From Bradyrhizobium sp. ORS 285 (GTDB lineage: Bacteria > Pseudomonadota > Alphaproteobacteria > Rhizobiales > Xanthobacteraceae): a stretch of 64,000 bases of DNA. Positions 1-64,000 of the stretch are shown here, piece by piece. Below the pieces are notes generated by a model, which ran no database searches, was not told the DNA's origin, and saw only the letters and a list, made by a program, of their open reading frames with translations. Location: positions 1,860,001-1,924,000 of the forward strand of contig NZ_LT859959.1 in NCBI RefSeq assembly GCF_900176205.1. The letters are read 5' to 3'. The stretch's first letter is position 1. The number at the start of each line of letters is the position of its first letter. A program made the translations under genes and the position numbers.

Positions 1-2
1 CC

Positions 3-353
3 ATGTCAAACATTTCGCGCGTGGTCTCATTGATCGGGCCGGCGCGCACCAAGGATCTGATTTTCAAGGCGCGGCTGGTCGAGGCGCCGGAGGCGCTCGC
101 GCTCGGCCTGCTCAACGAGATCGTGCCCGATGCCGACACGCTGCAGGCCCGCGCGCTGGAGACGGCGAAGCTCGTCGCCTCGCATGCGCCGATCACGCTC
201 GAAGTGACCAAGGAGGCGGTGCGCCGCATCCGCCGGACGTTGTCGCGCGACGAGGGCGAAGACCTGATCCTGCGCGCTTACATGAGCGAGGATTTCCGCG
301 AGGGCATGGACGCCTTCCTGAACAAGCGGACGCCGAATTGGAAGGGCAAGTAG
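3..353 (+). CDS. Enoyl-CoA hydratase/isomerase family protein, C-terminal part
   Basis: The last ~116 residues of a crotonase-fold protein; the 5' part lies outside the window, so the methionine at position 3 is unlikely to be the true start. The visible part has the family's C-terminal pattern: a segment where EAPEALALGLLNEIV marks the end of the core fold, then helices containing ITLEVTKEAVRR and a C-terminal FREGMDAFLNKR. Crotonase enzymes hydrate or isomerise acyl-CoA thioesters in the cytoplasm. The active-site half is not visible, so the substrate cannot be judged. The next gene is a solute-binding protein on the same strand after 132 bp. Confidence 0.85.
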   Translation: MSNISRVVSLIGPARTKDLIFKARLVEAPEALALGLLNEIVPDADTLQARALETAKLVASHAPITLEVTKEAVRRIRRTLSRDEGEDLILRAYMSEDFREGMDAFLNKRTPNWKGK

Positions 354-485
354 TCCGATGCCGGTCTTGCGACCTTATGCCGAGGTCATGGGGCCGCATC
401 ACGCTTGTGTTCTTGAACTGACCACAATAAGCCAGCAGTATCCTGGTAGGATACAAGCCGGCGCTTTGAACGGGGATGAAAACAC

Positions 486-1472
486 GTGCGTAACCTGATC
501 AAGATCGCGGCCACCACGGTGGCCCTTTTCGCTAGCGCGCCGGCCTTTGCCGGCTGGGAGCCGACCAAGCCGGTCGAGATCGTCGTCGCCGCCGGCGCCG
601 GCGGCGCCTCCGATCAGATGGCCCGCATGATGCAGGCCGCAATCCAGAAGAACAACCTGCTGAAGCAGCCGGTCGTCGTGTCGCTGAAGGGCGGCGCGTC
701 CGGGGCCGAAGCACTGATGTACATGAAGTCCAGCGACGGCGACGCGAACAAGGTGCTGATCGCCTATTCGCTGATCTACATGCTGCCGCTGTCGGCCAAG
801 CTGCCGTTCGACTGGCGCGAGCTGTCGCCGGTCGCCGTCATCGCGCTCGACCAGTTCGTGCTGTGGGACAATGTCAACGGCCCGAAGACCGTCAAGGAGT
901 TCATCGACGCCGCCAAGGCATCGAGCTCGCCGTTCAAGCTCGGCGGCACCGGTTCGAAGCGCGAGGATCACGTGCTCACCGTGTTCCTCGAGAAGAAGAC
1001 CGGCGCGAAGTTCTCCTATCTGCCCTACAAGTCCGGCGGCGAGGCCGCGACGCAGCTCGTCGGCGGCCATACCGAAGCCAACGTCAACAACCCTTCTGAG
1101 AATCTCGAAGTCTGGCGCGCCGGTCAGGTGCGTCCGCTCTGCGTGTTCGACAAGGAACGCATCTCCTACACGACCAAGGTCACGGAAACGCAGTCCTGGA
1201 ACGACATCCCGACCTGCAAGGAGCAGGGCCTCGACGTGCAGTACCTGATGCTGCGCGGCATGTTCCTGCCGGGCAAGGTGACGCAGGAGCAGCAGGAGTT
1301 CTACGTCGACCTGTTCAGCAAGCTGGTGCAGACGCCGGAATACAAGGACTACATGGAGAAGCAGGCGCTCAAGCCGATCTTCCTCACGGGCAAGGACATG
1401 ATCCAGTTCCTCGAAGAGGACGGCTCGCTCAACAAGCAGCTGATGACCGAAGCCGGCTTCGTCGCGAAGTAG
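486..1472 (+). CDS. tctC: Bug/TctC-family periplasmic solute-binding protein
   Basis: 328 residues, the usual size for Bug-family receptors of tripartite tricarboxylate transporters (TTT). The first 22 residues form a signal peptide ending AFA before GW. The mature N-terminus carries the family motif around PVEIVVAAGAGGASDQ, where the ligand carboxylate is bound, followed by MARMMQ. Start is GTG with a GGGGA box about ten bases upstream. It is followed at short spacing by the small and large membrane subunits, so this is a complete C-B-A transporter unit. Bug proteins bind small carboxylates, often aromatic or dicarboxylic. The adjacent crotonase gene hints at a CoA-dependent acid degradation pathway, but the ligand is unknown. 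Confidence 0.88.
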   Translation: MRNLIKIAATTVALFASAPAFAGWEPTKPVEIVVAAGAGGASDQMARMMQAAIQKNNLLKQPVVVSLKGGASGAEALMYMKSSDGDANKVLIAYSLIYMLPLSAKLPFDWRELSPVAVIALDQFVLWDNVNGPKTVKEFIDAAKASSSPFKLGGTGSKREDHVLTVFLEKKTGAKFSYLPYKSGGEAATQLVGGHTEANVNNPSENLEVWRAGQVRPLCVFDKERISYTTKVTETQSWNDIPTCKEQGLDVQYLMLRGMFLPGKVTQEQQEFYVDLFSKLVQTPEYKDYMEKQALKPIFLTGKDMIQFLEEDGSLNKQLMTEAGFVAK

Positions 1473-1497
1473 CACGGGGCCAAGGGGAGCAGGACCG

Positions 1498-2040
1498 ATG
1501 TCCAACGCTGAGCTCGAGATCGCGGTCGACGATCCGACCGCGCCGGAGGAGAATTCTCCGTCCGTCACCTCCAACCGTGCCGTGGACGTCGGCGTGTCGC
1601 TGCTGCTGCTCGCGCTGGCCGTCGTGCTGGCCTGGGACAATTGGCGGACCGGGGCATCCTGGGACTCCACCGGGCCGGAGCCCGGCTACTTCCCGTTCTA
1701 TCTGTCGGTGATCCTCGGCGGCGCCAGCCTGTACGGAATCGGCGCCGCGTTCCTGTCGAGCAAGGAGGCGGTCGAGACCTTCGTCACGCGGGCGCAGCTG
1801 CGCCGGGTGATGGCGGTGTTCGTGCCGACGCTGCTGTTCTGCATCGCCATGCAGTTCCTCGGCATCTACGTCGCGAGCTTCCTGTTGATCGCCGGCTTCA
1901 TGCGGATCGTCGGCAAGATCGCGATCTGGAAATCGCTGCTCACGGCGTTCCTGTTCAGCGCCGTGATGTTCGTGACGTTCGACATCATCTTCGACGTGCT
2001 CATGCCCAAGGGACCGCTCGAAGCGGCGTTCGGGTACTAA
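1498..2040 (+). CDS. tctB: TctB-family small membrane subunit of a TTT transporter
   Basis: 180 residues with a hydrophilic N-terminus and about four membrane segments (approximately residues 24-42, 62-83, 104-136 and 148-170), as expected for the poorly conserved DUF1468/TctB subunit. The sequence GPEPGYFPFYLS after the first membrane helix is typical of the family. It starts 25 bp after the binding-protein gene, with GGGGAG and AGGA boxes upstream of the ATG. It should work in the inner membrane with the large subunit at 2164. Function is assigned as much by position as by sequence. Confidence 0.85.
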   Translation: MSNAELEIAVDDPTAPEENSPSVTSNRAVDVGVSLLLLALAVVLAWDNWRTGASWDSTGPEPGYFPFYLSVILGGASLYGIGAAFLSSKEAVETFVTRAQLRRVMAVFVPTLLFCIAMQFLGIYVASFLLIAGFMRIVGKIAIWKSLLTAFLFSAVMFVTFDIIFDVLMPKGPLEAAFGY

Positions 2041-2060
2041 CACCATCGGTCTATCCCCAC

Positions 2061-2140
2061 GTCATTGCGAGCGCAGCGAAGCAATCCAGACTCGAACGCG
2101 CAACCCTGGATTGCTTCGTCGCTTCGCTCCTCGCAATGAC
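2061..2140 (+). repeat. Palindromic intergenic repeat, GTCATTGCGAGC family
   Basis: Two inverted arms begin GTCATTGCGAGCG and end CGCAATGAC, each with an internal GAAGCAATCC / GGATTGCTTC pair. They lie between the small and large transporter subunits. The same family recurs at 40012-40085, with a half copy at 62411-62441. The transcript could fold into a long hairpin inside the operon. Such elements are common in Bradyrhizobium intergenic DNA. Confidence 0.85.
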
Positions 2141-2163
2141 GAGGAAACAGTTGGATTGAAATC

Positions 2164-3684
2164 ATGGAAGCCTTGGGTCTGCTGCTGCACGGGTTCGCGG
2201 TCCTCCTGACCTGGAAGACGCTGCTCTTGATGATGGTCGGGCTGGTGCTCGGCGTGTTCGTCGGCGTGCTGCCGGGGCTCGGGGGCCCCAACGGCGTCGC
2301 CATCCTGCTGCCGCTGACCTTCTCGATGGATCCCACCTCGGCCATCGTGATGCTGTCCTGCATCTATTGGGGCGCGCTGTTCGGCGGCGCCATCACCTCG
2401 ATCCTGTTCAACATCCCCGGCGAGGCCTGGTCGGTCGCGACTACCTTCGACGGCTATCCGATGGCGCAGCAGGGCAAGGCGGCGGAGGCGCTGACGGCGG
2501 CCTTCACCTCGTCCTTCATCGGCTCGCTGGTCGCGGTGCTGCTGATCACATTTCTTGCGCCGTGGATCTCGTCCTTCGCGCTGAAGTTCGGACCGCCGGA
2601 GTTCTTCGCGGTCTATCTGCTGACCTTCTGCTCCTTCGTCGGCCTGGGACGCGAGGACAAGCACAAGACCGTCATTGCGATGGCGCTCGGCCTGCTGCTT
2701 GCCGGCGTCGGCATGGATACGGTGTCGGGTCAGCTGCGCATGACGTTCGGCTCGACCGACCTCTTGCGCGGCATCAACTTCCTGGTCGCCGTGATCGGCC
2801 TGTTCGGCATCAGCGAGATCCTGCTGACCATGGAGGAGCGCCTCGCGCTGCGCGGCCACGCGGCGTCGATCTCGCTGCGCACGGTGCTCGCTGTGTGGAA
2901 GGACCTGCCGAAATACTGGATGACCCTGCTGCGCTCCTCGGTGATCGGCTGCTGGCTCGGCATCACCCCGGGCGGCGCGATCGCAGCGTCTTTCATGGGC
3001 TACAATCTCGCCAAGCGCTTCTCCAAGGACCAGAACAGCTTTGGCAAGGGCCGCATCGAAGGCGTGTTCGCGCCTGAGACCGCCGCGCATGCCTCGGGCA
3101 CCGCGGCGCTGCTGCCGATGCTCGCGCTCGGCATTCCCGGCTCGGGCACTGCGGCGATCCTGCTCGGCGGCCTGATGGTGTGGGGCCTCAATCCCGGACC
3201 GCTGTTGTTCGTCGAGCACAAGGATTTCGTCTGGGGCCTCATTGCGTCGATGTATCTCGGCAATGTCGTCGGTCTCGTGCTGGTGCTCTCGACCGTACCG
3301 ATCTTTGCTTCCATCCTTCGCGTGCCGTTCGCGGCGGTAGCGCCGATGATCGTGGTGTCCTGCGCGATCGGCGCCTATGCGATCCAGAACGCGATGTTCG
3401 ATGTCTGGCTGATGCTCGGCTTCGGTGTGGTCGGTTATGTCTTCAAGAAGATCAAGATCCCGCTGGCGCCGTTCACGCTCGCGCTGGTGCTGGGCAGCCG
3501 CGCCGAGGACGCCTTCCGGCAGTCGATGATCATTTCCGGCGGCAACATGAAGGTGTTCTGGGCGAACGGCCTGGTCGGCACCATCACGACGCTGGCGATC
3601 GTGCTGCTGTTCTGGCCGCTGATCGACCGACTGGTCGCGAGCTTCGGGAAGTCGACCCCGCCGGCGGCGAAGGTCGAGGCGTAG
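2164..3684 (+). CDS. tctA: TctA-family large membrane subunit of a TTT transporter
   Basis: 506 residues, standard TctA length, with about twelve membrane segments. Both conserved glycine-rich family motifs are visible: GVLPGLGGPNGVAILLPL near residue 35 with the following ALFGGAITSILFNIPGE, and the second-half counterpart LGIPGSGTAAILLGG near residue 320. These halves form the ion-coupled permease that moves the acid delivered by the binding protein. The ribosome binding site is weak and the gene sits just after a palindromic repeat, which may reduce or tune its expression relative to the two upstream genes. Confidence 0.93.
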   Translation: MEALGLLLHGFAVLLTWKTLLLMMVGLVLGVFVGVLPGLGGPNGVAILLPLTFSMDPTSAIVMLSCIYWGALFGGAITSILFNIPGEAWSVATTFDGYPMAQQGKAAEALTAAFTSSFIGSLVAVLLITFLAPWISSFALKFGPPEFFAVYLLTFCSFVGLGREDKHKTVIAMALGLLLAGVGMDTVSGQLRMTFGSTDLLRGINFLVAVIGLFGISEILLTMEERLALRGHAASISLRTVLAVWKDLPKYWMTLLRSSVIGCWLGITPGGAIAASFMGYNLAKRFSKDQNSFGKGRIEGVFAPETAAHASGTAALLPMLALGIPGSGTAAILLGGLMVWGLNPGPLLFVEHKDFVWGLIASMYLGNVVGLVLVLSTVPIFASILRVPFAAVAPMIVVSCAIGAYAIQNAMFDVWLMLGFGVVGYVFKKIKIPLAPFTLALVLGSRAEDAFRQSMIISGGNMKVFWANGLVGTITTLAIVLLFWPLIDRLVASFGKSTPPAAKVEA

Positions 3685-3689
3685 GGAAT

Positions 3690-3887
3690 AGGCCGCGGCG
3701 TCTCGGGCCTCATGGTTCGAGACGCGCCGCGGGACACCTTGTGTTTAGCCAATGTCGCCCGGGGCGCGGCGCTCCTCACCATCAGGGTAACCTTCTTGCC
3801 GCCAATCCTGCCCCTCGTCCTGAGGAGCCCGCCTCTTGGCGGGCGTCTCGAAGGACGGCCGCAGCGAGGTGAGCGCCAAGCCAGCTC
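3690..3887. repeat. Intergenic region with a CTGAGGAGC / GTCTCGAAGGACGG type repeat
   Basis: Between the converging transporter and autotransporter genes. It contains CCTCGTCCTGAGGAGC, then GCCCGCC ttg GGCGGGC-like arms, then GTCTCGAAGGACGG (about 3809-3856), with a partial copy of GGTTCGAGACGCGCC near 3715. The same family is seen at 58076-58116 and 58208-58253. No gene is apparent here. Confidence 0.65.
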
Positions 3888-6800
3888 TCACCACGCGTAG
3901 CGCACCGTTCCTTTTCCGGCATACGACCGCGTGACGTTCGACGCTTCGCTCTCGAATGTGGCCATCGCGCTCCAGCCGTTCAGCCAGCTCATCTCGACCG
4001 AGGTCGTCGTCAGTGCGGAGTCGCGTGCCTGCGCCGCGCCGTTGACGACGAAGCTCGCGCCCGGGAGCGTCTGGAAAGTGGCGGCCACCGAGCGCTCGGG
4101 ATTGAAGTCGTGCGCCCAGGCGAGGCGGCCGCGCAGAGTGAGAGCGCCATCCGCCAGCGCATAGGATTTGTCCGTACGCAGGCCGAGCTCGGTGCGCGTG
4201 TCGGTGACGGTCTTGCCGGCGTAGGTCAGGGCGAAGGTCCCGGCACCCGCTGTGGCTTGCTCGACGTAAGCCGGCAGGCGCAGGCTGGTGACTTGCGCGG
4301 CTGCATAAGGCGTGACGCCGATGCCGCCGAGCGGCGCGACGAGCCGAGTGCCGCCCTCGATCCGGCCGGTCCAGGCGTTGGCCTGATAGCTCGCGTGCAG
4401 CCGGTCGGTGCCGGAGATGGTGACGGTGCGGTCGGTCGTGACGTCCTGCCAGCCATAGGCCAGCGCCGCGCGCAGATAGCTCGGGCCGACATGGTGATGC
4501 AGATACGCGCCGGCCTGGAACAGGTCGGAGCGGCCCGAGCCGAGGCCATTGACGCTGAAACTGGTGCCGCCGCCGGCGAGCGCGAAGCCCGCGATGGTCT
4601 GCGGCGCGATCCGATAGTCGGCGCCGACGGCGGTGCCGGCTATCCGGCTGGTGGTGTCGTTCGAGCCGACGGTTGCATTGCCGCTGGTCGATTGCGCGCC
4701 GCCGAAGCCAGCGGCCCAGACGTTCCAGCGCTGCGCGAAGTCTGCGGGCTTTTCGTCCGGCAGCATCGCGAAGGCATCGGTGCGCTTGCGCGACGTCTCG
4801 GCATAGTTGGTCGCACCGCCGGCTTGACGTTGCGCGAAGGGATCGGTGAGCAGGCCGGCGAATTGGCTCATGGCGTTGAAGGTGGTCTGCTGCACGCCGG
4901 TGGCGCTCTCGCCGGACGCCTGCGTCAGGCCGACCTGATTGAGCTTGCCGAACACGACCGGAATGTCGCCGGTGCGATCGAAGAACGCCGACAGCGTATC
5001 GCCGACCGCCTTCTGATTGCCGTTGAGGCCGCCGGGCAGGGCGAAGGCAAGGACCAGGTCGAGATAGACGTTGTTGGCGTCGTAGCTCAGGCTGGTCTTG
5101 AAGCCGGAGGGCAGATTCGTCTTCACCACCGCGCCGAAGCTGCCGGAGAGGCCGCCGCTCGCCGTCAGAATGGTGTAGCGCTTGTCGACATAACCGCCGT
5201 TGGCGAAGGCCGCATTCACCGTGGCGCCGCCGAGGGTGGCCGACCCGGTGACGCTCGTGAATGAGGCTGTCGTTGGATTGAGCTGCACCAGATAGGCCGC
5301 GCCGGACTGGAACGCGAGATTCCCGACGATCGTCATCGACGAGCCGGCGGTGCCGTTACCGGGCGCGAGCGTGCCGCCATTGTTGATACTGACGGTCATT
5401 GGCGGATCGACGAGGCCCGCGCCCATCAGCGTGCCGCCGGCATTCACGGTCACTCCCGAGGTGTTGGTGATCGCACCGGCGATATCGAGCACGCCGCCAT
5501 TGATGATGGTGGCGCCAGTGTAGTTGTTCGTGCCGGTGAGCGTCATCCGGCCAGAGCCCGTCTTTGTAAAGCCGCCGCTGCCTGTGATCGCGCCGGAGAA
5601 CGTCGTGCTACCGTTGTTGCCGCCTGCCGTCAGCGTCGCCGCGCCGAGCAGCACATTGCCATTTCCCGCAAGCGAGCCGATGCTCTGGTCGAAGCCGTTG
5701 AGGTCCAGCGTGGCGCCTGATGCAATCATGAACGCGCTGGCCGAGGCGAGCACGCCGGAGGCGCCGGCCTGCAAGCTGCCCGCGCTGATCGTCGTCTGCC
5801 CGGTGTAGGTGGTCGGCCCGTCGAGCCGCATCGTGCCGGTGCCGACCTTGGTGAAGCCGCCGCTGCCCGAGATCGTGCCGGTGTAGCTCGTGCTGGAGTT
5901 GTCGCCGCCTGAGGTCAGCGTGCCCGCGCCGAGCAGCACTGCGCCGCCGCCGGTCAGCGAGGCAATGGTCTGATTGAAGCCGTTGAGATCGAGCGTGCCG
6001 CCATTGTCGACCTCGACGGAGCTCAGGGGGGCGAAGGCGCCGGCCGCACCTGCCCGCAACGTGCCGCCATCGACGATGGTTGGCCCGGTGTATGTGTTGG
6101 TGCCGCTGAGCGTGAGCACGCCGGGGCCGCTCTTGTCGAAGGTGCCGCTGCCCGAGATTGCGCCCGAGAACACGGTGGCGCCGCCATTGTCGCCGACCGC
6201 GAGCGAGCCGTTGCTGCCGAGCAGCACGTTGCCGCTGCCGCCCAATCCGCCGATGGTCTGGCCGGTGCCGTCGATATCGAGCGTCGCGCCGCTCGCGATC
6301 ATGTAGCTGCTGGCGACCGAGAGAACGCCGGACGCGCCGGTCCGCAACGTGCCGCCGCTGATGAAGGTGTCGCCGGCGTAGCTGGTGACCCCGGTCAGCG
6401 TGAGGATACCGGCGCCGAGCTTGGTCAGCCCACCGCTGCCGGTGATCGTGCCGCTGAGCGCGGCGTTGTTGCCGTTGGTGTCGAAGCTGCCGCCGCCGGC
6501 GTTGAGCGTGATGTTGCGGGCCGAACTGAAGCCCGCGAGAACTTGTAGCGTGCCGCCGCCGAAGGAGAGCCCGCCGGAGGCGGCGCCGAGATTGGCATCG
6601 GAGGAGACCGCGAGCGTGCCCTGGTTGATTGCCCACGGGGTGACGGCGCTCGTAGTGCCGGTCAAGGTCCAAGTGCCGGTGCCGGTCTTCACGAAGCTGG
6701 AGAAGCCCTGGTATTGCGCCGAGCCGCCGATATTGGAGATGTCGAACGTGCCGTTGGCCGCGCCGCCGAGCCGGAAGGTGTCGCTGCCCGCGCCGACCAC

Positions 6801-7868
6801 GTTGCCGTTGATGATCGAGCTCGCCCAGATCTCCAGCGTGTTGCTGCCGCCGGTGAAGGTGATGGCGTTGCCAAAGAGATTGCCGCCGGCGTCGTTTCCG
6901 CCCGAAATCGTCCCGCTGTTGATGATCGCGAGATTGCTGCCGCGGACGCCGTCCCCGGCGAGGCCCATTTGACCGCTGCCGGTCCCGCCCTGGCCCGAGC
7001 CTGACCCGCCCGAACTTCCGCCGGCAATGATGCCGGAATTGACCAGCGTGCCGCCGGCAGCGAAGATCACGCCCGAGCCGCCCGAACCTCCGTTGCCGCC
7101 CGCGCTGCTCCCGTTGTTGGCCGTGGCGTTGCCGCCATCTCCGCCGTCGCCGCCCGCGATCGTGCCGGCGTTGGTGAGCATCACATTGGTGCCGGTCAGC
7201 AAGGCCCCATAGCCGCCGTCGCCGCCATTACCTCCATAGCCGGCGAGTCCGCTCGAAACGCCGCCGTCGCCGCCTCGGCCGCCACTGACTGTCCCGGTGT
7301 TGCTGTAGGTGAGGCCATTGCCGTCGATGACGACGCCATAGCCGGCAGCGCCGCCGCCACCGCCGCCGTGATTGCCGCTGGTCGTGCCGCCGCGCCCGCC
7401 GTTGCCGCCGGTGATCGCGGCGGCATTTGTGGTGCTGGTGGTTACGAGCGCACCGTGCGCGCCGCCCCCACCGCCGCCACCGCCGCTAGAAGTGGCGCCC
7501 GATCCGCCTGTGTTTCCCCTGTCTCCCGGTCCTAAGCCGCCTGAACCGCCAACGACGGCTCCGGCGTTAGCCGATCCGCCGAAGCCACCGGTGACGCCGG
7601 CGCCGCCGCCGCCAGGACCGATCGGCGTGCCAGATTCATTGCTGCCATTGCTCCCGGCGCCGGTGGCCGAACTCGTCCCGCCATTCGTCAAGGTGCTGGA
7701 AATGCTGCCGCCAGAGCCGCCACTGGTCGCCTGCGCGAGTGCGGCGTTGGACATCAGCAGCGAGGACGCCAGTGCCGTTGCCGACAGCCAGAACCGCCGC
7801 GCGCGCTGCGGCCGTCTGAACGGGGCGGAATGAAGTTGGGTGGCGAACAGCACTTCAGTCCTTTGCAC
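3888..7868 (-). CDS. Large glycine-rich autotransporter (type V secretion) with PATR repeats
   Basis: 1326 residues. The N-terminus has a long signal peptide with a basic stretch (RRPQRARR) and cleavage near NAALAQ. Residues ~47-330 are very glycine-rich (runs such as GGGGGGGG, GGNGGDGG) and resemble PE_PGRS or other low-complexity adhesins. Residues ~370-850 hold about four autotransporter-associated beta-strand repeats of the form FTKxGxGxLTLxGxxxYTG followed by GGxLxxG. The last ~275 residues form an outer-membrane beta-barrel domain ending in the expected aromatic residue (VRYAW). The protein is probably displayed on or released from the cell surface. The start may be GTG at 7853, which has an AAGGA box five bases upstream, rather than the GTG at 7868. 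Confidence 0.92.
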   Translation of the reverse strand: MQRTEVLFATQLHSAPFRRPQRARRFWLSATALASSLLMSNAALAQATSGGSGGSISSTLTNGGTSSATGAGSNGSNESGTPIGPGGGGAGVTGGFGGSANAGAVVGGSGGLGPGDRGNTGGSGATSSGGGGGGGGAHGALVTTSTTNAAAITGGNGGRGGTTSGNHGGGGGGAAGYGVVIDGNGLTYSNTGTVSGGRGGDGGVSSGLAGYGGNGGDGGYGALLTGTNVMLTNAGTIAGGDGGDGGNATANNGSSAGGNGGSGGSGVIFAAGGTLVNSGIIAGGSSGGSGSGQGGTGSGQMGLAGDGVRGSNLAIINSGTISGGNDAGGNLFGNAITFTGGSNTLEIWASSIINGNVVGAGSDTFRLGGAANGTFDISNIGGSAQYQGFSSFVKTGTGTWTLTGTTSAVTPWAINQGTLAVSSDANLGAASGGLSFGGGTLQVLAGFSSARNITLNAGGGSFDTNGNNAALSGTITGSGGLTKLGAGILTLTGVTSYAGDTFISGGTLRTGASGVLSVASSYMIASGATLDIDGTGQTIGGLGGSGNVLLGSNGSLAVGDNGGATVFSGAISGSGTFDKSGPGVLTLSGTNTYTGPTIVDGGTLRAGAAGAFAPLSSVEVDNGGTLDLNGFNQTIASLTGGGAVLLGAGTLTSGGDNSSTSYTGTISGSGGFTKVGTGTMRLDGPTTYTGQTTISAGSLQAGASGVLASASAFMIASGATLDLNGFDQSIGSLAGNGNVLLGAATLTAGGNNGSTTFSGAITGSGGFTKTGSGRMTLTGTNNYTGATIINGGVLDIAGAITNTSGVTVNAGGTLMGAGLVDPPMTVSINNGGTLAPGNGTAGSSMTIVGNLAFQSGAAYLVQLNPTTASFTSVTGSATLGGATVNAAFANGGYVDKRYTILTASGGLSGSFGAVVKTNLPSGFKTSLSYDANNVYLDLVLAFALPGGLNGNQKAVGDTLSAFFDRTGDIPVVFGKLNQVGLTQASGESATGVQQTTFNAMSQFAGLLTDPFAQRQAGGATNYAETSRKRTDAFAMLPDEKPADFAQRWNVWAAGFGGAQSTSGNATVGSNDTTSRIAGTAVGADYRIAPQTIAGFALAGGGTSFSVNGLGSGRSDLFQAGAYLHHHVGPSYLRAALAYGWQDVTTDRTVTISGTDRLHASYQANAWTGRIEGGTRLVAPLGGIGVTPYAAAQVTSLRLPAYVEQATAGAGTFALTYAGKTVTDTRTELGLRTDKSYALADGALTLRGRLAWAHDFNPERSVAATFQTLPGASFVVNGAAQARDSALTTTSVEMSWLNGWSAMATFESEASNVTRSYAGKGTVRYAW

Positions 7869-8328
7869 AACTCACGTTCAAGCCGGCCCCGGATCGAGGC
7901 ATAGGCTCTGACGAAGTGCAGGTAAAACACGCAGACCGGTACTGTGACTTTTTGGGTGGATCCGGGATTGCCCTGCTTCGTTTCGCTCTGTTGCTGATGC
8001 GCAACGTCGGATGCGAGAGGAGCACGGTGGGGGGCTCCTGTCCCGCACCACCGGTCGTAGCGGACCGTCGGCTTGCCGGCATACGACCCTGTCGCGGATC
8101 GCAAGCGAACTTGGCGCCTCCGCCACGTTCATGAGGCCACAGCTTCGCAGCGGCGGACCGTTGTTCGAATCGCTCCGGCGCTTCTCCAGAGGTTGTGTCT
8201 TTGCGATGACAGCATTTTAGGCAGAGCGGTGGTAGGCTTCATTCATGGGCAGATTTCGTCCTGCTCAGCGTGGTGCCGCCTCACGGATGGTCATCGCGCC
8301 CTGATGTTTCCTCCCGAGACGATCTCTT
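7869..8328. other. Non-coding stretch upstream of the autotransporter
   Basis: About 460 bp that should hold the autotransporter promoter on the minus strand. No open frame here has a convincing protein or ribosome binding site. A plus-strand terminator at 8329-8356 suggests a plus-strand transcript ends here (see findings). Confidence 0.5.
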
Positions 8329-8356
8329 GCCCGGCGCTTGCGTCGGGCTTTTTTTT
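8329..8356 (+). terminator. Rho-independent terminator without an obvious upstream gene
   Basis: The stem GCCCGGCG (8329-8336) pairs with CGTCGGGC (8341-8348) with one wobble pair, has a four-base loop CTTG, and is followed directly by eight T residues. No plus-strand gene ends nearby, so it may terminate a small RNA starting somewhere in 8150-8280. Confidence 0.75.
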
Positions 8357-8405
8357 CGCCGGGCTCGTTGGTGAGTTCAGCGCGCTTCAGTTCATCCGGG
8401 GACAC

Positions 8406-8446
8406 AAAAACGAAAGCCTCCGTCCGGCTGATCGGACGAAGGCTTT
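8406..8446 (-). terminator. Rho-independent terminator of the small gene at 8494-8655
   Basis: Read on the minus strand, AAGCCTTCGTCCG pairs with CGGACGGAGGCTT around a short loop, followed by TCGTTTTTG. It lies 48 bp downstream of the small gene's stop codon, which supports that gene as a real transcription unit. Confidence 0.82.
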
Positions 8447-8493
8447 GTCGGAAAACATTGTGAGGACGCGCGTGAACCCGCGTCAGCTGCGTC

Positions 8494-8655
8494 TCAGTTG
8501 ACGGTCTCCTCGACCGGCATGTGGTACCAGTCGGACTCGTTGTCGAGCATCGTCTCGTCGAACGGAAGCGCGCTGCCATGGTTCAAAGCGGCCGCGTTGA
8601 CGTCGCGAACCATATCCATGGCCGATAGAAACTCGTTCAACTCGGATGCGCTCAT
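8494..8655 (-). CDS. Small acidic hypothetical protein, 53 residues
   Basis: A small frame starting with MSASELNEFLSAMD and ending PVEETVN, with an acidic middle (FDETMLDNESDWYH). The ATG at 8655 is preceded by a strong GAGGAG box at good spacing, and a rho-independent terminator follows the stop codon. These signals make it a real monocistronic gene although it matches no family I recognise. The composition suggests a small soluble cytoplasmic protein. Function unknown. Confidence 0.75.
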   Translation of the reverse strand: MSASELNEFLSAMDMVRDVNAAALNHGSALPFDETMLDNESDWYHMPVEETVN

Positions 8656-8822
8656 GACCCGCTACTCCTCACGCCCGCGGGCCACCTCAGGTCCGCGTCA
8701 ACTGATGAGAAGAGGTTAACGCGGTCTCGCTCTGGCCTCAATCCCGCCCAGGTCGAAGTTCCAACGTGGTGACATCTGGGCCACAGCGGCAGGATGCCGC
8801 GGCTCCGTCATATTGCACCTGC

Positions 8823-10040
8823 TCACACGACGCGATGCAGGCGGAGATCGGCGATTTCGCCGTCGGTGAAGCCGAATTCGGAGAGGATCTCCTCGGTCTG
8901 CTCGCCGAACTCCGGCGGCCGCGCCGCCATGCTGCTCGGCGTGCGCGACAAGGTGAAGGGCTGCGCCACCAGCGTGATGTCGCGGCCGTCCTCGGTCGGC
9001 ACAGGCTGCGCCATGCCGAGATGCTTCACTTGCGGATCGTCGAACATCTGATCGATTGCGTAGATCGGCCCGCAGGGCACGCCGGCGGCGTTGAGCTCGG
9101 CAACCCACTGCTCGCTGGTCTTCGACAGCGTACGCGCGTTGATCTCGGCGTTGAGCGCGTCGCGGTTCTTCGAGCGCGCCGGCGCCGTCGCGTAGTCCGG
9201 GTTGTCGATCCATTCGGGCGCGCCGAGCGTCTGGCACAGCCGCTCCCAGATACGCCCCCCGGTCGCGGCGATGTTGATGTAGCCGTCCGAGGTCTTGAAC
9301 ACGCCGGTCGGAATGCTCGTTGGATGATTGTTGCCGGCCTGCGGCGCGACATCCTTCTCCATCAGCCAGCGCGCGGCCTGGAAGTCGAGCATGAAGATCT
9401 GCGCCTGCAACAGCGAGGTCTGCACCCACTGGCCCTCGCCGGAGACCTCGCGCTCCAAGAGCGCGGTGAGGATGCCCATCGCGCAGGACAGGCCGGCGGA
9501 GAGATCGGCGATCGGAATGCCCGCGCGCATCGGGCCCTCGCCGGGCGCGCCGGTGATCGACATCAGCCCGCCCATGCCCTGCGCGATCTGATCGAAGCCC
9601 GGCCGCTTGGAATAGGGGCCGTCCTGGCCGAAGCCGGAGATGCTGCCATAGACGATGCGCGGATTGACCTTGCGCACGACCTCGTAGTCGATGCCGAGCT
9701 TGGTCTTTACATCGGGACGATAGTTCTCGATGACGACGTCGGCCTGCTTCGCCAGCCGCATGAACACGTCGACGCCCTTGGGATCTTTCAGGTTGAGCGT
9801 CATCGCGCGCTTGTTGCGATGCAGGTTCTGGAAGTCGGAACCACGGCGCGGGCCGCCGAGCGCCTCGCCGCCGTCCTCCATCATCGCGTCGATCTTGATG
9901 ACGTTGGCGCCCCAGTCGGCGAACTGCCGCGCACAGGTCGGGCCGGCGCGCACCCGCGTCAAATCGAGCACGGTGAAGCGGGACAGGGCTTTGGACGCGC
10001 GCGGGAAGGCCATGCGGACGAACTCCAGGGGACGTGACAT
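8823..10040 (-). CDS. CaiB/BaiF family (class III) CoA transferase
   Basis: 405 residues, the usual length. The N-terminal half has the family pattern VLDLTRVRAGP, ADWGANVIKID and FQNLHRNKRAMTLNLK. Asp179 in the motif IADLSAG matches the catalytic aspartate that forms the acyl-anhydride intermediate in this family. It would transfer CoA between carboxylic acids in the cytoplasm. It lies about 100 bp downstream of a PaaK-like ligase and may belong to the same acid-activation unit. The first ATG has a poor ribosome site; an ATG at 10013 has GGAG nine bases upstream and may be the true start. The substrate cannot be read from the sequence. Confidence 0.9.
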   Translation of the reverse strand: MSRPLEFVRMAFPRASKALSRFTVLDLTRVRAGPTCARQFADWGANVIKIDAMMEDGGEALGGPRRGSDFQNLHRNKRAMTLNLKDPKGVDVFMRLAKQADVVIENYRPDVKTKLGIDYEVVRKVNPRIVYGSISGFGQDGPYSKRPGFDQIAQGMGGLMSITGAPGEGPMRAGIPIADLSAGLSCAMGILTALLEREVSGEGQWVQTSLLQAQIFMLDFQAARWLMEKDVAPQAGNNHPTSIPTGVFKTSDGYINIAATGGRIWERLCQTLGAPEWIDNPDYATAPARSKNRDALNAEINARTLSKTSEQWVAELNAAGVPCGPIYAIDQMFDDPQVKHLGMAQPVPTEDGRDITLVAQPFTLSRTPSSMAARPPEFGEQTEEILSEFGFTDGEIADLRLHRVV

Positions 10041-10143
10041 GGCTGTATAGGAGAGGGCGCTTAACGCGACAATTGCGCAGGGGCCGTGCGCGCCGCACGG
10101 CTCATGCTGCTGTTGCAGGGCTTGGTCTTTCCGGAACCATGCC

Positions 10144-11388
10144 TCAGCGTTCGTCGGCGATCACCTTGCCGTCGTTGGGCAGCGTGCCCGGCGCAACCAG
10201 TTCGACGCTGCCGCCGAGCTTGGTGATGCTGCGCAAGCTCGCGTTCAGCGTCTCGGCGAGAACGTCCGACGGCGAGGCGCATTCCGCCTTCAGCGTCATT
10301 GCGTCGGTCTCGCCGGCGCGGGTGACGACGAGCCGGAGGCGGCCGAGTTCGGGATGACGCTTGCCGATCTCGGCGACCTGCTCGGGCCGCACGAACATGC
10401 CCTTCACCTTGGTGGTCTGGTCGGCGCGGCCCATCCAGCCCTTGATGCGCATGTTGGTACGGCCGCAGGCGCTGAGGCCGGGCAGGGCGGCGGTGAGGTC
10501 GCCGAGCGCCAGGCGAATCCAGGGATGGGCAGGATCGAGCGAGGTGACGACGATCTCGCCGACGTCGCCAGGTGCCACGGGATCACCGGTGCCGGGGCGG
10601 ACGATCTCGAAGATCAGGTCTTCGTTCACGACCATGCCATCGCGCGCTGAGGTCTCATAGGCGACGATGCCGAGATCGGCGGTGCCGAACGCCTGGTAGG
10701 CGTCGATGCCGCGCGCCTTGATCTCGGCCTGCAATGACGGCGGGAACGCCGCGCCGGACACCAGCGCGCGCTTCAGTGAGGAGACGTCGCGGCCGGCGCT
10801 GGCAGCGCCGTCGAGCAGGATCTTGAGGAAGTCCGGCGTGCCGCTGTAGCCGATCGGACGATACGCCTCGATCAGTTCGAACTGTGCCTCGGTATTGCCC
10901 GGACCGGCCGGGATCACCGCGCAGCCGAGCGCACGCGCCGAGGTGTCGAAGATGAAGCCGCCGGGCGTCAGGTGATAGCTGAAGGTGTTGAGCACGATAT
11001 CACTGCTGCGGAAGCCGGCTGCGAACAGGGCGCGCGCGCCGCGCCAGGGATCAGCGTGTGCGGCTTCCGGCTCGAAGATCGGGCCCGGCGAGGTGAAGAG
11101 GCGGGAGAACGCGCCGGGCGATTGCGCGACGAAGCCGCCGAACGGCGGCGCCGCTTTGTGCAGGGCGGGCAGCTCCGACTTGCGTAGCACGGGAAGCTGC
11201 GCCAGCGCGGCACGGCTCGTGATGTCCTGGGGATCGATACCCTGCAGCAGCGCCGCATAGGCCGGCGCATTCATCGCTGCGCGCAGCACGTCGGGCAGCC
11301 GGCCGAACAGATCCTGCTCGCGCTCAGTGGGATCACGAGTCTCGAGGGCGTCGTAGTGGGTGGTCATCTGCTGTCTCGTCTCGTTCAC
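10144..11388 (-). CDS. PaaK-like AMP-dependent CoA ligase (adenylate-forming)
   Basis: 414 residues from a GTG, or 407 from the ATG at 11367, the better methionine start; the upstream GGGGAGAG is part of a repeat. It resembles phenylacetate-CoA ligases: FTSPGPIF stands where the P-loop-like SSGTTGxP usually lies, YSGTPDFLK and YQAFGTADLG form the adenylate-binding core, GEIVVTSLDPAHPWIR and KGMFVRPEQV mark the C-terminal hinge, and GKVIADER carries the likely catalytic lysine. The altered nucleotide loop (SPGP for SSGT) is unusual. It is the last ligase of the minus-strand Liv-type operon and probably activates the imported acid with CoA. Confidence 0.85.
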   Translation of the reverse strand: MNETRQQMTTHYDALETRDPTEREQDLFGRLPDVLRAAMNAPAYAALLQGIDPQDITSRAALAQLPVLRKSELPALHKAAPPFGGFVAQSPGAFSRLFTSPGPIFEPEAAHADPWRGARALFAAGFRSSDIVLNTFSYHLTPGGFIFDTSARALGCAVIPAGPGNTEAQFELIEAYRPIGYSGTPDFLKILLDGAASAGRDVSSLKRALVSGAAFPPSLQAEIKARGIDAYQAFGTADLGIVAYETSARDGMVVNEDLIFEIVRPGTGDPVAPGDVGEIVVTSLDPAHPWIRLALGDLTAALPGLSACGRTNMRIKGWMGRADQTTKVKGMFVRPEQVAEIGKRHPELGRLRLVVTRAGETDAMTLKAECASPSDVLAETLNASLRSITKLGGSVELVAPGTLPNDGKVIADER

Positions 11389-11391
11389 CTC

Positions 11392-11519
11392 TCCCCGCTT
11401 GCGGGGAGAGGTCGCATCCCATCGTCAGATGGGATGCGGGTGAGGGGGACTCTCGGCGAGCACGGTGTGAGGAGAGTCCCCCTCACCCCGACCCTCTCCC
11501 CGCACGCGGGGAGAGGGAG
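11392..11519. repeat. Palindromic repeat, CTCTCCCCG / CGGGGAGAG family
   Basis: Two short palindromes, CCTCTCCCCGCTTGCGGGGAGAGG and CCTCTCCCCGCACGCGGGGAG, flank a spacer holding inverted GCATCCCATC / GATGGGATGC and GGGGGACTCTC / GAGAGTCCCCC pairs. It lies between the LivF-like and PaaK-like genes of one operon. Related copies are at 15945-16090, 38150-38271, 47911-48481 and 62478-62698. Confidence 0.85.
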
Positions 11520-11521
11520 GG

Positions 11522-12334
11522 CTACAGCCAGCGCTTCCGCCGCTTGAAGCTCTTCAGGTTCTTAAAACTCTTGCGCTGGTCGCCGGCGCCGCCGAGGTAG
11601 AATTCCTTCACATCCTCGTTGTCGCGCAACGCGTCAGCGGTGCCGTCGAGCACCACCTTGCCCTGTTCCATGATGTAGCCGTGGCTCGCGACCGACAGCG
11701 CCGCGCGCGCGTTTTGTTCGACGAGGAGAATGGTGACGCCGAGATCTCGATTGATCTCCTTGATGATCGCGAATACCTCTTTCACCAGCAGCGGCGACAG
11801 GCCCATCGACGGCTCGTCCATCAGGATCATCTTCGGCCGCGCCATCAGCGCGCGCCCGATCGCCAGCATCTGCTGCTCGCCGCCGGAGAGATAACCGGCG
11901 AGGCCGGTGCGCTCCTTCAGCCGCGGGAAATAATTGTACACCATCTCGATGTCGCTGTTGACCTCGCGGTCTGAGCGCGTGAACGCGCCGAGCTTGAGGT
12001 TTTCCAGCGAGGTCATGTCGGCGACGATGCGCCGACCCTCCATGACCTGGAAGATGCCGCGGCGGACGATCTTCTCCGGATCGATGCCGTCGATGCGCGC
12101 GCCGTCGAACATGATCTCGCCGCGCGTGACCTCGCCGTCCTCGGTCTTCAACAGGCCCGAGATCGCCTTCAAGGTCGTCGACTTGCCCGCGCCGTTGGCG
12201 CCGAGCAGCGCCACGATCGCGCCCTTCGGCACATCGAGGCTGAGCCCGCGCAGCACCAGGATGACGTCGTCATAGACGACCTCGATGTTGCGCACGGAGA
12301 GCAGCGGGGCTGCGCTCGCGCTGGCTGCGCTCAT
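11522..12334 (-). CDS. LivF-family ABC transporter ATPase
   Basis: 270 residues from the ATG at 12334, which has GGAAGG seven bases upstream; an ATG at 12361 would add nine residues. The order of motifs is complete: Walker A GANGAGKST, Q-loop FQVMEGRR, signature LSGGEQQMLAIGRAL, Walker B MILMDEPS and switch histidine-region glutamine VEQNA, the last being typical of LivF. The C-terminus is extended and basic (FKRRKRWL), longer than usual. It pairs with the LivG-like ATPase at 18210 to power the permease encoded between them. Confidence 0.93.
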   Translation of the reverse strand: MSAASASAAPLLSVRNIEVVYDDVILVLRGLSLDVPKGAIVALLGANGAGKSTTLKAISGLLKTEDGEVTRGEIMFDGARIDGIDPEKIVRRGIFQVMEGRRIVADMTSLENLKLGAFTRSDREVNSDIEMVYNYFPRLKERTGLAGYLSGGEQQMLAIGRALMARPKMILMDEPSMGLSPLLVKEVFAIIKEINRDLGVTILLVEQNARAALSVASHGYIMEQGKVVLDGTADALRDNEDVKEFYLGGAGDQRKSFKNLKSFKRRKRWL

Positions 12335-12379
12335 CCGTGAACCTTCCAGTGTATCGGTCATGGCGACACTCTATCCGTC

Positions 12380-12491
12380 GTCATGCCCGGGCTTGACCCG
12401 GGCATCCACGTCTCTCAGCTGGCTGTGGATCGGCGTGGATGACCGGGACATCTGCGCGAAGACGCGCTTCGCGCTTTTGCCCGGCCATGAC
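12380..12491. repeat. Palindromic repeat, GTCATGCCCGGGC family
   Basis: Outer arms GTCATGCCCGGGCTTGACCCGGGCAT and a CCGGCCATGAC end flank CGTGGATG-type inner arms. It sits between the substrate-binding protein and LivF-like ATPase genes. Other copies of this family are at 16136-16219, 21047-21164 and 24879-24962. Confidence 0.82.
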
Positions 12492-12502
12492 GCTGGGTGG
12501 AA

Positions 12503-13789
12503 CTACCAACCCGCCCATTCGGCCTTGCGCGGGAGCTCGATGGTCTTGACCTTCTCGAGCTTGATCACGCCCTTGGCCATGAGGTCGTTGAGATCGCCAT
12601 CGGTCGGGCCGGTCACGCGGGCGCGATAGAGGTCGACCTTCATGGTGCCGCGGTGGTCCTTCTCGGTCCAGGTCGAGGGGCTGCAGACACCCTCCATGCC
12701 GGCCGGTACCCAGTCCTTCTTCTGGTGGAAGCCCTTGGCGACGTTCTCTCCAGTGGCGCCGCCGTTCTTGGCCGCCCAATCCAGCGCCTCCTTCATATAG
12801 AGCGAGGAGCAGATCGCGGCGACGTAATGCACCGGGCGATAGACCTTGCCGGTGGGATCGGACATCTTGGCGATCTCCTGCACCGTCTTCATACCGGGCG
12901 CATCGCCGCCCCAGCCGACCGAGGTGCGCAGCGGGAAGATCACGCCATCCGCGGCATCGCCCGCGGTCTTGGCGGCGTTCTCATCCATGCCCCAGACGTT
13001 GGAGAGGAACTGGATGTCGACGCCGGCATTCTTGCAGGCCTTCATCACCGAGATGTTGGAAGCCGCGGTGTTGCCGAGATAAGCGTAGTTGGCGCCCGAG
13101 CTCTTCAGGCTCAGGCACTGCGCGCTGTAGTCGCCGGGCGCGAGCGCGAAGACCAGCGGCGGCAGCACCTCGAAGCCGAGCTCGGTGGCGAGCGCTTCGC
13201 CGGCGGCCTTCGGCGCGTTGGGGTAGGGGTGGTTGGCGCCCATGTGGACGAATTTCGGCTTGCCCGGCTTGCCCTTGGCCTTCCAGTCCTCCGCCGCCCA
13301 GGTCAGCTCGGCGCGCAGTGCATCCGAATAGCTCGGACCGTAGAAGAAGTTGTAGGGCGCGGGCTTGGCCTTGCCGCTGGTGCCCTCGGGATCAGTGAGC
13401 GCGGCTGCGTAGGAGCCGGACATGTCCGGGATCTTGTCGTTGGCGAGGAAGCCGGTCAGCGCCTCGGTGTCGGCAGTGCCCCAGCCCATGATCGCGGCGA
13501 CCTTGTTGTCCGGCGCTGACCACTTCTTGTACAGTGCGATCGCCTTCGGCACCTGATAGCCGTAATCGTTGCTGTCGACCGCAAGCTGCTTCCCGCCGAT
13601 GCCGCCGTTCTTGTTGATCCAGGCGAAGGTGTCGACGACGCCCTGGCCATACGGCGTGCCGACGTCGGACGTGCCGCCCGAGAGATCCTGCAGATGGCCG
13701 ATCGCGATCTGCTGTGCGTTGGCCTGCGACGCGAAGGTGCCTGCGAGCAGCGCCAGCGCCGCCGAGCCGAGCCATGATTTGATGTTCAT
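12503..13789 (-). CDS. Periplasmic substrate-binding protein of a Liv-type ABC transporter
   Basis: 428 residues with a 25-residue signal peptide ending SQANA before QQ. The ATG at 13789 was chosen because GAGGAAG lies a few bases upstream and the signal peptide begins there; the frame is open further upstream without support. The mature protein follows the type I periplasmic-binding fold, with GGIGGKQLAVDSNDYGY near the first hinge and PLVFALAPGDYSAQCLSLKSSGANYAYLGN in the second lobe. Companion genes encode CoA ligases, so the ligand may be an aromatic or fatty carboxylic acid rather than a branched amino acid; this is inference. Confidence 0.9.
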   Translation of the reverse strand: MNIKSWLGSAALALLAGTFASQANAQQIAIGHLQDLSGGTSDVGTPYGQGVVDTFAWINKNGGIGGKQLAVDSNDYGYQVPKAIALYKKWSAPDNKVAAIMGWGTADTEALTGFLANDKIPDMSGSYAAALTDPEGTSGKAKPAPYNFFYGPSYSDALRAELTWAAEDWKAKGKPGKPKFVHMGANHPYPNAPKAAGEALATELGFEVLPPLVFALAPGDYSAQCLSLKSSGANYAYLGNTAASNISVMKACKNAGVDIQFLSNVWGMDENAAKTAGDAADGVIFPLRTSVGWGGDAPGMKTVQEIAKMSDPTGKVYRPVHYVAAICSSLYMKEALDWAAKNGGATGENVAKGFHQKKDWVPAGMEGVCSPSTWTEKDHRGTMKVDLYRARVTGPTDGDLNDLMAKGVIKLEKVKTIELPRKAEWAGW

Positions 13790-13848
13790 CGTGCTTCCTC
13801 CTGTGGTGCGTTCCGGGCCGGATTGTCGCCGGTCCCTGTTGGTTGGAA

Positions 13849-14922
13849 TCAATGTGAGAACGGATAGAGCTTCCAGTATGTCTTGATCTGCCGCCAGCGA
13901 TGCGCGAGCCCGTCCGGCTCGAACATCAGGAAGGCGATGATGATCAGGCCGATCGCGATCTCACGCAGGAATGTGATGTTGTTGTTGAGCGCGAGCGCCT
14001 TGTCGATCGCGCCGCCCTTGAGGTAGTGGCTCAGCAATTCCATCGATTCCGGCAGCAGCACCACGAAGGCGGTCCCCATCAGGGTGCCCATGATCGAGCC
14101 GGTGCCGCCGATGATGATCATGGCCAGGAACAGGATCGAGCGCTCGATGCCGAACCCTTCCTGCGAGACCACCAGCTGGTAGTGCGCATAGAGCGCGCCG
14201 GCGATGCCGGCGAAGAACGCTGCGAGGCCGAACGACAGCGTCCGATACTTGGTCAAATTGATGCCCATGATCTCGGCCGAAAGATAATGGTCGCGGATCG
14301 CGATCAGCGCCCGGCCGTCGCGGGTGCGCATCAAATTGGTGACAAGGATGTAGCTGACCAGCACGTAGGCCAGCACGACGTAGAAATATTGCCGGTCGCC
14401 GCGCAGCGTATAGCCTAGAATCGAGAACGGATTGGCCGAGGCGGGCACCGAGCCGCCGGAGAACCATTCGGCGCGTGAGAAGAAGTCGAGCAGGATGTAC
14501 TGCGCGGCGAGCGTCGCGATGACCAGATAAAGGCCCTTCAACCGTGCGGCGGGAATGCCGAACACCAGCCCAACCAGCGCCGTGACCACACCGGCGAGCG
14601 GGATCGCGAAGAACACCGGGATGGCATAGGCGTTGTTGAGATAGGCCGAAGTGAAGGCGCCGAGCAGGAAGAAGCCGGCCTGGCCGATCGAGATCTGGCC
14701 GGTGAAGCCGACCAGGATGTTCAAGCCGAGGGCTGCGATCGAGAAGATGCCGATCTGGATCGCGATCGACAGCCAGAACTCCGAGAACACCTGCGGCGCG
14801 AAGCACAGCAGGATCACGCCGGCAATCGCGAAATTGCGGCTGGTCCTGGTCGGGAAAATCGTGGTGTCGGCCGCGTAGGAGGTGCGGAAGTCACCGGCGG
14901 GGATCGTGGAACGTGCGACCAT
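13849..14922 (-). CDS. LivM-family ABC transporter permease
   Basis: 357 residues with about nine membrane segments. Family landmarks are LNILVGFTGQISIGQAGFFLLGAF near residue 67 and AIRDHYLSAEIMGINLTKYRTLSFGLAAFFAGIAGAL around 230-270, the cytoplasmic EAA-like coupling loop that contacts the ATPases. LFLAMIIIGGTGSIMGTLMG follows. It is encoded between the LivH-like permease and the binding protein, in the same direction. The two permeases should form the heterodimeric channel in the inner membrane. Confidence 0.93.
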   Translation of the reverse strand: MVARSTIPAGDFRTSYAADTTIFPTRTSRNFAIAGVILLCFAPQVFSEFWLSIAIQIGIFSIAALGLNILVGFTGQISIGQAGFFLLGAFTSAYLNNAYAIPVFFAIPLAGVVTALVGLVFGIPAARLKGLYLVIATLAAQYILLDFFSRAEWFSGGSVPASANPFSILGYTLRGDRQYFYVVLAYVLVSYILVTNLMRTRDGRALIAIRDHYLSAEIMGINLTKYRTLSFGLAAFFAGIAGALYAHYQLVVSQEGFGIERSILFLAMIIIGGTGSIMGTLMGTAFVVLLPESMELLSHYLKGGAIDKALALNNNITFLREIAIGLIIIAFLMFEPDGLAHRWRQIKTYWKLYPFSH

Positions 14923-14984
14923 GATGGGCTTCTATCTCGCCTCGGGCTTGAGTTGCGTCATGGGCTCGCCCTTCTTCTTTGTTT

Positions 14985-15034
14985 GAGCATGATCGTTATC
15001 CAAAACCGGTGCCCACTTTTCGGCGATCATGCTC
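14985..15034. repeat. GAGCATGATC / GATCATGCTC palindromic element
   Basis: Perfect ten-base arms GAGCATGATC and GATCATGCTC enclose CCAAAACCGGTGCCCACTTTTCGGC-type sequence. I recognise this as a repeat widely dispersed in Rhizobiales genomes. It abuts and slightly overlaps the stop codon of the LivH-like gene (15033-15035), so its hairpin forms right at the end of that coding sequence. Confidence 0.85.
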
Positions 15035-15926
15035 AGATCCGCTCGATGTCTCGGGTGCCGAACAGGCCGTAGGGCTTGATCATCAGGATGATGATCAGCA
15101 CGTAGAACGGCGCGATCTCGTACAGATTGCCCCAGTGCAGATATTGGCTGTCGACGTACTGGGCGATGTTCTCCAAGAGACCGATGATGATGCCGCCGAG
15201 CACGGCGCCGCCGACGGAGTCGAGGCCGCCGAGGATCGCCGCGGGGAACACCTTGATGCCGTAGGCCGAGAGGCCTGACGAGACGCCATTGACCACGGCG
15301 ACGACGACGCCGGCCACGGCCGAGACCGTAGCCGAGATCGCCCAGGCCATCGCGAACACGCTCTTGACGGAGATGCCGAGCGACTGCGCGACCTGCTGGT
15401 TGAAGGCGGTGGCGCGCATGGCGAGCCCGTATTTCGAGGCTTTGAAGAACCAGGCCATGCCGAGCATCATCAGCACCGACACCACCAGGCTCATCACGTA
15501 GACGGTCTGGATCTGCAGACCGAAGATGTCGACCGCCTTGCTGGAAAACACCGGCGGGAACGGCTGCGGGTTGACGCCGTAGATCCATTTCAGCGCGGCC
15601 TGGAACACGGTCGAGAGCCCGATCGTCACCATGATGACGGAGATGATGGGCTCGCCGATCATTGGCCGGAAGATGACGACCTGGATCGCGATGCCGAACG
15701 CAAACATGAAGATCAGCGACAGCGGCATGCCGGCCCAGAACGGCACCTGGAATTTGGTGAGCAGGGTCCAGCACACCCAGGCGCCGATCAGCAGCAACTC
15801 GCCTTGCGCGAAATTCACGACTTGGGTGGCCTTGTAGATCAGCACGAACGACATCGCGACCACGCCATAGAGCGTGCCGACGACGAGGCCGTTGACCAGG
15901 AGCTGTATGAGGAAGGCGGTGTTCAT
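15033..15926 (-). CDS. LivH-family ABC transporter permease
   Basis: 297 residues, about eight membrane segments. The N-terminal QLLVNGLVVGTLYGVVAM and VVNFAQGELLLIGAWV are hallmark LivH sequences; the coupling-loop sequence MRATAFNQQVAQSLGISV lies near residue 190, followed by GGLDSVGGAVLGGIIIGLLEN. It forms the permease pair with the LivM-like protein encoded next. It is separated from the upstream acyl-CoA ligase gene by 355 bp of palindromic repeats, so a separate promoter or an RNA processing site is possible there. Confidence 0.93.
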   Translation of the reverse strand: MNTAFLIQLLVNGLVVGTLYGVVAMSFVLIYKATQVVNFAQGELLLIGAWVCWTLLTKFQVPFWAGMPLSLIFMFAFGIAIQVVIFRPMIGEPIISVIMVTIGLSTVFQAALKWIYGVNPQPFPPVFSSKAVDIFGLQIQTVYVMSLVVSVLMMLGMAWFFKASKYGLAMRATAFNQQVAQSLGISVKSVFAMAWAISATVSAVAGVVVAVVNGVSSGLSAYGIKVFPAAILGGLDSVGGAVLGGIIIGLLENIAQYVDSQYLHWGNLYEIAPFYVLIIILMIKPYGLFGTRDIERI

Positions 15927-15944
15927 GATGCGGGCACGCTGTAA

Positions 15945-16090
15945 CCCTCTCCCCTTGTGGGAGAGGGTGGCTGCGCGTAGCGCAGCCGGGTGAGGGGTTC
16001 TCTCCGCGGGCGAGCGAGGGGAGAGAGACCCCTCACCTGACCGCGCTCGTGTCGACCGGCGGAGATGCCCTCTCCCACAAGGGGAGAGGG
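15945..16090. repeat. Palindromic repeat pair, CTCTCCCC(TTGTGG)GAGAGG family
   Basis: CCCTCTCCCCTTGTGGGAGAGGG at the left end is matched by its inverted form CCCTCTCCCACAAGGGGAGAGGG at the right end, with GGGTGAGGGG / CCCCTCACC arms inside. It forms a long potential hairpin in the operon between the acyl-CoA ligase and LivH-like genes. Confidence 0.85.
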
Positions 16091-16135
16091 CGCAGTCATG
16101 CGCAGTCGCATTCGTAGCTGCCCAAGTCCCTGTTC

Positions 16136-16219
16136 GTCATCGCCGGGCTTGACCCGGCGATCCAGCGCCAGAGGGGCTTTCGCAAGAGGATGGATGCGCG
16201 GGTCGAGCCCGCGCATGAC
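16136..16219. repeat. Palindromic repeat, GTCATCGCCGGGC family
   Basis: The arms GTCATCGCCGGGCTTGACCCGGCGAT and GCGCGGGTCGAGCCCGCGCATGAC belong to the same family as 12380-12491. It lies next to the previous repeat, so the ligase-to-permease gap is almost wholly repeat DNA. Confidence 0.8.
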
Positions 16220-16281
16220 GACCATTGGCGTGGTCGCTTCTGTGTGACTGAAATTGCGTGAGTGGGTGAACGGCGATCGCA

Positions 16282-18213
16282 TCACTCAGCCGCCTCCGCC
16301 ATGGCGCCGTGTCCACCGAGATCCACCACCTTCAGCGTCGTGCGGATGCGCTGCGTCGTCCCGTCCTGGAAGCGGATGATGGTGTCGACGGGGATGGCCG
16401 GCTTGCCGCCATAGATGCCGTCGATGATATCGGCGTATTTCTCGTTGATGACGCTGCGGCGGACTTTGCGGGTACGGGTCAGCTCGCCGTCGTCGGCATC
16501 GAGCTCTTTGTAGAGCAGCAGGAAGCGGGCGATGCGCTGCGCTGGGGGCAGGTGCGCGTTGACGGTCTCTACCTCTTTCTGCAGCAGCGCGTAGACCTCG
16601 TTGCGCGAGGCGAGATCGGAATAGGTGGTGAACGCGATGCGGTTCTTCTCCGCCCATTTCGAGATGATCGAGTAGCGGATGCAGATCATCGCCGCGAGGT
16701 GCTCGCGGCCGGCGCCGAGCACGACGGCCTCGGCGATGTAGGGCGAGAATTTCAGCTTGTTCTCGATGTATTGCGGCGAGAAGCGCTCGCCGCGCGCGGT
16801 CTCCGCGAGATCCTTGATGCGGTCGATGACGACGAGCTGTTTGGCGTCGTTGAAATAGCCGGCGTCGCCCGAATGCATCCAGCCGTCCTTGATGTCGGCG
16901 GCCGAGGCTTCCGGGTTCTTGTAGTACCCTAGGAACATGTTGGGATGGCGCACCAGGATCTCGCCGATGCCCTGGCTGTCCGGCTGATCGATCTTGATCT
17001 CGATATCCGCGGCCATCGGTACGCCGGTCGTGTCGGGATCGACCTTGTCGTCGGGATGCAGGGTGTAGGCCCCCAGCAGCTCAGTCTGGCCGTACAGCGT
17101 GCGCAGCGGCACGCCCATGGCGCGGAAGAACTTGAAGGTGTCGGGCCCGAGCGCGGCGCCGCCGGTGGCGGCCGAGCGCAGTCGGGTGAAGCCGAGCCGG
17201 TCGCGCAAGGCGCGGAACAGCAGCATGTCGGCGAAGCTCGAATGCTGACCCTTCTCCAGCGCGGCGAGGCCGCTCGACATGCCCAACTGATACAGCCGCT
17301 GCTTCAGCGGCGAGGCGTCCATGACCGCGGCGCGGACATCGGCCGCGATCTGCTCCCACACCCGCGGCGCGAACAGCACGAAGGTCGGCGCAATCTCGCG
17401 GAAGTCGTTCATCATGGTGTCCGGCTCTTCGACGAAGTTGACCTTCATCCGGCAGAGCAGGCCTTTGCCGAGCACGTAGACCTGTTCCATGATCCAGGGC
17501 AGCGGCAGCACCGAGACATATTCGTCCTCCGGCCCCTTGGGGTCGAAGGCGAGATAGGTGGCGCAGTGCTTGAGCACGCGCGCGGCCGAGAGCATCGCAA
17601 GCTTCGGATGCGACGTGGTGCCCGAGGTGGTGCAGAGAATGGCGACGTCGTCGCCGACGGTCGCATCGACCATGCGGTCGTAGAGGTCAGGCTCACGGGC
17701 CGCTCTATTGCGGCCGAGCTCGGCCAGCCTGTCGGCCGGCATCAGCCGGGGATCATCGTATTTCCGCATGCCGCGCGGGTCGGAATAGATGATGTGCTTG
17801 AGCGCGGGCACGCGGTCGGCCAGGTTCAGCAGCTTGTCGACCTGCTCCTCGTCCTCGGCGAATACCAGCCGTGCCTCACCATAGTTCAGGAGATAGGCGG
17901 CCTCGTCGTCGAGCACGTCGCGATAGAGGCCGAGACTGTGGCCGCGGATCGCATGCGTCGCGATCTCCGCCGCGACCCAGTCCGGTCGGTTGTCGCCGAT
18001 GATGCCGACGACGTCGTCCTTGCCGAGACCAAGCTCGACCATCCCCAGCGCGAAGTCGCGCACGCGCGTCTGGTAGTCAGCCCAGGTGAACGTCCGCCAC
18101 AGTCCGAGGTCTTTCTCGCGTAGCGCAATGTCCTTGCCGTGCTCTTTCGCATTCAGCCGCAGCAGCTTCGGATAGGTATCGGCCTGCTTGACGCGATCCG
18201 CATAGTCCATCAT
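16282..18213 (-). CDS. Long-chain-type acyl-CoA ligase (AMP-dependent synthetase)
   Basis: 643 residues, the size of FadD15/ACSL-type ligases. The AMP-binding P-loop reads CTTSGTTSHPK near residue 195; GGAALGPDTFKFF, LYGQTE and HSGDAGYFND supply the adenylate and hinge motifs, and DRIKDLAETARGERFSPQYIEN matches the ACSL gate/hinge region. Its start overlaps the LivG-like stop by four bases (ATGA), so the two are translationally coupled. Being encoded inside a Liv-type transporter operon suggests that it acts on the imported substrate. Chain length or aromatic preference cannot be told. Confidence 0.92.
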   Translation of the reverse strand: MMDYADRVKQADTYPKLLRLNAKEHGKDIALREKDLGLWRTFTWADYQTRVRDFALGMVELGLGKDDVVGIIGDNRPDWVAAEIATHAIRGHSLGLYRDVLDDEAAYLLNYGEARLVFAEDEEQVDKLLNLADRVPALKHIIYSDPRGMRKYDDPRLMPADRLAELGRNRAAREPDLYDRMVDATVGDDVAILCTTSGTTSHPKLAMLSAARVLKHCATYLAFDPKGPEDEYVSVLPLPWIMEQVYVLGKGLLCRMKVNFVEEPDTMMNDFREIAPTFVLFAPRVWEQIAADVRAAVMDASPLKQRLYQLGMSSGLAALEKGQHSSFADMLLFRALRDRLGFTRLRSAATGGAALGPDTFKFFRAMGVPLRTLYGQTELLGAYTLHPDDKVDPDTTGVPMAADIEIKIDQPDSQGIGEILVRHPNMFLGYYKNPEASAADIKDGWMHSGDAGYFNDAKQLVVIDRIKDLAETARGERFSPQYIENKLKFSPYIAEAVVLGAGREHLAAMICIRYSIISKWAEKNRIAFTTYSDLASRNEVYALLQKEVETVNAHLPPAQRIARFLLLYKELDADDGELTRTRKVRRSVINEKYADIIDGIYGGKPAIPVDTIIRFQDGTTQRIRTTLKVVDLGGHGAMAEAAE

Positions 18214-19031
18214 GCCGCGTCCTCCGCGATGGAGGGCGCCTCGTCAGGATCGACCAGCAGTTCATCCTCCTCACCGAGATAGGCGCGCTTGACGTGGGGA
18301 TCGGCGAGCACAGCAGCCGGATCGCCCTCGGCGATCTTGCGGCCGAAATCGAGCACCATGACGCGATGGGAAATGTCCATGACCACGCCCATGTCGTGCT
18401 CGATCATCACGACGGTCATGCCGTATTCCTCGTTGAGGTCGACGATGTAGCGGGCCATGTCCTCCTTCTCCTCGAAGTTCATGCCGGCCATCGGCTCGTC
18501 GAGGAGGATGAGGTGCGGCTCCAGCGCCATCGCGCGGGCGAGCTCGACGCGCTTGCGCAGGCCGTAGGAGAGGGTGCCGGCTGGCGCCTTGCGCACCGAC
18601 TGCAGGTCGAGGAAGTCGATGATCTGCTCGACCTTCTCGCGGTGCTTCAGCTCCTCGCGCCGCGCGCCGGTGAGCCAATACAGCGATCCCGTGAGGAAGT
18701 TGTTCTTCAACAGATGATGGCGCCCGACCATGATGTTGTCGAGCACGCTCATGTGGTGGAACAGCGCGAGGTTCTGGAAGGTGCGGCCGATGCCGATGTT
18801 GGCGCGCGCGTTCGGCGGCAGGCCGGTGATGTCGCGGCCGCGATGGAACAGGCGGCCCTCGGTCGGCTTGTAGCGGCCGGAGATGCAGTTGACGATCGAG
18901 GTCTTGCCCGCGCCGTTCGGGCCGATGATCGAGAACAGCTCGCCCTCGCGCACGCCGAAGCTGACGTCGGTCAGGGCTTTCACCCCGCCGAAACGCAGCG
19001 AGACTCCGCGCGCTTCCAACGTATAGTCCAA
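18210..19031 (-). CDS. LivG-family ABC transporter ATPase, TTG start
   Basis: 273 residues with Walker A GPNGAGKTS, the LivG feature GRTFQNLALF in the Q-loop region, signature LSYGLRKRVELARAMAL, Walker B LILLDEPMAGMN and the histidine EHDMG. The start is taken as TTG at 19031, because GGGAGGA lies six bases upstream and the protein then begins DYTLEARGVSLRFGG as LivG proteins do; the longer frame to 19178 adds only basic, low-complexity residues. It is first in the minus-strand operon and faces a Crp/Fnr regulator across a 335-bp shared upstream region. Confidence 0.92.
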   Translation of the reverse strand: MDYTLEARGVSLRFGGVKALTDVSFGVREGELFSIIGPNGAGKTSIVNCISGRYKPTEGRLFHRGRDITGLPPNARANIGIGRTFQNLALFHHMSVLDNIMVGRHHLLKNNFLTGSLYWLTGARREELKHREKVEQIIDFLDLQSVRKAPAGTLSYGLRKRVELARAMALEPHLILLDEPMAGMNFEEKEDMARYIVDLNEEYGMTVVMIEHDMGVVMDISHRVMVLDFGRKIAEGDPAAVLADPHVKRAYLGEEDELLVDPDEAPSIAEDAA

Positions 19032-19366
19032 ATCGTCCTCCCGAAGTCCTTGTCGGCGCTTGTCGCGCTCTTCAAGCCTCGTGGCGCGACGTCTGTCGCG
19101 CCGCTGTCGTCGCAATCCTAGCCCGCTCACCGGTTCCGCGCCATCCGACGAATGACGGGCCATGTGGGTGCGGTGCACTTTGCCGCATCAACGAGAGGCC
19201 TGCATCCTCCGCCCTGGGGATACGCCGAGTCGAATGCGGTGGTCCTCGATAGGGGAAAGCGCTATCAGGAACTGTCTTGCGCCTGACAATTCCCAGGCAA
19301 AATTCATGACGCGTTTGTTGCGATGCAATATGGTCGCGGCGAGATTCGACGAGACGAGATGACGGC
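19032..19366. promoter_or_regulatory. Divergent control region between the LivG-like operon and a Crp/Fnr gene
   Basis: 335 bp without a gene. It must hold promoters in both directions. Two inverted repeats are visible: GCCTG-N8-CAGGC at 19281-19298 and TTGC-GAT-GCAA at 19318-19328, either of which could be a Crp/Fnr-type operator. No site matching the classic FNR consensus stands out. Confidence 0.45.
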
Positions 19367-20041
19367 TTGATCGCCTCCGACACCCTGCTGCGCATCGCGC
19401 CCTGGTCGCGCCATTTGAAGCCCGAGGAGGTCGACGTCGCCTCGGCCGGCATCGTCGAGCGTGCCTTCGCCGCCAACGAGCACATTTTCCTGCGCGGCGA
19501 CCAGTTCGACTACTGGACCGGCATCGTCACGGGTCTGGCGCGGATGAGCACGGTCTCGCGCGGCGGCAAGGCGACGACCTTCGCGGGCATGTCGGCTGGC
19601 GCCTGGTTCGGCGAGGGCAGCGTGCTCAAGAACGAGCCGCGTCGCTACGACGTGGTGGCGCTGCGTGACACCCGGGCGGCGCTGATGGAGCGGCCGACCT
19701 TCATGTGGCTGTTCGAGAACAGCGTCGGCTTCAACCGCTTCCTGGTCACCCAGCTGAACGAGCGGCTCGGCCAGTTCATCGGCCTGGTCGAGGTCGGCCG
19801 CACGCTGGACGCGACGGCGCGGCTTGCCCGCAGCATCGCCTCGCTGTTCAACCCGATCCTCTACCCGAATACGACTCGCCACCTGGAGATCACCCAGGAG
19901 GAGATCGGCGCGCTCTCCGGCCTGTCGCGGCAGAACGCCAATCAATGCCTCAAGACCTTGGAGCGCGAGGGTCTGTTGCGGGTGGAATATGGCGGGATCA
20001 CGATCCTCAATCTCGACCACCTGCGCTGCTATGGAGACTAG
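19367..20041 (+). CDS. Crp/Fnr family transcriptional regulator
   Basis: 224 residues. The N-terminal ~130 residues form a cyclic-nucleotide-type sensor domain (HIFLRGDQFDYWTGIVTGLARM, GMSAGAWFGEGSVL), and the C-terminal part has the Crp helix-turn-helix ITQEEIGALSGLSRQNANQCLKTLE. The Fnr cysteines are absent. The start is TTG; the nearby ATG frame stops after three codons. It is divergent from the LivG-led CoA ligase/transporter operon, which makes that operon its likely target, but this is inference from position. The effector is unknown. Confidence 0.85.
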   Translation: MIASDTLLRIAPWSRHLKPEEVDVASAGIVERAFAANEHIFLRGDQFDYWTGIVTGLARMSTVSRGGKATTFAGMSAGAWFGEGSVLKNEPRRYDVVALRDTRAALMERPTFMWLFENSVGFNRFLVTQLNERLGQFIGLVEVGRTLDATARLARSIASLFNPILYPNTTRHLEITQEEIGALSGLSRQNANQCLKTLEREGLLRVEYGGITILNLDHLRCYGD

Positions 20042-20083
20042 ATCTGTTGTACCGAATTGACGTGGCACGTCAGGAGTTGGCCC

Positions 20084-21037
20084 GTGGCGTCGAGCTTTGA
20101 TCTTGCCGGAAAGCGCGTCTTCGTCGCAGGACATCGCGGCATGGTCGGCGGCGCGCTGCTGCGGCGGCTGGCGCGGGAACGAGTCGATGTGGTCACGGTG
20201 TCGCGCAGCGAGGTCGATCTGCGCGATCAGGCCGCGGTGTTCTCATGGTTTGCGAAGGTGAGGCCGCAGGCCGTGTTCCTGGCCGCGGCCAAGGTCGGCG
20301 GCATCGTCGCCAACAACACGCTGCGTGCCGAATTCATCTACGACAACATCGCGATCGCCACCAATGTCATCCATGCCGCGCATGTGAACGGCGCCGAGAA
20401 GCTGATGTTTCTCGGCTCGTCCTGCATCTATCCGAAGCTCGCCGCGCAGCCCTTGCGCGAGGATTCGATGCTGACGGGGCCGCTGGAGCCGACCAACGAG
20501 CCCTATGCCATCGCCAAAATCGCCGGCATCAAGATGGTCGAGGCCTATCGCAGCCAATATGGCGCCGACTTCATCAACGTGATGCCGACCAATCTCTATG
20601 GTCCCGGCGACAACTATCATCCCGAATACAGCCACGTCGTTGCGGCACTGATCCGGCGCTTCCATGAAGCGAAGCTGGCCGATGCGCCGGAGGTGGTGGT
20701 CTGGGGCACCGGCACGCCCCGGCGAGAGTTTCTCTATGTCGACGACATGGCCGATGCCTGCGTGCATCTGATGAAGACCTACTCGGATCACGAACTGGTC
20801 AACATCGGCACTGGCGAGGACATCACGATTGCCAACTTCGCCCGCGTCGTAGCGACAGCCGTCGGCTATCACGGCCGCATCAGCTTCGATCCCTCGCGCC
20901 CCGACGGCACACCGCGCAAGCTGCTCGACGTCTCACGCCTGGCGAAGCTCGGCTGGCGCGCGACGACGTCGCTGGAGGAGGGCCTTACGCGCGCCTATCA
21001 GGCGTTCCTGCAGGAGATTGGCCGCGCTAGCGCCTAA
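20084..21037 (+). CDS. fcl: GDP-L-fucose synthase
   Basis: 317 residues from a GTG at 20084, with CAGGAG seven bases upstream; the longer frame from 20057 lacks such a site. An extended SDR enzyme: NAD(P) loop [10 protein letters not shown], then [25 protein letters not shown] (active-site Ser and Cys), YAIAKIAG (catalytic Tyr and Lys), and [19 protein letters not shown]. This epimerase-reductase makes GDP-L-fucose from GDP-4-keto-6-deoxymannose for surface polysaccharides or Nod-factor decoration. The partner GDP-mannose dehydratase is not in the window. Confidence 0.93.
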
Positions 21038-21046
21038 TCCTGCGCT

Positions 21047-21164
21047 GTCGTCCCGGCCTTGAGCCGGGACCCATACCGCGTAATGTCTGAAACGGGCAGG
21101 CGGCGCATTCCACGCGTCTCATCGCGTTCGGTGACTATGGGTCCCGGGTCAAGCCCGGGACGAC
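21047..21164. repeat. Palindromic repeat, GTCGTCCCGGCC family
   Basis: The arms GTCGTCCCGGCCTTGAGCCGGGACCCATA and its inverted form ending TCCCGGGTCAAGCCCGGGACGAC lie between converging genes. They may act as a bidirectional transcription end, though no T-run follows. Confidence 0.82.
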
Positions 21165-21168
21165 ACCG

Positions 21169-22047
21169 TTAGCGAGGTGCCGTCCGTTGTGACTTCACGC
21201 CCAGCGCGGTCGCCATGGCCGAGATCAGCGGCTTCATGAAATACGCCTCGCCCGCCGGCGTGATCGATGGCGACAGGCCATGCGCAGCCAACTCCTCCGT
21301 CACGACAGGCCCCACCGACGCGATCGGCGTGCGCGCCAGGCCCTGCCGCAGCCGATCCTCCATGCCGTGCGCCTTGGCAACATCAAACAGCCGTCGCGGC
21401 TGGCCGGAGCTCGTCAGCGCGATGGCGTCGACCTTGCCAGCCGTCATCTCGTCGATCGCGGTGAGGATGTTCGCATCGGCCGCCTTGGCGTCATAGACGT
21501 AAGGCAGGACAGCATCGACCTCGGCGCCACCGGCTTGGATGGCGCCGATCAGCGCGGAATGGTCCTTGTCGGGATAGAGCTGCAGGCCGAGCCGGTGGCC
21601 CTTCAAATCGTAGCGCGCCAGCAGCTCGGCGACGCCCTCCGAGGTCGGCTTCTCGGTCGTCACCTGTGATTCCAGTCCAAGCTCGCGGAGAGCCCGGCCA
21701 GGCTTCGGCCCGCGAGTGAACTTTCGCGACTTGCCCAGCGCGGCGACAAACTCCGCTTCCACCCCGATTCGGCGCACCACCGTCATCAGCCGGCGCAGGC
21801 CCTCGCCGGTCATCAGCACGAGATCATCGAATGGGTTGGAGATGCAGCGGCGAATCCAGGCTTCGATCGGCGCCGGATCGGGCGCATCCTGGATCGTGAA
21901 CATCGGACATTGCAGCACGTCGGCGCCTTGCTCGGCGAGCAGCCGCGAGAACTGCGCTTCCTCGCGCGTTTCCAGGATCAGGATGCGGTTGCCCGTCAGC
22001 CGGTCGGCCATGCCATTCTCCACCGAAAGAGGTGATGTTTTGTTCAT
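21169..22047 (-). CDS. Uroporphyrinogen-III synthase (HemD-like) family protein
   Basis: 292 residues from ATG 22047, preceded by a GAGGGGG box; the frame is open further up, but into the purU promoter region. Two-lobed HemD-like pattern: ILILETREEAQFSRLLAEQGADVLQCPMF at the N-terminus, LVLMTGEGLRRLM, then in the second lobe VDAIALTSSGQPRRLFDVA and TPIASVGPVVTEELAAHG. HemD cyclises hydroxymethylbilane to uroporphyrinogen III. No other tetrapyrrole gene is near, and organisms of this group usually have hemD beside hemC, so this may be a paralogue. Divergent from purU. Confidence 0.72.
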   Translation of the reverse strand: MNKTSPLSVENGMADRLTGNRILILETREEAQFSRLLAEQGADVLQCPMFTIQDAPDPAPIEAWIRRCISNPFDDLVLMTGEGLRRLMTVVRRIGVEAEFVAALGKSRKFTRGPKPGRALRELGLESQVTTEKPTSEGVAELLARYDLKGHRLGLQLYPDKDHSALIGAIQAGGAEVDAVLPYVYDAKAADANILTAIDEMTAGKVDAIALTSSGQPRRLFDVAKAHGMEDRLRQGLARTPIASVGPVVTEELAAHGLSPSITPAGEAYFMKPLISAMATALGVKSQRTAPR

Positions 22048-22159
22048 CCTGCCCCCTCGCCGAGCGTTGGCGCAAGGGCGCGGAGGGTGATAGAGCAGGG
22101 CCCGAAGCGGCCCTCGAGCCTGCCGCAAGATCAATCTCCCCATCCGGTACGCCATCGCC

Positions 22160-23023
22160 ATGTCCGACCACCAGTATGTCCTGACCCTGTCTTGCCCGGA
22201 TCGTCCCGGAATCGTCTCGGCCGTCTCCACCTTCCTTGCCCATAACGGCCAGAACATTCTCGACGCCCAGCAGTTCGGCGACTTCGAGACGGGTCACTTC
22301 TTCATGCGCGTGGTGTTCACGGCCGCCGATCTCGCCGTGAATCTGCCGGCGCTGCAGACCGGCTTCGCGGCGATCGCCGAGCGCTTCTCCATGGATTGGC
22401 AGATGCGCGACCGCGCCGGGCAGCGCCGGGTCATGCTGCTGGTCTCCAAGTTCGACCACTGTCTGGTCGACATCCTCTATCGCTGGCGCACCCGCGATCT
22501 GTCGATGATCCCGACCGCGATCGTCTCCAACCATCCGCGCGAGACCTATGCCGGGCTCGATTTCGGCGACATTCCGTTCCACCACATGCCGGTCACCAAG
22601 GACACCAAGCGCGACCAGGAGCAGGCGATCCTGAAGCTGGTCGAGGAGACCAAGACCGATCTCGTGGTGCTCGCGCGCTACATGCAGATCCTGTCGGACG
22701 AGATGTCGGCGAGCCTGTCCGGCCGCTGCATCAACATCCACCACTCGTTCCTGCCGGGCTTCAAGGGTGCAAAGCCCTATCACCAGGCCTATGAGCGCGG
22801 CGTCAAGCTGATCGGTGCCACCGCGCATTACGTCACCCGCGACCTCGACGAAGGCCCGATCATCGACCAGGACGTCGAGCGCATCAGCCACCGCGACACG
22901 CCGGAGGATCTCGTGCGCAAGGGCCGCGACATCGAGCGCCGCGTTCTGGCGCGGGCGATCCGCTATCACCTCGAGGATCGCGTCATCCTCAACGGCCGCA
23001 AGACCGTCGTGTTCATGGACTGA
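22160..23023 (+). CDS. purU: Formyltetrahydrofolate deformylase
   Basis: 287 residues, normal length. The N-terminal ~85 residues are an ACT domain ([20 protein letters not shown]), and the C-terminal domain is the formyltransferase fold with [12 protein letters not shown], then [36 protein letters not shown], where the Asn, His and a later Asp ([10 protein letters not shown]) form the catalytic triad. It hydrolyses 10-formyl-THF to THF and formate, balancing one-carbon pools. It stands alone, divergent from the HemD-like gene. Confidence 0.95.
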
Positions 23024-23079
23024 TCGAAGCGCGGGCGGACGTCGCCGGCGGTCCAGCCGAAATCGCGGACCGCAGGCCC

Positions 23080-23367
23080 TCAACGTCGAGGCGTGGCCGC
23101 CTGGGCATTCGAATCCGACTGCGTCTCCTTGTCGCGCTCGCTGGCCGGCAATTGCCGCTGCCGCTCGCGCTCCTGCATGAAGCGGTCGTATTCCGGCGTC
23201 CCGGGTCGGGGCGGGGCACCCGCCGGCAGACCTCCGGCCCATTGCGGCATCAGGTCGCCCATCCCGGCCCCGACCGTCGCATTGATCGACGAGCAGCCGG
23301 CCAAGGAAAAGGACAGGGCAACAGCGGCTGCCAGCGGGACGAGAACGAGACGAAAACTGCGTGGCAT
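23080..23367 (-). CDS. Small predicted lipoprotein, 95 residues
   Basis: A clear lipoprotein signal: basic N-terminus, hydrophobic stretch and lipobox SLAGC with the lipidated Cys at residue 25. The mature part is proline- and glycine-rich followed by a charged, glutamine-rich tail (ERERQRQLPASERDKE). It should be anchored in the inner or outer membrane facing the periplasm. I do not recognise a domain. It is convergent with purU (56 bp between stops). Confidence 0.75.
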   Translation of the reverse strand: MPRSFRLVLVPLAAAVALSFSLAGCSSINATVGAGMGDLMPQWAGGLPAGAPPRPGTPEYDRFMQERERQRQLPASERDKETQSDSNAQAATPRR

Positions 23368-23694
23368 GAGGTCAGAAACACCCTAGGGAACAAGGCAGGC
23401 CAGCAGCGCGGCAATGTCCGCCTTCAACCGGCCAATTCAGTCGATTTGATGCCCGGTAATATAATACTCTTTTCCGGCCCTGGCGGTCCCTCCGTCCTGA
23501 CGGTCATCGCCCGCCAACCCTCCGAAGAAATTCCGCAGTTGCATGGCTGGCATACAGAATCTATTCCGAATTGCTATAGCTGTTAGAGCGTGCGGCAGGT
23601 GTCAGGCGGTCACAAATCGCTCTAGCGTCGCCGCAAAACTGAACATTTGATCGTAAGTGCCGCCCTTCGAAGCGGCGCAAAGGGAGGATGGCAC
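23368..23694. promoter_or_regulatory. Divergent upstream region of the lipoprotein gene and the second Liv-type operon
   Basis: 327 bp, somewhat AT-richer in 23440-23600 than its surroundings, with no credible gene. It must contain the promoters of both flanking units. I could not identify a specific operator. Confidence 0.4.
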
Positions 23695-24864
23695 GTGAAC
23701 AATCGAATTGCGGGTCTGATGTTGGCCGGCGCGGCTGCCGCGCTCGCCGTTGGTCCGGCTTACGCCGAAGATGCGTTCAAGATCGGCCTGATCGTGCCGA
23801 TGACCGGCGGCCAGGCGTCGACCGGCAAGCAGATCGACAACGCGATCAAGCTGTACATGCAGCAGAACGGCGATACCGTCGCCGGCAAGAAGATCCAGGT
23901 CATCCTGAAGGACGACGCCGCGCTGCCGGACAACACCAAGCGGCTGGCGCAGGAACTGATCGTCAACGACAAGGTCAACGTCATCGCCGGCTTCGGCGTG
24001 ACCCCGGCCGCTTTTGCCGCCGCCCCGCTCGCCACCCAGGGCAAGATCCCGGAGGTCGTGATGGCCGCGGGCACGTCCGTCATCACCGAGAAGTCGCCCT
24101 ACATCGTCCGCACCAGCTTCACCCTGCCGCAGTCCTCGACCATCATCGGCGACTGGGCGGTCAAGAACGGCATCAAGAAGGTCGCGACCCTGACCTCGGA
24201 CTACGCGCCCGGCAATGACGCGCTGGCGTCGTTCAAGGAGCGCTTCACCGCCGGCGGCGGCGAGATCGTCGAGGAAGTGAAGGTCCCGCTGCAGAACCCG
24301 GACTTCGCGCCGTTCCTGCAGCGCATGAAGGATTCCAAGCCGGATGCGATGTTCGTGTTCGTGCCGGCCGGCCAGGGCGGCAACTTCATGAAGCAATATG
24401 CCGAGCGCGGCCTCGACAAGAGCGGCATCAAGGTCATCGGGCCGGGTGACGTGACCGACGACGACCTGCTCAACGACATGGGCGATGCCGTGCTCGGCGC
24501 GGTGACGGCGCACATCTATTCGGCGGCGCATCCGTCCGAGAAGAACAAGGCGTTCGTTGCGGCCTACAAGAAGGCCTACAACAGCCGTCCGGGCTTCATG
24601 GCGGTCGGCGGCTATGACGGCATCCACCTGATCTACGAGGCGCTGAAGAAGAGCGGCGGCAAGACCGACGGCGATTCGCTGCTCGCGGCGATGAAGGGCA
24701 TGGCCTGGGAGAGCCCGCGCGGCCCGATCTCGATCGATCCGGAGACGCGCGACATCGTCCAGAACGTCTACATCCGTAAGGTCGAGAAGGTCGACGGCGA
24801 GCTCTACAATGTGGAGTTCCAAACCTTCGACGCCGTGAAGGATCCGGGCAAGGCGAAGAAGTGA
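23695..24864 (+). CDS. Substrate-binding protein of the second Liv-type ABC transporter
   Basis: 389 residues from GTG 23695, which has a strong AGGGAGGA box; a 24-residue signal peptide ends PAYA before ED. Type I periplasmic-binding fold: FKIGLIVPMTGGQASTGKQ, then KDDAALPDNTKRLAQELIV, and GPGDVTDDDLLNDMG in the second lobe. It heads a five-gene operon (binding protein, LivH, LivM, LivG, LivF). No metabolic enzyme is included, so the ligand, an amino acid or a carboxylic acid, cannot be inferred. Confidence 0.92.
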   Translation: MNNRIAGLMLAGAAAALAVGPAYAEDAFKIGLIVPMTGGQASTGKQIDNAIKLYMQQNGDTVAGKKIQVILKDDAALPDNTKRLAQELIVNDKVNVIAGFGVTPAAFAAAPLATQGKIPEVVMAAGTSVITEKSPYIVRTSFTLPQSSTIIGDWAVKNGIKKVATLTSDYAPGNDALASFKERFTAGGGEIVEEVKVPLQNPDFAPFLQRMKDSKPDAMFVFVPAGQGGNFMKQYAERGLDKSGIKVIGPGDVTDDDLLNDMGDAVLGAVTAHIYSAAHPSEKNKAFVAAYKKAYNSRPGFMAVGGYDGIHLIYEALKKSGGKTDGDSLLAAMKGMAWESPRGPISIDPETRDIVQNVYIRKVEKVDGELYNVEFQTFDAVKDPGKAKK

Positions 24865-24878
24865 CGCTTCCATCGGCC

Positions 24879-24962
24879 GTCATGGCCGGGCTTGTCCCGG
24901 CCATCCACGTCGTTCTTCCAGGAAGGCGCAGCGTGGATGCCCGGGACAAGCCCGGGCATGAC
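24879..24962. repeat. Palindromic repeat, GTCATGGCCGGGC family
   Basis: The arms GTCATGGCCGGGCTTGTCCCGG and CCGGGACAAGCCCGGGCATGAC, with inner CATCCACG / CGTGGATG, sit between the binding-protein and permease genes. A hairpin here is a common way to protect the upstream, highly expressed binding-protein mRNA; this is inference. Confidence 0.83.
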
Positions 24963-25009
24963 GGAGTTTGGAGCTGCTTGCCCACCTCTCTTCTCTGGTC
25001 GCGTGACTA

Positions 25010-25879
25010 ATGACCTCCATCCTCACCAACCTGTTCGACGGCGTCGCCTACGGCATGCTGCTGTTCGTGCTGGCCTGCGGGCTCGCCGTGACGCTCGGCC
25101 TGATGAACTTCGTCAACCTGGCGCATGGCGCTTTCGCCATGGCCGGCGGCTATGTCTGCGCCGTGCTCGTCAACCGCATCGGCTGGCCGTTCTTCGCCGC
25201 TCTGCCGCTCGCCTTCGTCGCCAGTGCGCTGATCGGCGCACTGCTGGAGCGGACGCTCTACCAACACCTCTACGCCCGCAGCCATCTCGACCAGGTGCTG
25301 TTCTCGATCGGCCTGGTGTTCATGATGGTCGCGACCGTCGACTACATCATGGGCTCGTCGCGCATCTTCATCAAACTGCCGGCGGTGCTGCAGGGCCAGT
25401 TCGACATCGTCGGCGTCGGCATCGGCCGCTACCGGCTGATGATCATCGTGATCTGCGGCCTGCTCACGGTGGGGCTGCAGCTCGTGCTGTCCAAGACCCG
25501 GTTCGGCAGCCGGCTGCGCGCGGCGGTGGATGATCCTCGCGCGGCCAGCGGCCTTGGCATCAACGTGCCGCAGGTGTTCGCCTTCACCTTCGCCTTCGGC
25601 TGCGGGCTTGCCGGGCTCGGCGGCGCCTTGAGCGCCGAGATCCTCGGCCTCGATCCGTATTTTCCGCTGAAGTTCATGATCTACTTCCTGATCGTGGTCA
25701 CCGTCGGCGGCTCGTCCTCGATCACCGGGCCGTTCCTGGCCTCGCTGCTGCTCGGCATCGGCGACGTCGCCGGCAAGTACTACGTGCCCAAGCTCGGCCC
25801 CTTCGTCATCTACACCATCATGATCGTGATCCTGATCTGGCGCCCGAACGGCCTGTTCGGTCGCACGGCGACGCGGTGA
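25010..25879 (+). CDS. LivH-family ABC transporter permease (second operon)
   Basis: 289 residues with about eight membrane segments. Motifs LFDGVAYGMLLFVLACGLAV, GLMNFVNLAHGAFAMAGGYV and RLRAAVDDPRAASGLGINV (coupling loop) are standard for the family, followed by VVTVGGSSSITGPFLASLLLGI. It ends seven bases before the LivM gene, so translation is probably coupled. It forms one half of the inner-membrane channel. Confidence 0.94.
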   Translation: MTSILTNLFDGVAYGMLLFVLACGLAVTLGLMNFVNLAHGAFAMAGGYVCAVLVNRIGWPFFAALPLAFVASALIGALLERTLYQHLYARSHLDQVLFSIGLVFMMVATVDYIMGSSRIFIKLPAVLQGQFDIVGVGIGRYRLMIIVICGLLTVGLQLVLSKTRFGSRLRAAVDDPRAASGLGINVPQVFAFTFAFGCGLAGLGGALSAEILGLDPYFPLKFMIYFLIVVTVGGSSSITGPFLASLLLGIGDVAGKYYVPKLGPFVIYTIMIVILIWRPNGLFGRTATR

Positions 25880-25886
25880 GGATCGC

Positions 25887-26924
25887 ATGACCACGAACGC
25901 ACAAACCGAGGTCGGCTTTCACGCCCGGCAGCACGGCCGCTGGCACTGGAGCGAGTTCGCCTTCTGGATCGTCGTGCTGGCGGTCGGGCTCGCCTTTCCG
26001 TCGCGCTACTTGATCATGACCGAGATCCTGCGGCTGGCGCTGTTCGCGCTGTCGCTCGACCTGATCCTCGGCTACGCCGGCATCGTCTCGCTCGGCCACG
26101 CCGCCTTCTTCGGTGTCGGCGCCTATTGCGCCGGGCTGCTGTCGGTGCACGGGATCATCAACGAGCCGGTGCTGGCATTGATCGTCGCGGGCCTTGCCGC
26201 CACCGTGCTCGGCTTCGCCACCAGCTTCCTCGTCATCCGCGGCGTCCACCTGACGCGGCTGATGGTGACGCTCGGCATTGCGCTCCTGATGGAAGCGCTC
26301 GCCGAGCGCTTCTCGAACATCACCGGCGGCACCGACGGTCTGCAAGGCATCGACATCCAGCCGATCTTCGGCGTGTTCGCCTTCGACATGTTCGGCAAGA
26401 CCGGCTTCTTCTACGCACTCGCCGTGCTGTTCGTGCTGTTCCTGCTGGCGCGAATGATTGTGAATTCGCCGTTCGGCCTGTCGCTGCGCGCCATCAAGAA
26501 CAACCCGCTGCGGGCGGCCGCCGTCGGCATTCCCGTCAACAAGCGCCTGATTGCGATCTACACCGTCGCGGCGTTCTACGCGGGTGTTGCCGGCGCGCTG
26601 TTCACGCAGACCACGGCGCTCGCCTCGCTCGACGTGTTCTCGTTCGAGCGCTCGGCCGATCTCGTGCTGATGCTGGTCATCGGCGGCTCCGGCTATCTCT
26701 ATGGCGGCCTGATCGGCGCCGCCGTGTTCCGGATGCTGCAGGAGCTGTTCCAGTGGATCACGCCGCAATACTGGATGTTCTGGATCGGCCTTGTGCTGGT
26801 CGTGATCGTGCTGGTCGGCCGCCATCGCATCCACGCTTACGCGCTGTGGCTGCCCAATCTGATTCTCCGGCAGATCGCCGGCCGCAAGGCCGCGGTGGCC
26901 CTCACCGATAACGAGGCGCCATGA
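25887..26924 (+). CDS. LivM-family ABC transporter permease (second operon)
   Basis: 345 residues, nine or so membrane helices after a hydrophilic N-terminus. LDLILGYAGIVSLGHAAFFGVGAY and the coupling segment LRAIKNNPLRAAAVGIPV identify the family; MLVIGGSGYLYGGLIGA follows. GAGG lies upstream of the ATG. Its stop overlaps the LivG start by four bases. Confidence 0.94.
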   Translation: MTTNAQTEVGFHARQHGRWHWSEFAFWIVVLAVGLAFPSRYLIMTEILRLALFALSLDLILGYAGIVSLGHAAFFGVGAYCAGLLSVHGIINEPVLALIVAGLAATVLGFATSFLVIRGVHLTRLMVTLGIALLMEALAERFSNITGGTDGLQGIDIQPIFGVFAFDMFGKTGFFYALAVLFVLFLLARMIVNSPFGLSLRAIKNNPLRAAAVGIPVNKRLIAIYTVAAFYAGVAGALFTQTTALASLDVFSFERSADLVLMLVIGGSGYLYGGLIGAAVFRMLQELFQWITPQYWMFWIGLVLVVIVLVGRHRIHAYALWLPNLILRQIAGRKAAVALTDNEAP

Positions 26925-27667
26925 CCTACGCCTTGGAAACCCGCGACCTCGACAAGCATTTCGGCGGCCTCCACGTCACCCGCAATCTCTCTCTTCAGAT
27001 CGTGCCAGGTGCGCGGCACGCGCTGATCGGCCCGAACGGCGCCGGCAAGACCACGGTCATCAATCAGCTCACCGGCGTGCTGGAGCCGAGCTCCGGCCGC
27101 ATCCTGCTCGAAGGCCAGGACATCACCGATCTGCCCGTGCACAAGCGCGTGCTGCGCGGCCTGTCGCGCACCTTCCAGATCAACCAGCTCTATCCGGATC
27201 TGACGCCGCTCGAGACGATTGGTCTGGCTGTGTCGGAGCGGCTCGGCGGCGGTGGCAATTGGTGGCGGCGCATGGGCACGCGCGACGACATCAACGCCGA
27301 GATCGCCGACACCCTGGAGCGCTTCCGGTTGCTCGACGTCATGAACGACCGCACCTCGACGCTCCCTTACGGCAAGCAGCGCCTCCTGGAGATCGCGGTC
27401 GCGATCGCCGCCAAGCCGCGCGTGCTGCTGCTCGACGAGCCCGCCGCGGGCGTGCCCGAGGGCGAGCGCAAGGACATCCTTGCCGCCGTCGCCGCGCTGC
27501 CGCGCGACGTCACGGTGCTCCTGATCGAGCACGACATGGATCTCGTCTTCTCCTTCGCCGACCGCATCTCGGTCCTGGTCTCCGGTGCGCTTCTGGTCGA
27601 GGGCACACCTGACGAGGTCGCGCGCGATCCGCAGGTCAAGGCCGTCTATCTCGGCGAGGCTGCGTGA
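26921..27667 (+). CDS. LivG-family ABC transporter ATPase (second operon)
   Basis: 248 residues. Walker A GPNGAGKTT, LivG-type SRTFQINQLYPDLTPLET, a signature region altered to LPYGKQRLLEIAVAIA (the normal LSGG is replaced, as is frequent in LivG proteins of this group), Walker B VLLLDEPAAGVPE and switch EHDMD. It overlaps both neighbours, which shows tight coupling. Confidence 0.93.
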   Translation: MTYALETRDLDKHFGGLHVTRNLSLQIVPGARHALIGPNGAGKTTVINQLTGVLEPSSGRILLEGQDITDLPVHKRVLRGLSRTFQINQLYPDLTPLETIGLAVSERLGGGGNWWRRMGTRDDINAEIADTLERFRLLDVMNDRTSTLPYGKQRLLEIAVAIAAKPRVLLLDEPAAGVPEGERKDILAAVAALPRDVTVLLIEHDMDLVFSFADRISVLVSGALLVEGTPDEVARDPQVKAVYLGEAA

Positions 27668-28383
27668 TGACCGATCTGCTCTCAATCGAGAATCTACGCG
27701 CCGGCTATGGCCAGGCGATCGTGCTGCCGAACATGTCGCTGTCGCTGCCGGAGGGGCAGGTGCTGGCGCTGCTCGGCCGCAACGGCACCGGCAAGACCAC
27801 CTTGATCAACTCCATCGTCGGCGTCACCCGTCGCTTTTCCGGCAAGCTCGCGCTCGGCGGCACCGACATCACCTCGTTGCGTGCCGACCAGCGCGCCCGC
27901 GCCGGCATCGGCTGGGTGCCGCAGGAGCGCAACATCTTCCGCTCGCTGACGGTGGAGGAGAACATGACTGCGGTGGCGCAGCCGGGGCCATGGACGGTGG
28001 AGCGTGTCTACCAGATGTTTCCGCGGCTCAAGGAGCGGCGCAACAATTTCGGCAACCAGCTCTCCGGCGGCGAGCAGCAGATGCTGGCGATCGGCCGCGC
28101 CCTGACGCTGAACCCGAAGGTGCTGTTGTTGGATGAGCCGACCGAGGGCCTGGCACCGATCATCGTCGAGGAACTGCTTGCTGCGATCGGTACCATCAGC
28201 CGCGCCGGAGGGCTGTGCTCTATCATCGTCGAGCAGCATGCCCAGAAGCTGCTCGCGCTGGCCGACCGTGTCGTGATTCTGGAGCGCGGCACCATCGTGC
28301 ACGACGCGCCATCAAGCGCGCTGAAGGCCGATCCCGCGCCGCTTGAGCGGCATCTCGGGGTGGCCAGCGCTGCGGCGCACTGA
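27667..28383 (+). CDS. LivF-family ABC transporter ATPase (second operon)
   Basis: 238 residues from the ATG at 27667, overlapping the LivG stop (TGATG); GTG 27664 is possible. Walker A GRNGTGKTT, VPQERNIF Q-loop, signature LSGGEQQMLAIGRAL, Walker B VLLLDEPTEGLAP and VEQHA are all intact. Last gene of the operon. It is followed by a 354-bp gap before the methyltransferase gene. Confidence 0.94.
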   Translation: MTDLLSIENLRAGYGQAIVLPNMSLSLPEGQVLALLGRNGTGKTTLINSIVGVTRRFSGKLALGGTDITSLRADQRARAGIGWVPQERNIFRSLTVEENMTAVAQPGPWTVERVYQMFPRLKERRNNFGNQLSGGEQQMLAIGRALTLNPKVLLLDEPTEGLAPIIVEELLAAIGTISRAGGLCSIIVEQHAQKLLALADRVVILERGTIVHDAPSSALKADPAPLERHLGVASAAAH

Positions 28384-28737
28384 CACGAAGGGCCGCCGGG
28401 CTGGGCCCGGCCTCTGAAGCGCGCTGTCTCGAACCGAACGAGGCGTTATTCTGTATACCGGAACATCGACCGCAGGGATCGTTCGTCACGGCCGCTGTGT
28501 GACTGGAATCGTGAAATCGGCCTAGACGCCAAAGCCAGACGGGCGCACGGGGCGGACTTTCCACCCCCGCACACAATCCTGACCGAACGGAATTGTATAC
28601 TGATCGGAGACGCGCTAGGGCTTGCCCCGGCTTTTGAGAACGCGCGGGCGCCGCCACGGGGCCGCTCGTCGAGGCAGGATCATTTAACCGATCCAACGAC
28701 CAGATCGAAGACGTCGACCATTCCAAGGAGTGAACAG
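28384..28737 (+). promoter_or_regulatory. Upstream region of the MetE-like gene with two TGTATAC boxes
   Basis: 354 bp without a gene. CTGTATACCGGAAC near 28450 and TTGTATACTGATCGG near 28592 share TGTATAC, whose GTATAC core is self-complementary and resembles GntR/FCD-type operators. The spacing is about 143 bp. An AAGGAG ribosome site stands before the ATG at 28738. Confidence 0.4.
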
Positions 28738-29856
28738 ATGCAACGCACCAAGCCTCCCTTCCGCGCCGACGAAGTCGGCAGCCTCTTGCGCCCGCAGAAG
28801 ATCAAGGAAGCCCGCGCCAAGCTCGAGAAGGGCGAGATCTCCGCGGCCGACCTCGCCAAGATCGAGGACATGGAGATCGAGAAGGTCGTGCACCGCCAGG
28901 CCTCGACCGGCCTGAAGCTCGCGACCGACGGCGAGTTTCGCCGCTCCTGGTGGCATTTCGACTTTCTCGCCAAGCTGACCGGCTGCGAGCTGTTTCACCC
29001 CGACGCCGGCATCCAGTTCACGGGCGTGCAGACCCGTCACGACGCGGTGCGCGTGATCGGCAAGCTCGACTTCCCCGACGATCATCCGATGCTCGACCAC
29101 TTCCGCTTCCTGAAGAAGCATGCCGATACGGCGCATGTGACGGCGAAGATGACGATCCCGTCGCCGGCCGTGCTGCACTTCCGCGGCGGCCGCAAGTCGA
29201 TCTCCAAGGAGGTCTATCCCGATCTCGACGCCTTCTACGAGGATCTCGGCAAGACCTACCGCAAGGCCGTGAAGGCGTTCTATGACGCCGGCTGCCGCTA
29301 TCTGCAGTTCGACGACACCGTCTGGGCCTATCTCTGCTCGCAGGACGAGTTGCAGAAGGCGCGGGAGCGTGGTGACAATCCGGATGGCCTGCAGCAGATC
29401 TATTCGCGCATCATCAACTATGCGATCGCCGAGCGTCCCGCCGACATGACGATCTCGACCCACGTCTGCCGCGGCAATTTCCGTTCGACCTGGATCTCCT
29501 CGGGCGGCTACGAGCCGGTGGCCGAGACCATGCTCGCCAACACCAACTATGACGGCTACTTCCTGGAGTACGACAGCGAACGTGCCGGCGGCTTCGAGCC
29601 GCTGCGCTTCCTGCCGAAGGGCAACAAGGTCGTCGTCGTCGGTCTCGTCACCTCGAAGGTCGGCGAGCTCGAGAAGAAGGACGACATCAAGCGCCGCATG
29701 GAAGAGGCCTCGAAGTTCGCTCCCCTCGACCAGCTCGCGCTGTCCCCGCAATGCGGCTTCGCCTCGACCGAGGAAGGCAACATCCTGAGCGAGGAAGAGC
29801 AGTGGGCCAAGCTGCGCCTCTGCGTCGAGCTCGCCGAGGAAATCTGGGGCAAGTAG
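28738..29856 (+). CDS. Core MetE-like (vitamin B12-independent methionine synthase family) methyltransferase
   Basis: 372 residues: only the C-terminal catalytic barrel of MetE, without the N-terminal domain, as in the YxjG/YxjH group. The zinc ligands appear as His242 and Cys244 (STHVCRGN) with Glu277 (FLEYD) and Cys339 (LSPQCGF). DGEFRR near residue 64 binds the homocysteine end in MetE relatives. It probably transfers a methyl group to homocysteine or a related thiol from an unidentified donor. It has a good AAGGAG site and its own upstream region. Confidence 0.88.
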   Translation: MQRTKPPFRADEVGSLLRPQKIKEARAKLEKGEISAADLAKIEDMEIEKVVHRQASTGLKLATDGEFRRSWWHFDFLAKLTGCELFHPDAGIQFTGVQTRHDAVRVIGKLDFPDDHPMLDHFRFLKKHADTAHVTAKMTIPSPAVLHFRGGRKSISKEVYPDLDAFYEDLGKTYRKAVKAFYDAGCRYLQFDDTVWAYLCSQDELQKARERGDNPDGLQQIYSRIINYAIAERPADMTISTHVCRGNFRSTWISSGGYEPVAETMLANTNYDGYFLEYDSERAGGFEPLRFLPKGNKVVVVGLVTSKVGELEKKDDIKRRMEEASKFAPLDQLALSPQCGFASTEEGNILSEEEQWAKLRLCVELAEEIWGK

Positions 29857-29907
29857 TCAGCCGCCCGAGATGGCGCGCCTGGCGATCAGGCGCGCTGATC
29901 GTGCCGA

Positions 29908-31038
29908 TCAATGATGTGGAAGCGGGGCCGGAGCAATCCGCCCCGCTTCGTTTTTGCGCAGCAGGGCGCGGCGGATCAGCCGCTGGGCGGGCGCCTCGAG
30001 CCAGTCATAGGTGAGATAGGCCGCGCTCAGCGTCAGCCCGATGAAGCCGATCCAGAACAGCTGGCTGCCATACGGGATCGGTCGACCCCACGCCGCGAAG
30101 GCCAGCGCGATCACCAGCTGGATCGGGAAGTGCAGCAGATAGCACGAATAGGTCATGTTGCCTGCGACCTGCAGCAGGTCTTCAATACGCCTTGGCAGCG
30201 TGATCGGCGTTGTGCAGACGAACAACAGCATCGGCGTATAAATCAGCAGCAGCGCCGCGGCCCGCTCCGCGAGCCCGACGCCTGACAGCCAGAGTACCAA
30301 GGGAATGCCGACGACGGCGCCCGCGGCGAGCGTCTCGAGCTTTGGCCGATACCAGGCATCGGTAACGCTCTGCCGTGCCATCGCGGCGAGCCCGCCCGCA
30401 TAGAAGAACACGAAACATTTGCCGACCAGCGTGCCGCTTGCGATCCCCGCCAGGATCATCGCCAGGTTCAACAGCGGCGAGGCGGTGACGAAGCGCAAGC
30501 CTGCGAAGAACGCGGCGTAGACCAGCACCTCGATCGAGACCGACCAGATCGGTCCGTTGAAGCTGACGCCGGTTGGCGGCAGCCAGTCGCTCGCCATGAA
30601 CAGCTGCGCGACGAAATGGGCGAGATCGTTGCTCTGGTACACGAACGCGTAACCGTGCTGAGCGACGTAGGCGGCTTGCAGCCCCGCGACCAGCAGCAGC
30701 GTCGCGAGATGCAGCGGGTAGAGCCGCGAGAGCCGGTTGACGAAGAACGTCCAGCCGTCGACCGTGCCGTCCGGGATGAGCGCGCTGTACTTCCAGAAGA
30801 AGATGAAGCCCGAGATGCACCAGAAGATCACGACGCCGTACTCGCCGAGCTCATAGAACGGGAACAGCACGCGATAGAACGGCAACTCGCTGCGGATGAG
30901 ACCGGCCGGCGCGTCGGCGACGTAGGCGAAATGCGGGTAGTGCCACAGCAGGACCGAGATCGTGGCGAGGAAGCGCAGCAGCTCCAATCCGAGCAGCTTG
31001 TGAGTCCCAGGCGAGGTCGAGTTTGGGGGCTGGGCCAT
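29908..31038 (-). CDS. Acyltransferase 3 family (OafA/NodX-like) membrane protein
   Basis: 376 residues from the ATG at 31038; a TTG at 31062 would add eight residues. About ten membrane segments. The family's N-terminal motif is visible: LLGLELLRFLATISVLLWHY, with the catalytic-type histidine of the R-x10-H pattern, and FWCISGFIFFWKY after the next helix. These enzymes O-acetylate or acylate surface glycans and Nod factors in the inner membrane. Converges on the MetE-like gene. Confidence 0.9.
   Translation of the reverse strand: MAQPPNSTSPGTHKLLGLELLRFLATISVLLWHYPHFAYVADAPAGLIRSELPFYRVLFPFYELGEYGVVIFWCISGFIFFWKYSALIPDGTVDGWTFFVNRLSRLYPLHLATLLLVAGLQAAYVAQHGYAFVYQSNDLAHFVAQLFMASDWLPPTGVSFNGPIWSVSIEVLVYAAFFAGLRFVTASPLLNLAMILAGIASGTLVGKCFVFFYAGGLAAMARQSVTDAWYRPKLETLAAGAVVGIPLVLWLSGVGLAERAAALLLIYTPMLLFVCTTPITLPRRIEDLLQVAGNMTYSCYLLHFPIQLVIALAFAAWGRPIPYGSQLFWIGFIGLTLSAAYLTYDWLEAPAQRLIRRALLRKNEAGRIAPAPLPHH
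29919..29955 (+). terminator. Terminator of the MetE-like gene, inside the convergent acyltransferase gene
   Basis: GAAGCGGGG (29919-29927) pairs perfectly with CCCCGCTTC (29941-29949) and is followed by GTTTTTG. It lies within the last codons of the opposite-strand acyltransferase gene. A second perfect 9-bp hairpin, GCGCGCCTG-GCGAT-CAGGCGCGC, precedes it at 29873-29895 without a T-run. Confidence 0.78.
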
Positions 31039-31143
31039 GCAGGGACCTGTTAACCGTCGCAATGGGATGTGCTGACTGATCCTACCCGGACCCGAGTGAA
31101 GGATTGTTTTCGCCTGCGGAAGTTAAGCTTCGGCCGGTCGTCT

Positions 31144-31836
31144 TCAGCGGCAGGCGAGCTCGATGGCCTGCTGGATCGCCTGGTCCCAGGAGCGATAGCC
31201 GGCGGCATTGAGATGGATGCCTTCGAGCGTGAACGGGGACTCGATCGGCGGCAGGGGCACGAAGGTCGCGCCGTTGCGCTTCGCGAGATCCGGCAGCGCG
31301 GCGCGATAGCCGGTGATGCTTGCAGTGGCGATCTTCTCCATGGCCGCCGTGAACGGACCGCGCACTTCGACCGGAGGAAACTCGATGATGGAGAGGCGCG
31401 TGCTGAGTTTCGCCAATTCGCGCAGCAGCGCCTCGTAGCGCCCGGCAAAGACGTCGCTGGAGTCGGGCTTGGCCGTCAGCGCGTCGTTGACGCCGAGTGA
31501 GACGATGATGGCGAACGGCTGCTTCGGTCCCAGCGCCGGCTTCAGCCAGCCGGCGAGGTCGCTGCGGGTGCCGGCGCCGGCAAGCCCGGCGTTGACGATA
31601 GGATGCCCGCAGGCGCTGGCGGGCAATGTCGCGGCCTCGACGATGCTGTCGCCGAGCACGATGATCGGGTCACCCGGGCGCGACAGCAGGTTGTAGTGGA
31701 CGACAAGCTGGCGGACGGTGCGGTGATCACCGCCGGACGGCGCCGCGGAGCGGCGCGCGAGCACGAACGTCGCGGCTGCTGCGGCAATCACCGCAAACAG
31801 CACGAACCCCAGCCGCGCCTGCGTCTTCGCTGCCAT
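31144..31836 (-). CDS. SGNH/GDSL-type hydrolase, membrane-anchored or secreted
   Basis: 230 residues with an N-terminal hydrophobic segment (residues 9-26). The four SGNH blocks can be seen: LGDSIVEA (catalytic Ser), NAGLAGAGTRSD (Gly), SLGVNDAL (Asn) and a final block EGIHLNAAGY with the catalytic His; the usual Asp two residues before the His is replaced by Glu-Gly. It probably deacylates an extracytoplasmic ester, and its neighbour is a glycan acyltransferase. Confidence 0.85.
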   Translation of the reverse strand: MAAKTQARLGFVLFAVIAAAAATFVLARRSAAPSGGDHRTVRQLVVHYNLLSRPGDPIIVLGDSIVEAATLPASACGHPIVNAGLAGAGTRSDLAGWLKPALGPKQPFAIIVSLGVNDALTAKPDSSDVFAGRYEALLRELAKLSTRLSIIEFPPVEVRGPFTAAMEKIATASITGYRAALPDLAKRNGATFVPLPPIESPFTLEGIHLNAAGYRSWDQAIQQAIELACR

Positions 31837-31892
31837 GTTGACGATTGATGCTCCTCGATCGCCGACGCTACCGCGAATTCGCGAACGGATCT

Positions 31893-32282
31893 CTAATTTG
31901 CGCGCGTCCAGGTCGAGGACCGGCAGATCGCGCCGCCAAAGGCGCAGCCCGCGGTCGTCAGCGTGCCGCCGGAGAGCGTCATCTTGGCATCATAGGTCTT
32001 GCCGTCGTCGGGATTGCTGTAGCTGCCGGCCCAGGCGTTGGGCCCGGTCGGCTTCATGCCGGAGAACAGCCGCTGGCCGACCTTGGCGGGCGTATCGGTG
32101 CCCTCCTTGATCCAGACCAGCGTGCCGCAGATGGCGCCGCCGCAGGGCGCGAACTTGACCTTGGACGCACCGGTCTCGCGCAGCCAGACGCCGGTGACGT
32201 CGTCAGCCAGCGCCGGGCTCGCGGCAAGCGCGAGCGAAAAACCAAGTCCAAGGATGAGTCCGAGGATGAAACGACCGATCAT
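31893..32282 (-). CDS. DUF2147 domain secreted protein
   Basis: 129 residues from ATG 32282, which has GGGAGG upstream. Signal peptide ends SPALA before DD. The mature part DVTGVWLRETGASKVKFAPCGGAICGTLVWI and the later GCAFGGAICRSSTW match the DUF2147 beta-barrel pattern, with paired cysteines that probably form disulfides in the periplasm. Function of the family is unknown. Confidence 0.86.
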   Translation of the reverse strand: MIGRFILGLILGLGFSLALAASPALADDVTGVWLRETGASKVKFAPCGGAICGTLVWIKEGTDTPAKVGQRLFSGMKPTGPNAWAGSYSNPDDGKTYDAKMTLSGGTLTTAGCAFGGAICRSSTWTRAN

Positions 32283-32466
32283 GCGAGCCTCCCTGCATCG
32301 TTCGAGACGTGTCTTGTTGCGTCGGATCGTGTCGGCAACGAGATGCCGACGGCGATCCGCGTCGTCTCTGTTGAGCAAAGAGGATAGCAGGATTCGGGCG
32401 TGCTGCATCTGCTCCGAACAGGGGCTTTGGGGAGCCGTCTGTCGCAGCCACCGAGTTCCCGCAGCT

Positions 32467-34134
32467 CTATTTCGTCGCCAGATAGACCTCGCCGAGCAGC
32501 GAGGAGTTCGACCACGGCACCTGTCGGTTTTTGGTGCCGGCGACGACCTCGGCGCGCACCCGCGTCAGCATCTGCTGCACCTCGAGCCCGGGCGTGCCGA
32601 TGTGGCGCGACAGTGCCGCGGAAAACGGGCTGTTCTCGCCATCGCCGTCGAGCGCGACCTTGCCCGGAGCCGTCGCAAACGCGATCAGCGTGCCGGCGCC
32701 CGAGGTCGCACCGGTGCCGAGCGAGGATGGGGCGGCCAAGCCACTGCCGCTCAGGCTCCGGCTTGCCGCAGTGCCGGCGCCTTCCGGCGGCGCGAACGGA
32801 TTGTTGCGGCAGGCATCGAGGATCAGGATGTTGGTGCGGACCTGATCGTCAAGCCCGGCGAGGATCTGGTCCATGTCGACCATGGCTGACGTGACGTTGC
32901 TTCCCGACCCGAACGCGATGTCTGTGGGCACAAGATAGTTGCGGCCGTCGATCTGCACGCCATGCCCGGCATAGAACACGACGGCGACCTGCGCCCGCGC
33001 GGCTTCGCGCAGGAAGTCGCGGGTCTTGGCCTGCATGGCCGCCCGGTCCAAATCGGTACCCTCCACCACGGTGAAACCGATATCGCGCAGGCTCTTGGCG
33101 ATCGCGCGAGCATCCCGCGGCGGGTTGGGTAGGGCCTGCACATGCGCATAGGCGCCGTTGCCGATGACCAGCGCCATGCGTTGTCCGATCGGCGCTGCGG
33201 CGGTCGATGACGGTGAGATCTGCGTGTCCGTCCGTTGCGGCGGCGGGGCCGGCTCCGACAGCAGCGACAGCCGCACCTTGGCGGTGGCCTGGTTAGCCTT
33301 GCTGCCGGAATCCGACGCGGTCGGCTTGAGCGCGGCCGCGTAGTCGCTCTTCGCGGCATCGAGCTCGCCCTTGGCCTCATAGGCGAGCGCGCGATGCACC
33401 AGCGCGGCAATGACGACGCTGCCGGGCGGCGTCATCACATTGGCGGGCGGATTCTGCGCCAGCCGGACCGCCTCGGAGCCATCGGCGATGGCGCGCTCGA
33501 TGTTGCCTTTGGCGCGCCAGATCACCGAGCGGTTGGTCATCGCCGAGGCGAGCGATGGATTGAGCCGGATCGCTTCGTTGATGTCGCTCAGTGCGCCGTC
33601 CAGATCGCCCTGGGCGGCCTTGGTGATGCCGCGGTTCTGCCAGCTATAGGCTTCGCGCGGGCTGAGCTTGATGGCCTGGTCGTAATCGCCGAGCGCATGG
33701 GCGTAGTCGCCCTTGGAGCGATAGGCGTTGCCGCGGTTGTGATAGATGGTTGCGCTCGGCGGCCCAAGCTTGAGGGCGTCGTTGAAGTCGGCGATGGCGA
33801 TGTCGTCCTCGCCCTTGTCGTAATAGGCGGAGCCGCGGAGATTGTAGACCGCCTGCGACGGCTGCAGCCGGATCGCCTCGGTGGCGTCCGCGATCACATG
33901 AGCGTAGTCGCCTTTCTTGTTCCACCCGACCGCGCGCCAGAAATAGATCGTGGCGAGCTGGCCGCCGGAGAACACCTTCAACGCGATGATCTTGGTGCAG
34001 GCCGCGATCATCTGATCCGCTGGCGTCGTCTCGGTGGTGCAGAGCGGGCCGAGCTGCGAACGGGATTGGGCGGACGCTGCGGGCGCGATCAGGGCGGCCA
34101 ACAACGGGAGGAGCAGCAGGAGCGAGCGGCGCAT
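32467..34134 (-). CDS. Secreted TPR-caspase (peptidase C14-like) protein
   Basis: 555 residues from ATG 34134, giving a signal peptide that ends PAASAQ. Residues ~50-280 contain about five TPR units (for example GDYAHALGDYDQAIKLSP). Residues ~315-550 are a caspase-like domain: MALVIGNGAYAHV, then FYAGHGVQ with catalytic His391 and LDACRNNPF with catalytic Cys442. Bacterial C14 peptidases of this form are usually exported. It lies next to a second exported TPR protein with a different protease fold. The ribosome site at 34134 is weak, and a TTG at 34188 is the alternative start. Confidence 0.9.
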   Translation of the reverse strand: MRRSLLLLLPLLAALIAPAASAQSRSQLGPLCTTETTPADQMIAACTKIIALKVFSGGQLATIYFWRAVGWNKKGDYAHVIADATEAIRLQPSQAVYNLRGSAYYDKGEDDIAIADFNDALKLGPPSATIYHNRGNAYRSKGDYAHALGDYDQAIKLSPREAYSWQNRGITKAAQGDLDGALSDINEAIRLNPSLASAMTNRSVIWRAKGNIERAIADGSEAVRLAQNPPANVMTPPGSVVIAALVHRALAYEAKGELDAAKSDYAAALKPTASDSGSKANQATAKVRLSLLSEPAPPPQRTDTQISPSSTAAAPIGQRMALVIGNGAYAHVQALPNPPRDARAIAKSLRDIGFTVVEGTDLDRAAMQAKTRDFLREAARAQVAVVFYAGHGVQIDGRNYLVPTDIAFGSGSNVTSAMVDMDQILAGLDDQVRTNILILDACRNNPFAPPEGAGTAASRSLSGSGLAAPSSLGTGATSGAGTLIAFATAPGKVALDGDGENSPFSAALSRHIGTPGLEVQQMLTRVRAEVVAGTKNRQVPWSNSSLLGEVYLATK

Positions 34135-34265
34135 AGGCACGGACCGTGAGGCGAAGAGCGAGGACGACTGATCGTCTGTTGTCGCCAATGATCCCTTGGT
34201 TCAAGGCGCCTCCGCCCCATGCGCCGTCTCACGAGCTCGATCCCGCTGATGTATTGAGCTGCGCC

Positions 34266-35366
34266 CTACGGCCTCTGCGCGCGGCGCGGCCGCACCTCGA
34301 CGAAGTCGGCGGCGATCTGGACGTCGAAGCGGGAGAGGAAGCTCATGCCGAGCAATCCGTCGATCCCGGTGCCGTAGTCCTTCTGCTCGCCACTCTGAAC
34401 CGCCACCGGAATTCCAGTCGCTTGGAGCGAGTTCAGCTTGATCTTGTCCGCCCGGGACAGCCGCGCCTTTGTCTCTCCGTTCGCCGTGACGAGCGTGATG
34501 TCGCTGCCTCCGCTCTGAGGCAGCTTGGCGCGCTCAGCGAAGCCGGTGCGGACCGAGACGTAGCTCGCGCCGGTGTCGAGGATGAACGATCCCTTGATGC
34601 CGTTGATCTCCGCCTTGATCACGATGACGTTCTTCTGTCCGCGTAGCGGAAAGCGCTCCTGATGCGCGTCGGTCGATGCAGCGCAATTGCCCTGGCGTTC
34701 GTAGTCGGCGATCATACGCTGGGTCTGGCTGGTGTCGCGGGCGCGCGGATCGAACGACACCCACTGGCTGATCGGCGAGATCGCCTCGCAATAGCGCTTC
34801 AGCGCCGCATAGGACTCGGACATCTGGGTAAAGACCCGGCTCGCGACCTTGGCCTTGTCCTGCGACAGCTCGATCGTGTCGGAGTAGTCGGCCAGCGCGC
34901 GCTGGTGGTCGCCGGCGCCGGCCAGCGCCGTGGCGCGCAGATAATGCGCATCCCGATTCGACGGAGCCCTCCGGACATACTCGTCGGCGACCTCGACCGC
35001 TTTGGGATAGTCGGTCAGCTTCATGTAGGTGTCGGCGGCGCGGTGCAGGGCCATGAGCGGGGCGCCGCAGTCCTTCACAAAGCGGAATTGGCCTTCGGCG
35101 GCCTGACGGCGATAGCCGAGCTTGTCGAGCATCAGCGCGAGGTCGCCGATGCTCTTCTGGTCACAGGGCTCGCGCTTCAGCTCCTGCAGCCGCAGCCACA
35201 CGAACGGATCCCGGGCCGCCTGCAGCGGCAGCGCGCCGAGCCGTTCGTAGACACCTGCGAAGACCTCGTCCGGATTTTCATCGAGGTAGCCGGCAGCCGC
35301 CTGACTCAGCGTCGCGACAAACAGCAGCGCGGCCACGGACAGCGTGGACCCCAGATACCTCGACAT
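34266..35366 (-). CDS. Exported TPR protein with retropepsin-like aspartic protease domain
   Basis: 366 residues from ATG 35366, signal peptide ending LSQAAA. Residues ~70-230 form TPR-like helices (AVEVADEYVRRAPSNRDAHYLRATALA). The C-terminal ~120 residues are a single retropepsin domain: VIKAEINGIKGSFILDTGAS with the catalytic Asp264, and IDGLLGMSFLSRFDV as the second family block. Like viral proteases, it would need to dimerise. It is transcribed toward the caspase-like gene, 131 bp away. Confidence 0.87.
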   Translation of the reverse strand: MSRYLGSTLSVAALLFVATLSQAAAGYLDENPDEVFAGVYERLGALPLQAARDPFVWLRLQELKREPCDQKSIGDLALMLDKLGYRRQAAEGQFRFVKDCGAPLMALHRAADTYMKLTDYPKAVEVADEYVRRAPSNRDAHYLRATALAGAGDHQRALADYSDTIELSQDKAKVASRVFTQMSESYAALKRYCEAISPISQWVSFDPRARDTSQTQRMIADYERQGNCAASTDAHQERFPLRGQKNVIVIKAEINGIKGSFILDTGASYVSVRTGFAERAKLPQSGGSDITLVTANGETKARLSRADKIKLNSLQATGIPVAVQSGEQKDYGTGIDGLLGMSFLSRFDVQIAADFVEVRPRRAQRP

Positions 35367-35519
35367 GCGCACCCCAGCGTTGATCCCGCGGGAACTGTAT
35401 CGCTTCTAAGCGTGGCGGAACAAGGTACCGACTCGCGGCTATGCACGGTGGGCAGAAGGTGCTACAGCGTTGGGCTACGGGCCATCTGCCCACCGCTGTT
35501 TCCCACCCTTTCCGGCCGC

Positions 35520-36869
35520 ATGAAGAACGACCAGCTGCTCGCCCAGATCACGGAGTTCTGCCGCCAGTCGGACATGGCGGAATCGACGTTCGGCCGGCGG
35601 GCCGTCAACGACGGCAAGCTCGTGCAGCGGCTGCGCGAGGGCAAGCGCATCACCATCGATACGCTGGACCGCATCCAGGCGTATATCGCGGCCTCCACGG
35701 GCACGCTGCCGCCGCCGCGGCTCGACGTGGTGCCGGAGAAGCGCGACCCCAAGAGCAATTTCCGCTTCTTCGAGAACCGCCAGAAATATCTGCTGTTCGT
35801 GCACACCTGCAGCGAGAAGCGGGTGGTCGCCGAGCGCGTCGGTCTCGAGCTCGCCAGCATTCATCCGCGTCCGCCGGCGCTGCGGCTGTTCGACGCCGGC
35901 GTCGGCGATGGCACCGTGCTGTCGAAGGTGCTGCGGACGATGCACGGCCGTTTTCCACACATTCCGTTCTATGTCGCCGGCAAGGAGCTGAGCCTCGAGG
36001 ACGTCCGGCTGACCCTGGAAAAGGTGCCGGACCGGCTGTTCGAGCATCCGGCCTCGGTGTTCGTGTTCACCAACATGAACTATGCCGAGGCGCCCTGGCT
36101 GACGCCGGCCTCACCGTCGGTGGCGGCCTCGATGATCTGGCACGAGGTCGTGCTGCAGGGTGATTCCTCGGGCGATTTCGAGGCGCAGATCACGGCGCTG
36201 AAGCCGTTCCTGGAGCAGAACTGGCGCGCCAACGTCTCGCAGCGCACGGGCATGCCGGTCTATGAGCGCCCGATCGCGCTGGTGCTGTACCGCGAGGACC
36301 ACCGCTTCCTGCTCGACAACATCATTCCCAGGGCAGGGCGGGTCGAGGCCAATTTCGACCTGATCATCGCCTCGCAGCCCTATCGGGCGCGTTCCTCGGT
36401 GAATTTCCGCGCCAAACGGATCATCGCACCGCTGGCGCGGGCCCTGAAACCCGGCGGCCGGCTGATCGGAATCCACTCCCACGGCCAGGATCCGGGCCTG
36501 GAAATCATCCAGTCGGTCTGGCCCGGAGAAAATCCTTTCTCGGTCAGCCGGCATGAGCTATTGCGCGCCGTCAAGTACGAGCTGGGCTCCAGTGGGCGGG
36601 ACTTAAATTTTAACGCCTATGCGGACAATCGCTCGATTTTCAGGTATGAGATGGAGGCTCTGCCCAACGAGGTCACCGGTGCGATCGGAACCTCGACGGC
36701 CTTTGCAGCCTGGAACGCGGCGGTGTATGTCGCGCAGATCGAGGAAGACCGCCTGACCGAGGTGGCCCACTCGTCCCGCGCGCTCGATGCCGCCAGAGAG
36801 GTCCTGCGAAAGCACAACGGGCTGTGGTTCTACGACGAGTCCTACGTCATCTCGCGGCGTCGCGACTGA
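35520..36869 (+). CDS. HTH plus methyltransferase-like protein upstream of metK
   Basis: 449 residues from ATG 35520. The N-terminal ~65 residues look like a helix-turn-helix ([37 protein letters not shown]). A Rossmann-like methyltransferase fold follows: [18 protein letters not shown] is a good SAM-binding motif I, and [15 protein letters not shown] resembles the late strand and helix. I do not know a named family. It ends 76 bp before metK on the same strand. The domain order suggests a SAM-sensing or SAM-using regulator of metK; this is inference. The ribosome binding site is weak. Confidence 0.82.
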
Positions 36870-36945
36870 CATCCTGGGGATCAATCGAGGTCACCTTGAG
36901 ATCAATACAAACGACCGCCGTGGGCGGCAAAGAAGGGGTTGCTTG
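36870..36945 (+). promoter_or_regulatory. metK leader with hairpin before the ribosome site
   Basis: Between the upstream gene and metK. A short hairpin CCGCC-GTG-GGCGG (about 36916-36928) sits directly before the AAGAAGGGG ribosome site. It does not fit the SAM-II or SAM/SAH riboswitch patterns I know, so it is listed only as a possible regulatory structure. Confidence 0.35.
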
Positions 36946-38142
<1,197 letters not shown>

Positions 38143-38149
38143 TTCATAC

Positions 38150-38271
38150 GTCATCTCCCCTCGCGCGCGGGGAGAGATGACTGCCGATGCCCCGCATCGG
38201 TGTCGTTAGATTGAAGACGGCGGCAGAAGGCCGCCATTGCCTCTCCCCGTAAGGAACGGGGAGAGTGATCT
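38150..38271. repeat. Palindromic repeat between metK and ahcY
   Basis: CTCCCCTCGCGCGCGGGGAGAG at the left and CCTCTCCCCGTAAGGAACGGGGAGAG at the right, with GGCGGCAGAAGGCCGCC inside. It belongs to the CTCTCCCCG family (see 11392). It may separate metK and ahcY mRNA levels. Confidence 0.8.
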
Positions 38272-38341
38272 GGACTGCGCCTCGACGCGTCTATCTCATT
38301 CGTTACGATCAGTTCGAATTCATCCGACCAGGAACCCCCAC

Positions 38342-39763
38342 ATGACCGCCAAGCCAGGTTTTACCGACTACATCGTCAAGGACATGTCGCTCGCCGAGTT
38401 CGGCCGCAAGGAGATCTCGCTTGCTGAGACCGAGATGCCCGGCCTGATGGCGACGCGCGAGGAGTATGGCCCGAAGCAGCCGCTGAAGGGCGCGCGCATC
38501 GCAGGCTCCCTGCACATGACCATTCAGACCGCGGTGCTGATCGAGACGCTGGCCGCCCTCGGCGCCGACATCCGCTGGGTCTCCTGCAACATCTACTCGA
38601 CCCAGGACCACGCCGCGGCCGCGATCGCCGCCGCCGGCATCCCTGTGTTCGCCGTCAAGGGCGAGACCCTGGTCGACTATTGGGACTACACCGCCAAGCT
38701 GTTCGACTGGCATGGCGGCGGCCATCCGAACATGATCCTCGATGACGGCGGCGACGCCACCATGTACGTCCATCTCGGCCTGCGCGCCGAGAACGGCGAT
38801 ACGGCGTTCCTCGACAAGCCGGCCTCCGAGGAAGAGGAAGTGTTCTTCGCGCTGCTGAAGAAGCAGCTCAAGGAGAAGCCGAAGGGCTACTTCGCCGAGA
38901 TCGCCAAGTCGATCAAGGGTGTCTCGGAAGAGACCACCACCGGCGTGCATCGTCTGTACGACATGCAGAAGGCCGGCACGCTGCTGTGGCCGGCGATCAA
39001 CGTCAACGACAGCGTCACCAAGTCGAAGTTCGACAACCTCTATGGCTGCCGCGAGTCGCTGGTCGACGGCATCCGCCGCGGCACCGACGTGATGATGTCG
39101 GGCAAGGTCGCGATGGTCGCGGGCTTCGGCGACGTCGGCAAGGGCTCGGCCGCCTCGCTGCGCCAGGCCGGCTGCCGCGTCATGGTCTCAGAGATCGATC
39201 CGATCTGCGCGTTGCAGGCATCGATGGAGGGCTATGAGGTGGTGACGATGGAAGATGCCGCGCCGCGCGCCGACATCTTCGTGACCGCCACCGGCAACAA
39301 GGACATCATCACCATCGAGCACATGCGCGCGATGAAGGATCGCGCCATCGTCTGCAACATCGGCCACTTCGACAACGAGATCCAGGTCGCCTCGCTGAAG
39401 AACCTGAAGTGGACGAACATCAAGCCGCAGGTCGACGAGATCACCTTCCCCGACGGCAAGCGCATGATCCTGCTGTCGGAAGGCCGCCTCGTGAACCTCG
39501 GCAACGCGATGGGCCATCCGTCGTTCGTGATGTCGGCGTCCTTCACCAACCAGACGCTGGCGCAGATCGAGCTCTACGCCAACAACAAGGACGGCAAGTA
39601 CAAGAAGGAAGTCTACGTGCTGCCGAAGTCGCTCGACGAGAAGGTGGCCCGCCTGCACCTCGCCAAGATCGGCGTCAAGCTCACCGAGCTGCGCCCCGAC
39701 CAGGCCGCCTATATCGGCGTCAAGCAGGAAGGCCCGTTCAAGTCGGACCACTATCGCTACTGA
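38342..39763 (+). CDS. ahcY: Adenosylhomocysteinase
   Basis: 473 residues from ATG 38342, preceded by AGGAA. SAH substrate region [16 protein letters not shown], active site [24 protein letters not shown] loop [10 protein letters not shown] and the C-terminal KSDHYRY that reaches into the partner subunit are intact. It has the insert (about 155-190) typical of this class. The enzyme removes SAH made by methyltransferases, so with metK and the methyltransferase-like gene this locus covers SAM supply and recycling. Confidence 0.97.
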
Positions 39764-39795
39764 GTTCTGCGCTTACGCGCGGCGGAGACAGCGAA

Positions 39796-39821
39796 GGCCG
39801 GGGCATTGCCCCGGCTTTTTT
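39796..39821 (+). terminator. Rho-independent terminator of ahcY
   Basis: GCCGGGGC-ATT-GCCCCGGC followed by six T residues, 33 bp after the ahcY stop. Confidence 0.92.
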
Positions 39822-39830
39822 GTTCTCTGC

Positions 39831-39985
39831 GTAGGGTGGGCAAAGCGCCGTCTTGCTCAGTGTCTCGACAAACGACGGCAGAAGCGTGCCCACCACGATC
39901 GGGCATCGCATGCATCACGGTGGGCACGGCGCGCAATGGATCTGCGAATGACGCGACGGCGTCGTCCGCGCCTTTGCCCACCCTA
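39831..39985. repeat. Inverted repeat, GTAGGGTGGGCAAAGCG family
   Basis: GTAGGGTGGGCAAAGCG at the left is matched by CGCCTTTGCCCACCCTAC at the right, with CGTGCCCACC / GGTGGGCACG arms inside. A cruciform-type repeat in the convergent gap after ahcY. Confidence 0.8.
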
Positions 39986-40011
39986 CGGCCGCGGCGCTCT
40001 GCACGGACGTT

Positions 40012-40085
40012 GTCATTGCGAGCGAAGCGAAGCAATCCAGGGATGTGGGCGAGACTCTGAATTGCTTCGCTTCGCTCGCAATGAC
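40012..40085. repeat. Palindromic repeat, GTCATTGCGAGC family
   Basis: The arms GTCATTGCGAGCGAAGCGAAGCAATCC and AATTGCTTCGCTTCGCTCGCAATGAC are nearly perfect complements. Same family as 2061-2140. With the previous repeat it fills the ahcY-to-peptidase gap. Confidence 0.88.
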
Positions 40086-40146
40086 GGAGAATGCGCGCGC
40101 TCTAGGACATCACTCGGGCGTCGCCACCCCGGCAGCGGCGAGACGA

Positions 40147-41187
40147 TCACCCCGTCCGCCGCGACGCCAGCGCAGACGCCCGCACGGTCTTCGCGCGCTT
40201 CCCCGCGTGATGCTCCTGCCGCGCCGCGATCCGCTTGTGCTTCTTCGTCTCCACCGCGGCGACCTTCACGGCCGGCGTGCGGTGCTTGGTGTATTCCTCG
40301 CCGTCGACCGGGCCGACATGCGGCGGGTCGCGGTCGAGATAGGGGCGGCCGACACCAAAACTCTTGCCGTTGGCGTCGACCCATTTCCACAGCTGCTCGG
40401 TCGCCACCCAGCGCTGTGCGCGCGTCGCGCCGTTGACGCTGACGATGTCGGCGGCAAGGCCGTGGCCGTAGCCGCCGCGCAGGCTGCCGCCGTGATAGGA
40501 TCGGTTGGTGGCAGCCTTCAGCCCGCTCGCGATCTCCTGGCGATAATCGTCGCGGAAGCCGCTGGTGATGCCGGGCGCGAGACCTGTGGCCTCCGCGGCG
40601 TGCAGCGTGTGAAACAGCTTCAGCTTGAAGCCGCGGTCCATGCCGCCGATCACATATTCCGCCATGCTGCGGCCGACGCGCTCGGCGGCCTTCGGATCCT
40701 TCCAGGCGAAATCATTGTCGACGAGCCTGGTGAAGCTGCGTGTCACCTTCACCATGCGGCCCTTGCGCTTGATCGTGACGACACGGCGCTCGGTCTCCCT
40801 GATCTTGTCGAGCTTCGGCGCGCGCTCATACAGCGCAAACAGATAGCGATCGACACAGGCGTCGATGTCGGGGCACTCGTCGAGGATCTCGATGCGATCG
40901 GCGCTGGCGACGGTAGATCTCGGTACTTCGCCCGCGGCCGTCGGCGCGACCAACTCATCGACGGGCAGGGGAGCCGACGGCGTGATCGATGCCGTCGTCA
41001 GCGCTGTCTCGGATGAGAGCGGCTGCGTGGCTGTCGGTGCCGTCGTTGTCGATGCCGTCACTTCCGCCACGACCGGCGTCGTCGCTGGCTCCGGCTCGGC
41101 GGCTGCCGCGGGCCAGGCGATGACGCAGCCTGCGAGAACAACCGATCGGCACAACGCACGCGTGGTGAACTGCTGCGAGCTCATCAT
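40147..41187 (-). CDS. Exported M15-like zinc peptidase
   Basis: 346 residues from ATG 41187, which has GGGGAGG upstream. Signal peptide ends AWPAAAA. A threonine/alanine-rich spacer follows, then from about residue 190 a peptidase M15 type domain: GYGHGLAADIVS supplies the His and Asp zinc ligands in the usual GHxxGxAxD-like context, and DRDPPHVGPV the second His. The C-terminal tail is very basic and histidine-rich. Such enzymes trim peptidoglycan peptides. The substrate is not proven. Confidence 0.75.
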   Translation of the reverse strand: MMSSQQFTTRALCRSVVLAGCVIAWPAAAAEPEPATTPVVAEVTASTTTAPTATQPLSSETALTTASITPSAPLPVDELVAPTAAGEVPRSTVASADRIEILDECPDIDACVDRYLFALYERAPKLDKIRETERRVVTIKRKGRMVKVTRSFTRLVDNDFAWKDPKAAERVGRSMAEYVIGGMDRGFKLKLFHTLHAAEATGLAPGITSGFRDDYRQEIASGLKAATNRSYHGGSLRGGYGHGLAADIVSVNGATRAQRWVATEQLWKWVDANGKSFGVGRPYLDRDPPHVGPVDGEEYTKHRTPAVKVAAVETKKHKRIAARQEHHAGKRAKTVRASALASRRTG

Positions 41188-41332
41188 CCGGCCTCCCCAA
41201 GATCCGTGCTCCTGCAGGCAGGAGCGGTCAGGCATCCGATACCTGCGATTGTTCGGCGCTTCGCGGCAGGGTGCAATAACACAGCGGGCGTCGTTGGCAG
41301 CTTTTGCGGGAACTGTGTCCTCAGTGCAACGA

Positions 41333-41971
41333 TCAGGGATTGTGAGTTCCCTGTGTCCCCGATGAGTCCGTTTGGCGTTGGAGTCCGCGCTGCATCGTGC
41401 GCCGTAGCAGCTTGCGCCCCGTCAGCATGGCGCGCGCGAGGTTCTCGCCCTGCAGACGGCTGACCAGCACGACGCCGGCGACATGCAGCACGACCAGCGG
41501 GATCAACAGATACGAGGTGATCTCATGGGTATCCTCGACCCACCACACGCCGAAGAACCGCACCGTCACTTGCATCGCGCCGGTGACGGCGGACACGATC
41601 AGCACGAGCAGCAGCACCAGCTGCATCGCCGTGCCGGCCGGGTTGAGGCCGAGATAGCGCCCGGTCTTGCCGCGCCGCAGATTCCACAAATAAGCCGGTG
41701 TCGCGCGGAGCCGGGCGCGGAGGCTGCGAAAGCGCGAATGGCGCGTGCCGAGAACGCCCCAGATCAGCCGAAAGGTGAGCAGCCCGAGGATCGCGTAGCC
41801 GGCCACGCGATGCAGGCCATCATAGACGTTCGGTGTGACCCCGGCGACGACCACCAGCGCGGCCAGCATCCAATGCCACAGGCGCAAGGGAAGATCCCAG
41901 ACCAGCACGGTCTCGGCCTGGTCTGGGTCCTTGGAGCTCGATCTCGGAGCTGTGCCGTGCATGGCCGTCAC
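41333..41971 (-). CDS. Cytochrome b561 family protein
   Basis: 212 residues with four membrane helices and the family's haem histidines: VLVWDLPLRLWHWMLA in the first helix, LHRVAGYAILGLL in the second, and HEITSYLLIPLVVLHVAGV in the last two. It transfers electrons in the inner membrane, probably from quinol to a periplasmic acceptor. The first codon is a GTG with no clear ribosome site; ATG 41962 is equally possible. A PepSY-type secreted protein gene lies just upstream on the same strand, an arrangement often seen with b561 proteins. Confidence 0.88.
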   Translation of the reverse strand: MTAMHGTAPRSSSKDPDQAETVLVWDLPLRLWHWMLAALVVVAGVTPNVYDGLHRVAGYAILGLLTFRLIWGVLGTRHSRFRSLRARLRATPAYLWNLRRGKTGRYLGLNPAGTAMQLVLLLVLIVSAVTGAMQVTVRFFGVWWVEDTHEITSYLLIPLVVLHVAGVVLVSRLQGENLARAMLTGRKLLRRTMQRGLQRQTDSSGTQGTHNP

Positions 41972-42003
41972 ATCAGGGCGTGCAGCGATGCTGCACGCGT
42001 GCC

Positions 42004-42045
42004 GATTACTTGGCGCAGATTACTTGGCGCCGACTACTTGGCGAT
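42004..42045 (-). repeat. Three 14-bp tandem copies over a stop codon
   Basis: GATTACTTGGCGCA, GATTACTTGGCGCC and GACTACTTGGCGAT follow one another. On the minus strand each reads GCCAAGTA(A/G)TC. The copy nearest the gene provides the stop of the PepSY protein; the others place TAA in the two other frames. Confidence 0.9.
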
Positions 42046-42312
42046 CGTATGCTTCAGGCTGAGGTCTTCCGGGCTGTAGAACAGCTCATACAGCTTGCCG
42101 GCCTTGACGCCATAGACCTCGTAGCAGCTGCCCTCGACCTTGGAACGCCGCACCTCATAGCCCGCATCCTTGGCCTTCGCCTCTGCCTCGGCGGCCGGCT
42201 TCCACTGGGGCTTGTCGAGCTTGGTGCAGTCCTTGTAGCCGTCGGCCAGGGCCGGCGAGATGGCGAAGCCGGCGAGTGCGGCGCCGATCGCGGCAGCGAT
42301 GGTCAGTCTCAT
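42034..42312 (-). CDS. Small secreted PepSY-type protein
   Basis: 92 residues from ATG 42312, which has GGAGGG upstream. Signal peptide ends SPALA before DG. The mature part matches the PepSY_2 pattern found in small periplasmic proteins: KPQWKPAAEAEAKAKDAGYEVRRSKVEGSCYEVYGVKAGKL-type, with two cysteines. Related proteins are thought to accompany cytochrome b561 and redox systems. The downstream gene is a b561 protein, 63 bp away. Function is inferred from this pairing. Confidence 0.83.
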   Translation of the reverse strand: MRLTIAAAIGAALAGFAISPALADGYKDCTKLDKPQWKPAAEAEAKAKDAGYEVRRSKVEGSCYEVYGVKAGKLYELFYSPEDLSLKHTIAK

Positions 42313-42506
42313 CAATCCCTCCAATGAGCAAAATCAAACACGATGCATCGTGGGATCAGGGAAGACGGCAATGGCCGCAATGTGTCAACGGAGCGGCAGC
42401 TGGAATCGCTCTTAGAGCTTTTCCAGATTGAGGTTGGCCCCTTAAAACACGGCCCGTAGCGATGTCACCGGCATCCGCGACGTTAGGTCTCGCTGCTCGC
42501 CAAAAC

Positions 42507-42797
42507 CTACTCTCGACGCGCAAACACAGCGGAGCGTCCGGGTGCATTCGGCACGGGATCCGGCAGATCGATCCGCAGACACTGCGCCCGGACGGTTGCG
42601 TCCGGAAAGTCCGCCATCACCTCCGTCTCCACGCAACTCATCGACTCCCGGTCATCCTCTGACATGCTGCCGTCGAAGATGCAGAAGATGTCGATCTTGC
42701 GATCGACGAGCTCAAACTGAACGGTCCGCAGCGATGGCGTCACCTCGCCGAGAAGAGCGCGGGTCAGGGATAGAAAAACGGACGATCTCTCAAGCAC
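42507..42797 (-). CDS. Hypothetical protein, 96 residues
   Basis: Starts with GTG 42797 (MLERSSVFLSLTRALLGEV). It has no signal peptide or membrane segment. It is acidic in the middle (FDGSMSEDDRESMSCVETEVMADFP), and its alternating hydrophobic pattern suggests an alpha/beta fold. The layout reminds me of small immunity-protein families, but no firm match can be claimed. The ribosome site (GAAAGG) is distant. No obvious partner gene adjoins it. Confidence 0.6.
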   Translation of the reverse strand: MLERSSVFLSLTRALLGEVTPSLRTVQFELVDRKIDIFCIFDGSMSEDDRESMSCVETEVMADFPDATVRAQCLRIDLPDPVPNAPGRSAVFARRE

Positions 42798-43096
42798 GGC
42801 TCAAACTCTGACCTTTCGACGGATCCCCGCAAGCAGGCGCGAAGACGACAGGTGTCACCCTCGTTGAACAGGACCAGCGAGGGGATCGTCAACGCAGGCA
42901 GCGCCGTCGCTGGACGATGCTGCCGATCTCTGTCAAGATGTTCGGCATGATCTTGCATGTTCACATCGCAGGCGCGGCGCTCAGCCGTCGAATTACCGAC
43001 CCGGCCTGATCCGTCGGGCCGGGCGCGGTTGCCTGCGAATGCCATGTTGTGAACGTTTCGGCGCCTGAGGCGGCGCCGCATGTGAGGTCTCGATCC

Positions 43097-43588
43097 ATGT
43101 CTCCGAACCCACCCATGCTGCACCTCTTGTGCGGCAAGATCGCTGCCGGCAAGTCGACGCTCGTGGCGGAGCTCGGCCGGCGCCCGGCCACCGTCGTGAT
43201 CGCCGAGGACGATTGGCTGGCGCAGCTCTATCCGGGCGAGCAGACGAGCCTCGCCGACTATGTCCGGAATTCCTCGCGGCTGCGTGCCGTGATGGGCCCG
43301 CATGTCGTCGCGCTGCTGCGCGCCGGCGTTTCGGTAGTGCTGGATTTCCCCGCCAACACGCTGGCGAGCCGTGCCTGGATGCGCGGCCTGTTCGAAGCCG
43401 CCGGCGTGTCGCACCAGCTGCATCATCTGGACGTGCCCGATGACGTCTGCAAGGCGCGGCTGCGGGCGCGCAATGAAGCGGGTGGGCATGCGTTCAATGT
43501 GACCGACGAGGAGTTCGATCTGTTCACCTCGTATTTCGTGGCGCCGACGCCCGAGGAAGGTTTCGACGTTGTTGTGCATCGGTCGTAA
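43097..43588 (+). CDS. P-loop kinase-like ATPase (AAA_33 type)
   Basis: 163 residues from ATG 43097, with GTGAGG nine bases upstream. Walker A GKIAAGKSTL near residue 12; AEDDWLAQLYPGEQ, the usual substrate-side acidic motif; VVLDFPANT as Walker B-like strand; and an arginine lid DDVCKARLRARNEAG. It resembles small-molecule kinases such as chloramphenicol or zeta-toxin-like kinases. The substrate is unknown. It ends 19 bp before the LprI-like gene on the same strand. Confidence 0.82.
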   Translation: MSPNPPMLHLLCGKIAAGKSTLVAELGRRPATVVIAEDDWLAQLYPGEQTSLADYVRNSSRLRAVMGPHVVALLRAGVSVVLDFPANTLASRAWMRGLFEAAGVSHQLHHLDVPDDVCKARLRARNEAGGHAFNVTDEEFDLFTSYFVAPTPEEGFDVVVHRS

Positions 43589-43607
43589 GCTCGGACACGG
43601 AGTTGGA

Positions 43608-44480
43608 ATGATGCGTGGGTTCTGGGGTGTCGTCGTCTCCATGGGAGTCTTCCTCCCCGCTTGTCCGGCCCAGGCGCTGGATTGTGCAAAGGCGCAGCAG
43701 CCTGTCGACAAGATCATCTGCGCCACGCCGGAGCTGAGGAAGGCGGACGAGGCGATGAGCGCCGCCTATTTCAAGCTGCTGCGCGAGACGACGGATCCTG
43801 AGTTTCACGAGGCGCTGATCCGGAGCCAGCGGCGCTGGCTCAAGACGCGGTCCGGTGGCGTCGACCGGTTTGGTGCGGCCGAGAACGATTCGGAAGCCCA
43901 GCTAAGCGACGCGCGCATCCTCCTGGACCTCACACGGGGCCGAGCATACCAGCTGCAAAGCGGCGCGTTTACCCGCGCCCTCGAGCGGCAACGGCAGATC
44001 GTTGCGAAGGACAGCGGCGGTGCATTCGCCGGCTATGATCCGGCATCATGCTTCTTCTCGCCTCCGCCTTATGGAAACTGGAACTATACGTGCCTCAGCA
44101 GCATGTATCGTCAGCACCAGGACCGCATCTGTAGCGTGAGCTTGGAATGGGCCAGCGGACATATCTCGGAGACGCGGAGCCTCGACGTCGTCAAGGACGG
44201 CCTCGCGAGCCCAAAGGCGAGCTGCGCAATCCGCGATTTTGCCGGCGACGATAAATGCCCCGAGCCCGATGATGACGCGGATACCAAGGACATCGCGCAT
44301 TGGACCATAGCGTCGCCGGGAGCGGCCTCAGTGCCCGCGCCAACGCCGGAGCGGCGCTGGAAATATGACCCGGATGCCGACGCGCGCCTGGATAATCAAC
44401 CATGGATGCAGGATTGTCTGTTTGCGCCGGTCTTCCCGCCACCCGGCCAGACCCGACCGGCTCCCGGAGCCAAACCGTGA
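43608..44480 (+). CDS. Exported protein with LprI/DUF1311-like N-terminal domain
   Basis: 290 residues. Signal peptide ends AQALDC. Residues ~25-90 match the DUF1311/LprI pattern: CAKAQQPVDKIICATPELRKADEAMSAAYFKLL, with LIRSQRRWLKTR, a helix hairpin with conserved cysteines known from a mycobacterial lysozyme-inhibitor lipoprotein. The C-terminal ~200 residues are cysteine-containing and unrecognised, ending in a proline-rich tail. Two adjacent ATGs (43608, 43611) compete as start. Confidence 0.78.
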   Translation: MMRGFWGVVVSMGVFLPACPAQALDCAKAQQPVDKIICATPELRKADEAMSAAYFKLLRETTDPEFHEALIRSQRRWLKTRSGGVDRFGAAENDSEAQLSDARILLDLTRGRAYQLQSGAFTRALERQRQIVAKDSGGAFAGYDPASCFFSPPPYGNWNYTCLSSMYRQHQDRICSVSLEWASGHISETRSLDVVKDGLASPKASCAIRDFAGDDKCPEPDDDADTKDIAHWTIASPGAASVPAPTPERRWKYDPDADARLDNQPWMQDCLFAPVFPPPGQTRPAPGAKP

Positions 44481-44483
44481 CAG

Positions 44484-44571
44484 TCCCGTAGCGGGATGAG
44501 CGCAGCGACATCCGGGCTCGCGGAGACGGCGTGTAAGACCTGGATGTCGCCGCATTCATCGGGGCTACAAG
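44484..44571. repeat. Inverted repeat, GTAGCGGGATGAGCGCAGCGACATCCGGG family
   Basis: GTAGCGGGATGAGCGCAGCGACATCC at the left is mirrored by GGATGTCGCCGCATTCATCGGGGCTAC at the right. A further half copy, CCGGGATGAGCGGAGCGAGC, occurs at about 45333-45360. Confidence 0.75.
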
Positions 44572-44578
44572 GCCACTC

Positions 44579-45310
44579 CTAGTGGCTCTCTAGCCCGATC
44601 CTGAACCGCCTATTTTGCCGCCCCTTGTTGTCCACCTTCAGAATCCGAATGCGCCGCGCCTGCGCGGTCGACACCAGATGTGTGCCGCCGCAGGCCTGGC
44701 GGTCGAGGCCGTCGATATCGACGATGCGGATCATGCCGTCGGCCTGGCGCGGCGGGGCGACGGATTTGGCGCGGAACAGGCCGGCGGTCGCCTGCGCGGC
44801 GTCGTACTCCATGTCGAAGGAGCGCACCGGACGGCCGTCGGCGATGGCCGCGTTGACGGCGTCCTCGATGGCGCGCAACTGCTCCGACGCGACTTTCGGT
44901 AGATCGAAATCGACGCTGAATTCGTCGGCGTCGGTCATGCGGACGCCGGTCAGCAGTGCGCCGTCGAGCAGCGTGTAGACGGCGCTGTTGACGAGGTGGG
45001 CGACCGTGTGCTGCTCGCACATCCGCTGTCGAAAGGCGAGATCGACATGGAGCTCGATCGTGCCGTCGGGAATGGCGTCGTCTCCGATCAGGTGCCAGAG
45101 GCCGACAGCGGTCGGCTCGAAGCCCACGACGTCGCGCACGATCCCGTTCCACGCGATCGTGCCGCGGTCCGGCAGCTGTCCGCCGCCGCCGGGATAAAAT
45201 GGCGAGCGCGCCAGCAGCACCGCGCCCGGGCGCGCGTCAAGCGCTGGGATGTCGAGCTCAAGCACATCGGGATGGTCGACGGCGAAAGGGCGGGGCAGGA
45301 AGTCGGTCAT
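44579..45310 (-). CDS. AlaX-type alanyl-tRNA editing protein
   Basis: 243 residues, AlaX-M size. FYPGGGGQLPDRG is the N-terminal glycine-rich motif of AlaRS-related editing proteins; the zinc site is formed by HTVAH (residues ~100) and CGGTHL (~208). The protein hydrolyses Ser or Gly mischarged on tRNA-Ala. It stands alone on the minus strand, convergent with the LprI-like gene. Confidence 0.93.
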   Translation of the reverse strand: MTDFLPRPFAVDHPDVLELDIPALDARPGAVLLARSPFYPGGGGQLPDRGTIAWNGIVRDVVGFEPTAVGLWHLIGDDAIPDGTIELHVDLAFRQRMCEQHTVAHLVNSAVYTLLDGALLTGVRMTDADEFSVDFDLPKVASEQLRAIEDAVNAAIADGRPVRSFDMEYDAAQATAGLFRAKSVAPPRQADGMIRIVDIDGLDRQACGGTHLVSTAQARRIRILKVDNKGRQNRRFRIGLESH

Positions 45311-45479
45311 GTAACGACGGCTCGCGTGGCGTGGCCGGGATGAGCGGAGCGAGCTTCGGGCGCGGCGATGCGCAAGGCTCCGAATGTCGTCGCGCTCGGA
45401 CAGCCCGCGAAAAGAGGATACGCAGCATCACGCCGTGACGCAAATGGCCGGTCAGACCTGTTCGGCGCTCAGCGCCGCC

Positions 45480-46202
45480 TCACCGGCACGCCGCAACCGT
45501 GAACCACGCCATCCGGAACGCGCCATCACGCAGGCGCAGGCACACGGCGTCCCCGGGCTGGAGCCGCTCGTACAGCGCTTGCGTGACATGCGCGTCGGTG
45601 GCCATCGCAAACGGGCCCCACGCCTCCAGCGTCACCTGATGGGTCGCAAGACGGCTGTGGCCGAGATGCTTTGAGAGCACGCGGCTGCGTAGCAGCGCCG
45701 GCGCCGAGTGGTCGAGCGCGGTGTTGAACTGGCCGAGCGTCCCGAACGCATAGGCGCCGACGAACAGCGATGCGAGCAGGATACGCCAGCCGCGGCGGCG
45801 CAGCTGGCTCTCGAACCTGATGGCGACGATCAGGAACACGACGGCCACTGCGACCGCGAACGCCGCCAGCGGCAGCCAGCTGACGAGGTTGACGTCCGAC
45901 AGCGTTCGCGCGGCCAGCGTGCCCGCGGCCACGATGCAGCCGGTGCCGAGATTGGCGCCATAGCCGGAGCCTAGGCCGATGCGGAACCGGTCGGGGAAAC
46001 GCAAGGTGAGGATCAGCGCCAGCAGCGGGATCACGGTGACGACCGCGATCAGCTGGCCCGTCGGGAAGCTCGGAAACAGCGACCAGCCTGCCAGCCCGAT
46101 CGCAGCGATGTTGACGCCTAACGCGATGCGCTGCGCCAGCGCGCCGCGTTCCCGGCTGCCGTCTGTGCCGGGCGGTTGATGGTGCGGGGCGGGGGCGTTC
46201 AT
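45480..46202 (-). CDS. Integral membrane protein of unknown function
   Basis: 240 residues from ATG 46202. About five membrane segments (around residues 22-42, 47-66, 80-97, 103-125, 137-157), then a soluble C-terminal domain of about 75 residues with LATHQVTLEAWGPFAMATDAHVTQALYERLQPGDAVCLRLRDG, probably extracytoplasmic. I do not recognise the family. The start has only a weak ribosome site. It is divergent from the monooxygenase gene. Confidence 0.72.
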   Translation of the reverse strand: MNAPAPHHQPPGTDGSRERGALAQRIALGVNIAAIGLAGWSLFPSFPTGQLIAVVTVIPLLALILTLRFPDRFRIGLGSGYGANLGTGCIVAAGTLAARTLSDVNLVSWLPLAAFAVAVAVVFLIVAIRFESQLRRRGWRILLASLFVGAYAFGTLGQFNTALDHSAPALLRSRVLSKHLGHSRLATHQVTLEAWGPFAMATDAHVTQALYERLQPGDAVCLRLRDGAFRMAWFTVAACR

Positions 46203-46350
46203 CGCGAGGTCCGTCTGAGGATGACCATCTTGGATACAGCAGGAGAGTTGATCGACTACGAACGCGCCGCCGATTTGACAGCGGCGGTCGGGGTTGCGAC
46301 TGTCCGCCACCGGCGCGGGACGCCGGACCAGGGAACGCCAGGACCGCCTC

Positions 46351-47808
46351 ATGTCAACAGAGCATGTCGATGTGCTGATTGTCGGCGCCGGACTGTCCGG
46401 CATCGCCGCTGCCTATCATCTGCAGCACAAATGCCCGGGCAAGCGGTTCGCGATCCTGGAAGGGCGCGGCGCCATCGGCGGCACCTGGGACCTGTTCCGC
46501 TATCCCGGCATCCGCTCCGACAGCGACATGTACACGCTCGGCTATTCGTTCAAGCCGTGGACCGATCCGAAGGCGATTGCCGATGGGCCGCAGATCCTGA
46601 AATACGTTCGCGACACGGCGACCGAGAACGGCATCGACCGCCACATCCGCTTCAACCATCGCGTCCTCAACGCCTCCTGGTCCAGCGCAGACGCGCGCTG
46701 GACCGTCGAGGCGGAGCGGAAGACGGAGCAGGGCACTGACATCGTGCAAATCACCTGCGGCTTCCTGTTCATGTGCTCGGGCTATTATCGCTACGAGAGC
46801 GGCTACCTGCCGGACTTCAAGGGCATGGCCGATTTCAAGGGCCGCATCGTGCATCCGCAGGCCTGGCCCGTGGATCTCGACTATGCCGGCAAGCGCGTCG
46901 TCGTGATCGGATCTGGCGCGACCGCGGTCACGCTGGTGCCGGCGATGGCCAAGACCGCCGCGAATGTGACGATGCTGCAGCGCTCGCCAACCTATGTCGT
47001 GTCGCGACCGGCGCAGGATGCGCTGGCGAACAAGCTGCGCCGGCATCTCCCCGCTGGTCTCGCCTATCGTTTGATCCGCTGGCGCAACGTGCTGTTCGGG
47101 ATGTACTTCTTCCAGCTCAGCCGGCGCAAGCCGGAGCGCGTCAAGCAGCTCATCCTCGGCGGCGTGCGCGCCGCGCTCGGCGCCGACTACGACGTCGCCA
47201 CGCATTTCACCCCACGCTACAATCCCTGGGACCAGCGGCTGTGCCTGGTGCCGGACGGCGATCTGTTCAAGACCATCCGCGAGCAGCGCGCTTCGGTGGT
47301 GACCGCCGGAATCGAAACGTTCACCGAGCGCGGCCTGCGCCTCTCGGACGGCCGCGAGCTCGAAGCCGACGTGGTCGTCACCGCGACCGGGCTGGTCTTG
47401 CAGGTGCTCGGCGGCATCGAGGTCGTGGTCGACGGTCGAAAGGTCGATTTCGCGAAGACGCTGAACTACAAGGGGATGATGTATTCCGACGTGCCGAACA
47501 TGGCGGCGACGCTCGGTTACACCAACGCGTCGTGGACGCTGAAATGCGACCTGACCTGCGAATATGTCTGCCGTCTGCTCAACTACATGGACCGGCACGG
47601 CTACCGCCAATGCGTGCCGCACAACGACGACTCCACGGTCACGCCGCTGCCGTCGCTCAGCTTCAGCTCAGGCTATGTGCAGCGCGCGATCGCCGACCTG
47701 CCCAAGCAAGGTTCGAAACGGCCGTGGCGGCTGTACCAGAACTACGCGCTCGACATCGTCTCACTGCGCTTCGGCAAGGTGGATGATGGGGTGATGCGGT
47801 ATTCGTGA
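46351..47808 (+). CDS. Flavin-containing Baeyer-Villiger-type monooxygenase
   Basis: 485 residues from ATG 46351. FAD loop VLIVGAGLSGIAAAY, then GGTWDLFRYPGIRSDSD, the Baeyer-Villiger fingerprint FKGRIVHPQAWP near residue 165, and the NADPH loop VVVIGSGATAVTLVPA directly after it. VTATGL is the late FAD-contact motif. Enzymes of this group insert oxygen into ketones or oxidise sulfur compounds. No substrate hint exists in the neighbourhood. Confidence 0.92.
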   Translation: MSTEHVDVLIVGAGLSGIAAAYHLQHKCPGKRFAILEGRGAIGGTWDLFRYPGIRSDSDMYTLGYSFKPWTDPKAIADGPQILKYVRDTATENGIDRHIRFNHRVLNASWSSADARWTVEAERKTEQGTDIVQITCGFLFMCSGYYRYESGYLPDFKGMADFKGRIVHPQAWPVDLDYAGKRVVVIGSGATAVTLVPAMAKTAANVTMLQRSPTYVVSRPAQDALANKLRRHLPAGLAYRLIRWRNVLFGMYFFQLSRRKPERVKQLILGGVRAALGADYDVATHFTPRYNPWDQRLCLVPDGDLFKTIREQRASVVTAGIETFTERGLRLSDGRELEADVVVTATGLVLQVLGGIEVVVDGRKVDFAKTLNYKGMMYSDVPNMAATLGYTNASWTLKCDLTCEYVCRLLNYMDRHGYRQCVPHNDDSTVTPLPSLSFSSGYVQRAIADLPKQGSKRPWRLYQNYALDIVSLRFGKVDDGVMRYS

Positions 47809-47910
47809 GGGGAACGGAAGCTCGCGGCCTGCGCTGCTGCGGCGAGGACATGTAACCCATCGCTCGAAAAGCTACCGATGAGGCGGGACGAACGTCGATG
47901 CGGTGCCGGT

Positions 47911-48196
47911 GTTCTCCCTCTCCCCGTTCTTCACGGGGAGAGGGTCGGGGTGAGGGGCCGCGGCACGGGCAGACCTAGTGAGTTGACGTGTGCCGCGCTG
48001 CTTCGGAGCGGATGTCTGATGCTGCACGCCTTGTTGGTGAGCAGAGCGCGCTCGTGACGCGCACCGCCCGTGTAGCTGCCCCTCACCCCGACCCTCTCCC
48101 CGTGAAGAACGGGGAGAGGGAGCAGAGCGGCGCTCGTGGCGAACGAACGGGCTACATCCTCGGTCGTCGACATCACCGCTCCGCCGCACCGCCGGT
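47911..48196. repeat. Palindromic repeat block, copy 1 of a tandem duplication
   Basis: Starts CTCCCTCTCCCCGTTCTTCACGG-type, contains the inverted partner CCGTGAAGAACGGGGAGAGGG about 165 bp on, and ends with TCACCGCTCCGCCGC. Copy 2 follows at 48197-48481 with a period of about 285 bp and roughly 85% visual identity. Confidence 0.85.
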
Positions 48197-48481
48197 GCGC
48201 TCCCTCTCCCCGTTCTTCACGGGGAGAGGGTCGGGGTGAGGGGCGCCACACGGGCAGACTTAGTTGGTTGACCTGTAGCAGGCTGCTTCGGAGCAGCTAG
48301 CGGATGTTGCACACCCTCTTGGTGAGCAGAGCACGCTCCGAGCGCGCACCGCCCGTGTGGCTGCCCCTCACCCCAGCCCTCTCCCCGTGAAGAACGGGGA
48401 GAGGGAGCAGAGCGGCGCTCGTGGCGAACGAGCGGGCCACATCCCCGGCTGTCAACGCTCCACACTCACCGCTCCGCCGCC
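48197..48481. repeat. Palindromic repeat block, copy 2, running into the 3' end of mobR
   Basis: The same order of parts as copy 1: palindrome arm, TTGGTGAGCAGAGC, GCGCACCGCCCGTGT, inverted arm, GCGGCGCTCGTGGCGAACGA. It ends in TCACCGCTCCGCCGC, which here is the stop and last codons of mobR. Confidence 0.85.
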
Positions 48482-48933
48482 TCTCGCAACGGCGCCCGGC
48501 TGAGCTCGTTGCCGGCGGCGATCGCCTTCTGCATCAGGCGGACCAGCTCCTTTGCCTCGGCCTTGGTCAGGCCGCGCACCATCATCCGCTGCGCGGTCTC
48601 CACCGCCGGCGTGATCGCCTCCAATGTCCGCCGCCCCTCCGCGGTGATCGAGAGCTCCCGCGCGCGCCGGTCGCGCAGGCTGGCCTGGCGGACGACCAGT
48701 CCCTTCTGCGCCAGCCGGTCGATCACGCCGGTGATCGTGGTGCGGTCGTAGGCGATCAGTCCGGCCAGCGTGATCTGGTCGACGGCAGGGTTCGCCGCAA
48801 TCGCCGCCAGGGCGGCGTACTGAACCGGCGTCAGGTCGAATCCGGCCGCCTCGACCTCGGCCAGGAACACCGCCACTGCGATCTGCTGAAACCGGCGCGC
48901 CAAGTGCCCCGGCATCTCCTGCATCTCGGCCAA
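48466..48933 (-). CDS. mobR: MarR-family repressor of mobA
   Basis: 155 residues from TTG 48933, with AGGGAGA six bases upstream. The longer TTG at 48960 can be ruled out because it falls inside the -10 box of its own promoter. MarR winged helix: FDLTPVQYAALAAIA, LAGLIAYDRTTITGVIDRLAQKGLVVR (recognition helix) and DRRARELSITAEG (wing). It is divergent from the hydroxylase gene with a shared operator. In Comamonas testosteroni, MobR represses mobA and is released by 3-hydroxybenzoate; the same role is inferred here. Confidence 0.87.
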   Translation of the reverse strand: MAEMQEMPGHLARRFQQIAVAVFLAEVEAAGFDLTPVQYAALAAIAANPAVDQITLAGLIAYDRTTITGVIDRLAQKGLVVRQASLRDRRARELSITAEGRRTLEAITPAVETAQRMMVRGLTKAEAKELVRLMQKAIAAGNELSRAPLREAAER

Positions 48934-48953
48934 ATCCCATCTCCCTCGCTCGC

Positions 48954-48988
48954 TTGACAAGCATACTGATGATCAGCATACTGATCAA
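48954..48988. promoter_or_regulatory. Overlapping divergent mobR/mobA promoters and operator
   Basis: For mobA, TTGACA (48954-48959), a 17-bp spacer and CATACT (48977-48982). For mobR on the other strand, TTGATC (48988-48983), 17 bp and TATGCT (48965-48960). A perfect inverted repeat TGATCAG-CATA-CTGATCA (48970-48987) covers the mobA -10 and mobR -35, and GCATACTGAT is directly repeated at 48961 and 48976. A bound repressor would block both promoters. Confidence 0.82.
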
Positions 48989-49014
48989 TAAGGAACAGCG
49001 CGGGAGGGCGCCAC

Positions 49015-50943
49015 ATGCAATTCCACCTGAATGGATTCCAGCCGGGCGATCCCGAGATCGCGGACGCCGCCGAGCGCGTGGCGAGCCAAGGTGCGAGCGG
49101 CCCTTTGCCGACTGATGTCGACGTCCTCATCGTCGGCTGCGGCCCGGCGGGGCTCAACCTCGCTGCCCAGCTCGCAGCCTTTCCAGATATCAAGACCTGC
49201 ATCGTCGAGCAGAAGCCCGGCCGGCTGCTGCTCGGCCAGGCCGACGGCATCGCCTGCCGCACGATGGAGATGTTCAACGCCTATGGCTTTGCCGAGAAGG
49301 TGCTGAAGGAAGCCTGCTGGATCAACGAGACCACGTTCTGGAAGCCCGACGAGGCCAACAGCGCTGACATCGCGCGCAGCGGCCGCGTGCAGGACGTCGA
49401 GGACGGCCTGTCGGAGATGCCGCATGTCGTGCTGAACCAGGCGCGCGTGCACGACTTCTTTCTCGAAATGATGCGCCGCTCGGCCGCGAAGCTCGAGCCG
49501 TACTATTCGCGGCGGCTGCGCAATCTCACGATCGATCCCGCAGCGCCCGCCGGCGCGCATGGCGTGACCGTCAGCTTCGACCGCATCGATGCGGAGCACG
49601 AGGGGCAGGTCGAGACCATCAGAGCGCGCTACGTCGTCGGTTGCGATGGTGCTCGAAGCCAGGTGCGCAAGGCGATCGGCCGCGAGCTGCACGGCGATTC
49701 CGCCAACCATGCCTGGGGCGTGATGGACGTGCTCGCCGTCACCGATTTCCCCGACATCCGCTTCAAGTCGCTGATCCAATCGTCCAAGGACGGCAGCCTC
49801 TTGGTGATCCCGCGCGAGGGCGGCTATCTCGTGCGGCTCTATGTCGAGCTCGCCAAGCTCGAGGTCGGCGAGCGCGTCGCCGGCCGCAACATCACGGTCG
49901 ACGAGGTGATCGCCAAGGCGCGGCGGATTCTCTCGCCCTATATGCTGGAAGTGAAAGAGGTCGCGTGGTGGTCGGTCTACGAGATCGGCCAGCGCATCAC
50001 CGACAAGTTCGACGACGTGCCGGAGACGGAGGTCGCCACAAGGCTGCCGCGCGTATTCATCGCCGGCGACGCCTGCCACACCCATAGCCCGAAGGCGGGG
50101 CAGGGCATGAACGTGTCCATGCAGGACACCTTCAATCTCGGCTGGAAGCTCGCTGCCGTCTTGCGCAAGCGTTGCGCGCCGGAGCTGCTGCACAGCTACT
50201 CGGCCGAGCGCAAGGCGATCGCGCAGGAGCTGATCGATTTCGACCGCGAATGGTCGGGGATTCTGGCGTCCGCCGCCAAGCAGGGCGGCGCGGACGCCGC
50301 CAAGACGCAGGACTATTTCGTGCGCCACGGCCGGTATACCGCGGGCACCGCGACGCACTATCGGCCGTCGGTCCTTACCGGAGACGACACCTTCCAGCCG
50401 CTCGCCACCGGTTTCGTGATCGGCAAGCGCTTCCATTCTGCCCCGGTGATCCGGCTCGGCGACGCCAAGCCGCTACAACTCGGTCACGTCATCAAGGCCG
50501 ACGGCCGCTTCCGCCTGTTCGCCTTTGCGGGTAGCGAAGATCCGACCGCGCCGGACTCCGCCATCCGCCGCCTGTGCCAATTCCTCAGCGAGGAAGCAGC
50601 CTCTCCCGTGCGTCGCTACACGCCTGATGGCGCCGACATCGATTCGGTGATCGATCTGCGCGCGGTGTTCCAGCAGGGCCATCGCGAACTCGCGCTCGAG
50701 AAGATGCCCGCGCTGCTGCTGCCGCGGAAGGGCCGCTACGGCCTGATCGATTATGAGAAGATGTTCTGTCCGGATCTGAAGAGCGGCCAGGACATTTTCG
50801 CGATGCGCGGCATCGATCGCGCCAGCGGCTGCCTCGTGATCATCAGGCCCGACCAGTATGTCGCGGATATCATGCCGATCGACGATGTCAGACGGCTGGC
50901 AGCGTATTTCGACGGCTTCATGCTGCCGGCCGGCGGAAGGTAA
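49015..50943 (+). CDS. mobA: 3-hydroxybenzoate 4-monooxygenase
   Basis: 642 residues. Strongly resembles MobA of Comamonas testosteroni, starting with the same MQFHLNGF and sharing long blocks. FAD loop VLIVGCGPAGLNLAAQLAA, the DG motif VGCDGARSQVRKAIG, the GD motif FIAGDACHTHSPKAGQGMN and a C-terminal thioredoxin-like domain (from about residue 470) that forms the dimer in phenol-hydroxylase relatives. It converts 3-hydroxybenzoate to protocatechuate with NADPH and O2. GGGAGG precedes the ATG. The ring-cleavage genes for protocatechuate are not in the window. Confidence 0.93.
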   Translation: MQFHLNGFQPGDPEIADAAERVASQGASGPLPTDVDVLIVGCGPAGLNLAAQLAAFPDIKTCIVEQKPGRLLLGQADGIACRTMEMFNAYGFAEKVLKEACWINETTFWKPDEANSADIARSGRVQDVEDGLSEMPHVVLNQARVHDFFLEMMRRSAAKLEPYYSRRLRNLTIDPAAPAGAHGVTVSFDRIDAEHEGQVETIRARYVVGCDGARSQVRKAIGRELHGDSANHAWGVMDVLAVTDFPDIRFKSLIQSSKDGSLLVIPREGGYLVRLYVELAKLEVGERVAGRNITVDEVIAKARRILSPYMLEVKEVAWWSVYEIGQRITDKFDDVPETEVATRLPRVFIAGDACHTHSPKAGQGMNVSMQDTFNLGWKLAAVLRKRCAPELLHSYSAERKAIAQELIDFDREWSGILASAAKQGGADAAKTQDYFVRHGRYTAGTATHYRPSVLTGDDTFQPLATGFVIGKRFHSAPVIRLGDAKPLQLGHVIKADGRFRLFAFAGSEDPTAPDSAIRRLCQFLSEEAASPVRRYTPDGADIDSVIDLRAVFQQGHRELALEKMPALLLPRKGRYGLIDYEKMFCPDLKSGQDIFAMRGIDRASGCLVIIRPDQYVADIMPIDDVRRLAAYFDGFMLPAGGR

Positions 50944-51042
50944 ACGAATTCCAAATCGCAGCTCCGGATTTCCGGGGCAGGCGCTAGCCAGATCCCAACG
51001 TTTCCTCGCTAAAAGGAAGATCTCGGATGGACGATTGAGTGG

Positions 51043-51306
51043 GTGAGCGTCGAGATGTTGATGTTGGCGAACCGTCGTAAGAGCGAACGTCGGCTGTGCA
51101 GGAGGATCGCGAAGATCCATTATGGCAATGGCAGCCTGCCGCGGGACTGCACCGTGACGGATATCTCCGATGGCGGCGTGAAGGTCGTGGCTGAATTCGT
51201 CGAGATCCCGCCGCAGTTCACGATCGTGTTCTCGCCCGACCATCAGCGCAAGTGTCGCTTGGCCTGGCGCATCGGCTGCGAATTCGGCGCCGAATTCATC
51301 GATTGA
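51043..51306 (+). CDS. Small PilZ-domain protein
   Basis: 87 residues, a single PilZ domain. The c-di-GMP binding motifs are present: RRKSERR for the RxxxR and DISDGG for the DxSxxG. Start GTG 51043 or ATG 51055; neither has a strong ribosome site. It sits 84 bp before the tadD-like gene on the same strand, beside a Tad/Cpa pilus locus, so it may link c-di-GMP to pilus activity; this is inference. Confidence 0.85.
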   Translation: MSVEMLMLANRRKSERRLCRRIAKIHYGNGSLPRDCTVTDISDGGVKVVAEFVEIPPQFTIVFSPDHQRKCRLAWRIGCEFGAEFID

Positions 51307-51390
51307 GCGGGACGGCCGCAACAGCTTAACGGGACCTTAGGGTTAATCTGCCAGCGTGCAGATCATCCGGTCCCGAAGTAGTTCAGTTGC

Positions 51391-52260
51391 ATGCGTACGC
51401 GGCCCTTTCGTTCCCTCCCTCTGCGCCGGCCTGTGGCGTTCGCGCTGTCCTTCGGCGTCGTGCTGCTCGGTCTCGGCGCCTGCCAGACCACCGATCTCGG
51501 CGATATCACCGGCGCGCTCGGCGGCAAGTCCGAAAAGCCCGGCGGGGCCGCCTCCGACCCGCGCGCCGAGCTCGACCAGCTCCGCGAGCGCTTTCGCGCC
51601 ACCCCGAGCGATCCCGACGTCGCGCTGCGCTATGGCAGCGCGCTGCGCGCCACCGGGCAGCGCTCGCAGGCGGTGGCCGTGCTCGAGCAGGCGACCATCG
51701 CCAATCCCGGCAACAAGGCGCTTCTGGCGGCTTACGGCCGCGCGCTCGCCGACAACGGCAATTTCCAGCAGGCGTTCGACGTGCTGAGCCGGGCGCATTC
51801 GCCCGAGGATCCCGACTGGCGCATCCTGTCGGCGCAGGGCGCCGCGCTCGACCAGATGGGGCGCAACGAGGAGGCGCGGCAGTACTACGCGACCGCGCTG
51901 AAGATCGCGCCCGACGATCCCTCCGTGCTGTCCAATCTCGGCCTGTCCTATGCGCTCTCCAACGAGCTGCCGAAGGCCGAGGAGCAACTGCGCAAGGCCA
52001 GCGCCAATCCGGATGCGAGTCCGCGGGTGAAGACCAATCTCGCCGTCATCGTCGGCCTGCAGGGCCGCATGAGCGAGGCGGAGAGCATCGCACGCTCCGG
52101 GCTGCCGCCGGAGCAGGCCAATGCCAACGTCGCCTATGTGAAGCGGATTCTGGTGCGCCGGCAGATGGCGCAGCGCGAGCTGTCGCCGCGCCACGACCGG
52201 CCGGTGGCCGGCCAGCCCGACAAGGCCTTGGCGAAGGCGCTGAGCCGCTCCGACGACTGA
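51391..52260 (+). CDS. tadD: TadD-like TPR lipoprotein of the Flp/Tad pilus
   Basis: 289 residues. Lipobox LGLGAC with the lipidated Cys at residue 31, then four TPR-type repeats between ~65 and 215 (for example DWRILSAQGAALDQMGRNEEARQYYATALKIAPDDP). TadD proteins help assemble the outer-membrane secretin of Tad pili. It is unusual here in facing the cpa genes: its stop is three bases from the cpaE stop, whereas tadD normally follows tadC in the same direction. Confidence 0.84.
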   Translation: MRTRPFRSLPLRRPVAFALSFGVVLLGLGACQTTDLGDITGALGGKSEKPGGAASDPRAELDQLRERFRATPSDPDVALRYGSALRATGQRSQAVAVLEQATIANPGNKALLAAYGRALADNGNFQQAFDVLSRAHSPEDPDWRILSAQGAALDQMGRNEEARQYYATALKIAPDDPSVLSNLGLSYALSNELPKAEEQLRKASANPDASPRVKTNLAVIVGLQGRMSEAESIARSGLPPEQANANVAYVKRILVRRQMAQRELSPRHDRPVAGQPDKALAKALSRSDD

Positions 52261-52263
52261 GCG

Positions 52264-53532
52264 CTATTTCGCGCCGAGCAGTTTGGCGATCGGCGCCAGC
52301 AGCGAGCTGCGCTGCGGCCTCGCCTCGACCCGCCCCGTCAGCCGGTTGGCGATCTGCTGAAACAGTTTCGGCGTCCGGCTCAGCGCCCCGACCTCCGCGA
52401 TCATCTGGCCGTTATTGGCGGCGGTGCCGAACAGCTTGCAGTCGAACGGGATCACCGCGACCGGCTCGGCCTCGACGGTCTTGGCGAAGCGCTTCAGGTC
52501 GATCTCCGGCCGCTTGGGCATGCCGACCTGGTTCAGGCAATACAGCGGCGGCCGGTCATTGGGGCGCGAGGCCTTGAGCACGGAGAGCAGGTTCTTGGCG
52601 TTGCGCAGGTTGGCGAGATCCGGCTCGGCGACCACCAGGATGTCGTCGGCATTGATCAGCGCGTGCCGCGTCCAGGCCGACCATTGGTGCGGCACGTCGA
52701 GCACGATGCATTGCTGCGTCAGGCGCAGCGTATCGAAGATCGCGTCGAACGCCTCGGCGCCGAAATCATAGACGCGGTCGAGCGTCGCTGGCGCCGCGAG
52801 CAGATTGAGATGCTCGGTGCATTTGGCGAGCAGGCGGTCCATCAGCGCCGTATCCGGCCGGTCCGGCTGGAAGATGGCGTTGGCGATGCCCTGCAGCGGG
52901 TCCTGATTGTAGTCGAGGCCGGCGGTGCCGAACGCCATGTCGAGGTCGATGACCACGGAATCCAGCGTCAGGTCGCGCGCCATGCTCCAGGCGACGTTGT
53001 GCGCGACGGTCGAAGCGCCGACGCCGCCCTTGGCGCCGACCACCGCGATGATGCGGCCGGTGATGACCGCCTCGGAGGCCGAGAACAGGCTGCAGATCGA
53101 GCGGATGATGTCGATGGTCTCGACCGGGCCCATGACGTAGTCGTTGACGCCGCGCCGCACCAGCTCGCGATAGGCGACGCCGTCGGACGGGCTGCCGATC
53201 AGCACCACGCGGGTGCCGGGATCGCAGACGCTGGCGAGATCGTCGAGGCCGGCGAGAATGTCGCCGTCCGGCCTGGTCTCGATCACGATGACGTTCGGCG
53301 TCGGCTGCGAATGATAGGTCTCGATGGCGCGGGCCATGCCGCCGGCCTTGATCGTGATATGCGCCTTGCCGAGCCGGCGGTCCTGGCTCGCCGCGAGCAC
53401 CGCCGACGAGGTCTGGTCGGTCTCGGTGAACGCCTGCACGGAGACGCGGGGGACCGGCGCGATGTGATCGTCGAGCGCCGGGCCGCTGGGCGCCGGCTGC
53501 TCATCCTGGCTGAGACGGGACGCTTTGATCAT
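52264..53532 (-). CDS. cpaE: Pilus assembly ATPase-like protein CpaE/TadZ
   Basis: 422 residues from ATG 53532, which overlaps the cpaD stop (ATGA). The N-terminal ~135 residues look like an atypical receiver domain (VIVIETRPDGDILAGLDDLASVCDPGTRVVLIG), followed by a MinD/ParA-type ATPase with the deviant Walker motif VVGAKGGVGASTVAHN and VVIDLDMAFG. CpaE positions the Tad pilus at the pole in Caulobacter. It is the last cpa gene here; cpaF, tadB and tadC do not follow. Confidence 0.92.
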   Translation of the reverse strand: MIKASRLSQDEQPAPSGPALDDHIAPVPRVSVQAFTETDQTSSAVLAASQDRRLGKAHITIKAGGMARAIETYHSQPTPNVIVIETRPDGDILAGLDDLASVCDPGTRVVLIGSPSDGVAYRELVRRGVNDYVMGPVETIDIIRSICSLFSASEAVITGRIIAVVGAKGGVGASTVAHNVAWSMARDLTLDSVVIDLDMAFGTAGLDYNQDPLQGIANAIFQPDRPDTALMDRLLAKCTEHLNLLAAPATLDRVYDFGAEAFDAIFDTLRLTQQCIVLDVPHQWSAWTRHALINADDILVVAEPDLANLRNAKNLLSVLKASRPNDRPPLYCLNQVGMPKRPEIDLKRFAKTVEAEPVAVIPFDCKLFGTAANNGQMIAEVGALSRTPKLFQQIANRLTGRVEARPQRSSLLAPIAKLLGAK

Positions 53533-54266
53533 TTGCCTGTATCGCTGAGCTTGGCCTTGTCGGCTTCCGGATAGGTGATCGCCGTCGACTCGCCCTTGCG
53601 GTATTTCTCGAACAGGGCGGTGCGGCGCGGCGTGTAGGCGGCCGTCTCCGAGCGCGGCTGCTCGAGATCGGCCGGATTGTCGATCATCGCAGCGAGGTTG
53701 CGCTGCGTGGCGCAGCCGAAGTTCTGATAGTGCTGATTGCTGCTGTAGCCGGGATTGTTGATGTTCGGCCCAAGATCGTCGGGCCACAGCCCGCAGGGGC
53801 CGGCGACGGCGGCCATCTTCGGATAGGTCAGGCGGATCACCGCGAGCTGCCGCGGATCATCCGGCGTGGTGTGCCGCAGCGTGATGGCGCGCGACGGCAC
53901 GCCGCCTGAGGTCAGCACCGCGTGGATTTCGCGATAGGCATCGGAGGCGGCGCGCGCATTCGGCGTCCCGGCCGGCACGTCGGCGATGATCGCGCCGGTG
54001 CCTTCGCGCTGCCAGGAGCGCGCCAGGCCGATGACGTCGTCGCGCTGCGGCGAGGTGAGGCCGCCGCGGCCGCTGCCGATGAACACGACGATCGACTTCC
54101 GGCCTTCCTCGATCGCGATCGGATGGCGCATCTTGTAGTCATCGGGGATGGTCGCGACGACCTCGCCGGTGGTGGAGTTGCAGGCGCCGAGCGTGAGCGC
54201 GAGGCCCGCGATGGCCCCCAGCCGGTGCAGCGCGCGCAAGCCGTGATGTTCCGATGATCCCGCCAT
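53529..54266 (-). CDS. cpaD: Pilus assembly lipoprotein CpaD
   Basis: 245 residues. Lipobox LTLGAC with Cys29. The family pattern is visible in the mature part: DYKMRHPIAIEEG, FIGSGRGGLTSPQRDDVIGLA (OmpA-like beginning), and NQHYQNFGCATQRNLAAMIDNPADL, which is a CpaD hallmark. It is thought to be an outer-membrane accessory of the secretin. A GGGGGGATC box precedes the ATG. Confidence 0.92.
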   Translation of the reverse strand: MAGSSEHHGLRALHRLGAIAGLALTLGACNSTTGEVVATIPDDYKMRHPIAIEEGRKSIVVFIGSGRGGLTSPQRDDVIGLARSWQREGTGAIIADVPAGTPNARAASDAYREIHAVLTSGGVPSRAITLRHTTPDDPRQLAVIRLTYPKMAAVAGPCGLWPDDLGPNINNPGYSSNQHYQNFGCATQRNLAAMIDNPADLEQPRSETAAYTPRRTALFEKYRKGESTAITYPEADKAKLSDTGK

Positions 54267-54302
54267 GATCTGATCCCCCCGTGCCCCGAAATCCCCGTCG
54301 TC

Positions 54303-55772
54303 TCAGTCGATGATGAAGCCGAAGCCGGCCGGCTGCCCCGTGGCCGTGTCGACCTTGGCGGCGATGCCGTACAGCCGGTTCATGCGGCCGAGCAGCGCCG
54401 ATTCCGAATCGGTCGCCGGCGCAAAGCCGTCATCCGGCCGCGACAGCTCCTTCTGCGCGACGGCGCGCACGACATAGGGCGTCACCATCACCATCAGCTC
54501 GGTCTCGTTGTTGACGTAGTCCTGGCTGCGGAACAGCTGGCCGAGCACCGGCAGCTGATTGAGCCCGGGCAGGCCGTTGATCGCCTGCTTGGTCTGGTTC
54601 TGGATCAGGCCGGCCATCGCCATCGAGCCGCCGGAGGGAATCTCCAGCGTGGTCTCGGCGCGGCGGGTGCGGATCGCGGGGATGGTGACCGACGAGGCCG
54701 AGCCCGCGCTCGTGGCGTAGGACAGGGTGATCGCGTTGTCGTTCGACAGCTCCGACACTTCGGTCATGACGCGCAGGCTGATGCGGCCTTCGCTGAGCAC
54801 GACCGGCGTGAAGTTCAGCGAGATGCCGAACTTCTTGAAGGTGACCGACGTGCTGCAGAGTCCGGTCTTCGGATCGCAGGCGTAGCCGCCGGGGACCGGG
54901 AATTCGCCGCCGGCGATGAAGGTCGCGGACTCTCCCGAGATCGCGGTCAGGTTCGGCTCGGCCAGCGTCTTGACGACACCCGCGGTCTCCATCGCGCGCA
55001 TCGTCGCCGACACCGACGACAGATTGCCGCCGCCGATGGCGGAGAGGCCGTTGCCGGCCACCAGCGACTTGCCATAGGCCGTGAACGGATTGGTCTGGTT
55101 GAAGTTCACCACCGCAGTGCCGTAGGTCATGCTGGCGCTGAGGTCGATGCCGAGCTGCTTGACGATCTCGCGCCTCACTTCGGAGACGTTGACCTTCAGC
55201 ATCACCTGGTCGCGGCCGCGCACGGCGATCGAGTTGACGACCTTGTCGGTGCCGCCGACCAGCCGTGCCGCGATCTCGCCGGCCTGCTGCGCCTCGACCG
55301 GGCTCGACACCGAGCCGGTGAGGATGACGCCGTCGCCGACGCCGTCGATCTTGACGCCGGGAATGCTCTGGCTCAGCGCCTGGCGCACGCCGTTGAGATC
55401 GCGCTTGATGGCGATGTCATAGGCGGCGACCTGCTGTCCCTCGCCGTCGAAGAACACCACGTTGGTCTGGCCGACCGCGGCGCCGATGATGTAGGCGCGC
55501 CGCGCCGAGCGCACCACGGCGTTGGCGATCTTGGGATCTGCGACCAGCACGTCCTTGACGTCCTGCGGGAAGTCGACGACCACCGACTTGCCGATGCCGA
55601 GCGACATGTAGCGGACCTTCGACGAGCCGACCGAGACGACCGGCGTGTCCAGCCGCTCATCGGCCGCCTTCACCGGCGCCAGCGCCGGATTGAGCGCGAG
55701 CGCGACGGCTGCCGAGATGGAAAGCGCGCGGACGATCCCCATCCCCATCTTTGCGCGTTGATGCCCCTTCAT
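54303..55772 (-). CDS. cpaC: Outer-membrane secretin CpaC/RcpA of the Tad pilus
   Basis: 489 residues. Signal peptide, then an N-terminal BON/T2SS-N-like domain (VVDFPQDVKDVLVADPKIANAVV), a second small domain (SIPGVKIDGVGDGVILTGSV) and the C-terminal secretin barrel with FIAGGEFPVPGG, VTFKKFGISLNFTPVV and the final NETELMVMVTPYVV. It forms the channel through which the pilus leaves the cell. AAGGACGGGG lies upstream. It is 11 bp after cpaB. Confidence 0.95.
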   Translation of the reverse strand: MKGHQRAKMGMGIVRALSISAAVALALNPALAPVKAADERLDTPVVSVGSSKVRYMSLGIGKSVVVDFPQDVKDVLVADPKIANAVVRSARRAYIIGAAVGQTNVVFFDGEGQQVAAYDIAIKRDLNGVRQALSQSIPGVKIDGVGDGVILTGSVSSPVEAQQAGEIAARLVGGTDKVVNSIAVRGRDQVMLKVNVSEVRREIVKQLGIDLSASMTYGTAVVNFNQTNPFTAYGKSLVAGNGLSAIGGGNLSSVSATMRAMETAGVVKTLAEPNLTAISGESATFIAGGEFPVPGGYACDPKTGLCSTSVTFKKFGISLNFTPVVLSEGRISLRVMTEVSELSNDNAITLSYATSAGSASSVTIPAIRTRRAETTLEIPSGGSMAMAGLIQNQTKQAINGLPGLNQLPVLGQLFRSQDYVNNETELMVMVTPYVVRAVAQKELSRPDDGFAPATDSESALLGRMNRLYGIAAKVDTATGQPAGFGFIID

Positions 55773-55783
55773 GGTCCCCGTCC

Positions 55784-56593
55784 TTACTTTGCGCCCTGCG
55801 AGGTCGAAACCCCGTAGCGAATGATCTCGATGGCGTTGCCCCGCTGCGCCATCTGCTGCTGTTGCTGCGTGTCGGACTTGCTGGTCTCGCTCGCATTGAC
55901 GTCGGCGATGCTGCGCAGCGCGAGTGCGAGCGTGCCGGCCTGGCGTGCACGGGCCAGCGTCTCCGCCTGCTCCGGCTTGAGCTCGAGCGTCACGGTCTTG
56001 CCGACCACCGTGTTCTGGCCTTCCTTCTCCTTCGGCGCCTGGTCGATCGCGAGCACGCGCACATTGGTGAGGATGGTCTCTGAGCTGACGGAGTCGGCCG
56101 CGCCCGGCTTGTCCGGATTCTTGTCGCGCTTGGAGAGAATGACGTCGACGCGATCGTTCGGCAGGATGAAGCCGCCGGCGCCGGTCTCCGGCGAGATCTC
56201 GGTGGAGATGGCGCGCATGCCGGCGGGCAGGATCGCGGCCATGAAGCCGGAGCCGTCCGACTTGACCAGCTTCTGCTCGCGGATCGGCTCGCCGACCACG
56301 AACGGCGCGCGCGCGATCGAGCCGACCAATTGATTGGCGGCTTCCGGGCGATCGCCGCGCCGGATGAAGATGTTGCTCGCAGCCTCGGGCCAGGTCTGCC
56401 AGACGAGGTCGCCGGGCTTGATCGCCTGTCCGAGGCCGATGTCGGCCTTGGCCACCAGCACCTCGACGGTCGGCAGCTGCACGACCGGTGCGGCGGGCGC
56501 CGGCTGCTGGCCTTCGGAGTTGCTGACGAGATAGGCCGCAACGCCGCCAGCGCCGAGAGCGATGGTTAACACCACGATGCGTGCGGTCATCAT
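55784..56593 (-). CDS. cpaB: Pilus assembly protein CpaB/RcpC
   Basis: 269 residues. An N-terminal membrane anchor (RIVVLTIALGAGGVAAYLV), then an SAF/beta-clip domain (VLVAKADIGLGQAIKPGDLVWQTWPE) and the conserved RcpC block GMRAISTEISPETGAGGFILPNDRVDVILS. A glutamine-rich region lies near the C-terminus. First gene of the cpaBCDE run. Pilin and prepilin-peptidase (cpaA) genes, which usually precede cpaB, are absent; 722 bp of apparently non-coding DNA precedes it. Confidence 0.93.
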   Translation of the reverse strand: MMTARIVVLTIALGAGGVAAYLVSNSEGQQPAPAAPVVQLPTVEVLVAKADIGLGQAIKPGDLVWQTWPEAASNIFIRRGDRPEAANQLVGSIARAPFVVGEPIREQKLVKSDGSGFMAAILPAGMRAISTEISPETGAGGFILPNDRVDVILSKRDKNPDKPGAADSVSSETILTNVRVLAIDQAPKEKEGQNTVVGKTVTLELKPEQAETLARARQAGTLALALRSIADVNASETSKSDTQQQQQMAQRGNAIEIIRYGVSTSQGAK

Positions 56594-57315
56594 GCGCGGA
56601 ACTACTTTCTACTCATACACGGGGAGCAAACACGCTGATCGATCGACAGCGGTTCTCCCTGACTAACGACTAAGCGCCAATGGTATAAGCAGACTTGAAC
56701 GAGACGGGCCGCAGCACCCGCCCCAAGCAACGATTGCGCAAGTGGTGAACAGGTTGTTAGCGTGCAAATAGTGAAACGCCGCGAATGTGTTAGCATTTCG
56801 TGGGCGGCGCGTTTGCACGCAGTAATCGTCGCGCGTGCAACAGAATGAGATCGTGAGTTGCAGCCGCGCCTCAGTGGTCATCTCGTTAAGCTTGATCGTT
56901 TGCTAACAACGCGTCGTAGGAACGATGACGGCCTCGACGTGGTTGTGCGGTCGCGCGAGGAGATGCGGATCGGTCGATCATGCTTGCCTGCGCCCGCGCG
57001 AGACGTCCGCGCTGCACTCTCCAGGGGAGCGACGATGCCGATACAGCATGCCGCGCTGCACCGTAATCAGACGGGGCCGCATCTTCAGAAAGCGGAAAGG
57101 GGTTGGACCTACGATTCCGTTGAGCGGGATTTCCGACCTGATTTTCAGACTTCTTTAGGTTTTTGCGCGCACCGTCCCGTCATGATGGCTGGGTTCGTGC
57201 GCGGTGTATTTCGTTCGAAAATACACGCAGAGATTGCATTGACTGCGGCGCGCTGCGGAGAGCGGCGGGCGGTCGCGGATCACGGGGATCAATGGGGATC
57301 GAGGGGAGGCGTGCG
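56594..57315. promoter_or_regulatory. Long gap upstream of cpaB and the second PilZ gene
   Basis: 722 bp with no credible gene; a plus-strand frame at 56858-57337 has neither a family-like sequence nor a ribosome site. The stretch 56600-56900 is AT-richer than its surroundings and should contain the divergent promoters of cpaB and the PilZ gene. No pilin-like sequence was found here. Confidence 0.45.
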
Positions 57316-58011
57316 ATGTCGGTTGCTCGATTCCTGAGGCAACGCGCGGTCCGGATCCAGACGGTCGGCACCTACACGCTGCCGAACTGGTATGATCCGC
57401 AAGGGAAGCTGCGCTCCTTCGCCTGCCGCACCACGCGGGTGTCGCCGTTTCGCGCGCTGCTCGACGTGCCCGTGGTCGGCAAGGTCGGCGATCGGCTGAC
57501 GTCGTATTTCCGTGACTTCGGCAAGTTCGAAGGCGAGATCAGCGACACCGTGCATGGCGGCTTCCTGCTCGAATTGGAGATGACGCGCGCCGAGCGCGCC
57601 AAGCTCGCCGAGAAGCTGGTCTGGCTGGAGAAGAAGCAGAAGGATCCGACGATCCGCGATTCCCGCCGCGAGGCGCGCTTCGTGCCGAACTCGCCGCATT
57701 CGGAGCTGACGCTCGCCGACGGCAGCTGCATCCCTTGTCTTGTCATCGATGCCTCAATGTCGGGCGCGGCCGTCTCGGCCGCCGTCCAGCCGGAGATCGG
57801 CACGCCGCTCGCGGTCGGCAGCTGCATCGGCCGCGTGGTCAGGCATTTCCCCGACGGCTTCGCCGTCAGGTTCGTCGATACGATCCCGGCGTCATCGGAG
57901 CTCGAGCGGCGCGTCATCACCCCGCCGACCCGCCCCACCCGCCAGAAGCTCGTCACGCAACATGCCGACGAACGCAGCGTCGAGACGCCGCAGGACTTCT
58001 TCCTGGTGTGA
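57316..58011 (+). CDS. PilZ-domain protein, 231 residues
   Basis: Start ATG 57316, with GAGGGGAGG six bases upstream. Residues ~30-100 look like a degenerate first PilZ or YcgR-N-like barrel (FRDFGKFEGEISDTVHGGFLLELEMT). A canonical-looking PilZ follows from ~115 (RDSRREARF as the RxxxR, VIDASMSGAAVSA as the DxSxxG). It is divergent from the cpa genes, so it probably reads c-di-GMP for pilus or surface control; this is inference. Confidence 0.85.
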   Translation: MSVARFLRQRAVRIQTVGTYTLPNWYDPQGKLRSFACRTTRVSPFRALLDVPVVGKVGDRLTSYFRDFGKFEGEISDTVHGGFLLELEMTRAERAKLAEKLVWLEKKQKDPTIRDSRREARFVPNSPHSELTLADGSCIPCLVIDASMSGAAVSAAVQPEIGTPLAVGSCIGRVVRHFPDGFAVRFVDTIPASSELERRVITPPTRPTRQKLVTQHADERSVETPQDFFLV

Positions 58012-58427
58012 AGGCGTCGGGGCAGGGCGGTTGCATGTAGCAAGCGCCGTCGCTGCGAGCTCGGGCTCCAAACGTCCTTCGAGACGCCCGCCTGCGGCGG
58101 GCTCCTCAGGACGAGGGCTGACTTCGTGGCGAAATCTCAACCCTCTCCATGGACGCACCACCGGCGTGTTCATGGTCCGTGTGCAGGCCCCCCTTTGGTG
58201 CCACCCCTCATGGTGAGGAGCGTCGCTCTTGCGACGCGTCTCGAACCATGAGGCCCGCGAGCGCGCGACCTGCTGAGTCTGCCGAGCAACATCCGCGGTT
58301 TCGCGTATTGGGCGTGTCAGCGAATCCGGGCAAGGGGAACTGGCAGCCGTCCGCACGGTTAACGCGCTGTTAAGCGGCGTCGTGAAAGCTTGGCGACGCC
58401 GGGTGCAATGCCAGGAGGACCAGTCCC
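58012..58427. repeat. Intergenic region with GTCTCGAAGGACG / CTCCTCAGGACGAGG repeats
   Basis: CCTTCGAGACGCCCGCCTGCGGCGGGC-type at 58076-58116 and TCATGGTGAGGAGCGTCGC...GCGACGCGTCTCGAACCATGAGG at 58208-58253 are two palindromes of the family also seen at 3809-3856. The rest holds no clear gene. Confidence 0.7.
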
Positions 58428-58583
58428 ATGGAGGCCCAGAAGACCGCGGTCGACGCCGTCGTCATCCTGACCGGTTGCGACCGTGACGCCGTCGCCGCCT
58501 TCATCCGCCGGATGTATCTGGCCGGCGTGCGCGATCCGAAGCGGCTGACCTTCAAGGGGCTGCAGGAGATGGCGCGGGGTTGA
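58428..58583 (+). CDS. Small hypothetical protein, 51 residues
   Basis: Starts MEAQKTAVDAVVILTGCDRD and ends LTFKGLQEMARG. The ATG has an AGGAGG box nine bases upstream, the best ribosome site in this part of the window. The sequence AVAAFIRRMYLAGVRDPKRLTFKG suggests two short helices with a basic surface. No known domain is recognised. The good codon pattern and start signal make it a likely real gene. Confidence 0.7.
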   Translation: MEAQKTAVDAVVILTGCDRDAVAAFIRRMYLAGVRDPKRLTFKGLQEMARG

Positions 58584-58820
58584 CGTCCCGCCGCCGAGGG
58601 CCGGCGCCCAACCAGCCCAGCTGTTGCCGCCAGAACACGCTTCAGGACTTTCGCGCGTGAGTTGCGATCACATCCCGCACTGCGGGGGATGCAGCCTGCC
58701 GCACTTCCGGCTAAATTGAGTTCCTCGCGGCTGGTATCAGGCGACCGTCTTCGATCTCGCCCATAAGGCGACACGGTTCTGCGCAACACGCTCTGAGCGG
58801 CCGGATCATGGGGACCGGGC

Positions 58821-59750
58821 ATGCTCAGTCAGTTCTTCGCGCCACAGCTCATCGGCCTCTACATCCTGATCGGGGCCACCCTCTACGTCCACTTCCGCGG
58901 CAAGGAGCGGCTGCGCTTCGCCCGCCAGCTCGGCGATCACTCCACCTATCTCGCCCCCTACAATGTGCTGATGTATGCCGGCTCGGCCGTGCCGAACACG
59001 CCGGTAATCCCGGTCGAGCAGTTTCCGGAGCTCAAGACGCTCACCGACAATTGGCAGGAGATCCGCGAGGAGGCCGTGCGCCTGTTCGACGAGGGTTTTA
59101 TTCGCGCCGCCGCCAAGAACAACGATTGGGGCTTCTATTCCTTCTTCAAGAGCGGCTGGAAGCGCTTCTATCTGAAATGGTACGACGACTTCCTGCCGTC
59201 GGCGCGCACGCTGTGCCCGAAGACCGTGGAGCTACTGAACTCCATTCCGAATGTGCACGGCGCGATGTTCGCGATGCTGCCGCCCGGCGGCAAGCTCGGC
59301 GCCCACCGTGACCCCTTCGCCGGCTCGCTGCGCTATCACTTAGGCCTGGTGACGCCGAACTCCGACAAGTGCCGCATCGTGGTCGATGGCGTGCCCTGCG
59401 TCTGGCGCGACGGCGAGGCCTTCATGTTCGACGAGACCTTCATCCACAGCGCCGAGAACGCAACCGACATCAACCGCATCATCCTGTTCTGCGACGTCGA
59501 GCGCCCGATGAAGTACGGCGTCTTCACCGCCATGAACCGCTGGGTCAGCCACCACATCGTCAAGGCCTCGGCGACCCAGAACGTCGAGGGCGAGCACGTC
59601 GGCGTGCTGAACAAGGTGTTCGGCAAGCTGTATGAGTTTCATTTGGCCACGCGCAAGGTAAAGGCGTGGAATAGGACGGTGTATTACGCGGCGAAGTATA
59701 CGGTGACCGTGGCCATCGTGGGGGCGATCGTGGTGTCGGCGTTTCGGTGA
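58821..59750 (+). CDS. LpxO-like aspartyl/asparaginyl beta-hydroxylase
   Basis: 309 residues with hydrophobic segments at both ends (about 7-23 and 288-306) that anchor it in the inner membrane. The iron-2-oxoglutarate dioxygenase core has the ligands in GAHRDPF and IHSAENATDINRIILFCDV, with an arginine to hold 2-oxoglutarate. This family includes LpxO, which 2-hydroxylates a fatty acid of lipid A. A role in lipid A or another membrane lipid is likely. Confidence 0.88.
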   Translation: MLSQFFAPQLIGLYILIGATLYVHFRGKERLRFARQLGDHSTYLAPYNVLMYAGSAVPNTPVIPVEQFPELKTLTDNWQEIREEAVRLFDEGFIRAAAKNNDWGFYSFFKSGWKRFYLKWYDDFLPSARTLCPKTVELLNSIPNVHGAMFAMLPPGGKLGAHRDPFAGSLRYHLGLVTPNSDKCRIVVDGVPCVWRDGEAFMFDETFIHSAENATDINRIILFCDVERPMKYGVFTAMNRWVSHHIVKASATQNVEGEHVGVLNKVFGKLYEFHLATRKVKAWNRTVYYAAKYTVTVAIVGAIVVSAFR

Positions 59751-59759
59751 GGAGAGGAG

Positions 59760-59831
59760 GGCGGATTAGCGGAGCGTAATCCGCCGCCCTAGAACGTGAA
59801 CGGTGGCGGATTGGGCCTTCGGCTAATCCGT
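59760..59831. repeat. Inverted repeat, GGCGGATTAGC / TAATCCGCC family
   Basis: GGCGGATTAGCGGAGCGTAATCCGCC at the left and GGCGGATTGGGCCTTCGGCTAATCCG at the right. It marks the left edge of the AT-rich islet that starts with the ATPase gene. Confidence 0.82.
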
Positions 59832-59948
59832 AGTTCGCTTTCTTGTGCGCAGTTGTCGGTTTCGGCCCCTGGCTGACCTGCTGTCCTTTAAGCGTGCTAA
59901 GATGTCGCCTTCTTCAGGAAATTCGTTGATGGCTGCCGGAGATTTTTC

Positions 59949-61316
59949 ATGAAAATATCATTTGAGAATTTTCGTGGCTTTAAAGCCGTCGGTCCGACAG
60001 AGGTTCGGCCTATCACGCTGCTGGTGGGTGAGAATAGCTCGGGAAAAACATCGTTCCAAGCAGCCTTGCGCTATCTTCTTTCAGTTAGTTCATTTCTATC
60101 GCAGGAATCAACGGGATTTAATCAGTCTCCATTTTTGCTTGGTGGGTTCGAGGACATCGCTTACAGCCGTGTAGGGCGCCGAGGAACTAATTCGAATTAT
60201 TTCTCCATCGCTGTTCAGAGAAGAACGCATCGCATGAGCGATCGAAATTCAGTGCCGCTTGCCGAAAATATCGCGGGCGAGTATCGAATGTCACTTCGGT
60301 TCTTTGATTGGCTGGGGCAGCCTGCGTTGCAGGCGGTTGAATTCGCCGTTGATGCCAAGGCGGTGCTGATTGATTTCGTCGAAATGAAGGTTGTCTTCAA
60401 AGATCAAGAAAAAAATCGATCTTACGAATACGAAGTTGCACATGAAATGCATCCTCAGCTTGAGCAAACAAGACGTATCCCGTCTAGTATGGGAATAATT
60501 ATTTCGCAGCTTTTCTTTTTGACTTTCGGAAGGGATATCCCATCGCGCCGGGTGATCCTTTCAACTGATGCTGGAAATGAGGTGGAGTCATTCAAGGTGG
60601 TTCTAAGTACAGCTTACCACGTTTTTTTTAATTCAAGCGGTGACTTGCGAGTTTTGGCGCTTTCTCCGATGCGCACTGAGCCGAAGCGGGTGTATGAGGT
60701 CTTAGATGCGCAAGCTTCTCCCATGGGGGCTCACGTGCCAATTCGGCTGGCTCAGGAAAAAGTTCAGGAGATCGAAAGTTGGAACTTAAAGCGGGACTAT
60801 TTCTCTCGGTTCGGCAAAGAGGCTGGACTATTTTCCAACATTGATATTCGAAGATTGGGCTCAACGCAGAATGATCCCTTCCAGATTATGGTGTCTGTGG
60901 GTGGAAAGAAGCGCAATATTGTAGATGTCGGCTATGGGGTCAGTCAGGTTTTGCCTCTGCTGTACGAAATGGCGGAGACGAGTCGACGCAAGCTATTGCT
61001 GATGCAGCAGCCGGAAGTTCATTTGCATCCCAAAGCTCAGGCGGAGCTTGGGAGTTTAATTGTTGATACGCATTCCCGTATGAAGCATAATTTCGTGGTC
61101 GAAACTCATAGCGATTTTATCGTCGATCGTATTCGGAATCATATCCGTTTAGGCGAGTTGAAGCCTTCTCAGGTGTCGCTCTTGTACTTTCATCGTCCGA
61201 AAGATGAGCTTGTAATTTCGCATATTGAGTTGGACGACCGCGGGGATGTTGTAAGTCCCCCTATTGATTATAGGGACTTTTTCTATCGCGAAGAAAAGAA
61301 TTTGTTCGGGTTTTGA
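59949..61316 (+). CDS. OLD/DUF3696-like AAA ATPase, first gene of an AT-rich islet
   Basis: 455 residues. ABC/SMC-type ATPase: Walker A GENSSGKTS at residues 27-35 directly after the N-terminal FENFRGF strand, signature-like GYGVSQVLPLLYEM near 330, Walker B LLLMQQPEVHLHP, and the switch region VVETHSDFIVDRI. The C-terminal LLYFHRPKDELVISHIELDDRGDV and FF.REE ending fit DUF3696. Base composition is clearly more AT-rich than all neighbours, and codon use differs. A GGAG box precedes the ATG. The stop overlaps the upstream edge of the PIN gene. ATPases of this type are core parts of several phage-defence systems. Confidence 0.88.
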   Translation: MKISFENFRGFKAVGPTEVRPITLLVGENSSGKTSFQAALRYLLSVSSFLSQESTGFNQSPFLLGGFEDIAYSRVGRRGTNSNYFSIAVQRRTHRMSDRNSVPLAENIAGEYRMSLRFFDWLGQPALQAVEFAVDAKAVLIDFVEMKVVFKDQEKNRSYEYEVAHEMHPQLEQTRRIPSSMGIIISQLFFLTFGRDIPSRRVILSTDAGNEVESFKVVLSTAYHVFFNSSGDLRVLALSPMRTEPKRVYEVLDAQASPMGAHVPIRLAQEKVQEIESWNLKRDYFSRFGKEAGLFSNIDIRRLGSTQNDPFQIMVSVGGKKRNIVDVGYGVSQVLPLLYEMAETSRRKLLLMQQPEVHLHPKAQAELGSLIVDTHSRMKHNFVVETHSDFIVDRIRNHIRLGELKPSQVSLLYFHRPKDELVISHIELDDRGDVVSPPIDYRDFFYREEKNLFGF

Positions 61317-61318
61317 AG

Positions 61319-61744
61319 ATGTGCCTTATCATCGATAACAATGTTGCTCACGAGGTTGTTCAAAAATCGCGATCAGCGATGCCAATAATAAAGGCATTGG
61401 ATTGCCGAAAGGTCATGCTTGCCACGGGCGGGCTGCACTTGCAGGAGTTGCTCGGCAATAAGATGGGGCGATTGATAAAGGAGCTTATTAGAAATGGAAG
61501 GGCGAGAAATTTCTCGGGTCCAATAATTGAAAGCAAGACGAAGGAATACGAAGCTAACGAAAGCGTGCGTTCAGATGATCCTCATATTCTCGCTTTGGCT
61601 GCGGTTTCGGGGGCCAGAGTTCTTTACACGAGGGATAAGGATTTGATTGGCGACTTTCGAAATAAGAGTCTGATCAGCCCTAGAGGCTCTATATATTCGA
61701 GCGAAAGGAACGAGCATTTGTTGCGGCGATGTTGCTCCTGTTGA
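61319..61744 (+). CDS. PIN-like nuclease, partner of the ATPase; C-terminus possibly frameshifted
   Basis: 141 residues from ATG 61319, two bases after the ATPase stop. PIN-type acidic residues: CLIIDNNVAHEV (Asp6) near the start and a C-terminal SDDPHILALAAVSGARVLYTRDKDLIGDF, where the paired aspartates would hold metal ions. The AT-rich composition matches the ATPase. The present reading frame ends in LLRRCCSC; skipping one C near 61725 continues as DVAPVDLVRWLEEFRSKCAG, which reads like true protein, so a single-base frameshift is suspected. Confidence 0.77.
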   Translation: MCLIIDNNVAHEVVQKSRSAMPIIKALDCRKVMLATGGLHLQELLGNKMGRLIKELIRNGRARNFSGPIIESKTKEYEANESVRSDDPHILALAAVSGARVLYTRDKDLIGDFRNKSLISPRGSIYSSERNEHLLRRCCSC

Positions 61745-62280
61745 CCTCGTTCGTTGGTTGGAGGAATTTCGTTCGAAATGCGCGGGTCAGGGGGGGGCGT
61801 CGTGCAAATCACACCCATCGTGCCAAGTCCTGTCAAGATCTTCCGGAAACATAAATCGCTTGATATTTTCGCCAAATCAGCATTACAGTCCACCCATCCC
61901 GTTGCACGGTAGGGGACGGTTCGCGGTCGTCACGGACGTTGGCAGCGGGGAGCGGTGGACGCGGGCGGCGGCGTGCTGTTAGCACGGACGAACGTTTGTC
62001 TCGCGGACGGTGAAGGCGTGTGGTTCTGATACTCCGACGCTAGTATCAACCCGGCAACGATGCCTAACGGCATCGCGTTGGGGATGGTGGCCAGAAAGCC
62101 CGGTGCACCAGGAAGAGCGCGCTATAGCCTGTTAAAACCATCGCGCGGGGAGGGCCGGGTGTGTTCGGCCAGACCTGTGGTGACTGCCGCCTGCTTTTTT
62201 TCTGCAGGCGGGCCACGGGCGCGGCCAGCGCCCGGCCTTCCCTGCGCCCTCCATTCTCAGGAGGGCGGGAGTTGGAGCAT
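61745..62280. repeat. Structured, probably multi-copy non-coding element downstream of the ATPase-PIN pair
   Basis: No gene fits here. The stretch around 62060-62240 (GATGCCTAACGGCATC, GTGGCCAGAAAGCCCGG, TATAGCCTGTTAAAACCATCGCGCGG, then CCGCCTGC-TTTTTTTCT-GCAGGCGG at 62187-62211) resembles a dispersed sequence I recall from Bradyrhizobium genomes. It contains several hairpins. Copy number could not be tested here. Confidence 0.55.
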
Positions 62281-62410
62281 CACTCGGGCGCGGGATGCGT
62301 CGCGAGAAGGTGGATGCTCGTTCCCTCGACGCGATGCTGTTTGAGATTGTGGAAATGATGACGCGGCTTTCGGCGTCGTGAGCGAACTCGTCCGGAGTCC
62401 TCATGACGCC

Positions 62411-62441
62411 CCTGGATTGCTTCGCTGCGCTCGCAATGACG
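62411..62441. repeat. Half copy of the GTCATTGCGAGC palindromic repeat
   Basis: GGATTGCTTCGCTGCGCTCGCAATGACGG is one arm of the family seen complete at 2061-2140 and 40012-40085. The partner arm is missing. Confidence 0.8.
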
Positions 62442-62477
62442 GAATATGCGGCCGACCGCGGGGGCGGTGAGCTCCCC

Positions 62478-62698
62478 TCCCCCTTGCGGGGAGGGGTTGG
62501 GGGTGGGGGTCTCCGGGCGATGACGTTTGTTGGGACGCGGGGGATCGTTGGGAGCGGTGCTGCGGAAGAGCGTCGGAGAAAGCGGTGCGGTGGTCGCTGT
62601 GGGAGTGGGGTCGTTGCGCGACTTGATCTTGGCGGATCGAGGCAGCGGATTTCGGGGACCCCCAACCCCCGACCCCTCCCCGCAAGGGGGAGGGGAGT
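62478..62698. repeat. Long inverted repeat, CTCCCCTCCCCCTTGCGGGGAGGGG family
   Basis: CTCCCCTCCCCCTTGCGGGG...GTTGGGGGTGGGGGTC at 62478-62512 is mirrored by GGACCCCCAACCCCCGACCCCTCC...AAGGGGGAGGGGAG at 62657-62698. About 145 bp lie between the arms. Confidence 0.82.
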
Positions 62699-62744
62699 GG
62701 ACCGGTCGTGGTGCGAGAGCGTGCCCATTGCGAAGCCCCTAAAG

Positions 62745-62773
62745 AAAAAGGCCGCGCTGTGCGTGGCCTTTTT
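62745..62773. terminator. Bidirectional rho-independent terminator
   Basis: AAAAAGGCCGCGC pairs with GCGTGGCCTTTTT (one wobble) around TGT, giving T-runs on both strands. It ends the minus-strand hydrolase gene 47 bp after its stop. Confidence 0.9.
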
Positions 62774-62819
62774 GAAAGCTAGGTCTGCGGCGGTGGCCGC
62801 CGCGCGAGGCGTTGGCGGC

Positions 62820-63518
62820 TTACTTCGCCGTCGGCCCGATGCTCACCTTCAGCGTGCCGACGCCGTCGACGCCGCATTCAATCTTGTCGCCGGCGACGAC
62901 CGCCGCGACGCCGGCCGGGGTGCCGGTCATGATGATGTCGCCGGCGGCGAGCTCGACCTGTTGGGAGAGCTTCCAGATGATCTCCGGCACGTTCCAGATC
63001 AGCTCGGAGAGGTCGCCGGTCTGGCGCTCGGTGCCGTTGACCGATAGCCAGATCTTGCCCTTCGACGGGTGGCCGATCTTGGCCGCGGGCACCACGGCCG
63101 AGCAGGGCGCGGAGTGATCGAAGGATTTGCCGACCTCCCAGGGGCGCTGCATCTTGCGCGAGGCGAGCTGCAGGTCGCGGCGGGTGAGGTCGATGCCGAC
63201 GGCGTAGCCGTAGACATGGTCGAGCGCCTTGTCGGTCGGAATGTTGAGGCCGCCGCTCTTGAGCGCGACCACCAGCTCGACCTCGTGATGCATGTCCTGG
63301 GTCAGCGGCGGGTAGGGGATCACGGCGCCCTCGGGCGCCAGCATGTCGGCGTGCTTCGCAAAGAAGAACGGCGGGTCGCGCTCGTCATTGCCCATCTCGC
63401 GGATGTGCTCGAGATAGTTGCGGCCGACGCACCAGATGCGGCGGACCGGGAAGACACCGGCTTCGCCCTGGACGGGAAGCGAAGGCTGCGGGAAGGCCGG
63501 GATGACGGTGGAGCTCAT
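62820..63518 (-). CDS. Fumarylacetoacetate hydrolase family protein
   Basis: 232 residues. IWCVGRNYLEHIREMGND near the N-terminus and FFFAKHADMLAPEG, then MHHEVELVVAL (metal-binding Glu residues), GYAVGIDLTRRDLQ with the Asp ligand, WEVGKSFDHSAP and IIMTGTPAGV are the family motifs. The short single-domain form matches fumarylpyruvate or acylpyruvate hydrolases of the gentisate type. No ring-cleavage genes adjoin, so the substrate is unproven. Confidence 0.92.
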   Translation of the reverse strand: MSSTVIPAFPQPSLPVQGEAGVFPVRRIWCVGRNYLEHIREMGNDERDPPFFFAKHADMLAPEGAVIPYPPLTQDMHHEVELVVALKSGGLNIPTDKALDHVYGYAVGIDLTRRDLQLASRKMQRPWEVGKSFDHSAPCSAVVPAAKIGHPSKGKIWLSVNGTERQTGDLSELIWNVPEIIWKLSQQVELAAGDIIMTGTPAGVAAVVAGDKIECGVDGVGTLKVSIGPTAK

Positions 63519-63562
63519 GAAAGGTCTCGATGCGGTGAGATGATCGGATCAGGACGTCGCGG

Positions 63563-64000
<438 letters not shown>

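Follow-up and report, generated by a model that had tools for sequence, protein, structure and literature searches.

The stretch of DNA analysed here (the window, 64,000 bases in length, spanning bases 1860001-1924000 of a genome of 7.80 Mb in a single contig) contains a low-GC islet in which two adjacent genes encode an OLD-type ABC ATPase and a PIN nuclease. This ATPase-PIN pair is real, conserved and horizontally spread, and it probably constitutes an abortive-infection system. The explanation that we favour, and hold to be likely, is that the islet carries a stand-alone two-gene anti-phage module, acquired by horizontal transfer, in which a sensor ATPase and a PIN RNase would act through abortive infection. 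The features of the locus are listed in Table 1.

Table 1. Features of the ATPase-PIN islet and its surroundings (positions counted from the first base of the window)
Feature	Position	Strand	Evidence and remarks
Left flanking gene, aspartyl/asparaginyl beta-hydroxylase (Asp_Arg_Hydrox)	58821..59750	+	PF05118 8.1e-47; host-like composition; outside the system
Left palindromic repeat (I5), dispersed	59755..59790	no strand	13 genome copies of the core at ≤2 mismatches
Low-GC islet enclosing the ATPase and PIN genes	59850..61900	no strand	Composition profile, window statistics
OLD/PtuA-type ABC ATPase, 455 aa, ATG start, ORF intact; predicted sensor/regulator	59949..61316	+	ORF and motifs
PIN-fold nuclease, 141 aa from the conserved MC start, ORF intact; predicted effector	61319..61744	+	Predicted structure
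Right inverted repeat (I1), dispersed	62465..62704	no strand	Two 45-nt arms, 150 nt spacing
Right flanking gene, fumarylacetoacetate hydrolase family (FAA_hydrolase)	62820..63518	-	PF01557 1.3e-53; outside the system

The islet stands out from its surroundings in base composition. GC content is 47.0% across 59949-61744, compared with 64.9% for the window, and when composition was measured in 1800-base windows (mean 0.649, sd 0.032), the minimum of 0.469 lay inside the islet. GC3 is 0.49 and 0.52 for the ATPase and PIN genes, and the genes on either side reach 0.90 and 0.93. The composition profile thus confirmed the sharp shifts that an earlier reading made from the letters alone (hereafter the sequence-only reading) had placed at about 59850 and 61900. 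That reading also took the palindromic repeats on both sides as consistent with acquisition; the repeats are present, but both are dispersed repeats and have no bearing on acquisition. The core 17-mer of the right repeat, CTCCCCGCAAGGGGGAG, has 71 genome copies at ≤1 mismatch, and its copies frequently face one another in twos at a distance of about 75-420 bases, as a dispersed element. Given that the two flanking palindromes are distinct repeats, each dispersed through the genome, they were ruled out as the ends of one element. Insertion at a tRNA was also rejected, there being no tRNA inside the window.

The first protein, described earlier as an ABC/SMC-type ATPase, was borne out as an ABC ATPase of the OLD/PtuA type. 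Its Walker A motif GENSSGKTS, which had been read correctly, occupies residues 27-35, and is followed by the signature GYGVSQ (residues 328-333), by QQPEVHLHP with the catalytic Glu356, and by the switch His387. Across the family alignment (a selection of 52 ATPases), these motifs are conserved and the catalytic residues are invariant; the least conserved part is the middle of the protein, residues 106-210. The DUF3696-like end that had also been claimed amounts to a Pfam match that stays below threshold, with 12.5 bits against a cut-off of 22. When the ATPase was compared with the PADLOC models, HEC-03B was matched at 5.5e-25, though NsnB, the best match (2.1e-36), and PDC-M55A scored higher. 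A full-length relative with 37% identity (P0072) carries the name of Bradyrhizobium yuanmingense.

For the second protein, the PIN-like fold that had been proposed was confirmed in a confident predicted structure (pLDDT 93.5), which is VapC-like. The four acidic residues of a PIN domain are present as D6, E43, D87 and D106, and the catalytic acids are kept in 75-76 of the 76 rows of the alignment; predicted structure and alignment together place the protein among the PIN domains. A separate alignment of the PIN family is a selection as well, with 75 proteins out of 124 available. Database searches with this protein gave little: its Pfam PIN match is sub-threshold (14.6 bits, cut-off 23.6), no PADLOC model matches it at E ≤ 1, and phmmer against solved structures returned two designed repeat proteins only. 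Foldseek gave no match below 0.001 (best 1.3e-3), with most of the top rows nonetheless being PIN proteins. The protein also has a conserved C-terminal tail ending in Cys141. Two cysteines are near-invariant, Cys2 in 75 of 76 rows and Cys141 in all 76, and they could possibly take part in a disulphide, bind a metal or belong to a binding tail.

Linkage of the two genes was then assessed beyond the window. Here, both ORFs are intact and two bases lie between the ATPase stop and the PIN ATG, as the sequence-only reading had noted. For the genome scan, the PIN family alone was used as the query, and 80 of 106 loci were kept. At 75 of these 80 loci, the ATPase ORF ends no more than 200 bases from the PIN start. 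Because two of the loci (L046 and L064) hold two tandem pairs each, the 75 loci yield 77 pairs, 59 of them with a gap of -1 to +5 bases. Five PIN loci were without an ATPase; four of these (L019, L021, L060 and L077) start no more than about 120 bases from the end of their contig, and the fifth, L038 (PIN at 2278-2718), is the sole true exception among the 80, having no ATPase despite 2.2 kb of upstream sequence. Going by the titles of their records, the 80 loci span 15 named phyla, with two loci carrying no phylum label. Moreover, pairwise distances of the ATPases and of the PIN proteins were correlated with a Mantel r of 0.80, compared with a maximum of 0.26 in 1000 permutations (76 rows); four pairs in which the ATPase is short or split (L028, L054, L055 and L057) were excluded from this test and from the joint tree. 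For two pairs of homologues from the protein searches (P0046/P0002 and P0047/P0003), pairing was made via records of equal size rather than by DNA reading. The phylum label changed 27 times on the joint tree, where the minimum possible is 13 and the shuffled mean 46, on a tree that has many weakly supported branches and includes bins that can contain foreign contigs; phyla are only partly clustered. As seen from the PIN side, the ATPase and the PIN protein are one unit. From the ATPase side, the linkage is looser. ATPase relatives (6025 scored) far outnumber PIN relatives (44), so that most ATPases must have other partners, and in the class sample, one (G536) of the three genomes carrying the ATPase at 1e-40 lacks such a PIN gene beside it.

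At least 13 of the 80 loci were matched to sponge symbionts, 11 by three-letter isolate codes and 2 by name, and the prefixes of 23 further loci are ones that we take to denote sponge metagenomes. By isolate code or name, many carriers within L007-L086 seem to be symbionts of sponges and come from phyla that are not related, a count that may be shaped by the make-up of the collection. The three-letter codes resemble sponge species named in the accessible part of PMC8163846, where sponge symbionts are described as enriched in defence genes.

Of 99 other genomes drawn as relatives of the window's genome, which we take for Bradyrhizobium or close kin, 59 belong to its genus. Within the genus, the PIN gene was found in 2 of 265 genomes, namely the window's own and one with a decayed copy. 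The decayed copy (L090 in G304, 1053-1791) belongs to another species of the genus, and all that is left in it is the first part of the ATPase gene and the last part of the PIN gene. In the class sample, 3 of 385 genomes carried the PIN gene, the window's own included, and the ATPase adjoins it in all three. The insertion site was examined in relatives of the window's genome. Fifteen relatives have the two flanking genes less than 1 kb apart in the same arrangement as in the window, as read from the search results; in the 13 of these that were compared, both flanking genes align around a gap of 90-690 bases, with no match to any part of the islet's two genes. In 16 further relatives, the flanking genes are 1.3-9.6 kb apart, and the genes between them are different ones, metabolic for the most part (read by eye), with no ATPase or PIN of either family. 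At one locus (L135), a transposase-like gene, also judged by eye, lies between the beta-hydroxylase and FAA hydrolase genes. Given that the spacing and content of the flanks differ between species of the genus, the islet occupies a variable site (59750-62820). Acquisition by transfer, as originally suggested, is supported. The pair is spread horizontally, with a patchy distribution. No match to the pair was found among 50,697 records of phages and 72,556 of plasmids and none was confirmed in viral contigs, and thus no mobile carrier was seen.

The neighbourhood of the pair was surveyed with PADLOC (E ≤ 1e-20) for 252 of 491 ORFs lying within 4.5 kb, at loci L007 to L048; the ORFs were chosen by a longest-ORF rule, and the counts stand without a matched background. 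Among the matches listed were HEC-01A, HEC-01B, type IIG and type I restriction enzymes, the DISARM components DrmA, DrmD and DrmMI, BrxHI, PDC-M19, PDC-S01 and HmaC. Some of the neighbour matches are probably cross-hits, and those to PtuA, AriA, mad2 and RmrA may be of this kind. When HmaC of L027 was compared by blastp with the 491 ORFs, homologues with 59-70% identity were found at L033, L046, L056, L064, L076 and L081, so that, with L027 itself, this Hma defence ATPase lies no further than 1.8 kb from a pair at 7 of the 75 paired loci. These seven are not all independent, since L046 and L064 are close kin. In both of these Rhodothermales loci (2512-6471 and 2515-6471, respectively), the HmaC homologue lies 1.2 kb beyond the tandem ATPase-PIN pairs, and the L046 copy is a DUF499 protein by Pfam. 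The same stretch of L027 also encodes an OLD-type ATPase and a DUF4276 protein. In the window, the pair stands alone, outside any BREX-type locus: no defence neighbour was found among its 50 ORFs, for which PADLOC gave four mad3 matches only, taken for ordinary ABC ATPases. This negative result weighs against the favoured explanation, as do the lack of a match in phage and plasmid records, the looser linkage from the ATPase side, the exception L038 and the other roles of PIN proteins. Given that the two genes adjoin in many phyla and sometimes lie near defence genes, an anti-phage system that has yet to be named, and that is related to systems suspected before, is probable. The candidate defence system of the sequence-only reading is thus upheld as a candidate, and the findings on which it could have foundered went its way: no named system matched the pair, the PIN fold was confirmed, and the rarity of the gene within the genus held.

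PIN nucleases usually cut RNA, and PARIS, Septu and WonAB are among the systems in which an ATPase of the OLD/PtuA-type fold works with a nuclease encoded separately. The best reading, by analogy, is that the pair would have a mode of action resembling that of one of these systems. The two folds, as predicted models, the intact catalytic residues and the linkage are established; beyond these, we infer protection against phage, together with the following course of events. The ATPase would form the head-to-head dimer usual for its fold, its fast-evolving middle region would sense some sign of infection, and, in a complex of the two proteins, it would hold or license the bound PIN protein. Upon activation, the PIN domain would cut RNA, most likely tRNA or rRNA, and the cleavage would stop translation and so abort the infection. 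The variable middle of the ATPase is where phage sensing might be sought, and the PIN tail where effector control might be. A more specific reading is possible, and we offer it tentatively: in an unnamed, phylum-crossing system, an OLD-type ATPase may control its own PIN subfamily via the C-terminal tail (Gly123, Tyr126 and Cys141) and the N-terminal Cys2, this subfamily having an origin separate from that of the PIN-like effector in HEC-03 and being shared widely among sponge symbionts. If so, the ATPase lineage would have recruited PIN nucleases at least twice.

The strongest alternative is that the pair belongs, as a divergent form, to HEC-03, a PADLOC candidate embedded in Hma loci, or else to the pairs of OLD-ABC ATPase and PIN recorded from BREX and related loci, in which case it would be known in outline already. 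Although this alternative is compatible with our preferred explanation of a stand-alone anti-phage module, we consider it rather unlikely. The ATPase is homologous to that of HEC-03 over its full length (profile comparison 100%), and all 12 HEC-03A loci share the order of a related ATPase upstream followed by a PIN-like protein. The HEC-03A protein itself looks like a divergent PIN nuclease at L109-L120, with a Pfam PIN match in one of seven proteins, below the cut-off; it has a DTNV motif at its start and D6, E55, D110 and D113 in 7 of 7 aligned proteins. However, it is 160-180 aa in length and has neither the DPHI motif nor the C-terminal Cys motif. In addition, the HEC-03A model does not match the window PIN at E ≤ 1 and gives no match in the window's genome at 1e-5. 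When PADLOC was run over 75 members of the PIN family, HEC-03A matched 1 (0.026), PDC-M11A matched 2 (best 0.00074), and two further models matched one member each. Comparison of the HEC-03A and window PIN family profiles by hhalign gave a probability of just 2.7% (E 0.017), with D6, E43 and D87 in register. For the second form of this alternative, HmaC/DUF499 genes occur near some family loci, and pairs of OLD-ABC ATPases with PIN nucleases are named in the available portion of PMC12839542.

That the pair is instead a toxin-antitoxin module, in which a VapC-like PIN toxin is countered by an ATPase that serves solely as its antitoxin, is improbable. PIN proteins do act in toxin-antitoxin pairs, as they do in RNA processing, and the effector shares its fold with that of VapBC. 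However, VapB is a small DNA-binding antitoxin, whereas the partner here is a large ATPase of 455 aa encoded upstream. No VapB was found, the ATPase preceding the PIN gene both here and in 75 of 80 loci, and VapBC was rejected. Moreover, the catalytic residues of the ATPase are invariant, which simple sequestration would not require, and none of the 72,556 plasmid records gave a match. The nuclease of WonAB is toxic only with its own ATPase, and simple sequestration is ruled out by the authors of that work, as described in the accessible part of PMC12137116. Least probable is a non-defence cargo pair, such as a module for ATP-driven RNA processing or for stress: by Pfam, metabolic genes are frequent around the pair in relatives, and they flank it in the window too, but the distribution is very patchy, the pair has decayed in one relative, and tandem copies and nearby Hma genes fit conflict genes better.

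The favoured module was finally set beside the systems that it most resembles. Menshen is composed of three genes, and the window ATPase scores best in PADLOC against its NsnB. No Menshen model matched among the 50 ORFs of the window at 1e-20, the flanking genes being Asp_Arg_Hydrox and FAA_hydrolase, and Menshen, which combines a DUF262 gene with an OLD-type nuclease according to the portion of PMC10952713 available, was rejected. Ten loci of the next-best model, PDC-M55A, comprised six with a DUF262-like gene (by eye), three with a PIN-like gene of the HEC-03A type and one of unclear type. Membership of PARIS was rejected on the effector, the second protein being modelled as PIN, with no PADLOC match at E ≤ 1, where PARIS has the TOPRIM protein AriB; the match of the ATPase to AriA is partial. 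Septu was rejected on the same grounds, since the effector PtuB of Septu and of the retron type I-A PtuAB is an HNH nuclease; PtuAB of Retron-Eco7 depletes tRNA-Tyr (both from the accessible part of PMC11555353). WonAB and PD-T4-4 resemble the pair in combining an ATPase with a small nuclease, but that nuclease is PD-(D/E)XK in WonAB and a related one in PD-T4-4, against a modelled PIN here, and neither assignment was retained; PD-T4-4_A has partial similarity only to the window ATPase. In the excerpted text of PMC12137116, WonAB is described as an OLD-ABC ATPase and a nuclease that abort infection by a translation stop. That PIN domains can serve in defence is indicated by DS-3 and DS-5, which protect against phage and require their catalytic residues (PMC13092281, in part). 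Also close in plan are the pairs of PMC12839542, where, in the part available, BREX and related loci are described as holding OLD-ABC ATPases whose partner is an HNH, PD-(D/E)XK or PIN nuclease, with 594 taxa for the three pairings together. The window pair has this plan of an OLD-type ABC ATPase beside a PIN nuclease, and HmaC/DUF499 lies near 7 of 75 loci of its family; the pairs described there are auxiliary effectors, however, whereas the window copy stands alone. The earlier remark that no described system was known with exactly this ATPase and a PIN effector held in that no named system matched, but was overstated, given that these pairs and HEC-03 make the plan known in silico. By sequence comparison, the PIN protein of the window lacks a matching PADLOC model, and no name for its family or for the stand-alone form was found in PADLOC, Pfam, NCBIfam and mainly open-access literature. 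Taken together, these comparisons turn a one-genome curiosity into a defined family of 77 ATPase-PIN pairs at 75 loci and in 15 named phyla, and extend the range of effector folds swapped by such sensor ATPases (TOPRIM, HNH and PD-(D/E)XK) by a distinct PIN family.
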